37,234 bases of DNA from Planctomycetaceae bacterium. Its GTDB lineage: Bacteria; Planctomycetota; Planctomycetia; Planctomycetales; Planctomycetaceae. How positions within the stretch are numbered: the stretch's first letter is position 1; the number at the start of each line of letters is the position of its first letter. This document shows positions 1 through 37,234 of the stretch, one piece after another. Location of the stretch: the NCBI GenBank assembly GCA_002726205.1, contig PBSL01000006.1:99206-136439 (forward strand). The letters run 5' to 3'. The position numbers and the translations under genes were made by a program. A model generated the notes under the pieces. It worked only from the letters and a program-made list of their open reading frames with translations. It was not told where the DNA came from and did not search any database.

Positions 1-91
1 CACCACGACATAACTTCCGCTGATCACCGTCTCGCACTTCGGTCTCCAATCGGCCAGAATGGAGTACCCCCTCAAGGATACGCGTGAGCAG

Positions 92-3000
92 ATGAACAAG
101 ATCCGGCTGAACCACTTGCTCTGCCTGCCTCTGGTCGCGGCCACCCTTGCCGCGGCCGATGCCGCGGACAAACCGGTTGACTTCGATCGACAGATCGCCC
201 CGCTACTGGCATCACGGTGCCTGGAATGCCACAGCGGGCCGTCCCCGAAAGGAAAGCTCGACCTCTCGGACCGGGGCAGATCCCTGCGTGGTGGCGAAAC
301 GGGTCCGGCCCTTGTACCGCGTCGCGCCGCGGACAGTCTTGTCTGGGTTCGCATCATGCAAGACGACATGCCACCAAAACACCCTCTGCCGAAAACCGAG
401 CGAACCTTGTTGCACCGTTGGATTTCCGAAGGCGCCCGCTGGGGAACCAACCCCATTGACCGCTTTCGCTACACCACAGAATCAAGAGCCGGTTACAACT
501 GGTGGTCGTTGCTCCCACTGGCCCCTCCCGTCCCACCGGCTATTACCGCTGAAACGAAGCGACACTCGCGATGGCCACGCAATGATATCGATCGTTTTGT
601 GCTCGCCCGGCTCGTACGACAGGGCCTATCACCGGCCCCGGCAGCCAGTCCCCGCGCATTGATACGCCGCCTGTTTGTCGACCTGCACGGTCTTCCGCCC
701 GATCCCGGGACCGTCGCGGCTTTTGTTGCCAATCCCAGCGAGACCGCCTACGAAACGCTGGTGGATCGCCTGCTGGCCTCTCCGCATTATGGCGAACGCT
801 GGGGCCGTCACTGGCTCGACGTTGTTCGCTTTGGTGAGAGCAACGGTTTTGAACGCAATGCGCCCCGGACAACGTTCTGGCATTACCGCGACTGGGTCAT
901 CCAGGCGCTCAACCAGGACATGCCCTACGACCGCTTCGCCCAACTGCAACTAGCCGGCGACCTGATCCTTCCTGGCGTCGAGGGTGCCGCGGCTGCGGGT
1001 TTCCTGGTCGCCGGCGTCCACAACACTGTCGTCGGCGGAAGCAAACGCATGAAACTCCTGGCTCGCCAGGACGAACTCGAGGAACTGGTCGGAACTGTCG
1101 GACAGACGTTCCTGGGCCTGACGATCAACTGTGGCCGTTGTCACGACCACAAGTTCGACCCGATCCCCAGCAGCGAATACTATCGAGTGGTGGCCGCGTT
1201 GGATGGAGTCGTTCACGGGGAACGCGACGTGGCTCAACCCGAACAGGCGGCCCGGCAAGCAATCGTCGACACGCAGATTCGCTCGCTGCAGCAGCGCCTG
1301 GCACTTCTGGAAACACGGGCCCGCGCCTCGGTCCTCAAGGCTCGCAAGAAGAAGGCTCCCACAAAAACACCTTCTCCCGATCTTCCCCGCCCGACGGCGA
1401 GCTGGAACTTCGACTCCGACTTTCGTGACAGCATTGGTTCATTGCATGGTCGCCCCGTCGGCGGTGCCCGCCTGGAAAAAGGGGCGGTTGTCGTCGACGG
1501 CAAGACCGCCTACGTACAGACCGCAAAACTGACCAAGCCACTCGCCGAAAAGACTCTCGAGGCCTGGGTTCAACTCGCCAATCTTACCCAGCGAGGCGGA
1601 GGTGTAATCAGCATCCAGGCCTCCGGGGGGGGAGTCTTCGATGCGATTGTCTACGGAGAACGTGAGCCGGGACACTGGATGGCCGGAAGTAACGGTTTCG
1701 TGCGAACCCGCTCGTTTGCCGGATCCGTCGAAACGATGGCCACCACCAAGCCCGTGCATTTCGCCATCAGCTACCAGGCCGATGGAACCATCACCGGTTA
1801 TCGCAATGGCCGACTCTACGGGAAGGCTTACCGGACGGGATTTCAGAAATATTCGGCCGGCAACGCCGAGATCGTCTTCGGTCTGCGGCATGCTCCCGCC
1901 GGCGGCAACAAGATGCTCTCGGCTCGGATCCTGCAGGCGCGGCTTTACGACAGGGCACTGTCGCCGAAAGCGATCGCAGCCTCGGCCGGCGCCGAAAGCG
2001 AATTTGTTTCGGCCCGATCTCTGCTCGCCGCCATGACCGCCAACGAACGCACGCAACATGCCGTACTCGGCAAACAGCTCACCACACTCGAAACCGAATC
2101 CCGAAAACTGGCAACTCTCGCTCGCGCCAAACTCTACACCGTCACCCCGCGTCAACCCGAGAAGATGCGGATTCACATCCGCGGAAGCGTTACCAACTAC
2201 GGGCCGACCGTCACTCCAGGTGGCATCTCCGCGGTCCCCGGACTCCCGGCCGATTTCGGCCTCGCCGCCGATGCTCCCGATTCCAGCAGACGCCGGAAGC
2301 TAGCCGCCTGGATCACCTCGCCGCAAAACCCTCTGTTTACCCGCGTGATGGTCAATCGCGTTTGGCACTACCATTTCGGACGGGGAATTGTCTCGACACC
2401 CAGCGATTTCGGTTTTAACGGTGCACGCCCCAGCCATCCTCGACTGCTCGAATGGCTCGCCGCGCGTTTCACCGCCGACGGGTTTCGGATCAAGTCCCTG
2501 CACCGCACGATTCTGCTCTCGGCAACCTATCGTCAAGCCTCCCGACCCCGCCCCCTGCCGTTGGCTCGTGACGCGAACAACCGTCTGTTGTGGCGGATGT
2601 CGCCCCGGCGGATCGAGGCCGAAGTCCTACGGGACTCGATCCTGGCCGTGGCTGGCCAACTCGACATCACTCGCGGTGGCCCCGGTTTTGTCGATGTTTC
2701 GATCACACCCAACAACGGCACGACCTATTACGAGCCATTCGACAAGAACGATCCCGCTTTGAACCGACGAACCATTTATCGCTTCACGCCGCGGGGTGGC
2801 CGCAGCGCGGTTCTCGACACATTCGATTGCCCCGACCCCTCGATAGCTGCTCCTCGTCGCAATGTCACAACCACTCCGCTCCAGGCGCTCAGCCTGCTCA
2901 ACAACGCCTTCGTTCTACGAATGGCCGCTTACTTTGCCACCCGCATCGCTGACGACGTCGGCGACGACATCGACCGCCAGATCACCCGTGGCTGGCAACT

Positions 3001-3124
3001 GGCGGTCCAGCACGCCCCGGACCCTCGACAGCGACGCCTCTCCCGGAAACTGATTCGAAACCACGGTCTGCCCACCCTTTGCCGAGCGTTATTCAACACC
3101 AACGACTTCATCATCATCGAGTGA
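92..3124 (+). CDS. PSD1-type secreted protein: planctomycete cytochrome C, DUF1549, LamG, DUF1553
   Basis: Predicted 1010-residue exported protein. The ATG at 92 is preferred over the one at 59 because it places a signal peptide (basic MNKIR, then a hydrophobic stretch ending near AAADA) at the N-terminus. A haem c motif CLECH (residues 43-47) lies in the planctomycete cytochrome C module. DUF1549 follows (about 160-390) and contains a second CXXCH, CGRCH at 347-351, followed by DHKFDPI as is usual in this family. A LamG/concanavalin-like domain occupies about 433-635, and DUF1553 runs from about 729 to the end. The order is typical of PSD1 proteins, which are abundant in Planctomycetes and biochemically uncharacterised. 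The stop overlaps the next gene's start. Inference: a periplasmic or surface electron-transfer or carbohydrate-related protein working with the following DUF1501 protein. Family assignment is firm; function is not. Confidence 0.93.
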   Translation: MNKIRLNHLLCLPLVAATLAAADAADKPVDFDRQIAPLLASRCLECHSGPSPKGKLDLSDRGRSLRGGETGPALVPRRAADSLVWVRIMQDDMPPKHPLPKTERTLLHRWISEGARWGTNPIDRFRYTTESRAGYNWWSLLPLAPPVPPAITAETKRHSRWPRNDIDRFVLARLVRQGLSPAPAASPRALIRRLFVDLHGLPPDPGTVAAFVANPSETAYETLVDRLLASPHYGERWGRHWLDVVRFGESNGFERNAPRTTFWHYRDWVIQALNQDMPYDRFAQLQLAGDLILPGVEGAAAAGFLVAGVHNTVVGGSKRMKLLARQDELEELVGTVGQTFLGLTINCGRCHDHKFDPIPSSEYYRVVAALDGVVHGERDVAQPEQAARQAIVDTQIRSLQQRLALLETRARASVLKARKKKAPTKTPSPDLPRPTASWNFDSDFRDSIGSLHGRPVGGARLEKGAVVVDGKTAYVQTAKLTKPLAEKTLEAWVQLANLTQRGGGVISIQASGGGVFDAIVYGEREPGHWMAGSNGFVRTRSFAGSVETMATTKPVHFAISYQADGTITGYRNGRLYGKAYRTGFQKYSAGNAEIVFGLRHAPAGGNKMLSARILQARLYDRALSPKAIAASAGAESEFVSARSLLAAMTANERTQHAVLGKQLTTLETESRKLATLARAKLYTVTPRQPEKMRIHIRGSVTNYGPTVTPGGISAVPGLPADFGLAADAPDSSRRRKLAAWITSPQNPLFTRVMVNRVWHYHFGRGIVSTPSDFGFNGARPSHPRLLEWLAARFTADGFRIKSLHRTILLSATYRQASRPRPLPLARDANNRLLWRMSPRRIEAEVLRDSILAVAGQLDITRGGPGFVDVSITPNNGTTYYEPFDKNDPALNRRTIYRFTPRGGRSAVLDTFDCPDPSIAAPRRNVTTTPLQALSLLNNAFVLRMAAYFATRIADDVGDDIDRQITRGWQLAVQHAPDPRQRRLSRKLIRNHGLPTLCRALFNTNDFIIIE

Positions 3125-4542
3125 ACGCCGTGTTGACATCGACACCCCACATCGATCGTCGTCAGCTCCTGGACTTCGGCAGCCACGGCCTGGCCGCAAT
3201 CGCCCTCGCCCAGTTGCTCGGAGAGAACGCCGATGGGGCACCGCAATTGCCCGCCCGTGCCCGTCGAGCCATCCAGATTTGCCTGGTCGGCGGCCTGAGC
3301 CACGTCGATTCCTTCGACTACAAACCCGGGCTGGATCGAAATCACGGCAAGACTCTGAAAACCGACGAAGCGCCGGACATCTTTTTCGGCAAGGTCGGCC
3401 TGCTGCGTCGCAGCGACTGGACTTTCCGGCAACGGGGTGAAAGCGGCCTGTGGATTTCCGACATGTTTCCCCGGATCGCCGAGAACGCCGACGAACTGAC
3501 GTTGCTGCGATCGATGGTGACCGACTCGGCTAATCACACGCCGGCACTGTTCATGCTCAACAGCGGCTTCGGGGCCAACGGCTTTCCCTCAACCGGCAGC
3601 TGGCTCTCCTATGCCCTCGGCAATGAATCCGAATCTCTTCCCACATTTGTCGTTCTTCCCGACGCGCGAGGAGGACCCAACGGCGGGGCGAGCAACTGGA
3701 GCAGCGGTTTTCTTCCCGCGCAGCACCAGGCCGTTATTTTTCGCGGTGGCAAACAACCCGTCCGCGACCTCTTCCCCGCCAAACCACAGGGACCCGGCTC
3801 GGACCGGGCCGTCCAGGAATTCCTGTCCACGCTCGGACGCCACGAGCTGTCTCAACGCAACAACGACAGCCTGCTAGCGGCTCGCATTCGCAGCTATGAA
3901 CTCGCCGCCAGAATGCAGACCTCGGTCCCCGAGGTCAGTGATCTCAGCAGCGAACCGCAACACATCCACGAACTCTACGGGCTGAACGACAAACGGACCG
4001 CCGACTGTGGTCGTCGCTGCCTACTGGGACGTCGCCTGTTGGAACGGGGAGTTCGATTCGTCCAGATCTACTCGGGGGGCCCAATCGCCGGCAGCCCTCG
4101 TGCCAGTTGGGATGCCCACGAGAGCGTACGCAGCAACCACGGTCTCGAAGCCTCCCGAATCGATCAACCAGTCGGAGCCCTGCTTGCGGACCTGCGGCAG
4201 CGAGGCATGCTCGATGACACGCTCGTGTTGTTTACCACCGAGTTCGGCCGAACACCCTTTGCCCAATCCGCCGCCAACAGCGTGGGCCCGGGCCGCGACC
4301 ACAATCGCTACGGTTTTTCCGGCTGGATGGCAGGCGGTGGCGTCAAACGGGGCCGGTCCCATGGGGCCACCGACGAAATCGGCTGGAAGGCCGTCGAACA
4401 GCCCATGCCCTGGCATGACTTCCACGCCACGCTCTTGTATCTCCTCGGGATCGACCACACCCGCTTGACTTACTACCACAATGGGATCCAACGACGACTG
4501 ACCAACGTCAAGGGCGAAGTCCATACCGGACTGCTCAACTGA
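3121..4542 (+). CDS. DUF1501 family protein (sulfatase/alkaline-phosphatase fold)
   Basis: A 473-residue DUF1501 protein. I place the start at GTG 3121, which overlaps the upstream stop as GTGA and suggests translational coupling; an in-frame ATG at 3079 would overlap by 46 bases and adds a non-conserved stretch, and GTG 3130 is also possible. The N-terminus has an RRQLL segment followed by a hydrophobic stretch, as in other DUF1501 members that may be exported by the Tat route. Typical blocks are visible: ICLVGGLSHVDSFDYKP, ELTLLRSMVTDSANHTPA, WDAHESV, and DTLVLFTTEFGRTPF followed by GRDHNRYGFSGWMAGGG. These align with the metal-binding strands of the alkaline phosphatase superfamily. DUF1501 genes regularly follow PSD1 genes in Planctomycetes. 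Substrate unknown. Confidence 0.92.
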   Translation: MNAVLTSTPHIDRRQLLDFGSHGLAAIALAQLLGENADGAPQLPARARRAIQICLVGGLSHVDSFDYKPGLDRNHGKTLKTDEAPDIFFGKVGLLRRSDWTFRQRGESGLWISDMFPRIAENADELTLLRSMVTDSANHTPALFMLNSGFGANGFPSTGSWLSYALGNESESLPTFVVLPDARGGPNGGASNWSSGFLPAQHQAVIFRGGKQPVRDLFPAKPQGPGSDRAVQEFLSTLGRHELSQRNNDSLLAARIRSYELAARMQTSVPEVSDLSSEPQHIHELYGLNDKRTADCGRRCLLGRRLLERGVRFVQIYSGGPIAGSPRASWDAHESVRSNHGLEASRIDQPVGALLADLRQRGMLDDTLVLFTTEFGRTPFAQSAANSVGPGRDHNRYGFSGWMAGGGVKRGRSHGATDEIGWKAVEQPMPWHDFHATLLYLLGIDHTRLTYYHNGIQRRLTNVKGEVHTGLLN

Positions 4543-4578
4543 CAGCCATTCGTCGTCATCCGGTGCAGGAACAAACCA

Positions 4579-7500
4579 ATGACACCTTCACGACCTATCA
4601 TCTTGCTTTCCATTGCAGTTCTCGGACTTTCTGCAGCCTTCCCCCAACCAGCACCAGCCGCAGCCCCAGACCAGGCCACACAACTGCTCGAACAATCGGG
4701 AATCCAGGGCGGGCTGATTGTCCACCTCGGCTGTCAAGACGGCACATTGACGGCCGCTCTACGTGTCAACGATCGTTACCAGGTCCACGGTCTCGACCGC
4801 AACTTCGCGATGATCCAGGCAACACGATCGCGACTGCTCGCCAAGGATATCTACGGCAAGGTCACCGCCAGCCGCCTGGTCGGCAACGAACTCCCCCTGG
4901 TCGACGGGCTGGTCAACCTTCTGCTCGTCGAGGACTCCCAGGGCATCGATCGACCCGAGATGTTGCGGGTCCTGGCTCCGGGGGGCGTCCTGCTGACCAA
5001 GACACCCACCGGCTGGAATCGACAGATCCGCCAGCGGCCAGACGACATTGACGACTGGACCCATTACCTGCATGACGCCAGCGGAAATGCCGTCGCGCAT
5101 GACAGCCAGGTCGGGCCTCCTCGTCATCTCCAGTGGATCGGTGGACCCCGTTGGTCACGCCACCACGACCGGATGGCGAGCATGAGCGCCATGGTCTCCG
5201 GTGGTGGCCGCCTGTACTACATCATGGACGAAGGATCCCGGGTTTCGATTCAACTTCCTCCCAAGTGGCGATTGATCGCCCGTGACGCATTCAACGGCAC
5301 GATTCTCTGGAAACAACCGCTGACGGATTGGCACAGTCATCTCTGGCCTCTCAAGAGTGGTCCCACGCAACTGGCTCGCCGACTGGTCACCGCCGGGCCG
5401 CATGTCTATGTGACGCTGGGGCTAAAATCGCCACTGACCATACTCGATGGAGCCACCGGCCACCGCCTGCGAGATCTCCCCGACAGCATCGGCACCGAAG
5501 AACTCCTTGTCGATCGTGGCCTGGTTTTTGCCATGGTCAACGATGGCGACTCAGCTCTTCTCAAGTACAACGTCCAGCTGAACCTCGGTGACCAGGCACG
5601 AGTGGCCAAAGATTTCGAGTGGAATCGCCTGCCGCGACGCATCGTTGCCTGGAACCCCGCGACCGGCAAACGCCTCTGGCAAGTCACCAGCCGGATCGCA
5701 CCGTTGACACTCGTGGCCGGCCCCAAACGAGTGTATTTCCACGACAGCGTGAATATCGTGGCGATTGATCGCACCACCGGAAAGCCGGCCTGGCAGGCCG
5801 CCGGCCCGGTCAAGACCAAGATCAACTTCAACTTCGGTCCCAAACTGGTGCTCTATCGCGACATCGTGCTTTTTGCCGGCGGTGACCGTACGATGCGGGC
5901 GCTGGATTCCGCCTCGGGGCGTCTGTTGTGGACGGCCCCGCATGACCAATCGGGATACAAGTCACCCGAGGACCTGCTGGTTTCGGGAAACCTCGTCTGG
6001 TCGGCACCGACCACGCGAACCAAGGACACGGGAGTCTTTACCGGCCGGGATCCCCGCACGGGCAAGATCATCAAGAAATTCGCACCCAACGTCGACACCT
6101 ACTGGTTCCATCATCGCTGCTACATCGCCAAGGCCACTGATCGGTTTCTGTTGCCCTCGAGAACAGGCATCGAGTTCGTTGATCCCCAGAAGGAATCATG
6201 GACGATTCACCACTGGGTTCGAGGGGGCTGCCTCTACGGCATCATGCCGTGCAACGGGTTGCTGTACGCTCCTCCCCACAACTGCGCCTGCTATCCCGAG
6301 GCGAAGCTGTACGGCCTGAACGTGTTGGCGCCGGCGACCCCGTCCCGGCGTGCCCCACAGCCACTCTCCGACGAGCAGAGACTGCTGAAGGGCCCCGCCT
6401 TCGATGCTCTACAAACACTCGAATCCCACACGAACAATTCGGCAGACTGGCCAACCTATCGTCACGACCGGGGCCGTTCCGGCAGTACCCCCGTTGCGGT
6501 ATCACCAACTCTCTCACGGGCCTGGCAGGCCCAATTCAAGGGGCGACTGACAAGCGTGGTGATCGCCGCAGGGCGGTTGTTCGTAGCCGAAATTGACCGA
6601 CACACACTCCACGCTCTCGATTCCAACACGGGCCGGCGCCTCTGGTCGCGGACCGTCGGGGGACGGATCGATTCGCCGCCGACGATCGCCGGACCGCGTG
6701 TTCTGTTTGGCTCCAACGACGGGCTGATCCACTGCCTGCGTGCCAGCGACGGAGAACTCGGCTGGACTTTCCATGCCGCCCCGACAGATCGACGACTGCC
6801 TTCCTTCGAACAGCTCGAGTCGGCCTGGCCTGTCCACGGCAGCGTGCTGGTCCGTAACGGCCAGGTCTATGCCGTCAGCGGCCGATCCACCTATCTCGAC
6901 GGCGGCCTGCGAATGCTCAGACTGGACGCCCGAACCGGTTACAAGATCTCCGAGACGCTGATGAACGATCGCGATCCCAAGACCGGCAAGAATCAGCAGA
7001 CGACCCTGCAGACACTGCAGATGCCGGTGGGTCTGCCCGACATACTCTCGAGCTCCAGCAACCGTGTCTTCATGCGGAGCCAGGAGTTTTCTCTCGACGG
7101 CGAACGTCTGGCCATGGGTCCCCACTCCGGCGACCCGTCGGTCCAGGGCTCGGTGCAAAAGGGTGAGGCCGCCCACCTGTTCGCCCCGATGGGATTTCTC
7201 GACGCCACGTATTTCCATCGCGCCTACTGGGTCTACGGTCGTAGTTTTGCCGGCGGCCACGCCGGTTATTACCAGGCAGGTAAGTTCACACCGTCTGGCC
7301 GATTGCTGGTAACCGACGGCGAGCGAATTTTCGGATTTGGTCGCAAACCCCAGTATTATCGCTGGACGACAACGATCGAACATCAACTGTTTGCTGCCGC
7401 CACTGGTGCCGCCGAACAGGCGAGATCCTCCAGCCAGGAACAGCTTTCTCGCAAGAACGCCCGGCGGGGCACCTCCTCGATGATCCAGGTCCCCAAGGCC

Positions 7501-8493
7501 AGCAGCCTCAATCCCAAAGGGCGGGAACTCACACTCGAGGCCTGGGTCCGCGCCGAAAAGAAATCTGGAGTCGTGGTGGCTCGCGGCGGACCTGCTCAGG
7601 GATTCGCCCTGATCATCGTCAACAGCAAGCCGCGATTCCTGGTCCGTACCGCCGGCCAGTTAACCATCGCCGCGGGTCCTGCCAACATCACGCGACGCTG
7701 GACACACCTGGCCGGCCAATTGGACAAGGACGGCCGCATGCGACTGTTCGTCAATGGCAAGCCAGTCGCCAGTGCCAAAGCCGCCGGGCCCCTGACATCC
7801 GACCCGGCCCAGGCAATGGGGATCGGCGGGGACGACATTTCCGCGGTCGGCACCTACCGCAGCCCCTACACGTTGACCGGCCAGATCGACGATGTCCGGC
7901 TCTATTTCGGCAGCGTCACTCCCCAAGAAATCTCCATCCATCACGACCGACCAGACACAACGGCCACCGCGACGGCCAAACTGGTCCTGTCCTACGACTT
8001 CGATGACGGAGAAGCCACCGACCGGTCACCGTCGAAAGTCAACGGCCTGCTTTCCGGAGTCAAGTCCATCAAGGCTCCGCGAGGCAAGGCCATGTCGTTT
8101 GTCGGCCGCCCGAGTCGCCAGGGCGGCTCGTTCGTCAAACCGATCTGGACCACCGATGTCCCCCTGCTCGTGCGAGCGATGGTCAAGGCCGGCCCCAACT
8201 TGTTCATCGCCGGACCACCCGACCTGGTCGACGAGGAGGAGTCGTTTCGGCTGCTCGTGGGCGGCAAAGACACGATCCAGAAGAAGCTGGCCCGCCAGGA
8301 CGCGGCGTTGCAGGGTTCCGAAGGGGGGTTGCTGCGTGCGATCTCGGCGGCCGACGGCAAAACGATCGGCGAGTTCCAACTCGACGGCCTACCGTCCTGG
8401 GACGGCATGGCTGCCGCTCGGGGGAGGCTGTTCCTTTCGACAACCGACGCCCGCGTGATCAGCCTGCGTCCGAAAGTCACTCCAAAACCCTAA
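4579..8493 (+). CDS. Exported methyltransferase-like / PQQ-type beta-propeller / LamG fusion protein
   Basis: A 1304-residue protein beginning 36 bases after the DUF1501 gene, with AGGAA seven bases before the ATG. A signal peptide (about 1-29) precedes a class I SAM-methyltransferase-like segment (about 40-145): a motif-I-like HLGCQDG at 49-55, an acidic GLDRN, and VLAPGGVLL. From about 170 the protein consists of PQQ/BamB-like propeller repeats (for example RLLWTAPHDQSG, GRRLWSRTVGG, GELGWTFHA). A LamG-like domain (about 965-1115) interrupts the propeller, which resumes at the C-terminus. It probably acts outside the cytoplasm in the same complex or pathway as the two preceding genes. A true methyltransferase would lack SAM there, so the N-terminal fold may be repurposed. 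The stop overlaps the convergent gene by four bases. Confidence 0.9.
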   Translation: MTPSRPIILLSIAVLGLSAAFPQPAPAAAPDQATQLLEQSGIQGGLIVHLGCQDGTLTAALRVNDRYQVHGLDRNFAMIQATRSRLLAKDIYGKVTASRLVGNELPLVDGLVNLLLVEDSQGIDRPEMLRVLAPGGVLLTKTPTGWNRQIRQRPDDIDDWTHYLHDASGNAVAHDSQVGPPRHLQWIGGPRWSRHHDRMASMSAMVSGGGRLYYIMDEGSRVSIQLPPKWRLIARDAFNGTILWKQPLTDWHSHLWPLKSGPTQLARRLVTAGPHVYVTLGLKSPLTILDGATGHRLRDLPDSIGTEELLVDRGLVFAMVNDGDSALLKYNVQLNLGDQARVAKDFEWNRLPRRIVAWNPATGKRLWQVTSRIAPLTLVAGPKRVYFHDSVNIVAIDRTTGKPAWQAAGPVKTKINFNFGPKLVLYRDIVLFAGGDRTMRALDSASGRLLWTAPHDQSGYKSPEDLLVSGNLVWSAPTTRTKDTGVFTGRDPRTGKIIKKFAPNVDTYWFHHRCYIAKATDRFLLPSRTGIEFVDPQKESWTIHHWVRGGCLYGIMPCNGLLYAPPHNCACYPEAKLYGLNVLAPATPSRRAPQPLSDEQRLLKGPAFDALQTLESHTNNSADWPTYRHDRGRSGSTPVAVSPTLSRAWQAQFKGRLTSVVIAAGRLFVAEIDRHTLHALDSNTGRRLWSRTVGGRIDSPPTIAGPRVLFGSNDGLIHCLRASDGELGWTFHAAPTDRRLPSFEQLESAWPVHGSVLVRNGQVYAVSGRSTYLDGGLRMLRLDARTGYKISETLMNDRDPKTGKNQQTTLQTLQMPVGLPDILSSSSNRVFMRSQEFSLDGERLAMGPHSGDPSVQGSVQKGEAAHLFAPMGFLDATYFHRAYWVYGRSFAGGHAGYYQAGKFTPSGRLLVTDGERIFGFGRKPQYYRWTTTIEHQLFAAATGAAEQARSSSQEQLSRKNARRGTSSMIQVPKASSLNPKGRELTLEAWVRAEKKSGVVVARGGPAQGFALIIVNSKPRFLVRTAGQLTIAAGPANITRRWTHLAGQLDKDGRMRLFVNGKPVASAKAAGPLTSDPAQAMGIGGDDISAVGTYRSPYTLTGQIDDVRLYFGSVTPQEISIHHDRPDTTATATAKLVLSYDFDDGEATDRSPSKVNGLLSGVKSIKAPRGKAMSFVGRPSRQGGSFVKPIWTTDVPLLVRAMVKAGPNLFIAGPPDLVDEEESFRLLVGGKDTIQKKLARQDAALQGSEGGLLRAISAADGKTIGEFQLDGLPSWDGMAAARGRLFLSTTDARVISLRPKVTPKP

Positions 8494-10901
8494 TCACCGG
8501 ATGACTTGGCCTTGGCCGCCGGCTTCGCCGGCAAGGCCTTGATCCAACGGGTGACCAGATCGACGGCGCGGTGATCGAGCCGCACGGTTGCCAGCTGGGG
8601 CATCTGGCCGCGACCACGCCGGGCGATCCGTTTCAACAGCACCGAACGGCCCGGATCCCCCGGGGCGACAATGCGTGCGTTGGGGATCTTGAACTTGTCG
8701 TGAACCGGCAAGGCATCGATGACTTTTCCACCAGCGATCGGCTTGGCGAAATCGAGGTCCATCTGCGAGTTCCCGCCGCCGGCGCCGACATGGCACTGGG
8801 CACAATTGGCGTGCAGGTAGGACCTCACTCTCAGTTCCAGCTCCGGCCCCTCCTGGTAAGGGCTGACCAGATGCGGTTTCGAAGCCAATGTTCCGGAAAG
8901 CACTTTTCCGGCCTCTAACTGAACCTGATAGTCGGCAAGCGTCTTCTTTACGGCCGCCTCCCCGAGCCCTTTGGCTTTGAGCTTTTTCTGGTACCTCGCC
9001 GCGAGTTCCGCTCTGGTATCTAGGGGCAGAATCCCCAGGTTCTTGAGCAGGCTGAGCTGATTGACCGCCACACCCCCGTGAACATGGTCGCGATTCATCT
9101 GCACCGTGGTGAGGCCAAGCACGTACTGGGCAGCCCGCGAGTGGCAAACCATGCATTCGGCGCGGGCCGGGAAGTGGTAGGGCAACTTCATGAAACTCCC
9201 TTTCGGCCCGGCGACCACAAATTCACGATCTCGCCCCTGCGCATCCACCAGAGTCGCCTCGGTCTGCTCGCGGTTCCATTCGTATGAGTACCCCACCCAT
9301 TCTCCCTGTTCCCGGTACAGCAGGCGGGTTTCGACCCAGCGATCCCGAGGTTTGCCATCCACGTCCAGGACCAACGAAAAGGACTTGACCAGCACGGTCC
9401 CGTCCGGAAATGTCCACCCGCGGGTATCTCCACCGGGACTGATCGCCCCGACGACTGGTTTCCGCTGCTTGTCCCTGGTCACCGTCATCGCGATGTAGCG
9501 ATGCTTGACGGCCCCATCCGACCACAACGGCGCATTGACCGAGTAAGGAATCACCGCCGGGTGCACACGGTGACCTTTGACCGAAGCAAACAGTCCCGTC
9601 TGGCTGAGTTTGCGAGGAAACTCGGTGGCCGTCTTCGCTGACGGCGGAGAACGTCTCAGAGCATAGAAGGGAGCCGGTTTACGATAGTCGACAACCAGCA
9701 GGTTTCCCGCAGCATCCTGGCCAAACCCGACGATCTGCAGCGCCGTATCAGCAATCTCCTTGTGCCAGGCGACCTTGTCACCGTCCATCTTGCCCGCCCA
9801 GATCTTGCCGGTCGAATAGTCGCCGTAGATGTAGGCCCCGTGAAGTTCCGGGAATTCCTTTCCCGTGTAAACCACACCACCGGTCATCGAACGGGCTTCA
9901 GAGTGAGGATGCTCGAAGGTCGGCTTCACATGCGGAGCCGGCCCGAGCTTGCGCTGCAGATAAAACGGATGCGAGCCCTCGTAGACGCTCCATCCAAAGT
10001 TGTCACCCCTGTGAACCAGGTAGATCTGTTCCCAGAGATCCTGGCCGTTGTTTCCCACCCAGATGTTGCCCGTCAGTGGATCCACCGAAAGCCGCCAGGG
10101 GTTGCGGAGACCAAATGCCCAGGTTTCCGGGCGAATCCCTTTGCGACCGACGAATGGATTGTCTTTGGGGACCGCGTACGTCTTGCCCTTGGGGGGATGG
10201 TCAATGTCGATCCTCAACACCTTCGCCAGCAGGTGATCCATACCCTGGCCGGTCACGTTCGTGTCGGAATCGGACGTCCCGTCACCGGAGGTGATGTAGA
10301 GCATTCCATCGTGCCCAAACCCGATCGCCGCGCCGTTGTGACCATTGGAATCCCAGGAGAGAATGATGCGGGCTGAGTCCTTGACGACGGAAAACCCCTT
10401 GCCAGGATCCAGTCGCAACTCGGTCACCGTGCATTCCTTGCCACTGGGAGTCTTCGCAGACCGATCACCTCCCAGGTACAAACGGCCGTTTTCCCGGAAC
10501 TTCGGATGGACGGCCAGGCTGTAGGCGATTCCGGGATTGGTGAACAAAACATCCAGCTTCCCCGTCGCCGGATCGTCGCCAGTCCGGCACAATCGCTTGC
10601 CTCCCTTGTCGAGAAACAGCAGACGCGAACTGCCCGGTTGCCGCATCACGAACATCGGGTTCTCCATCGCCAGTTTCGGATACACCGCGACGACACCAAA
10701 GGGCAGGGGGGGGTCCGGTCGACCGACGACCCGGCTTTCGAGACTCGCCAGGCTCCTTTTGAGGGTCTGCACCGCGGCGGGAACCGGCACGATCCCCTTT
10801 TCGTCGGCGACGGCCCAAGAAGCAATCAACAGCAATGGCACCAGGGCCAGCAAACCACGGCACGGCATCGATCTGTTCCACATGAGGTGAGGTGACGTCA
10901 C
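8490..10901 (-). CDS. PQQ-dependent sugar dehydrogenase (GSDH type) fused to a C-terminal dihaem cytochrome module
   Basis: An 803-residue exported protein. The start at 10901 has GGAG six bases upstream; ATGs at 10883 and 10868 are alternatives. A signal peptide ends near SWAVA. Residues about 55-420 match the glucose/sorbosone dehydrogenase propeller: the HNGA block with the likely catalytic His188, the LYITSGDGT block, FGLRNPWR, and GDNFGWSVYEG. Residues about 430-800 resemble the HNE_0200/SO2930-type cytochrome domain (FPRKLSQTGLF, then PYSVNAPLWSDGAVKHRYI) and contain CMVCH (583-587) and CAQCH (700-704). In this family PQQ oxidises a sugar or alcohol; the fused haems would be the electron exit. 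Substrate unknown. It is divergent from the sulfatase and overlaps the upstream convergent gene by four bases. Confidence 0.9.
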   Translation of the reverse strand: MTSPHLMWNRSMPCRGLLALVPLLLIASWAVADEKGIVPVPAAVQTLKRSLASLESRVVGRPDPPLPFGVVAVYPKLAMENPMFVMRQPGSSRLLFLDKGGKRLCRTGDDPATGKLDVLFTNPGIAYSLAVHPKFRENGRLYLGGDRSAKTPSGKECTVTELRLDPGKGFSVVKDSARIILSWDSNGHNGAAIGFGHDGMLYITSGDGTSDSDTNVTGQGMDHLLAKVLRIDIDHPPKGKTYAVPKDNPFVGRKGIRPETWAFGLRNPWRLSVDPLTGNIWVGNNGQDLWEQIYLVHRGDNFGWSVYEGSHPFYLQRKLGPAPHVKPTFEHPHSEARSMTGGVVYTGKEFPELHGAYIYGDYSTGKIWAGKMDGDKVAWHKEIADTALQIVGFGQDAAGNLLVVDYRKPAPFYALRRSPPSAKTATEFPRKLSQTGLFASVKGHRVHPAVIPYSVNAPLWSDGAVKHRYIAMTVTRDKQRKPVVGAISPGGDTRGWTFPDGTVLVKSFSLVLDVDGKPRDRWVETRLLYREQGEWVGYSYEWNREQTEATLVDAQGRDREFVVAGPKGSFMKLPYHFPARAECMVCHSRAAQYVLGLTTVQMNRDHVHGGVAVNQLSLLKNLGILPLDTRAELAARYQKKLKAKGLGEAAVKKTLADYQVQLEAGKVLSGTLASKPHLVSPYQEGPELELRVRSYLHANCAQCHVGAGGGNSQMDLDFAKPIAGGKVIDALPVHDKFKIPNARIVAPGDPGRSVLLKRIARRGRGQMPQLATVRLDHRAVDLVTRWIKALPAKPAAKAKSSGD

Positions 10902-10987
10902 ATCCTACGCTCCATTCCGTTTGCTGCCCACCCGACCGTTGCTATGCTGAGCGTGTTCTGACATTCCCGTCTACTGGATTGGCCCAC

Positions 10988-12496
10988 ATGCCCGACAAGA
11001 CCATCCGGCTCCCGGTCCTCAGAGTCGTCTGCGGCTTCTGGTATGCACTTCTGGTCTTCTCGGCCGTCCCGGGTTTGCTGAGCCCGCAGCACTGCCACGC
11101 CGGCCCGCGGCTCAACGTCGTCCTGATCACAGTCGACGACATGAATTGCGATTCTGTTGGCGTTTTCGGCTGCCCGATCCCAGGGATCACACCTCACATC
11201 GATCGCCTCGCCAGTCAGGGCCTGCGTTTCGAACATGCTCACGTCACGATCGCCATCTGCCAGCCCACCCGCGCCGTCTGGATGACCGGCCGGTTCCCCC
11301 ATCGAAGCGGCGCACTGGGTTTCGACCCCATCCGTACGGGAGTTCCCACCCTGCTGGAAGCCCTCAAAGCAGGCGGTTACTACACCGGGATCCTCGCCAA
11401 GGTATCGCACGTGGTTCCAACTCGCGGATCACACTGGGACCTGGTTGTTCAGGCAAAACAACTCAAGACCGGTCGGGACCCAAAGCTCTACCACGCCCAC
11501 ACCGTCCGTTTCCTGAAGCAGGCGGCCGCCGCCAACCGCCCCTTCTTCCTCATGGCCAATTCACAGGATCCTCATCGCCCGTTTGCGGGAAGCCAACAGG
11601 AACGTAATCGCAAGCGACCACGCAAGAAGCGTCGCAAGGACCAGCCCAAAAAGGCCAAGGCGAAAAAGACCTTTGCGGCGATTCCTCGAACGTTCACCGC
11701 CCGGGAAGTCCCTGTCCCGGGATTTCTGCCGGACCTGCCTTCGATTCGTCAGGAGCTCTCCGAGTATTATGCTTCGGTCCATCGCGCCGACCAGATCGTC
11801 GGCAGCGTTCTGCGGGCCCTCGACGAAGCCGGAGTTCGTGACAACACGCTCGTGATGTTCTTGTCCGACCACGGCATGCCGCTGCCCTTTGCCAAGACCA
11901 ATTGCTGGCGGCACTCGACCCGAACTCCCTGGATCGTCCGCTGGCCCGGAACCGTGAAACCCGGTCAACACGATCGTCACCACATGGTCGGCGGAATTGA
12001 CTTGGCGCCGACCATCCTGGCCGCCGTTGGACTGCCACCGCTGGCAGACATCGATGGCCGCTCTTTCGTTCCAGTTCTTCGGGGAAGTTCGCAGACCGGA
12101 CGCGATCACGTGATCACTCACATCAACCGCACGGCCGGCAAACGTGAGTTCCCGATGCGATCTGTCATCGAACGCCGCTTCGGGTACATCTTCAACGCCT
12201 GGTCCGATGGGAAAACCACATTTCGCAACGAGTCACAGTCGGGCCTGACGATGAACGCGATGAAGAAGGCCGCGGCCGACAACCCGCAGATCGCGGCCCG
12301 GGTTCGCCTGTTTCTTCATCGCACAGCCGAAGAACTTTACGACTACAAGAACGACCCCGACGCGCTTCGCAACCTGGTCGACGATCCATCGCACCGACAG
12401 ACTCTGCGTCGCCTCCGCCGGCAACTACAACAACACATGACCCTGACCAACGACCCTCAACTGGCCGCTTTCCGACGCCAGCTACAGTCGCCCTGA
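10988..12496 (+). CDS. Secreted sulfatase (formylglycine type)
   Basis: A 502-residue member of the arylsulfatase family. The ATG at 10988 is chosen because it gives a signal peptide (MPDKTIRL, then a hydrophobic run); an upstream in-frame ATG at 10892 would overlap the divergent gene. Metal-binding D50 D51 lie in the LITVDDM block. The formylglycine motif is CQPTR at 91-95, with Cys91 the residue converted to formylglycine, followed by AVWMTG. Later blocks fit the family: ILAKVSH, LVMFLSDHGMPLPFAK, TPWIVRWPG, GGIDLAPTILA and ELYDYKNDPDALRNL. It should hydrolyse sulfate esters, probably on a polysaccharide, in the periplasm or outside the cell. Residues about 204-230 form a strongly basic Lys/Arg insertion that is unusual for the family. 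A sulfatase-maturing enzyme is not in the window. Confidence 0.93.
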   Translation: MPDKTIRLPVLRVVCGFWYALLVFSAVPGLLSPQHCHAGPRLNVVLITVDDMNCDSVGVFGCPIPGITPHIDRLASQGLRFEHAHVTIAICQPTRAVWMTGRFPHRSGALGFDPIRTGVPTLLEALKAGGYYTGILAKVSHVVPTRGSHWDLVVQAKQLKTGRDPKLYHAHTVRFLKQAAAANRPFFLMANSQDPHRPFAGSQQERNRKRPRKKRRKDQPKKAKAKKTFAAIPRTFTAREVPVPGFLPDLPSIRQELSEYYASVHRADQIVGSVLRALDEAGVRDNTLVMFLSDHGMPLPFAKTNCWRHSTRTPWIVRWPGTVKPGQHDRHHMVGGIDLAPTILAAVGLPPLADIDGRSFVPVLRGSSQTGRDHVITHINRTAGKREFPMRSVIERRFGYIFNAWSDGKTTFRNESQSGLTMNAMKKAAADNPQIAARVRLFLHRTAEELYDYKNDPDALRNLVDDPSHRQTLRRLRRQLQQHMTLTNDPQLAAFRRQLQSP

Positions 12497-12575
12497 CCGG
12501 CGCGTTTCGGCCTTGGTCGCTGCGACAGCCCAACGGTCCCCCACGCTGGCATTCTCCCACAAAGCGCCGCAGCGC

Positions 12576-12610
12576 AAAAAAACGGGGCGGTTCACAATCG
12601 AACCGCCCCG
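12576..12610 (-). terminator. Intrinsic terminator of the small cytochrome c gene
   Basis: A perfect 11-bp inverted repeat (12583-12593 with 12600-12610) encloses a six-base loop. On the minus strand the GC-rich stem is followed by seven T residues (A-run 12576-12582). It lies 26 bases after the stop codon of the cytochrome gene. No T-run follows on the plus strand, so it should not stop sulfatase transcription efficiently. Confidence 0.92.
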
Positions 12611-12636
12611 GTCTGTCTCAGCATCTCGGAAACTGG

Positions 12637-13008
12637 CTACTTCTTAGCCGGTGAACCGGGCAGCTTGCCTGCCTTCAGACGATCACCAAACGTTTCCTTC
12701 TTTCCCTTGACGACCACGATCTTCTCGGTCTTGACGAGGGCTTCGACGATCTTGGCAGCCACCTTGCAATTCTTCTTCATCCCTGCCTTCACCATCGCCG
12801 TGCCGTAGTCGTTGCGAGGCTTGCCCTTTTCACCCGCCTTCTTCTTGCGATGGCAAACGTTGCACTTGGCCTTCTTGGCCAGGGCGGTCAGCTTCGGGTA
12901 CTTCTTCACAAAAGCCTTCTGGTACTGCGGTCGAGCTTCTGCCTGAGTCGCCGCCAGCATCGTGATGGCCACGGCCATCAGAACACCAATCGTCAGTAAC
13001 TTCTTCAT
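12637..13008 (-). CDS. Small lysine-rich secreted c-type cytochrome
   Basis: A 123-residue protein. The start at 13008 is favoured over 13017 and 13086 because GGGAG lies nine bases upstream and the product opens with a clean signal peptide (MKKLLTIG, cleavage near AEA at 23-25). The mature part is about 98 residues with one haem c motif, CNVCH (49-53), embedded in KK-rich sequence; about a quarter of mature residues are Lys. A conserved-looking NDYGTAMVKAG segment follows. The protein is too short and basic for me to assign a named cytochrome family. It probably shuttles electrons in the periplasm, perhaps binding an acidic partner. It forms a monocistronic unit with its own promoter and terminator. 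Confidence 0.85.
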   Translation of the reverse strand: MKKLLTIGVLMAVAITMLAATQAEARPQYQKAFVKKYPKLTALAKKAKCNVCHRKKKAGEKGKPRNDYGTAMVKAGMKKNCKVAAKIVEALVKTEKIVVVKGKKETFGDRLKAGKLPGSPAKK

Positions 13009-13135
13009 CCAAGTCATCTCCCGATCCAACGGATCCCGGTAACAAAATCGTCGGCGACTCCGAAAACACTTCGAAGGCCTATTCATCGCCGCAAACCACG
13101 CTGGCGAGGAACGCCGAATTTTTACATCAATGACT

Positions 13136-13164
13136 ATTTAAATGAACACGTTCGGCACTGTCAA
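13136..13164 (-). promoter_or_regulatory. Sigma70-type promoter of the small cytochrome gene
   Basis: On the minus strand a perfect -35 TTGACA (13164-13159) is followed, after a 17-base spacer, by -10 TTAAAT (13141-13136). Transcription should begin near 13129, giving a leader of about 120 bases before the start codon at 13008. The match and spacing are better than for most promoters visible in this window, which suggests strong expression. Confidence 0.7.
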
Positions 13165-13215
13165 CCTATCGTTGGATCCTCTCAAGGCCGTTGATTGGCG
13201 ACTTTTGCTAAGATA

Positions 13216-13286
13216 GGCGAAATAACCTGTTCTGCTGCTGTGGCCGAGAAAATGAGGGATGAAGGCATTTAACAGCGTTATTTGCC
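13216..13286. repeat. Imperfect inverted repeat upstream of the cytochrome promoter
   Basis: The arm GGCGAAATAACCTGTT (13216-13231) is the inverse of AACAGCGTTATTTGCC (13271-13286) apart from one bulged base on each side, giving 15 matched positions across a 39-base loop. It lies about 50 bases upstream of the cytochrome -35 box and about 110 bases downstream of glnE. It could be a regulator site or an RNA hairpin at the end of the glnE transcript; there is no T-run after it. Confidence 0.45.
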
Positions 13287-13394
13287 CCAATTCTTCCCGT
13301 TTCTGCTCGTTTTCGTCCGGGGCATCATTTCCTTACCGGGCCGTGCAGATCTCTGGAAACTGATCCAGCCCACCGGTACCGGCCCGATCGTTGA

Positions 13395-16300
13395 TCAGGA
13401 GTTCGACAGTTCGAGCGTCGACACCAGCCCCTCGACGAAACGACTGTGCTGTTCGATTTCTGCTGCCAATCGCTCGCCACAATCTAACCGTCGTGCCAGG
13501 AATGGGAATTCCCCGTCTGTCTCCAACGGGACCGCCAGGTCACGCGCGTCACCGCGGACAACTCGCAGCGCGTCGATCAGCCGTCGTTGGAACACGTACG
13601 CGGCGCGCAGCAGCCGCCACGTCGCCTGATCGAGAATCCCTGTTTCGCCCAGTGTATCGATTGCCCGCAGCGTGTTGGTTGTCCGCAGGCTCGCTTCTCG
13701 CCCACCGTGAACCAACTGCAACCCCTGGACGAAGTACTCGATATCGACCAGTCCCCCCGGGCTGAGCTTCGCGTTGAATGTGCCGGGCCGGACAAGTTGC
13801 CGAATCTGCCGATCTCTCATCGCTCTCATGGCGGCCACGTCAAAACAGGCCGGCTGATAAATACACTCGTCACGGACGCCTTCGAGTCTGCTCCCGAGAG
13901 TCGCGTCGCCCGCCACCGCTCTCATTTTCACCAGCGCCTGACGTTCGAAAGGCCAGGCGGGACCATCCTCATGATAGTACGCAGCGAATGCCGAGATGGA
14001 ACTCGCCAGGGGTCCCGCCTGGCCATGCGGCCGCAGCCTCAGATCCAGCTCAAAGACACCCGCACGATGCGCCACGATTATCTTCGGCAATCTTGCCATT
14101 ACCCGACGGTAGAATTCAGCCGCAGACACGTCGCCGGCTCCGGCCGACCGACTGTCGTCATACACGCAGACCAACTCGATGTCGGAGGCAAACCCGAGTT
14201 CCTGTCCCCCGAATTTCCCCAAGCCGCAGATCGACACGACCGCGGGTGGCTCCATTCCCAACGACTCGCTCAGTTCCCGACAACACAACTCCAGCGCCTC
14301 GGCGATCACGATTTCCGCCAGGTCACCCAGTTCTGCCGAGAATTGCCCGAAGCCGCGTCCTGGCCAGGCAATGTGCCGCATGTCGGCAACGAACATCTCG
14401 CGATCCTTGAACGCGTTCAGACATTCGACGCGGCCCTGGCTGGTTTCGCACCGACCGAGATCGTCTCGGAGTTCGACTTCGAGTTCGTAGCGGTCTCGCG
14501 ATTGCCGCACCGCTTCAACATCGGCCAACAGGGGAAAGAGATTTTCGTGCTGCAGCCGCAGACAATCCTGCCACAGGAATGCGCTGACACCCAGCACTCG
14601 CGCCAGCGCCACCAGGACTTTCGGGTCTTCAAGCGAGGCCACTCGCGTGGTCCAATCGTCCAGTTTGAGCAGACCCACCAGAAGTTCCCGGAACTGCCTG
14701 AGCGCCCGTTCCGGATTCGGCGAGTGGGGCAGCAGATGAGTGAAATGCTTGATCAGCACCACCATTGTCTTCAATTCCTGCAACCGCAGGGGGTCCCTCA
14801 ACTTGCCCCCATCCTTGTCGACGACCTCGAGGCGATCGCGAACCCGTTCCCCTCGGGTTTCGACGACAACCTGTCGAATACTGATTCCCGCCAGCGACAG
14901 TGCGTGTGCGCACTCGTAAAGAAAACCCGTGGTGTCATCAGCGCGGATCGTGAGCACGGTCGTTTCGGCGGACGTCTCATTGTCGATTTCAATTTCCACC
15001 GGCAGCAGACTTGTCGTCGGTTCAGAGGCGCGGGGGACGTGATCCGCAACGCTTCTCGTCAAACAGGCAAACGCCTCTTCTTGCGACCCCGACTTCATTC
15101 GGTCCATGTGATTGACGATGTCGCCGTGATAGCCCGCCCACAGAACATCCCACTCGACCTCAGCAGGAACCGACACCTGGAACGTGTCGACACAACGCGA
15201 TGGGCCATCACCCACGTCGATGGTCACGACATGCCCACTGACAATATCGACACCGTGCACGACCAGCAGCCCGCAGATTGCCGACAGGAGTCCAGGCCCG
15301 TCGAAGGCCACAATCGTCACTTCGGCCCTGTCTTCTTCGAGGCGAACCGGTTCGACGACCACCGACCCGAAGCGTTCCAGTTCCGCCAACAATCGCTGGT
15401 GTCCGGCTCTTTGCCGTGAATCGTAGACCTCGAGATAGTGTGGTTCGATCAGCTCCACGTCTATGGCCCTGTCCACGGCAGCGGACGATGGTTCTCCAAG
15501 AATTCTCTCGAACACTTCCCGGATCTCCCTGGAATGTTCGACGTAGTGAGTGACGAACTGTTCGGCGTCTGGAAAATCGAGTCGCCGGGCCAGGTAGGTC
15601 AATTCTCCGTCGTCTTCCGGTAGGGTGTGGACCTGCTTGTTGTGCATCAGTTGCAGTGAATGCTCGATTGCCCGTAACAGGAGATAGCCCGTCGAGAGCT
15701 TGCGGTACTCGTCGGAACGCAGACAGCCAGCTGCGGCAAGAGCCGCCAGTGAACGCAGTGTGTTTGTGTCGAGAATTGCCGGGTGATCCTGGGCATGGCG
15801 GAGTTGCAGGTATTGCGTCACGAATTCGATGTCACGAATCGAACCGACTCCTGACTTCACCTCGGCCCAATCTCGTCCCCGGCGAGGCAAGGCCACCTCG
15901 ATCCGGCGCTTCATCTCCCGAATCGTCTGCGCCTGTTCGTTCTTGCCGTATTCCACCAATCGGCGGTTCACATCGGCCAGAAAGGCGTTACCAAGGTCCA
16001 TATCGCCGGCAATCACCCTGGCCTTGACCATCGCCTGCAACTCCCAGGGTGATGCCTGCGTATCAAGATACTCACGGTACGCCACCACGTCACAAACCAA
16101 TGGCCCCGACGCTCCCCAGGGTCGCAACCGCATGTCGACCCGGTAGAGAAATCCTTCGGAGGTCGTTCTGCCGAGTTCTCTGACCAATTGTTGGCCGATC
16201 CGCACCACTTCCATAGCGGATGACTCACCGAGAAACACCAGGTCGATGTCCGAGCTGTAATTGAGCTCCTCGCCACCGAGTTTCCCAAGGGCAAGGACAG

Positions 16301-16991
16301 CGAAACCGGCGGGGGCTGCGGGAGTGTCCACGGGCAGGCCTTCTGCGCCGTCTGATTCGACCAGTAATTCCAGCAATGCCTGGACCGTCGCGTCCGCCAG
16401 TAGCGACAACTGCAAGGTGACTCGCTTCAGGTCCATCAGCCCGAAGCAATCACAAGCAGCAATCCTCAGGACTTCCCAGCGTTGGATGCGTCTGACCGCA
16501 TCGAAACGCTCTGTTCCGGGCATGCCCGAGGCGGCCTTTCGCATGTCTTGTAGAAACTCGCCGCGATCACGAACTTCCGACAGGTGCCGGGATTCGGTCA
16601 ACCGTTCGAGGAACTCGGGGTGTTTCAGCAGCAATTCCGTCAGAAACTGGCTGTTGACAAACAACCGCACCAGCATCTCGATCGCCCGCGGCCGCTGCTC
16701 GAGAAGAGCGAACAACGCCGCGGGTTGGTTCCAGTTGCAGACGCAGCGGAAGAAGTTGCGTAACGACGTCTCGGGAGCAGCCGTCTGCGACATCGTGGCC
16801 AGCAGAAATGCGAGCATCTCACCCGACACGCAGCCCTTGCCAGCGACCTCGACCACCGACTCCCACTTTGACAACGCCGCACCAGGATCGGGAAACCCCA
16901 TATCCTTCATCGACGCAACAACACGGGTTCTCCGCGCCGGGTCGCCCGGGATGTCGGCCCGCAACAGCCAGTCGGCCGTTTGCTTGTACAT
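13395..16991 (-). CDS. glnE: Glutamine synthetase adenylyltransferase/adenylyl-removing enzyme with an internal ACT-domain pair
   Basis: A 1198-residue GlnE (the E. coli enzyme is 946). The ATG at 16991 is chosen for AGGAG seven bases upstream. The N-terminal nucleotidyltransferase half carries GKLGGEELNYSSDIDL with D248 and D250, followed by a helical domain (VKSGVGSIRDIEFVTQYLQL). The C-terminal half carries GKFGGQELGFASDIEL with D937 and E939, followed by KLSPGGLVDIEYFVQGLQL. Between the halves, at about 555-625 and 674-740, are two ACT-like domains (VTIVAFDGPGLLSAICGLL and LTIRADDTTGFLYECAHAL), similar in sequence and order to the C-terminal ACT pair of GlnD. Known function: reversible adenylylation of glutamine synthetase under PII and glutamine control. 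Inference: the ACT pair senses glutamine directly. It lies 37 bases downstream of an LRR lipoprotein gene. Confidence 0.93.
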   Translation of the reverse strand: MYKQTADWLLRADIPGDPARRTRVVASMKDMGFPDPGAALSKWESVVEVAGKGCVSGEMLAFLLATMSQTAAPETSLRNFFRCVCNWNQPAALFALLEQRPRAIEMLVRLFVNSQFLTELLLKHPEFLERLTESRHLSEVRDRGEFLQDMRKAASGMPGTERFDAVRRIQRWEVLRIAACDCFGLMDLKRVTLQLSLLADATVQALLELLVESDGAEGLPVDTPAAPAGFAVLALGKLGGEELNYSSDIDLVFLGESSAMEVVRIGQQLVRELGRTTSEGFLYRVDMRLRPWGASGPLVCDVVAYREYLDTQASPWELQAMVKARVIAGDMDLGNAFLADVNRRLVEYGKNEQAQTIREMKRRIEVALPRRGRDWAEVKSGVGSIRDIEFVTQYLQLRHAQDHPAILDTNTLRSLAALAAAGCLRSDEYRKLSTGYLLLRAIEHSLQLMHNKQVHTLPEDDGELTYLARRLDFPDAEQFVTHYVEHSREIREVFERILGEPSSAAVDRAIDVELIEPHYLEVYDSRQRAGHQRLLAELERFGSVVVEPVRLEEDRAEVTIVAFDGPGLLSAICGLLVVHGVDIVSGHVVTIDVGDGPSRCVDTFQVSVPAEVEWDVLWAGYHGDIVNHMDRMKSGSQEEAFACLTRSVADHVPRASEPTTSLLPVEIEIDNETSAETTVLTIRADDTTGFLYECAHALSLAGISIRQVVVETRGERVRDRLEVVDKDGGKLRDPLRLQELKTMVVLIKHFTHLLPHSPNPERALRQFRELLVGLLKLDDWTTRVASLEDPKVLVALARVLGVSAFLWQDCLRLQHENLFPLLADVEAVRQSRDRYELEVELRDDLGRCETSQGRVECLNAFKDREMFVADMRHIAWPGRGFGQFSAELGDLAEIVIAEALELCCRELSESLGMEPPAVVSICGLGKFGGQELGFASDIELVCVYDDSRSAGAGDVSAAEFYRRVMARLPKIIVAHRAGVFELDLRLRPHGQAGPLASSISAFAAYYHEDGPAWPFERQALVKMRAVAGDATLGSRLEGVRDECIYQPACFDVAAMRAMRDRQIRQLVRPGTFNAKLSPGGLVDIEYFVQGLQLVHGGREASLRTTNTLRAIDTLGETGILDQATWRLLRAAYVFQRRLIDALRVVRGDARDLAVPLETDGEFPFLARRLDCGERLAAEIEQHSRFVEGLVSTLELSNS

Positions 16992-17028
16992 CCCCGAACT
17001 CCTGGAGAGGCCCTGGCAGATCCGCGTT

Positions 17029-18372
17029 TCAGCGCTTGACGACACAGTCGGGTACCGCCGCCTCGAATCTGGCAACGGCCTCGTCGCTGATTTCGGTAAA
17101 ACTGAGGTTGAGAGCTTTCAACGCTGCCAGTCGTTCCAGGTCTTTCAGACCGGCGTCGCTGATCATCGTGCGCGAGAGATTCAATGTCTCCAGCGATTCC
17201 ACGAGTTGTTTCAAGCCAGCATCGGTCACCTGTGTCTCCTCCAGGTTCAACCACTTCAGTTCACTCATACCGGCAAGGTGCTCCAGGCCCTTGTCGGACA
17301 CCTGGGAGAACCAGAGATTGAGCCGTCGCAGTTTCTTCAGAGGCGCCAGCAGCGCGAGCGCCTTGTCATCGACTTGTGTTTCACTCAGATCAAGACGCTC
17401 GAGATTTCCGGCGGCCGAGAGGTGCTTCAAGCCTGGCCCGACCACCGCGGTGTCTCGCAGGTTGAGTGTCTTCAGTGCCGTCATTGCAGCCAGTACCTCA
17501 AGCCCTTTGTCGGTGATCCCGGTCCGAAACAGATTGATCTCGCGCAATTTCGTCAGCCGTGCGAGATGAACAATCCCCTCGTCAGTGATCGCCGTATCTT
17601 CGAGTACCAATGAGGTCAACTCTCTCAAATCCCGGATCGACTCCAGGCCCTGGTCACTCACTTGCGGGTTTCTCAGCTTCAAGCTCCGCAAGGATCCGAG
17701 CTTGCCGAGAAAGGCCAGGCCCTCATCGGTGATCTGGACACACCCGCGAACATCGATCAGCTTCAGCTTCTTCAGGCCAACCAGGTGAGACAGCGCGACG
17801 TCAGTGAGGTTGGTATACAGCAGGTGCAGTTGCTCGAGTCCTGCGATTCTCGCCACATCGCCCAATCCGGTGTCGGTAATGTTGGAGCACCGTCTGAGGT
17901 TCAGTGATTTCAGCCCATTCATCGTGCCGACCGTCTTCAGCCCCTTGTCGGTCAGTTCTGTGTTCTCGAGTCCCAGATTGGTCACGGTCTTCAACTTTGC
18001 CAGTTCGGCCACACTGGCATCGGTGATGTTTGATCCCCAGAGTTTCAGGTCGCGCAACCCCTGCAACGTCGCCAACAACGCCACCTGGTCGTCTCCGAAC
18101 GGGCATTCGGTCAAATCGACTGATATCACGGCGCCGTCCAATCGGGTCCAGCGCCCACCCGCAGCGTCGATCGCATCGACGGCGGGCTGTTCTCGTCGCT
18201 TACGGTCCGCAGCCGTCTTCTTCTTGTCGACCGCTACCCCGGGAGAAACCGTCTTCTGCTCGCCAAGCTCGTTCGTGACCGTCTCGGAATCCGACTGGTC
18301 CTTCGAACATCCTGCCAGGACGACAATGACCAACAGCCCACATAGCCCCGGGAACATTCGCGCACGTGCCAT
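17029..18372 (-). CDS. Leucine-rich-repeat lipoprotein
   Basis: A 447-residue lipoprotein. ATG 18372 has AGGAAGG nine bases upstream; a GTG at 18396 is less likely. The N-terminus has a hydrophobic segment and lipobox LAGC with Cys22 as the lipidated residue. A short charged region follows (about 23-80). The remainder is about 14 leucine-rich repeats of roughly 24 residues built on the pattern LxxLxLxxTxITDxGLxxL, for example GLKSLNLRRCSNITDTGL and ALKTLNLRDTAVVGPGL. It ends with FEAAVPDCVVKR. Such LRR proteins are common in Planctomycetes and are presumed to bind proteins or other ligands at the membrane. It precedes glnE on the same strand with a 37-base gap, so co-transcription is likely, although a functional link is not obvious. 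Confidence 0.88.
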   Translation of the reverse strand: MARARMFPGLCGLLVIVVLAGCSKDQSDSETVTNELGEQKTVSPGVAVDKKKTAADRKRREQPAVDAIDAAGGRWTRLDGAVISVDLTECPFGDDQVALLATLQGLRDLKLWGSNITDASVAELAKLKTVTNLGLENTELTDKGLKTVGTMNGLKSLNLRRCSNITDTGLGDVARIAGLEQLHLLYTNLTDVALSHLVGLKKLKLIDVRGCVQITDEGLAFLGKLGSLRSLKLRNPQVSDQGLESIRDLRELTSLVLEDTAITDEGIVHLARLTKLREINLFRTGITDKGLEVLAAMTALKTLNLRDTAVVGPGLKHLSAAGNLERLDLSETQVDDKALALLAPLKKLRRLNLWFSQVSDKGLEHLAGMSELKWLNLEETQVTDAGLKQLVESLETLNLSRTMISDAGLKDLERLAALKALNLSFTEISDEAVARFEAAVPDCVVKR

Positions 18373-18541
18373 CGTCTTTAGCCTTCCTGCCCCCACCGAC
18401 CATCGTAGTTTTCTGCTTCAGCCCACGCCGGCCTGGGGCCATTCGCCGGACCGGGTCGTCCTCAAGACTAGTGCTCACCGCGGACCAAGGCAACGAACGC
18501 CTGCACGCTCTGCGGGAATCCAGAAACGCGAGCACGCTGAG

Positions 18542-18571
18542 TTGGTTCCATCGTATCTGCCGTGGTATCAT
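18542..18571 (+). promoter_or_regulatory. Possible promoter of the Gfo/Idh/MocA oxidoreductase gene
   Basis: TTGGTT (18542-18547), an 18-base spacer, then TATCAT (18566-18571), which matches the -10 consensus at five of six positions. The start would be near 18578, leaving a leader of about 86 bases. The -35 match is weak. The rest of the 291-base divergent region 18373-18663 shows no gene. Confidence 0.4.
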
Positions 18572-18663
18572 CGCCGCGGGTTTGCCGGTCAACGAGATTA
18601 AGGCACGCACCGACCGCGGCTTGGCGCCCGACAATCCGTTTCCGAATCTCCTGGAAAGCAACC

Positions 18664-19974
18664 ATGACTCACACAACCGGAACGACACGACGAGAGTTTC
18701 TGCAGACGTCAGCTGCGCTGGGAACCGCATTCTGGGTCAACTCTCAACAGGAGTCCTGGACGGCCCCCAAGGCTGCCAACGAGAAGATCCGTTTTGCCTG
18801 CGTTGGTGTCGGCGGCAAGGGCGGCAGTGATTCCAACAGCGCCTCGCGGCACGGCGATGTCGTTGCGATTTGTGATGTCGATGACAACACGCTGAACAAG
18901 GCCGGCGGGCGATTCAAGCAGGCCAAGAAGTTCAACGATTATCGCGTGATGCTCGAAAAAATGGCCGGCAGCATCGATGCGGTGACCGTCAGCATACCCG
19001 ACCACAACCATGCTGCAGCGAGCGCCATGGCAATCAAGCTCGGCAAGCACTGCTTCACCCAAAAGCCACTGACACACAGCATCTACGAAGCACGCCAACT
19101 GGGAGTTCTCGCCAAGAAGCACAAGGTCCAGACACAGATGGGCAACCAGGGAACCGCCACGTCGTCGTTGCGCGAGGGTGCCGCGATCGTACAGTCCGGG
19201 GTACTGGGACAAATTAAGGAGGTTCACGTCTGGACGAACCGACCGGTGTGGCCGCAGGGCGGCCCGCGCCCGAAACCATCAGCTGTCCCGAAACACTTGC
19301 ATTGGGACATCTGGCTCGGACCGGCGCCGGAACGCCCCTTCGGAAAGGGCTACCACCCGTTCAGCTGGCGCGGCTGGTGGGATTTCGGCACCGGTGCCCT
19401 GGGCGACATGGCCTGCCACACGATGAACATGCCCTTCATGGCATTGAACCTGCGTGACCCGATCTCGGTCGAGGCGACCAGTTCTGGCCACAACAAGGAC
19501 AGCTATCCCAAGTCAAGCGTGATCAAGTACGAGTTTCCCAAACTCGGTGATCGAAACGCGGTGACGATGAGCTGGTATGATGGTGGCGAACGGCCTTCGC
19601 AGAGCCTGGTGCCGACCGGCACCAAGCTTCCCAAGACGGGTTCTCTGCTTATCGGAGAAAAGGGAACACTCGTCTCACCAGGCGACTACGGCGGTAATGG
19701 AAATAACCTGATCGGTGTCGACAAGCCGAAGGTCGAGTTCGAGAAGTCCCCGGGCCATTTCACCGAATTCGCTCGAGCGATCACCGACGGCATTCCTGCC
19801 GCATCGAATTTCCCCAACTACTCGGGACCACTCACCGAGGTGGTCTTGCTGGGGAACCTGGCCGTGTACGCCGACAAGAAGGTCGAGTGGGACGCCAAGA
19901 CACTGACCCCCAAGAACGCGCCCGAAGTGAAGACGATCGTACGGCGGGAGTACCGTAAGGGCTGGACACTCTGA
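18664..19974 (+). CDS. Gfo/Idh/MocA family oxidoreductase with a twin-arginine signal
   Basis: A 436-residue NAD(P)-dependent oxidoreductase. The ATG at 18664 is preceded by GGAAAG and begins MTHTTGTTRREFLQTSAALG, a Tat signal with RR at 9-10; an upstream ATG at 18562 would hide it. The Rossmann motif is IRFACVGVGGKGG followed by the acidic VVAICDVDD. The family's usual EKP is QKP here (HCFTQKPLTHS), a variant I have seen described for planctomycete members; the Lys is kept. The C-terminal domain contains PFSWRGWWDFGTGALGDMACHTMNMPF. It probably oxidises a sugar or polyol derivative outside the cytoplasm or after folding there. Its stop codon abuts that of the convergent flavoprotein gene (TGATCA). 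Confidence 0.92.
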   Translation: MTHTTGTTRREFLQTSAALGTAFWVNSQQESWTAPKAANEKIRFACVGVGGKGGSDSNSASRHGDVVAICDVDDNTLNKAGGRFKQAKKFNDYRVMLEKMAGSIDAVTVSIPDHNHAAASAMAIKLGKHCFTQKPLTHSIYEARQLGVLAKKHKVQTQMGNQGTATSSLREGAAIVQSGVLGQIKEVHVWTNRPVWPQGGPRPKPSAVPKHLHWDIWLGPAPERPFGKGYHPFSWRGWWDFGTGALGDMACHTMNMPFMALNLRDPISVEATSSGHNKDSYPKSSVIKYEFPKLGDRNAVTMSWYDGGERPSQSLVPTGTKLPKTGSLLIGEKGTLVSPGDYGGNGNNLIGVDKPKVEFEKSPGHFTEFARAITDGIPAASNFPNYSGPLTEVVLLGNLAVYADKKVEWDAKTLTPKNAPEVKTIVRREYRKGWTL

Positions 19975-21234
19975 TCAGCGGTCCGGTCGGCCACGCCCCA
20001 CGACATCGACAAACCGCAACGGATCATGGGCCAGGCCCCATCGCCTGGCGAGGTGTTCCAGCCAGACGACCAGGCCGTCCTCGGGATGCAGATACAGCTC
20101 GTGTAGAGCCTTCTGCGTCCTGGTGCCACCGGTCAGTGCGTAACGCTCGTTGGGCAACTGAAAGAACGTGTGCAACTGGAAACTCGAAGCGCCGCGAAGG
20201 GCGTATTCCAGGGCCATGCGACCACTGTTGATGTTGCCCGTCGCCGCGAGCGGTCGCATCGCCGGCCCGACTTCCGCCTGGAACGCCGAGAGGACACGCA
20301 AGTTCCGATCACTGAGATCAGGACCTCCGTAGGCAATCCCACGGTGTCCGTCAAACTCACGTCGGGGATCAAAAAGTCGATTGCCGTAGGTCCACCAGTC
20401 GGTCGCCTCAATCCCATCGGCCTCCTGAATCGACCTCAACAAGGCCAGTTGGAACTCGTCGTCGAAAAGCGCGTTGAAAATCTTCAACCCGACAACAACC
20501 CGGCCTCCGTCGACAGCCCCACGAATCAATGCGGGCACCCGCCTGAGCCACTCGATCACGGTCTCGCGAACCCGGGCGTGGCCGCTACCGGCCAGCGTCG
20601 GACTGAAGTCCTTCTCCAACGGCATCGGTGAATCATCGGTAGTCTGCCAGGCTTCGACCAGCTTTTGGGTCGTATGCTCGTATTCCTCCACCAGCCACTC
20701 GGATTCTCCGGGAGCAGGCAGGTGATATTTCACCGAGGGCACGATCAACGTCTGCGATGACGCTGCATCTTCTCTGGCGGCCGCAAGGAGATCGAGGTAC
20801 TCGGCAAACGTGCCCCACCAGCCTCGCCCCTTCCAGCTAACCGTCCAGCCTCGTTCTCCCCTCCGCGACGTGATCGACTCGACCAGCATCCGGGCTTCAC
20901 GAATCGACCAGGCCGACATCGATTGAGCTCCGTCGCCGGTTTCGGCGATCACCGTCTTCAGCACGATATAACCCAAGCCCGCCTCGATGTCCTCGGCCAC
21001 CTGCTGGCGGTTCATCGAGAGTTGGCCGGATGCCTTGGCCCAGGGATTGCTGAGACGATGGCCGGCAAACCCCGTCGACAGATCCAGCCCATATCGTTCT
21101 GCAATCCACTCGTGATAGCGATCAGGCGGCCCGGCCCGGGCAAGGCGTCGATAATCGTCGGCAACACGGTCACGCAATCCCGGATCGATCTCCGCTCGTC
21201 CGATCAGCCAATGCCCCTGATCGTCGCCGTCCAT
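19975..21234 (-). CDS. Dihydroorotate-dehydrogenase-like FMN TIM-barrel protein
   Basis: A 419-residue cytoplasmic protein. ATG 21234 or the immediately preceding GTG 21237 may start it; GAGG lies upstream. The sequence resembles the dihydroorotate/dihydropyrimidine dehydrogenase fold: an N-terminal LSNPWAKASGQLSMN block like the NPV..ASG motif, then LGYIVLKTVIAETGD, the TIM-barrel strand VVVGLKIFNALFDDE, and a C-terminal phosphate-binding-like ATGNINSGRMALEYALRGASSFQLHT. It is longer than typical DHODs and has insertions, and neighbouring genes are not pyrimidine genes, so I would not call it PyrD. It is more likely a flavin oxidoreductase in a catabolic route with the adjacent oxidoreductase and isomerase. 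Substrate unknown. Confidence 0.75.
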   Translation of the reverse strand: MDGDDQGHWLIGRAEIDPGLRDRVADDYRRLARAGPPDRYHEWIAERYGLDLSTGFAGHRLSNPWAKASGQLSMNRQQVAEDIEAGLGYIVLKTVIAETGDGAQSMSAWSIREARMLVESITSRRGERGWTVSWKGRGWWGTFAEYLDLLAAAREDAASSQTLIVPSVKYHLPAPGESEWLVEEYEHTTQKLVEAWQTTDDSPMPLEKDFSPTLAGSGHARVRETVIEWLRRVPALIRGAVDGGRVVVGLKIFNALFDDEFQLALLRSIQEADGIEATDWWTYGNRLFDPRREFDGHRGIAYGGPDLSDRNLRVLSAFQAEVGPAMRPLAATGNINSGRMALEYALRGASSFQLHTFFQLPNERYALTGGTRTQKALHELYLHPEDGLVVWLEHLARRWGLAHDPLRFVDVVGRGRPDR

Positions 21235-21264
21235 CACCGTTCGCCTCGAAAACGCATTGCCACG

Positions 21265-21291
21265 ATTCTATAGTCATCAACTGATGGTCAA
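21265..21291 (-). promoter_or_regulatory. Possible promoter of the DHOD-like gene
   Basis: On the minus strand TTGACC (21291-21286) is followed after 15 bases by TAGAAT (21270-21265), with an overlapping TATAGA alternative. The spacing is short, so this is only a moderate candidate. It sits in the 107-base divergent region shared with the sugar isomerase gene. Confidence 0.35.
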
Positions 21292-21341
21292 CACCCGTCG
21301 CTCTGATCTTCGCCCCGCGCCCACAACCTGCTGGCCAGCAA

Positions 21342-22241
21342 ATGATCCGCACCTCGTTCTCGACCATCGGGTGTCCCGACTGGACTTTCCAGGACATGAT
21401 CCGTCACGGAGTCGACGCGGGTTTCGATGGCGTCGAAATCCGACTGGTGGAACGGGAAACCGACCTCCTCAAGGTGCCCGGCTTTTCCGGGGCGCAGTGC
21501 GGAGAGCGTCGCCGGGAACTGGACAACTCGGGATTCCGCATCTGCAGTCTAGCCTCTTCAGTCGCCTTCGACTCGCCTGACCCTGGCGAACGAGCCCGCC
21601 AATTGATCACCGGACGAGCCTACCTTGACCTGGCAGTCGAGCTCGGTGCTGAATCGGTCCGGGTGTTCGGCGACATCATTCGCGAAGAAGTCGGACGCTC
21701 CTCGCTGGTGCAACAGGTCGCTGAAGGGCTGAATCGGCTCGGGGAATATGCTGAAACACTGCAACGGGAGGTCATCATCGAGACCCACGGAGACTATTCC
21801 CGGTCTGCTCTCGTTGCCGAGACGCTCAACCTGGTCGAGATCCCTGCGGTCGGTGTGCTGTGGGACACCCATCACCCCTGGCGATTTCACGGGGAGTCAC
21901 TGTCTGCGACCTACGAGACCTTTGGCGATCGCGTACGACACACTCACTGGAAAGACTCTGTGGCCGACCGCGCGACCGACAGCGGCCAGGATGTTCAGGC
22001 AGCGGCGGCCGAAGCACACGCCTTGATGGGTGGGCACCAACATGCCGACTATGTCCTGTTCGGCGGCGGGGAATTTCCCATCCTCGAGTGCCTCTCATTG
22101 CTTCACGAAGGGGGCTTTGACGGTTGGTACAGCTACGAGTGGGAAAAGATGTGGCACCCGGAGCTCGAGGCTCCCGAGTTGGCCCTGCCGCTGTTTCCGT
22201 CCAAGATCCGCGATCTTCATACGGTCGTGGCGACGGCCTGA
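21342..22241 (+). CDS. Sugar phosphate isomerase/epimerase (xylose-isomerase-like TIM barrel, AP endonuclease 2 fold)
   Basis: A 299-residue cytoplasmic protein of the AP_endonuc_2 superfamily. Metal-ligand residues typical of these isomerases are present: Glu147 in VIIETHGD, Asp175 in VLWDTHHP, His202 in HTHWKD and Glu266 in YSYEWEK. The start begins MIRTSFSTIGCPDWTFQDM, which matches the first barrel strand of the family, although no strong Shine-Dalgarno sequence is visible. Likely reaction: isomerisation or epimerisation of a sugar or polyol derivative using a divalent metal. It is divergent from the DHOD-like gene and near a Gfo/Idh/MocA oxidoreductase, a combination often seen in inositol and sugar catabolism. 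The exact substrate cannot be read from sequence. Confidence 0.9.
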   Translation: MIRTSFSTIGCPDWTFQDMIRHGVDAGFDGVEIRLVERETDLLKVPGFSGAQCGERRRELDNSGFRICSLASSVAFDSPDPGERARQLITGRAYLDLAVELGAESVRVFGDIIREEVGRSSLVQQVAEGLNRLGEYAETLQREVIIETHGDYSRSALVAETLNLVEIPAVGVLWDTHHPWRFHGESLSATYETFGDRVRHTHWKDSVADRATDSGQDVQAAAAEAHALMGGHQHADYVLFGGGEFPILECLSLLHEGGFDGWYSYEWEKMWHPELEAPELALPLFPSKIRDLHTVVATA

Positions 22242-22432
22242 CAGCGGCACCTGATGCCGATCATCGCTGCCGCCGACACGACCGGCCCCGGTTTACCGGA
22301 TGTGACGACGATATCGGCTGTGCGGTGAAGGTTGTCCTTCGGGAATTTGCCCCTGCCCAAAACGTGGCGTAATGTCGTGACAGTCACCTCATATCGGGGT
22401 CGACATGGCTCGCTTAGGCGAAGAGTGAAGTA

Positions 22433-24082
22433 ATGACATCCGCACCCCGCCCCTGGCCCCTGCGTTTTGACCGACTCGTCGCAGCCGCGTTCTGGCTGGC
22501 GGTATTGACGCTGTTGGCGGCCTCTCCTTTGGCCGCACAATCGCAAACCACTGAAGATGGCGCCGTCAATACTGGCCGAAGCCTCGAGCTCGGCCGCAAA
22601 TGGGTCGATGCACTCACTCACTACGAATCGTCCCTGAAGCGTTGGCCCGACATCAAGGCCCTCAAGCACGGACTCCGCCGAACGCGGATTCAATGCACCA
22701 TCTTGCGGCGTTACACCGACCGCAGCTACCAGCAGTCGTTGTTGCCGCTGAGACAAACAGATGCCCTGGCCCTGTTTGACCAGACGTTGGGCCGAATCCA
22801 GGCGGCCTTCGTCGAAAAAGTCTCCCTGACATCGTTCATCGCTCACGGTACCGAGAGTGTCTACCTGTCGCTGGCCAACCAGAGATTTCTCGACCGTCAC
22901 CTCTCCGGGCAGTCTCCAACGACATCAACGGCGTTGCGTGATCTCCGCCGTGAGTTGTTCCGTCGATACTGGAATCGCCCGATTCGCAGCTCCGCCGAGG
23001 CACATCGCGTTGTCGCAGAGGTCTGCCAACTGGCCAACACACGGCTTGGGCTGCCCCCATCGGCGATCGTTCTCGAGTACATCTTCGGGGGCTGCAATTC
23101 GCTGGACGACTACAGTGCCTGTCTCACTCCAGACCGCTACAACGATCTCAACGCCAACATCGATGGCCAGTTCGTGGGACTCGGAGTCGAGCTCAAGGGA
23201 GACACCAACAACGGCCTGCTGCTGATCAACGTCCTTCCCGATAGCCCGGCCGAAGTCTCCGGCCTGCTGCCGGGTGACCACATCGTCAGGATTGACCGAA
23301 CCGATTGTCGGAAGATGACCACCGACGAGGCGGCCGGCCTGCTGAAGGGCCCCGTCGGCAGCCGGGTCAAGCTCGGCATTCTTCGCGCCAATGCCCCAAA
23401 AGAACAATCCATTCCCGTGGTTCGTCGACCCGTGATCATCCGCAGCATTCCCCTGGTGGAGATGCTCGACACCCGCCGTGGCATCGGTTACATCCAGATG
23501 ACCGGCTTTCAAAGAAACACGGTCGCCGAACTCGACCAGGCGCTCGCCCGCCTGCAACGACAGGGGCTGAAGGCGGTGATCTGGGACCTCCGACACAATC
23601 CCGGCGGCCTTCTGGATGCGGCCACCGACGTTCTTGATCGTTTCGTCGCCGACGGTGTGCTGGTCTCGACCCGTGGTCGGACCTGGGATCAAAATCGTGT
23701 CTACCGGGCCCATCGTGCGGGAACCACTCACATTCCTCTTGTCGTGTTGACCGACGGCGAGAGTGCCAGTGCAAGCGAGATTGTCGCCGGGGCCATCCGC
23801 GACCACAAACGGGGTCTGGTGATCGGAAGACGAACATTCGGGAAATGGTCCGTGCAGAGCATCTTTCCGCTTGCCGCCTCTTCAGGCTTACGGTTGACGA
23901 CTGCCCGTTTTTACTCGCCCGCCGGGCATAACCTGTCTAAAGTCGGGGTGCGTCCGGACATCACGGTCACCGCACCAGTATCCCAGGACGGCATCTATCG
24001 TCGACCGACACGTAAAACGCTGGCCGACGACGGCGACGTCCGCAAAGCCCTCGCAGAACTGAGGGCTCGCCTTTCGGGCTGA
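22433..24082 (+). CDS. S41 family C-terminal processing peptidase with PDZ domain
   Basis: A 549-residue exported protease. A signal peptide ends near SPLAA. Residues about 40-235 form a helical N-terminal region; a PDZ domain lies at about 240-325 (FVGLGVELKGDTNNG through GLLPGDHIVRID). The S41 catalytic core includes IGYIQMTGF, VIWDLRHNPGGLLDAA, DGESASASEIVAGAI with Ser446, and GRRTFGKWSVQ with Lys471. The 25-residue Ser-Lys spacing equals that of Tsp and CtpB. The usual Gly after the catalytic Lys is Trp here. Role: processing or degradation of periplasmic proteins. Its stop overlaps the next gene by one base (TGATG), so the two form an operon. Confidence 0.93.
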   Translation: MTSAPRPWPLRFDRLVAAAFWLAVLTLLAASPLAAQSQTTEDGAVNTGRSLELGRKWVDALTHYESSLKRWPDIKALKHGLRRTRIQCTILRRYTDRSYQQSLLPLRQTDALALFDQTLGRIQAAFVEKVSLTSFIAHGTESVYLSLANQRFLDRHLSGQSPTTSTALRDLRRELFRRYWNRPIRSSAEAHRVVAEVCQLANTRLGLPPSAIVLEYIFGGCNSLDDYSACLTPDRYNDLNANIDGQFVGLGVELKGDTNNGLLLINVLPDSPAEVSGLLPGDHIVRIDRTDCRKMTTDEAAGLLKGPVGSRVKLGILRANAPKEQSIPVVRRPVIIRSIPLVEMLDTRRGIGYIQMTGFQRNTVAELDQALARLQRQGLKAVIWDLRHNPGGLLDAATDVLDRFVADGVLVSTRGRTWDQNRVYRAHRAGTTHIPLVVLTDGESASASEIVAGAIRDHKRGLVIGRRTFGKWSVQSIFPLAASSGLRLTTARFYSPAGHNLSKVGVRPDITVTAPVSQDGIYRRPTRKTLADDGDVRKALAELRARLSG

Positions 24083-25011
24083 TGAGCACACCTGCGACAG
24101 ACTGGAGCCAGCAAGGGCGGGGTCGCCGGCATCCCGCCTCGTTGTGGACTTACCGCACAGGTTCCCCGCTTTGCCGACTCGACCTCGGCATCGAATCCGG
24201 CGAAATCGCGATCTCGACCGACGATGGCCACCTGCATCTTCTCGGAACTGACGGTTCACTGCGGCACCCCCCCAGGCCACTGGATGCCCGGGCCGCCCTG
24301 GACTGGACGGATGTGGCAACCGGCGGTGTTGTCCAGATCGGGCCGAAGTCAGCTGCCTGGGTTGATCACGATCTCGAGGTCCAATGGAGCGTTGATGTCC
24401 ACACCGACATTCTGGATGTCGCCACTTCCCCGTTTGGTAACGCGATCGCCATCAGCCTTGCCGACGCCCACACGTTTGTCCTCGATGCACAGCAGCAACG
24501 TTGCGGCGAATTCACGACCTCGCGACCTCTGCAGCACATCCATTTCGTGCCCCAGCGTCGCGCTATCGTCGGCACCGCCGATTCCGGGATGTTGTGCAGC
24601 CATCGACTTGATGGAAGAGAACGCTGGACTGAGCAGATCTGGCGTAACGTCGGCGACCTCGCAGTCAACGGCAACGGACGAACGATCTTGCTGGCCGCAT
24701 TCAATCACGGTGTCCAGAGTTTCACCGCCCGCGGGCGTTCCCACGGTTTCTTTGACATCGAGGGAACTGTCCACCTCGTCTCGATCAGCTATGTCGGCAC
24801 CATCCTGACCGCCGCCACGAGGGAGCAACAACTCTACCTGCTGGACATCGACGGTTCGATCCTCTGGCAGGCCACGCTCCCGGAGCCGCTTGCGACCCTG
24901 CGCTGCGGACCGCTTGGCGAACACATCCTCTGCGGGTTTTCCTCGGGCCTGGTCGAGTGTCTGCGCTGGCCGCCCTGGCCACGACACAAGGTGGAGGCCG
25001 ACGACGACTAA
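24082..25011 (+). CDS. Cytoplasmic beta-propeller (WD40/PQQ-like) protein of unknown function
   Basis: A 309-residue protein with no signal peptide or membrane segment, translationally coupled to the S41 protease gene by TGATG. Repeating blocks such as GEIAISTDDGHLHLLGTDG, LEVQWSVDVHTDILDVATSPFGNAIA, RAIVGTADSGMLCSHRLDG and EQQLYLLDIDGSILWQATL show a six- or seven-blade propeller of the quinoprotein/WD40 type. No catalytic residues are recognised. Propellers of this sort usually act as protein-binding scaffolds. The following Ser/Thr kinase gene has its own promoter but lies only about 95 bases away, so a signalling adaptor role is possible. Confidence 0.8.
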   Translation: MSTPATDWSQQGRGRRHPASLWTYRTGSPLCRLDLGIESGEIAISTDDGHLHLLGTDGSLRHPPRPLDARAALDWTDVATGGVVQIGPKSAAWVDHDLEVQWSVDVHTDILDVATSPFGNAIAISLADAHTFVLDAQQQRCGEFTTSRPLQHIHFVPQRRAIVGTADSGMLCSHRLDGRERWTEQIWRNVGDLAVNGNGRTILLAAFNHGVQSFTARGRSHGFFDIEGTVHLVSISYVGTILTAATREQQLYLLDIDGSILWQATLPEPLATLRCGPLGEHILCGFSSGLVECLRWPPWPRHKVEADDD

Positions 25012-25019
25012 GGTGTTTT

Positions 25020-25049
25020 TTGACCGTCCGGTTTCAACGAGTATATAAT
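25020..25049 (+). promoter_or_regulatory. Strong sigma70-type promoter of the Ser/Thr kinase gene
   Basis: TTGACC (25020-25025), an 18-base spacer, then a perfect -10 TATAAT (25044-25049). The start would be near 25056, giving a leader of about 50 bases. This sets the kinase apart transcriptionally from the protease-propeller operon. Confidence 0.75.
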
Positions 25050-25105
25050 CGCGTCGTCGCCCCCTGATCTTCGTGTGACCAATCCCTAGTCGCTGTCCGA
25101 CAGAG

Positions 25106-26377
25106 ATGAGGTTGATGTCAATCGACCCGCAACAATCGCCGGAACGCCCGGAATCGACATCATCCACGCAGCAGGACCTTCCCGGATCTTTCGGGCGTTA
25201 TCAGATCGAGCGACTCCTCGGGCGGGGGGGGATGGGAAGGGTCTACCTCGCCCACGACCCCAAGAAAGGTCGCCGGGTTGCGTTGAAGGTGATGGCCAGA
25301 GAGACGGCCACCAACCCCACGCTGCTGAAGAGGTTTCGCGCCGAAGCCCTGGCCACACGAGAGCTCCAACACGAGAACATTGTTGGTGTGTACGAGGCGG
25401 GTTCGATCAATCACCAGTTCTACATCGCACTGGAATACATTGACGGGACCGACGTCAGCCAACTGATCGTCTCACGAGGCCCCTTGCCGGTCCAACGTTC
25501 ACTGGAGATCATCCGCCAGACAGCCGCTGCGCTCGAACAGGCCCACATCCAGGGGATCGTGCACCGGGACATCAAGCCCTCGAATATCCTCATCCGTCGC
25601 GATGGAGTCGTCAAACTCACCGACATGGGTCTGGCGCGATCGACCGATGATGCCAACCAATCCCGAATCACTCGAGCGGGCACAACCGTCGGCACCGTCG
25701 ACTACATCTCTCCCGAACAGGCCCGAGACAGTTCCTCGGCCGACACCCGCAGCGACATCTACTCCCTCGGCTGCAGCTGGTACCACATGCTCACCGGGCA
25801 AGCGATCTTTCCGGACGGCACCCTGACCGAAAAGCTTCGCCACCACGCTGCCACCCCGCCACCGGATGCCAGGATCATCAACGAATCGATCTCCGGGAAC
25901 ATCGCTGTGGTCCTGGAGCGGATGCTCGCTAAAGACCCCGATCGGCGTTATCAGGACCCCACCCAGCTGATCGCAGCACTCGATGGCGTCGAAGACGACC
26001 GCGAAGACCTTTCGATCGACATCCTCGCCGGGCTCGCTGAAGGCGACAACAGCCTGTCACCGACAACCACTCCACCACCCCCCGCTGCGCCGCGGCCAGC
26101 GCGTTCCCGGGCGGCTTCGCCGCCGCCATCACCGCGATCGCGTCGAACCCAGAGGCGTCCCGACGCCGACGAACAGACCGGACCCGACTGGTCGACACTC
26201 AAGCCGATCGGCCTGCTGATGTTCTGCCTACTGCTGGTCCTCTTGTGTGGCTGGTTCCTGTTCAACCTCAGCCAGTCACTAGATGTCTCTGAACGCCCAG
26301 ACGGCCTGAGTGTCGGCTCCGTCACCAGCGGGGCCACCAGCGACATTCCTCTGCCCGCGACACGGGCGACCCCCTAG
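25106..26377 (+). CDS. Membrane-anchored Ser/Thr protein kinase (PknB-like)
   Basis: A 423-residue Hanks-type kinase. ATG 25106 or ATG 25115 (after GATGAGG) may start it. The kinase domain (about 30-290) has the glycine loop GRGGMGRV, the ATP-binding Lys61 in VALKVM, HRDIKPSN with catalytic Asp155, and Asp173 in TDMGLA, where the usual DFG is DMG. The TVGTVDYISPEQ activation segment is intact. A Pro/Arg/Ser-rich linker (about 315-355) precedes a single membrane helix (about 368-389) and a short outer tail, so the kinase faces the cytoplasm. The tail has no PASTA or other sensor domain. It ends tail to tail with an FHA-containing histidine kinase; the two stops share CTAG. Confidence 0.95.
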   Translation: MRLMSIDPQQSPERPESTSSTQQDLPGSFGRYQIERLLGRGGMGRVYLAHDPKKGRRVALKVMARETATNPTLLKRFRAEALATRELQHENIVGVYEAGSINHQFYIALEYIDGTDVSQLIVSRGPLPVQRSLEIIRQTAAALEQAHIQGIVHRDIKPSNILIRRDGVVKLTDMGLARSTDDANQSRITRAGTTVGTVDYISPEQARDSSSADTRSDIYSLGCSWYHMLTGQAIFPDGTLTEKLRHHAATPPPDARIINESISGNIAVVLERMLAKDPDRRYQDPTQLIAALDGVEDDREDLSIDILAGLAEGDNSLSPTTTPPPPAAPRPARSRAASPPPSPRSRRTQRRPDADEQTGPDWSTLKPIGLLMFCLLLVLLCGWFLFNLSQSLDVSERPDGLSVGSVTSGATSDIPLPATRATP

Positions 26378-28140
26378 CTCTCGATAGCCACGGCCCCTTC
26401 ATCCGGCTCCTCAGGCTCCGCCGTCCGCAGCGGCCACGTCAGCCGGAAACGGCAGCCGGCGCCGGGCGAATTCTCCACCTGAATCTCACCGCCGTGTTCT
26501 CCAATGATCTTGTGGCTGACGGCCAACCCAAGGCCGGTTCCGCGAGCCCCCTTGGAAGACTCGAAGATCGCAAACAATTGTGGCATCTCGTTCTCGGGAA
26601 CACCGGTCCCGTTATCCTCGACATCAATGAAAGCCCATTCGGCCGACGAGTCGATCCCGGTAGTCACACTCACTTTCGCACCGGGGCGCCCCTCGACAGC
26701 ATCGATGGCATTGACAACCACGTTGAGCACGGCGCGATGGATTCCCTCGGGATCGCAGTCCACCTCGCGGGGGCGTTCGGAGAGCTCACACTGCAAACAC
26801 ACGTGTGTCTCCCCGGCACGCGCCTGCAGCAACTCGCACACATCCGTGACAATCCCGTTGACATCGGCACGTTTCCAGGCCGGCAGCCGATCGGTGCTGT
26901 AGGTCAGCATGTCCATCACGAGGTCGTAAATTCGCCCCTGGTTGCGATCGACGATTCCCCAGCCTTTCTCGATCAACTGTTCATCGTGGTCCTTCAAGCC
27001 GAGGTTGATCAGGTAGCTGCCGCCACGGACTCCCTGAAGGATATTCTTGATGTGATGGCTCAGCGTCGCGATCGCCTGTCCGACAGCCGCCAACCGTTCC
27101 GCTTTCACGAGCGCCTGCTGCGACCTCTGCCCATCGATGGCCAACCCGGCGTGACGGCCAATCGCCACCAGCAAACGCAAGGATTCTTCGGTCAATCGCC
27201 CGGCCGGTGAACGCGTTTTCATCACGTCGGCGACATCGGTCGTGGTGTCGAGATAGATCACTCCGAGCACCGTTTGGCGGCCGACCAACGGCGCGCACAC
27301 GGCTTCCCGCACGCCAGCCTGCAGAATACTGCGACCGCCGGAAAACCGGTTGTCATGTTGCGCATCCGATGTACGGACACCGTGCCCTTGCATCATCACC
27401 ACGTCCACGATGCTTCGCGGGACCGGCATTGTATCATCGCAGGACCGGCTGTCCCTCATATGCCCACGCCCCCGGTAGACCCGGGGTACAGGCAGACCCG
27501 ATTCCCGTGAGACCATCAGCACGCAACCCCGATCTGCAGAAACCACCTCGAGGGCCACGTCCAAAATCCCTTGCAGGATCGTTTCCAGCGTAGCCGTTGG
27601 ATCAGCAACCTCTTCACTGATTCGATAAAGGGCCGCCAGGCTCGCCAGCGCCTCGGCCTCGGTCGACTCCGATACACCTACCGATTCGAATGGACGCTCC
27701 TCAGATGACCCGGCGGAAGTCTCTGTGCCGGCTTCCGCGGCGGTGACTGGCCGGCGGCCTTCCGGCGGATCGATCGCACTCACAATGCTCGAACGATCCT
27801 CGGCACCACTGACAAGGTCCACAGGAAGCGGTTTGCTCGATCCGACACCGACGACACGGAACAACAACACGGTTTGACCTACCTGAAGCTGATCACCGTC
27901 AACGATCCGTTGCCGATCGATCTGTGCTCCATTCAGGAACGTGCCATTGACACTCCCAAGATCAGACAGCACGAAACCGGTCTCTGCCCATTCAAGAGCG
28001 GCATGAAAACGAGAAGCTTCACTGTCGGGTAGACGCACCGCGTTGTCAGCACCCCGGCCGATACCAGCCCGGCGTCGACCGATCTGGAACCGCGTCCCTT
28101 GACCGGTCCCTTCCACGATCAGCAGCGTCGCGGTTGCCAC
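26374..28140 (-). CDS. FHA-GAF sensor histidine kinase
   Basis: A soluble sensor kinase of 588 residues from GTG 28140, chosen because GAGGG lies eight bases upstream; GTG 28149 is the longer alternative and would have that sequence directly against it. An FHA domain fills about 5-95 (IGRGADNAVRL, SRFHAAL, DLGSVNGTFLNG), which normally binds phosphothreonine. A GAF domain covers about 165-320. The kinase core has the H-box LSHHIKNIL with His362, N-box NVVVNAID, G1 DVEDNGTGVP, F-box LFAIFESSKG and G2 GTGLGL. No receiver domain or response regulator gene is in the window. The tail-to-tail Ser/Thr kinase is a natural candidate to create the FHA ligand. Confidence 0.93.
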   Translation of the reverse strand: MATATLLIVEGTGQGTRFQIGRRRAGIGRGADNAVRLPDSEASRFHAALEWAETGFVLSDLGSVNGTFLNGAQIDRQRIVDGDQLQVGQTVLLFRVVGVGSSKPLPVDLVSGAEDRSSIVSAIDPPEGRRPVTAAEAGTETSAGSSEERPFESVGVSESTEAEALASLAALYRISEEVADPTATLETILQGILDVALEVVSADRGCVLMVSRESGLPVPRVYRGRGHMRDSRSCDDTMPVPRSIVDVVMMQGHGVRTSDAQHDNRFSGGRSILQAGVREAVCAPLVGRQTVLGVIYLDTTTDVADVMKTRSPAGRLTEESLRLLVAIGRHAGLAIDGQRSQQALVKAERLAAVGQAIATLSHHIKNILQGVRGGSYLINLGLKDHDEQLIEKGWGIVDRNQGRIYDLVMDMLTYSTDRLPAWKRADVNGIVTDVCELLQARAGETHVCLQCELSERPREVDCDPEGIHRAVLNVVVNAIDAVEGRPGAKVSVTTGIDSSAEWAFIDVEDNGTGVPENEMPQLFAIFESSKGARGTGLGLAVSHKIIGEHGGEIQVENSPGAGCRFRLTWPLRTAEPEEPDEGAVAIES

Positions 28141-28162
28141 GATTTTCACCCTCGAACGAAAA

Positions 28163-28194
28163 CGCTCGGCGACGCGACACCGCGCCGTCGAGCG
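28163..28194. repeat. Hairpin in the leader of the FHA-GAF histidine kinase gene
   Basis: CGCTCGGCGACG (28163-28174) and CGCCGTCGAGCG (28183-28194) are near-perfect inverted arms around an eight-base loop. In minus-strand RNA 11 of 12 positions pair if one G-U is allowed. It sits between the candidate promoter and start codon. It could act as an operator or as an RNA structure affecting translation. Confidence 0.45.
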
Positions 28195-28196
28195 TC

Positions 28197-28205
28197 ATCA
28201 TAACA
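28197..28205 (-). promoter_or_regulatory. Possible extended -10 promoter of the FHA-GAF histidine kinase
   Basis: On the minus strand TGTTATGAT (28205-28197) fits an extended -10 (TGN plus TATGAT, five of six). No convincing -35 is seen. The start would lie near 28190, inside the inverted repeat at 28163-28194, with a leader of about 50 bases. Confidence 0.35.
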
Positions 28206-28238
28206 CGGTGAACAATCCCGAGGGATCTTCCGTCGCGA

Positions 28239-28850
28239 TCAGTTGGTGGCCTCGGCGTAACGCCGCGCCACTTCGTTCCAGTTGATCACGGCGAAGAACG
28301 CCTGGATGTAGTCCGGACGACGATTCTGATAATTCAGGTAGTAGGCGTGTTCCCACACATCCAGACCCAGAATCGGGGTACGCCCCTGCGAGAGCGGTGT
28401 GTCCTGGTTGGCGGTACTTTCCACGACCAACCCGTCCTCGCCCACACTCAACCAGGCCCAGCCACTACCGAATCGCGTCGCAGCGGCCTTAGCAAACTGC
28501 TCCTGGAATCCTTCCAGGCTTCCGCAGGCCGCATCGATCGCCGCGGCCAAAGCCCCTTCCGGTGAACCACCACCATCAGGACTCATCACAGTCCAGAACA
28601 ACGAGTGATTCGCGTGTCCCCCCCCGTTATTCTGCACAGCACCCCGAATGGCTTCCGGCACCGCACCCAGATCGCTGACAAGTTCTTCAACGCTCTTTCC
28701 CGCCAGGTCGTCGTGCCCGTCCAGGGCGGCATTGACATTGTTGATATAGGCGTTGTGGTGTTTGCTGTGATGGATTTCCATCGTCTGGGCGTCAATATGT
28801 GGTTCCAGCGCATCGTAAGCGTAGGGAAGTTCGGGCAACTCATATGCCAT
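28239..28850 (-). CDS. sodA: Manganese superoxide dismutase
   Basis: A 203-residue Fe/Mn-family superoxide dismutase, starting at ATG 28850 with AGGAG nine bases upstream; the open frame extends further upstream but the family begins at [10 protein letters not shown]. Metal ligands are His27, His82, Asp164 and His168 (DVWEHAYYL). The [11 protein letters not shown] block and Gln149 in ANQDTPL are features of the Mn-type rather than the Fe-type enzyme. It converts superoxide to oxygen and peroxide in the cytoplasm; there is no signal peptide. It is divergent from a glycosyltransferase gene across an inverted repeat that may hold its promoter. Metal choice is inferred from sequence markers only. 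Confidence 0.96.
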
Positions 28851-28912
28851 GGTGATCGTCTCCTGAGCTAATCCTCGTGGCCGGTCACTCCAGACGGCAA
28901 CCGCTGAAGCGT

Positions 28913-28940
28913 ATTGTAGAGGCTCCTCGACAACGAACAA
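28913..28940 (-). promoter_or_regulatory. Possible promoter of the superoxide dismutase gene
   Basis: On the minus strand TTGTTC (28940-28935), a 16-base spacer, then TACAAT (28918-28913), matching the -10 consensus at five of six. The start would be near 28906, giving a leader of about 56 bases. The -10 lies within the left arm of the inverted repeat 28913-28978. Confidence 0.4.
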
Positions 28941-28978
28941 CCGTGGCCGTGGCGAGTCTGAAAAGGGGACTCTACAAT
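28913..28978. repeat. Inverted repeat between the divergent sod and glycosyltransferase genes
   Basis: ATTGTAGAGGCTCC (28913-28926) and GGGGACTCTACAAT (28965-28978) match as inverted arms at 12 of 14 positions, including nine uninterrupted outer bases, separated by 38 bases. Each arm carries an outward-facing TACAAT. It may be an operator or a pair of diverging promoter elements. Confidence 0.5.
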
Positions 28979-29024
28979 GGGAATCTCGCCACGTGTCCCG
29001 CCTCACCGAAACTCTCCCAACCCG

Positions 29025-29735
29025 ATGTCCCCACGTGTCCTGACTTCGTTGCCAGTTTTCAACGAGGCCGCGCATGTTGACGCGGTCCTTGAGCAGGTCC
29101 GAAACCATTGCCTGGACATTCTCGTCGTCGACGATGGATCCTCCGACGGAACCGCCGAGCGTTTGGCCCGCCACCCCGACATCCGAGTCGAGACTCACGG
29201 CAGCAACCGTGGTTACGGCGCCGCGTTGTTGACCGCTTTCGATCATGCCATCCGGCATGAGTTCGACATCCTTGTGACCATCGACTGCGATGGGCAGCAT
29301 GAACCGAAACGGATTCCGCCGCTGGTCCACGCCTTGCAGGAAAGCCAGGCTGACATCTTGTCGGGCAGTCGTTACCTGGAAACAGATCTTTCGGCCAGTT
29401 CACCACCGGAAGATCGGCGCCGCATCAATGTCGAGATCACGGCCCGGCTCAACCGGATACTTGGCCTGCAACTGACCGACGCATTTTGCGGCTTCAAGGC
29501 TTACCGCACCTCCACCCTGCAGGAACTTTCCCTGACTGAAACCGGTTATGCCATGCCGCTGCAATTGTGGGTACAGGCCGCACGGCGGGGTTTGAAGATC
29601 GTCGAATTTCCTGTCCCCCTGATCTATCTCGACGAGGACCGGTCCTTCGGTGGCGCCCTCGACGATTCCAACAGCCGAATGTCATACTACCTTGAGGTGC
29701 TCGATCGGGCCCTCGCCGCCACTCCTGGCGACTGA
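29025..29735 (+). CDS. Family 2 glycosyltransferase (dolichyl-phosphate mannosyltransferase-like)
   Basis: A 236-residue GT2 enzyme if ATG 29025 is used; ATG 28977 has AGGGG upstream and would add 16 residues that do not look like the family. The GT-A fold begins at once with [25 protein letters not shown] and the DXD-like [10 protein letters not shown] would bind nucleotide sugar and metal. ILSGSRYL and [12 protein letters not shown] are typical of the DPM1/polyprenyl-phosphate glycosyltransferase group. No membrane segment is evident, so it may be a soluble enzyme that meets lipid phosphate acceptors at the membrane. It lies 29 bases before a BshC-like gene on the same strand. Confidence 0.88.
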
Positions 29736-29764
29736 CACTCCGCCTTCCTGTCACAACACCTGCC

Positions 29765-31399
29765 GTGACCGCCTCTTCTCACACCTCCACACCGCCCGCC
29801 CGCTGTGTCCCGCGCCAGAACCGCGAATTCCTGGCTGACCCGCGGTTGGCTGACGCGCCCGGGCTGGCCGACGCGGCACATCGAACATTCGCCCAGTCAC
29901 AGGCGATCTTCGGAGGCCGATCGCTGCACAGCCTTCGGCAATGGACCGCCGAGGACACCTTCGTCGCCGCAAACCGGTACGCCGCCGAGTTCGGGCGCCG
30001 GATGCCGACATCGCCCGGTGACGGCCCGATCATCGTCGGCGGCCACCAACCGACACTCTTTCATTGTGGCGTCTTGTTGAAGAATTTCGCGATCTCTCGT
30101 CTGGCCCGCCACGTCGGTGGTGCGGCCCTGAATCTGATCGTCGACAATGATCTTGCCACTTCTGGGCAACTGAAACTTCCGGCCGCTGATCCGGCCAATC
30201 CCGCTTTCTCACACGTTTCGTTCACCGACCAACCTCTGGCCAGGCCGTGGGAAGATCTTGATTGCGGCCCGGACACTGAATTCCATACGTTTGCCGACCG
30301 TGTCCACACGGCGATGTCGGCCTGGGACATCGACCCGGTCCTGCCCGAGATCTGGCCTGCGGCGATGACAGCAGCTCGCCGAGGTGCCGGAATGTCTGAC
30401 TGCCTTTCGGCACCCCGTATGGCTCTCCAGGACGATCTTGGAGCTTCCACATTCGAGTTGCCCATCTCGCGATTGGCTTCAAGGGAACCTTTTCAATGGT
30501 ACGTCGCGTTTCTGTTGGGAGATGCCGAGCGGTTTGCTGTCGAACACAATCAGGCCCTGGCTGTCTACCGCCGCGTCCATCGCGTTCGCAGTCGTACCCA
30601 TCCAGCTCCCGACCTCACTCGAGACGGAGATTGGGTCGAAACCCCGTTCTGGTGCTGGCACGCCGGTGAAACGAGAAGACGCCGTCTGCTGACGAACAGC
30701 ACGGCCGAGGGCATTTTGCTCAGTGACGGAACCCGTCACTTGCAGACGCTGCCGCGAACCACTTCTGACGATCCCAAATCGGCAGCCGACCTGCTGGCCG
30801 AGTTGCAACGAGGCGGGCTGCGGATTCGGCCCAGCGCTCTCTCCACCACACTGTTTGCCCGTGTCTTCCTCGCAGATCTGTTCGTCCACGGAATCGGCGG
30901 TTCCAAGTACGACGAAGTCACCGACATGTTGATGGAACGCTTCTTCGAAATTGCACCGCCGACTTTCCTGACATTGAGCGGAACTTTACACCTTCCTTTG
31001 GCTGAGCCCTACGACGTGGCAATCGATGATCTCACGCAACTGGAATCACGTTTGCGGCGGATCCGCTACAACTCCCAGGAATTTCTTCCAGCCGGCTGTG
31101 GCTCCGATCTGCAGGACCAGAAGCGTCGTTTGATCGCCGATCAACAAAACGACCAGCGGTTACCGACACCCCAATCCCGGCAACGTCGGAAAGCCCGTTA
31201 TCAGGAGTTCCGGTCCGTCAATCAGGCCTTGCGAAAACACACCGACGATTCCTGGCGAGCACACGAGCAAACCCATCACGAGATTCGGCGACAACTCGAT
31301 GCCAATGCCGTGTTGGCCAACCGTGAGTTCTCCTTCTGCCTGTTCCCGAAGGAGTTGCTGAAGTCGTTTTTTGAGCTCTCGCTGACCGGCCTGACGTGA
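29765..31399 (+). CDS. Uncharacterised protein, distantly similar to the bacillithiol enzyme BshC
   Basis: A 544-residue cytoplasmic protein starting at GTG 29765; no good Shine-Dalgarno sequence is visible and no in-frame ATG occurs early. I do not recognise a firm family. The block IIVGGHQPTLFHCGVLLKNFAI (about 89-110) resembles the GGQQ..L.TGPLY..K core of BshC. The C-terminal part is charged and probably coiled (about 440-515), ending FCLFPKELLKSFFEL, much like BshC, which ends in a coiled coil and an FP...LQER tail. Between them RPSALSTTLFARVFLADLFVHGIGGSKYDE would correspond to the family's Gly-rich segment. BshC adds cysteine to GlcN-malate to form bacillithiol. The relation is a guess from pattern, not established. 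Confidence 0.6.
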   Translation: MTASSHTSTPPARCVPRQNREFLADPRLADAPGLADAAHRTFAQSQAIFGGRSLHSLRQWTAEDTFVAANRYAAEFGRRMPTSPGDGPIIVGGHQPTLFHCGVLLKNFAISRLARHVGGAALNLIVDNDLATSGQLKLPAADPANPAFSHVSFTDQPLARPWEDLDCGPDTEFHTFADRVHTAMSAWDIDPVLPEIWPAAMTAARRGAGMSDCLSAPRMALQDDLGASTFELPISRLASREPFQWYVAFLLGDAERFAVEHNQALAVYRRVHRVRSRTHPAPDLTRDGDWVETPFWCWHAGETRRRRLLTNSTAEGILLSDGTRHLQTLPRTTSDDPKSAADLLAELQRGGLRIRPSALSTTLFARVFLADLFVHGIGGSKYDEVTDMLMERFFEIAPPTFLTLSGTLHLPLAEPYDVAIDDLTQLESRLRRIRYNSQEFLPAGCGSDLQDQKRRLIADQQNDQRLPTPQSRQRRKARYQEFRSVNQALRKHTDDSWRAHEQTHHEIRRQLDANAVLANREFSFCLFPKELLKSFFELSLTGLT

Positions 31400-31479
31400 A
31401 CCGGGGACTGGTGAAGTACACTCACTCTGGATTACCATCTCGGTTGCTGATGCGCCGCTTCCCTCAAGGAGTTCACACG

Positions 31480-33531
31480 GTGAAAACTCTTTCTTCCCGC
31501 ACCACGCGACCCAACTCTCACCGGCTTCGTCACTTCTCGTTTTCCAGGCTGTTGCTGTGTGCGGTGGCCACGACCACCGTGGCCGCCACGGCGGTCGCCT
31601 GGCCGGCCAAGACGGCCCCTGGGACGCAGGATCGCCTGCAGAAGGACATCAAATACCTCTCATCCGATGATCTCGAGGGACGCGGGGTCGGTACGAAGGG
31701 ATTGAACCTCGCGGCCGACTACATCCGCAAGCAGTTCAAGGCAAACGGCCTGGATGTTTCACGAGTCGAAGGCAAGGCCTTTCAGCCTTTCACGCTGGTG
31801 ACCGATGTCAAACTCGGTAGCCCCAACACACTCACTCTCGTCGGCCCCAAGAAGCATACGTTTGAATTGAAGCAAGGAACCGATTTCGAGGTCTGTGCCT
31901 TTGGCGGCTCGGGAGAGATCAGTGGCGAACTGGTTTTCCTGGGCTACTCGATCGATGCTCCCAAATCCCATTACAGCGATCTGAAGGGGATCGACGTGAA
32001 GGGAAAGGTGGTCGTGATCATGCGGCGGACTCCCCTGCAGTCCGACCCGAACGGTCCGTTTGCCGCCCCGCACGGAGGCATTTCCCAACACGCCTCCCTT
32101 CGATCGAAGGTCAGCAATGCCTTCGGTGCCGGAGCCAAGGCAATTCTCTTCGTCAACGATCCTCATTCCAACCGCCAAAACGCCGCCCAGGAACTTGGTC
32201 GGGCCCGCGATGCTGTTGTCAGCGCCGCGGTGACCTTCGATGGCATCAACACCGACCAGAAAGACAAGCTCACCGAGTCACGCCGTCGCCTGGCTGCGGC
32301 CGTCAAGCGACTCGCCACCATCCAGAAAAAACAAAAACAGGGGCCAGCCGACCCCCTGATGCGTTTTGGTTACGGCCGCTCGGGTAACTCCCGAGAGATC
32401 CCCATCGTGCACATCACCCACAAGGCACTCGACCAGGTGCTCAAGGCCGGACTCAAGACAACGCTCACCAAGCTCGAAACGGCCATCGACAAAGACTACA
32501 AATCCAGGAGCCAGGTGGTGCCGGGCTGGCATGTCCAAATCAAGACGTCAATCACAACGGTTCGCACCGAAGTCAAGAACGTCATTGGCGTCCTGGAAGG
32601 TGAGGGGCCGCTCAAGGACGAGACGATCGTCATCGGCGCCCACTACGATCACGTCGGCATGGGCGGAACCGGGTCCCTGGCCCCCGGTTCCAAGGAGGTT
32701 CACAACGGTGCCGATGACAATGCCTCGGGAACCGTCAGCCTGATCGAATTGGCTCGTCGCCTGGCCGCGAGAAAGAAGAAGCTGCCCCGCCGCCTCGTGT
32801 TCATCGCCTTCACGGCTGAAGAACTGGGCCTGATCGGTTCTGCCCGTTACGTCGCCAACCCAGTCTTCCCTCTCGACAAGACCATCGCCATGTTCAACAT
32901 GGACATGGTCGGTCGCCTGCGGGAGAACCGACTGACGGTCTTCGGAACCGGCACCGCACCGCGATGGAAGAAGATGCTCGACGCCAAGGGGAAACGACAC
33001 GAGTTTGTCCTGTCGATGAAACCCAGCGGTTTTGGTCCCAGTGACCACTCCTCCTTCTACGGAAAGAAGATCCCGGTACTGCACTTCTTCACCGGCACAC
33101 ACAGCGATTATCACCGTCCCGGTGACGACTGGCCCAAGATCAACCTGGGAGGCATCGAGCAAGTCGTCGGACTGATCGAGGACATGGTCCTGGCCACGGC
33201 GCAAACCAAGGCCAGGCCCAAGTACGTCGAGCTCACGTCGCGAGCACAAGTCAACCGCAGCGGCAGCCGCCCGTATTTCGGCAGCATTCCCGATTTTGCC
33301 AGCGATGCGAAGGGCTATGCCATTTCGGGGGTTGGCCCCGGCAGTCCTGCCGCCAAGGGTGGCCTGAAGGGGGGGGACCTGATCATCGGTCTCGGCACTG
33401 CCAAGATCGGAGGCCTTGACGATTTTGATCTCGTGCTGAGGAAATACAAGGGGGGTGATACTGTCTCGGTGACCGTCCTCCGCGACGGAAAACGCAAGAC
33501 TCTCAAGATTACTCTCGCCAAACCGCGATAA
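31480..33531 (+). CDS. Exported M28 family aminopeptidase with PA-like and PDZ domains
   Basis: A 683-residue zinc peptidase. GTG 31480 is chosen for AAGGAG eight bases upstream; ATG 31450 and GTG 31396 (overlapping the previous stop as GTGA) are alternatives. A basic N-terminus and hydrophobic segment (about 24-40) act as signal peptide. A protease-associated-like region lies at about 110-270. The M28 core has His388 (GAHYDHVG), Asp413 (ADDNASG), Glu447-Glu448 (FTAEELG), Asp475 (NMDMVG) and His541 (THSDYH), the expected two-zinc set. A PDZ domain follows (about 600-683: ISGVGPGSPAAKGGLKGGDLIIGLG). It would trim peptides in the periplasm, possibly recognising ends through the PDZ. Confidence 0.93.
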   Translation: MKTLSSRTTRPNSHRLRHFSFSRLLLCAVATTTVAATAVAWPAKTAPGTQDRLQKDIKYLSSDDLEGRGVGTKGLNLAADYIRKQFKANGLDVSRVEGKAFQPFTLVTDVKLGSPNTLTLVGPKKHTFELKQGTDFEVCAFGGSGEISGELVFLGYSIDAPKSHYSDLKGIDVKGKVVVIMRRTPLQSDPNGPFAAPHGGISQHASLRSKVSNAFGAGAKAILFVNDPHSNRQNAAQELGRARDAVVSAAVTFDGINTDQKDKLTESRRRLAAAVKRLATIQKKQKQGPADPLMRFGYGRSGNSREIPIVHITHKALDQVLKAGLKTTLTKLETAIDKDYKSRSQVVPGWHVQIKTSITTVRTEVKNVIGVLEGEGPLKDETIVIGAHYDHVGMGGTGSLAPGSKEVHNGADDNASGTVSLIELARRLAARKKKLPRRLVFIAFTAEELGLIGSARYVANPVFPLDKTIAMFNMDMVGRLRENRLTVFGTGTAPRWKKMLDAKGKRHEFVLSMKPSGFGPSDHSSFYGKKIPVLHFFTGTHSDYHRPGDDWPKINLGGIEQVVGLIEDMVLATAQTKARPKYVELTSRAQVNRSGSRPYFGSIPDFASDAKGYAISGVGPGSPAAKGGLKGGDLIIGLGTAKIGGLDDFDLVLRKYKGGDTVSVTVLRDGKRKTLKITLAKPR

Positions 33532-33559
33532 AACGATCCGGCGGTCCATCCGCTGTTCG

Positions 33560-34540
33560 TCAGGGCCGGAGATATACAACCGACACGCTGGTCGTCAGAT
33601 CCATCGGCAGACGGTTGCTGACCAGGTTGATACTGGAGTTGTAGTCGAGCTCATAGCCGAGCTTCAGACTCCATCGTTCCTCGTTATCCAGGGGCACGAT
33701 GACACCGGTGTTGCTGCGAAACCGGAACACATCCAGTGAAAGCACACTGGGCCGCATCGACATCCTCGTTTCCATTCGGGAACGTTCAAACAGCGGCCAG
33801 TCGAGTTCGAATTCGACCAACAGGTCCTCGGTCAGACTGTCACCACCCGAGTTGCTGTAGATCTCCATGGTCACGGCTGGACCGACCCGCATCATGATGT
33901 GCCGATCCTCCTCGTCGACGAACCGATAACCGACGCCCACCGATCCAGTACCACGATAGTCGATGCCCTGGAACTCGTTGTACTCATGCTTGCCACTGTA
34001 GTACAGGATCCATCCACTCAACTGCGTCCGATCGACCGTGCTGTTGATGAACCAGCGATTGGTATTGCGCCGATCATTGACCTGGCTGTAGCGTCCGCCC
34101 CAGTCAACCCGGTGCACCACGTTCTCCTTCTCACGTTGAAACAGCCCGGCCAGGCGGACAAAATCCTGCTCGGTATTGCCTCTGAGCACCTGGGCTCCGA
34201 CTTCAATGCGACGCGTCCACTCGCCAAACTTCGTCCCCGCCCGTCTGATCAACGACGACCACGAGGCGGGTGTTGCCCGATTCGAAGAAGCGCCCGGCAT
34301 CCGCAACAACGCGTCCCGAGCAAGAGCTGACACATCCAGGTCGGGAACCAGTCGATCCTCAGGCCCAGTTTCACCGTGGCTTGCGGCTTCCAACAGTCCC
34401 CCCACCACAGGTCGCCAACCGGCACTGACTTCGCGGTCCATTTCAAGGACGTCCGCCCCGTGAACCGTCGCCAACCAACCAGCGACGCCCGGCACCAGCA
34501 ACACCGCCATCAACCCCTGACAAAGTCTCTTCAATGGCAT
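33560..34540 (-). CDS. DUF481-like outer-membrane beta-barrel protein
   Basis: A 326-residue exported protein from ATG 34540; GTG 34555 is an alternative. A signal peptide (MPLKRLCQG, hydrophobic stretch, TVHGA) is followed by a variable region (about 30-100) and then alternating aromatic/polar strands typical of a beta-barrel: GEWTRRIEVGAQVLRGNTEQ, WFINSTVDRTQLSGWILYYSGKHEY, GVGYRFVDEEDRHIMMRVGPAV and SLKLGYELDYNSS. This matches the DUF481 (YdiY-like) family, whose function is unknown; some members are salt-induced. It should sit in the outer membrane. It is convergent with the M28 peptidase (28-base gap) and divergent from the ferredoxin, with a plausible promoter upstream. Confidence 0.82.
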   Translation of the reverse strand: MPLKRLCQGLMAVLLVPGVAGWLATVHGADVLEMDREVSAGWRPVVGGLLEAASHGETGPEDRLVPDLDVSALARDALLRMPGASSNRATPASWSSLIRRAGTKFGEWTRRIEVGAQVLRGNTEQDFVRLAGLFQREKENVVHRVDWGGRYSQVNDRRNTNRWFINSTVDRTQLSGWILYYSGKHEYNEFQGIDYRGTGSVGVGYRFVDEEDRHIMMRVGPAVTMEIYSNSGGDSLTEDLLVEFELDWPLFERSRMETRMSMRPSVLSLDVFRFRSNTGVIVPLDNEERWSLKLGYELDYNSSINLVSNRLPMDLTTSVSVVYLRP

Positions 34541-34591
34541 ATCCAGTAGAGCCACCTCGGTGAGCGAAAATCCGGTACCTCGCGGTCGCGG

Positions 34592-34621
34592 ATTGTAGTT
34601 GCGTTACTGACACCGGGTAAA
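34592..34621 (-). promoter_or_regulatory. Promoter of the DUF481-like gene
   Basis: On the minus strand TTTACC (34621-34616), an 18-base spacer, then TACAAT (34597-34592), matching at four and five of six positions. The start would be near 34585, about 45 bases before ATG 34540. Confidence 0.5.
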
Positions 34622-34649
34622 GGGAATTCTGGTTCATGGCAAAGCTGCC

Positions 34650-34678
34650 TTGCCGCGCAGAGGATCAACCGGCAAAAT
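34650..34678 (+). promoter_or_regulatory. Possible promoter of the ferredoxin gene
   Basis: TTGCCG (34650-34655), a 17-base spacer, then CAAAAT (34673-34678), each matching the sigma70 consensus at four of six positions. The start would be near 34685, about 29 bases before the ferredoxin ATG. Confidence 0.4.
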
Positions 34679-34713
34679 AACGACACACGAGAAGATCACG
34701 ACGGAAAGCGGCC

Positions 34714-35106
34714 ATGGCAAAAAAAGGAGTCCGCAAGAAGCTTCCCAAGGAAGTGGCGGTCATCAATGCCGACAACTGCACCGGTTGCCAGTCGTGCGTG
34801 GAGGTCTGCCCGGTCGACTGCATCGACACGATTCCCGGGGGAGGGATCCACTCCTTTCGGAGCTGGTGCGAAATCGATGTCGAGCGATGTGTCGGTTGCG
34901 AGGTCTGCGTCGCGATCCCCACGAAAAAGTCCAATCCTTACGAATTGCAACTCTGCCCCTGGAAGGCCATCGAGATGGTCAAGACCGTCGACGTGGCCCA
35001 CGCGGTCGCGGCCAAAGGCGGCCCCCCGGGCTACCTGCATGACAACTGGGAACGGGTCGTCGAACCGGCCATTCGCATGTCCGAGTTGGCTGCCACCGGG
35101 TCCTGA
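34714..35106 (+). CDS. 2x[4Fe-4S]-type ferredoxin with an expanded second cluster motif
   Basis: A 130-residue soluble iron-sulfur protein. The first motif is canonical CX2CX2CX3CP (Cys22, 25, 28, 32). The second begins CVGCEVC (Cys59, 62, 65) but the fourth ligand, in CPWKAIEMV, is Cys81, so there are 15 residues between the third and fourth Cys instead of three. The inserted stretch is VAIPTKKSNPYELQL. Extra Cys36 and Cys52 are present. The N-terminus is very basic (MAKKGVRKKLPK) and about 45 residues follow the second cluster. It probably passes electrons in the cytoplasm. GGAAAG precedes the ATG. The D-hydroxyacid dehydrogenase gene follows after eight bases, suggesting an operon. Confidence 0.88.
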   Translation: MAKKGVRKKLPKEVAVINADNCTGCQSCVEVCPVDCIDTIPGGGIHSFRSWCEIDVERCVGCEVCVAIPTKKSNPYELQLCPWKAIEMVKTVDVAHAVAAKGGPPGYLHDNWERVVEPAIRMSELAATGS

Positions 35107-35114
35107 CGCGCCAC

Positions 35115-36128
35115 ATGGCCGACGCTCTCCAAGTCCTGATTACCGACCGCGCCTGGCCCGATTCGCATGTCGAGCGTGACATCCTGGCCAATGTTGGTGC
35201 CGAGGTCATAGAAGCAGACGACTCTCAGGAATCGACGCTCGTGGAATTGGCAGCGAATGCCGACGCCATCGCCACCTGCTGGGCCCAGGTCACCACCGCG
35301 GTCATCGAAGCCTCGCCGAAGTGCCAGATCATCGCCCGGTTTGGCATCGGGTTGGACAACATCGCGATCGACACCGCGACCGAGCGAGGCATCCCAGTAA
35401 CATACGTCCCCGACTATTGCGTCCCGGAGGTCTCCGACCACACCGTGGCGCTGCTGCTGACAGCCCTGCGCAAGACCGCCTTCTTTCATCAGCAAACGAA
35501 GTCCGGCCACTACGCGTTGTCCGAGGGACCGCCGCTGCGTCGCCTGGCCGGACAGCGACTGGGCCTGATTGGCCTGGGCCGCATTGGGCAGGCCGTCGTC
35601 CCCAAGGCTCGGGCCCTGGGATTCGAAGTGGTCGCTCACACACCCTCGGCCAATGACCACGGCACTGGTTGTCCGATGCTCTCCCTTGATGAACTGCTCA
35701 GCACCAGCGACGCCGTGTCACTGCACCTGCCACTCACCGACGACAATCACCAGATGCTCAACGCCAACGCACTGGCTTTGATGCCCGACCATGCCGTAGT
35801 GATCAACACCTCCCGGGGCGGCCTGGTTGACCACGCCGCGGTCTGGGACGCTCTCCGCAACGACCGCCTGGGGGGCCTCGCCCTGGACGTGTTCGACCCA
35901 GAACCCCCTGACCTGTCCGACCCGCTCTTCGCCGACCATCGCGTGATCGCTACACCGCATGCCGCCTTTCTCTCCAGGGAATCGCTTCATGAACTGCGGA
36001 GCCGAACCGCCCGCCAGGTGGCCGACGTCCTCGTCGGTCGACTCCCCGAACACGTCGTCAATCCCGCGGTCTGCCAGCACCTGCGACCGGGAACCCCCTC
36101 AGGACCCGGAGTCGGTCGGCCGCAGTAA
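35115..36128 (+). CDS. D-isomer-specific 2-hydroxyacid dehydrogenase (C-terminal-binding-protein-like)
   Basis: A 337-residue NAD-dependent dehydrogenase. The Rossmann motif GLIGLGRIG begins at 150. The catalytic triad is Arg234 (NTSRGGLVD), Glu263 (FDPEPPD) and His282 (ATPHAAFLS). The N-terminal part has IIARFGIGLDNIAIDTATERGIPVTYVPDYCVPEVSDHTVALL, characteristic of the phosphoglycerate dehydrogenase/CtBP group. It would interconvert a 2-hydroxyacid and 2-oxoacid; the substrate is not determined, and it lacks the C-terminal ACT domain of many SerA proteins. The gene lies eight bases after the ferredoxin and overlaps the convergent lipoprotein gene by 30 bases. Confidence 0.9.
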   Translation: MADALQVLITDRAWPDSHVERDILANVGAEVIEADDSQESTLVELAANADAIATCWAQVTTAVIEASPKCQIIARFGIGLDNIAIDTATERGIPVTYVPDYCVPEVSDHTVALLLTALRKTAFFHQQTKSGHYALSEGPPLRRLAGQRLGLIGLGRIGQAVVPKARALGFEVVAHTPSANDHGTGCPMLSLDELLSTSDAVSLHLPLTDDNHQMLNANALALMPDHAVVINTSRGGLVDHAAVWDALRNDRLGGLALDVFDPEPPDLSDPLFADHRVIATPHAAFLSRESLHELRSRTARQVADVLVGRLPEHVVNPAVCQHLRPGTPSGPGVGRPQ

Positions 36129-37190
36129 TGGGGGAGGTACCGGCTGCAATTGGCTGCCGGGGGTAAGAAGAGATTCGCCCCCGGTGTCATTTTCAGCGCC
36201 GGGAACTGGTGCCGTCTCCAGGGCGAGGATCGTCACCACCTCGTGTTTGCGCTGCTCGATTCGGTTCCCCGTCAACGACTCGAGACCGAGCTCAATATAG
36301 CGGTTCCAGTGAGCCCGCCGGGGAAGTCCGCTGGCGGTGTCGATCACGAGTTCCCCAAACGCGTGGCCACCTTTTAGAGTGACGTTGACGGTTTTTCCGA
36401 CCAGGGTGACCGTCGTTGCCGGTCGACCGGTGGCGACCGCACCCAGCAGGTCCAACGATACGATGCCACCACCGGACTGCTTGATCGTATAACGCGTGCT
36501 GATCTCCATCGGCACCGGTAACGCAACGCGACGGATCTGCAGTGGTGGCGCCACAAGCTCCTTGCTGGAAGACCTGGCAAGCGCCACCAGGCCGATCCGA
36601 TCCCAAACGAATTCCGCAGCTGCGGTTCCCCGCAACGAACCTCGAAACAACGACTCCGGAACTTCGACCAACTCCGACACCTGCCCGACCGCGTTCATCC
36701 GGAACACGAAACCCGAATCAATCAACTCCAGGTAAGGGCGGACTGCAGCCGGCGCTTTCGATGTCACATCTGATGAATCGAACACAACGCGCTCACCGGG
36801 CAGGCTGTGCCAGTATTTCATCTTGCGGTACGTCACGCGGCAGGTCCGATCCGGACCTTGAACACCCTCGACCGTGATGTCATACCAGACATCCAGCTGT
36901 GACTGGCTGGTGTCCATGCCGTTCGCCGAAGACTGGGCCAGGGTTTGTGTCAGCTTCTTGACGAACGAGTACGAGGCCCCGATCACTGGATTCGTTGACC
37001 CGGTGGCAACAAACCCGCCACCTTCGCCCCCGTCCAGTTCCGCGTCTTCGACCTCTGCACCCCAGTCGTCGTCCGGCAGTAACTCCCCCTCTTCAAACCC
37101 CACGCTCGAGGTCGTCTCACTGAAACAACCGACCGAAAAAGAGGCCACAACGCAACACATCATCAGCAAAACAGCATGTCTCACATTCAT
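36099..37190 (-). CDS. Uncharacterised lipoprotein
   Basis: A 363-residue protein from ATG 37190, which has GAGGGG eight bases upstream. The hydrophobic N-terminus ends in a lipobox-like SVGC with Cys22 as the likely lipidated residue. A very acidic, Gly-rich linker follows (about 30-60: GELLPDDDWGAEVEDAEL). The remainder is beta-rich: YSFVKKLTQTLAQSS, LDVWYDITVEGVQG, RKMKYWHSLPGERVVFDSS, then FGELVIDTASGLPRRAHWNRYIEL. This resembles planctomycete lipoproteins of the DUF6263 type, but I am not certain. No catalytic motif is recognised. It probably sits at the outer or cytoplasmic membrane facing the periplasm. Its 3' end overlaps the hydroxyacid dehydrogenase gene by 30 bases. Confidence 0.8.
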   Translation of the reverse strand: MNVRHAVLLMMCCVVASFSVGCFSETTSSVGFEEGELLPDDDWGAEVEDAELDGGEGGGFVATGSTNPVIGASYSFVKKLTQTLAQSSANGMDTSQSQLDVWYDITVEGVQGPDRTCRVTYRKMKYWHSLPGERVVFDSSDVTSKAPAAVRPYLELIDSGFVFRMNAVGQVSELVEVPESLFRGSLRGTAAAEFVWDRIGLVALARSSSKELVAPPLQIRRVALPVPMEISTRYTIKQSGGGIVSLDLLGAVATGRPATTVTLVGKTVNVTLKGGHAFGELVIDTASGLPRRAHWNRYIELGLESLTGNRIEQRKHEVVTILALETAPVPGAENDTGGESLLTPGSQLQPVPPPLLRPTDSGS

Positions 37191-37234
37191 GATTCCGACC
37201 CCTCGCCACAACGGCACCGAAAAATCCAGCGGAG

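Follow-up and report, generated by a model that had tools for sequence, protein, structure and literature searches.

A GlnE carrying a GlnD-type tandem ACT pair between its two catalytic halves in a planctomycete

The stretch of DNA analysed here (the window; 37,234 nucleotides of a Planctomycetaceae bacterium, contig PBSL01000006.1) encodes a GlnE in which a tandem ACT pair of the GlnD type separates the two catalytic halves. In the bicyclic GlnD-PII-GlnE cascade, a textbook signalling circuit, two modifying enzymes work with a single carrier protein, and a GlnE equipped with the sensor of GlnD would show either a collapse of this cascade or a parallel wiring. Searches of open PMC papers gave no report of an ACT-bearing GlnE. 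The ACT pair is conserved, its place before the C-terminal half is constant, the C-terminal halves linked to it form a single clade, and the target tyrosine of glutamine synthetase is kept. We consider it fairly probable that the protein represents a GlnE lineage with its own regulator of the C-terminal half, namely a GlnD-type ACT pair that putatively binds glutamine and is coupled to adenylylation.

The gene is a complete coding sequence on the minus strand (13395..16991) with an ATG start, and its 1198-residue translation contains no internal stop; the start is uncertain because the frame stays open upstream to a TTG at 17075. Pfam searches placed two stretches of GlnE (PF03710; 339 bits in total) and two of GlnD_UR_UTase (PF08335; 130 bits) in the protein. 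The N-terminal nucleotidyltransferase half (AT-N, residues 1-500; 15492..16991, minus strand) has its best PF03710 stretch at 105-339 and PF08335 at 358-497, and the C-terminal half (AT-C, residues 777-1198; 13398..14663, minus strand) holds the second stretch of each. By alignment, the metal motif is D248-x-D250 in AT-N (16242..16250, minus strand) and D937-x-E939 in AT-C (14175..14183, minus strand), the latter being D-x-D in classical GlnE. Both halves noted in the sequence-only reading of this DNA are present, each with its motif. The protein narrowly passed the GlnE model PRK11072 of NCBIfam (491.4 bits against a cut-off of 487), and its AT-N grouped with other AT-N halves in the tree. 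In E. coli, AT-N is the deadenylylating half and AT-C the adenylylating half. E. coli GlnE shares the order AT-N then AT-C, each half with a GlnD_UR_UTase helical domain, and its halves grouped with the corresponding halves of the window protein; however, it is 946 residues long, lacks the ACT pair that precedes AT-C in the 1198-residue window protein, and has the classical D-x-D in AT-C instead of D-x-E. The excess in length over the E. coli enzyme, previously ascribed to the ACT pair, is explained by it in part, and the family alignment showed that an N-terminal extension and helical stretches also contribute.

ACT1, counted together with its edge strand and the helices that follow, covers residues 544-649 (15045..15362, minus strand), as delimited by the structure model and a profile match to GlnD ACT1, and ACT2 covers residues 666-756 (14724..14996, minus strand), as delimited by the same model, a Pfam match and a match to GlnD ACT2. 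The earlier estimate of 555-740 therefore located the pair correctly and made it slightly too short. In Pfam, the best ACT (PF01842) stretch, 678-730, scored 29.2 bits and so exceeded its cut-off (27), while ACT1 was weak individually (PF13291, residues 556-600, 18 bits, cut-off 27). The GlnD models NF003467 (E 1.1e-29, best stretch 491-744) and TIGR01693 (E 2.4e-23, stretch 515-742, covering the ACT part only) matched the same region of the window protein, with scores far under their whole-protein cut-offs (82.3 against 519.4 bits for TIGR01693). Profile-profile comparison by hhalign aligned the GlnE inserts (30 sequences) with GlnD C-termini (35 sequences) at 99.85% probability and E 7.8e-31. 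When the domains were compared one by one, ACT2 with ACT2 gave E 6e-26 and ACT1 with ACT1 3e-10, whereas the crossed comparisons gave 6e-5 (ACT1 of GlnE with ACT2 of GlnD) and 2e-10 (ACT2 of GlnE with ACT1 of GlnD), all E-values being those of single comparisons. From these values, the order of the ACT domains is that of GlnD. Judged by these profiles, the pair is of the GlnD type and not merely any ACT, and the proposed likeness of the two segments to GlnD in sequence and order was borne out.

In GlnD, the tandem pair alike in sequence and order is C-terminal in a nucleotidyltransferase-HD-ACT-ACT chain, whereas the window protein carries it ahead of a catalytic half. No HD domain was among the Pfam matches of the window protein, and the protein thus lies outside GlnD as defined by a nucleotidyltransferase, an HD domain and two ACT domains. 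The plant ACR proteins ACR9 and ACR11 also have GlnD-like ACT repeats; unlike the window protein, they have no nucleotidyltransferase (PMC3173338). The Pfam family ACT_ACR9_3rd matched ACT2 over its cut-off in relatives and below it in the window protein.

The AlphaFold model of residues 515-775, built with 82 sequences, was confident (pLDDT 94.1, pTM 0.91) and predicted two units, each a strand followed by strand-helix-strand-strand-helix. Two ACT units were therefore predicted as expected, except that the extra edge strand precedes each unit rather than following it as in the beta-alpha-beta-beta-alpha-beta fold that had been proposed. The relative placement of domains in the full-length model was uncertain (pTM 0.48). 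Tandem ACT regulatory domains were among the top matches of the 515-775 model in solved structures, including aspartate kinase (Z 10.8, rmsd 5.7, 163 aligned residues) and the regulatory domain of threonine deaminase with isoleucine (Z 8.3, rmsd 3.5, 138 aligned). Both have adjacent ACT units in one chain with fold Z of 8.3 to 10.8, but identity over the aligned residues is 11-15%, and the enzymes and ligands are different. Searching solved structures by sequence brought up no convincing ACT relative (best E 0.055). The fold search also matched unrelated proteins at lower scores, biotin ligases and microcompartment proteins among them, and with the full-length model it matched ACT proteins only weakly.

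We examined 28 genomes of the window's family (f1), and all had the order AT-N-ACT-ACT-AT-C. Of 188 confirmed stretches, the best 80 comprised 34 planctomycete loci and 46 loci titled Chloroflexota or Fraserbacteria, and the latter 46 also encode an ACT-GlnE. The pair is kept directly before AT-C even in five genomes in which a whole-genome check detected no AT-N (G077, G111, G037, G556, and G416), and in the permuted protein G290 AT-N has moved behind AT-C with the pair still ahead of AT-C. G540 was left out of this stand-alone count because its frame reaches the contig end. Among the best 80, three frames are likewise truncated by record ends, two of them ACT-AT-C (L088 and L111) and the third AT-N-ACT (L108). 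In L188 and L252, the C-terminal tail gave a weak match (29 and 14 bits, respectively) to the beginning of the AT-N profile. Six of 201 sampled Chloroflexota genomes had GlnE-type matches, of which three were full length and three ACT-ACT-AT-C; two further matches were ACT domains of GlnD. In a quick tree with SH-aLRT as its sole support measure and long end branches for L192_Nact and L261_Cnon, the 28 ACT-linked AT-C halves, that of the window protein included, formed one clade (SH-aLRT 100); its stem is long, at 0.67 changes per column, and the clade clustered with AT-C and not with AT-N or GlnD. The AT-N of L192 fell outside the other ACT-type AT-N halves. The AT-C metal motif was D-x-E in 27 of the 28 ACT-linked halves versus D-x-D in all 25 classical ones, and with this change the adenylylation reaction of the ACT-linked AT-C should be regarded as putative.

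Loop residues usually tied to ligand binding are conserved in ACT-GlnE. In 82 aligned sequences spanning two groups, the ACT1 loop D564-x-x-G567 (15291..15302, minus strand) kept D564 in 78 and G567 in 79, and the ACT2 loop D686-T-x-G689-F-L-Y-E693 (14913..14936, minus strand) kept D686 and G689 in all 82 and E693 in 80; G574 was also invariant (82/82). The DRPG loop of GlnD is altered to D-x-x-G in ACT1 and D-T-x-G in ACT2, and because its arginine and proline are lost, the ligand may differ from that of GlnD. ACT domains have many different amino acids as ligands. We infer an amino acid, most probably glutamine, as the ligand of the pair. In GlnD, the glutamine-sensing role is assigned to the ACT domains (PMC3173338). 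For E. coli GlnE, PMC5448240 describes an allosteric glutamine site within the enzyme itself; direct input of glutamine to a GlnE would thus not be new as such.

The genomic context differs between the window's organism and its distant relatives. In the window's genome, an amtB-glnB-glnD cluster provides AmtB, PII, and a complete GlnD that has two ACT domains; the usual cascade is therefore present, and the shortened cascade suggested earlier for this organism did not survive the check for glnD and glnB, both of which were found. GlnD and PII counts took in 79 genomes or loci, namely the 46 Chloroflexota/Fraserbacteria carriers, 22 of the 28 family f1 genomes, six other planctomycetes, and five further Chloroflexota; the 34 planctomycete loci of the best 80 stood apart from these counts, and the four of them tested for GlnD were all positive. 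Both GlnD and PII were retained in all 22 family f1 genomes, including the window's own, and thus the ACT pair is no replacement there. Among the 46 Chloroflexota/Fraserbacteria carriers in the best 80 of 188, none had GlnD over the model cut-off, 10 had canonical PII (E < 1e-20), and 22 had no PII-family match of any kind, some of these absences possibly being gaps in draft genomes because completeness was not given for this set. A shortened cascade plausibly fits these relatives better than the window's organism. The absence of GlnD was weakened as a marker of ACT-GlnE, since GlnD was also missing (E 1e-15) in 20 of 49 planctomycetes taken as carriers of classical, ACT-less GlnE (55 genomes minus five without GlnE and the ACT-type G111; the type was checked directly for 24 planctomycete GlnE and inferred from match positions for the rest), and 18 of these 20 retained PII. 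Therefore, GlnD absence alone is no proof of replacement. In the 201 Chloroflexota genomes, GlnD was over the cut-off in one and recognisable below it in two more, and it never occurred together with ACT-type or other GlnE matches, the numbers being too small for mutual exclusion.

As for the target, the tyrosine at the adenylylation site is kept in 29 of the 30 glutamine synthetases aligned. One of these is L221, among three glutamine synthetase matches in the window's genome, whose tyrosine aligns with Tyr398 of the E. coli precursor. At 18 of the 46 Chloroflexota/Fraserbacteria loci among the best 80, glnA lay within a flank of up to 6 kb, and in the isolate Anaerolinea thermolimosa a row of antiporter, amtB, and glnA genes runs divergently from glnE. 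In the mechanism we favour, the ACT pair would bind glutamine when it is plentiful and AT-C would then adenylylate glutamine synthetase and switch it off, while AT-N would release the synthetase when glutamine is scarce. The window's organism would thereby gain a direct glutamine input beside GlnD and PII, and in Chloroflexota carriers without GlnD and PII the ACT-GlnE would be the main nitrogen input. The sensor reading draws support from the GlnD-type pair, its confident fold, the conserved loops, and the fact that the pair stays with AT-C. A more tentative extension, to which we give somewhat less than an even chance, is that in Chloroflexota lacking GlnD and PII, such as A. thermolimosa, ACT-GlnE alone replaces the GlnD-PII-GlnE route, that the forms without AT-N act as a single sensor-writer, and that ACT-ACT-AT-C is a separable module joined to AT-N in two orders. 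A GlnE with such a sensor would explain how glutamine synthetase could stay under adenylylation control in bacteria without GlnD or PII. The stand-alone ACT-ACT-AT-C would offer a small soluble enzyme for asking whether an ACT pair switches a nucleotidyltransferase, and it also bears on glutamine sensing by GlnD itself.

A rather unlikely alternative is that the pair is a true sensor but answers to another amino acid (glutamate, glycine, alanine, or a different end product, for example), so that amino-acid supply would feed back on GlnE in place of a GlnD-like glutamine signal. The breadth of ACT ligands, the nearest solved matches (which bind isoleucine, arginine, and aspartate-family products), and the change from DRPG to D-T-x-G together with the near-invariant E693 would suit such a sensor, but the nearest profile relatives are the ACT pair of GlnD in the same order, and the target of the enzyme is the glutamine-making step. 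We regard it as improbable that the pair has ceased to bind a small ligand and serves as a spacer, a dimer interface, or a platform on which PII or glutamine synthetase docks. Its position between the catalytic halves would allow a linking role, and PII is available as a partner in the window's genome; however, the pair is N-terminal with no AT-N ahead of it in the five AT-N-less proteins and in G290, which makes it more than a spacer between halves, its loop residues are conserved, and the carriers with no PII-family match lack that partner. It is very improbable that the ACT-linked AT-C catalyses a changed reaction or acts on another substrate and so falls outside the glutamine synthetase adenylyltransferases, as its D-x-E motif and long stem might suggest, given that it clusters with AT-C, that glnA lies nearby at 18 of the 46 Chloroflexota/Fraserbacteria loci and the target tyrosine is kept in 29 of 30 synthetases, and that a change from Asp to Glu is tolerated in the metal motif of nucleotidyltransferases.

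We also considered whether the gain of a sensor by GlnE was accompanied by loss of the one in GlnD, and rejected this idea. The ACT1 loop of GlnD lacks DRPG in the window's family, and it is equally degenerate in the sister families f2-f5, which have classical GlnE (nine GlnD sequences, L272-L279 and L288, with the GlnE type checked for seven of the nine genomes). Thus, this change follows the taxonomic group and not the type of GlnE.

The glnE gene of the window (13395-16991, minus strand) encodes a protein of 1198 amino acids, in which Pfam and NCBIfam models identified two GlnE-type nucleotidyltransferase halves, AT-N and AT-C. A review assigns AMPylation to the C-terminal and deAMPylation to the N-terminal half of GlnE (PMC12409994). 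While E. coli K-12 GlnE (946 amino acids) has no ACT pair, the window protein carries ACT sequence between its halves, and the best full-length relatives of this sequence were the C-termini of GlnD models (Pfam, NCBIfam). The inter-half region was predicted with high confidence to fold into two ACT units (pLDDT 94.1, pTM 0.91), and its structure matches included aspartate kinase and threonine deaminase through their paired ACT domains. The same elements appeared at residues 544-756 of a full-length model, whose domain arrangement was uncertain (pTM 0.48). The domain models, a GlnD profile comparison, and the predicted fold confirmed the GlnD-like tandem ACT pair that a sequence-only reading had placed between the GlnE halves. 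In databases, such proteins carry the ordinary GlnE name; the window protein scored just over the cut-off of the GlnE model PRK11072 and that of Anaerolinea thermolimosa just under it. Full-text searches of the open PMC literature turned up no description of ACT domains in GlnE, as judged from titles, the opening lines of abstracts, and text passages. The neighbors of the window glnE encode a leucine-rich-repeat protein (17032-18396) and a sulfatase (10892-12493), and no nitrogen genes were found in the eight neighboring frames scanned.

The ACT pairs of GlnE and GlnD matched each other over 180 columns in profile-profile comparison (E 7.8e-31). GlnE ACT2 matched GlnD ACT2 best (6e-26), and GlnE ACT1 matched GlnD ACT1 (3e-10) better than GlnD ACT2 (6e-5). 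Because the pairs match domain for domain, the ACT pair was most likely gained as a single piece from a GlnD-like protein, and we infer that the transfer ran in this direction, into GlnE. Within an alignment of 82 sequences, G574, D686, and G689 (window protein numbering) were invariant and D564, G567, F690, Y692, E693, and D719 near-invariant, with similar conservation in the 42 planctomycete and 40 other sequences. These residues lie in, or beside, the loop linking the first strand and helix, where the near-invariant ACT glycine coincides with ligand binding according to one paper, which also describes the ACT domains of GlnD as a glutamine sensor (PMC3173338). A review gives GlnD a single glutamine site (PMC4285133). 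The loop reads DRPG in GlnD, whereas ACT2 of GlnE carrying the pair (ACT-GlnE) has D-T-x-G. The ACT-less E. coli GlnE is itself described as having an allosteric glutamine site beside sites for PII forms (PMC5448240). In the GlnD proteins from the class to which the window's genome belongs (loci L150, L272-L279, and L288, and other planctomycetes), the DRPG loop was lost in the first ACT, and most sequences kept it in the second, whatever their GlnE type.

Among 392 genomes sampled from the planctomycete phylum, the window protein had matches in 154, a count that includes GlnD matches. The order AT-N-ACT-ACT-AT-C was present in all 28 genomes drawn from the family of the window's genome (f1), and the 24 GlnE examined from planctomycetes of sister and other families all had two halves and no ACT pair. 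A scan with the ACT region, using one genome per species, was restricted to the best 80 of 188 relatives, which by record title comprised 46 Chloroflexota or Fraserbacteria, including the isolate A. thermolimosa IMO-1, and 34 planctomycetes, including Gimesia and Schlesneria. All 80 had a GlnE frame; AT-N, the ACT pair, and AT-C were all visible in 77, of which 75 were simple and 2 had the AT-C match split, and record ends cut the frame in the other three.

ACT-ACT-AT-C without a preceding AT-N occurred in six genomes (G077, G111, G037, G556, G416, and G540, the last with its frame cut by a contig end), and a whole-genome AT-N profile search recovered just this one half in each. At loci L189, L186, L188, L252, and L190, GlnE is reduced to ACT-ACT-AT-C, and the rest of each genome showed no AT-N match. 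The G037 frame runs about 400 residues further upstream without recognizable domains, a stretch that looks non-coding. Genome G290 encodes a permuted ACT-ACT-AT-C-AT-N in a single frame of 1281 residues (L191:4293-8135, minus strand). A quick tree of 100 halves, built by maximum likelihood, separated AT-N from AT-C and placed all 28 ACT-linked AT-C halves in a single clade (SH-aLRT 100), while a second clade (SH-aLRT 98) held 20 of the 21 AT-N halves of ACT type; the AT-N halves of the permuted protein and of locus L192 sat among classical, ACT-less ones. In the AT-C alignment, the metal motif was D-x-E in 27 of the 28 ACT-linked halves (in the window protein at window:14175-14183, minus strand; exception, locus L027) and D-x-D in all 25 classical halves. 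D-x-E is possibly a marker of the ACT-linked lineage and raises a question about its chemistry. Because of the AT-N-less and permuted forms, the AT-C clade, and this motif, a distinct AT-C that has its own putative sensor and is usually attached behind AT-N describes ACT-GlnE better than a GlnE with a loose insertion does.

The further proposal, that glutamine sensing is built into GlnE and shortens the GlnD-PII-GlnE cascade, was partly supported: the GlnD-type pair and its conserved residues favor it, and the glnB (PII) and glnD genes of the window's organism count against it there. ACT-GlnE is not a one-protein replacement of the cascade in this organism, in which amtB, glnB, and glnD lie together on another contig and a glutamine synthetase has the adenylylation tyrosine. 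GlnD (21 over the cut-off, G361 just under) and PII were found in all 22 f1 genomes tested. Among planctomycete carriers outside f1, G200, G280, and G004 had GlnD, G077 and G111 had PII without GlnD, and G037 and G290 had neither.

GlnE without GlnD also occurs without ACT, since 20 of 49 planctomycete genomes taken as classical-GlnE carriers had no GlnD match. PII was over the cut-off in 18 of these 20. Many planctomycetes, among them G013, G022, G042, G045, and G066, pair an ACT-less GlnE with PII and gave no GlnD match, so a standard GlnD presumably does not uridylylate their PII. Among the genomes examined here, a GlnE accompanied by no GlnD and no canonical PII was common only in ACT-GlnE carriers. 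Judged from gene content, ACT-GlnE may replace the cascade as one protein in Chloroflexota. None of the 46 Chloroflexota/Fraserbacteria carriers among the best 80 of 188 relatives had GlnD over the cut-off, and their GlnD-model matches at E 1e-15 or better were the GlnE ACT pair or HD-domain proteins. In the PII model search, 10 of these 46 had PII at E < 1e-20, 14 had weak family matches (about 1e-7 to 1e-3), and 22 had none. As controls, the GlnD model found GlnD in other Chloroflexota (G484, and below the cut-off G564 and G548) and was over the cut-off in 26 of 55 planctomycete genomes, and the PII model matched all but one of 14 named control genomes. The two weak PII matches of A. thermolimosa were a cyclic-di-AMP receptor and a PII-like frame of 158 amino acids (L234:387-860, minus strand) adjoining a transporter-like frame. 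Within the best 80 of 188 relatives, glnA lay inside the fetched flank at none of the 34 planctomycete loci and at 18 or more of the 46 Chloroflexota/Fraserbacteria loci, a minimum because several loci are short. The A. thermolimosa glnE is oriented divergently to an antiporter gene, amtB, and glnA.
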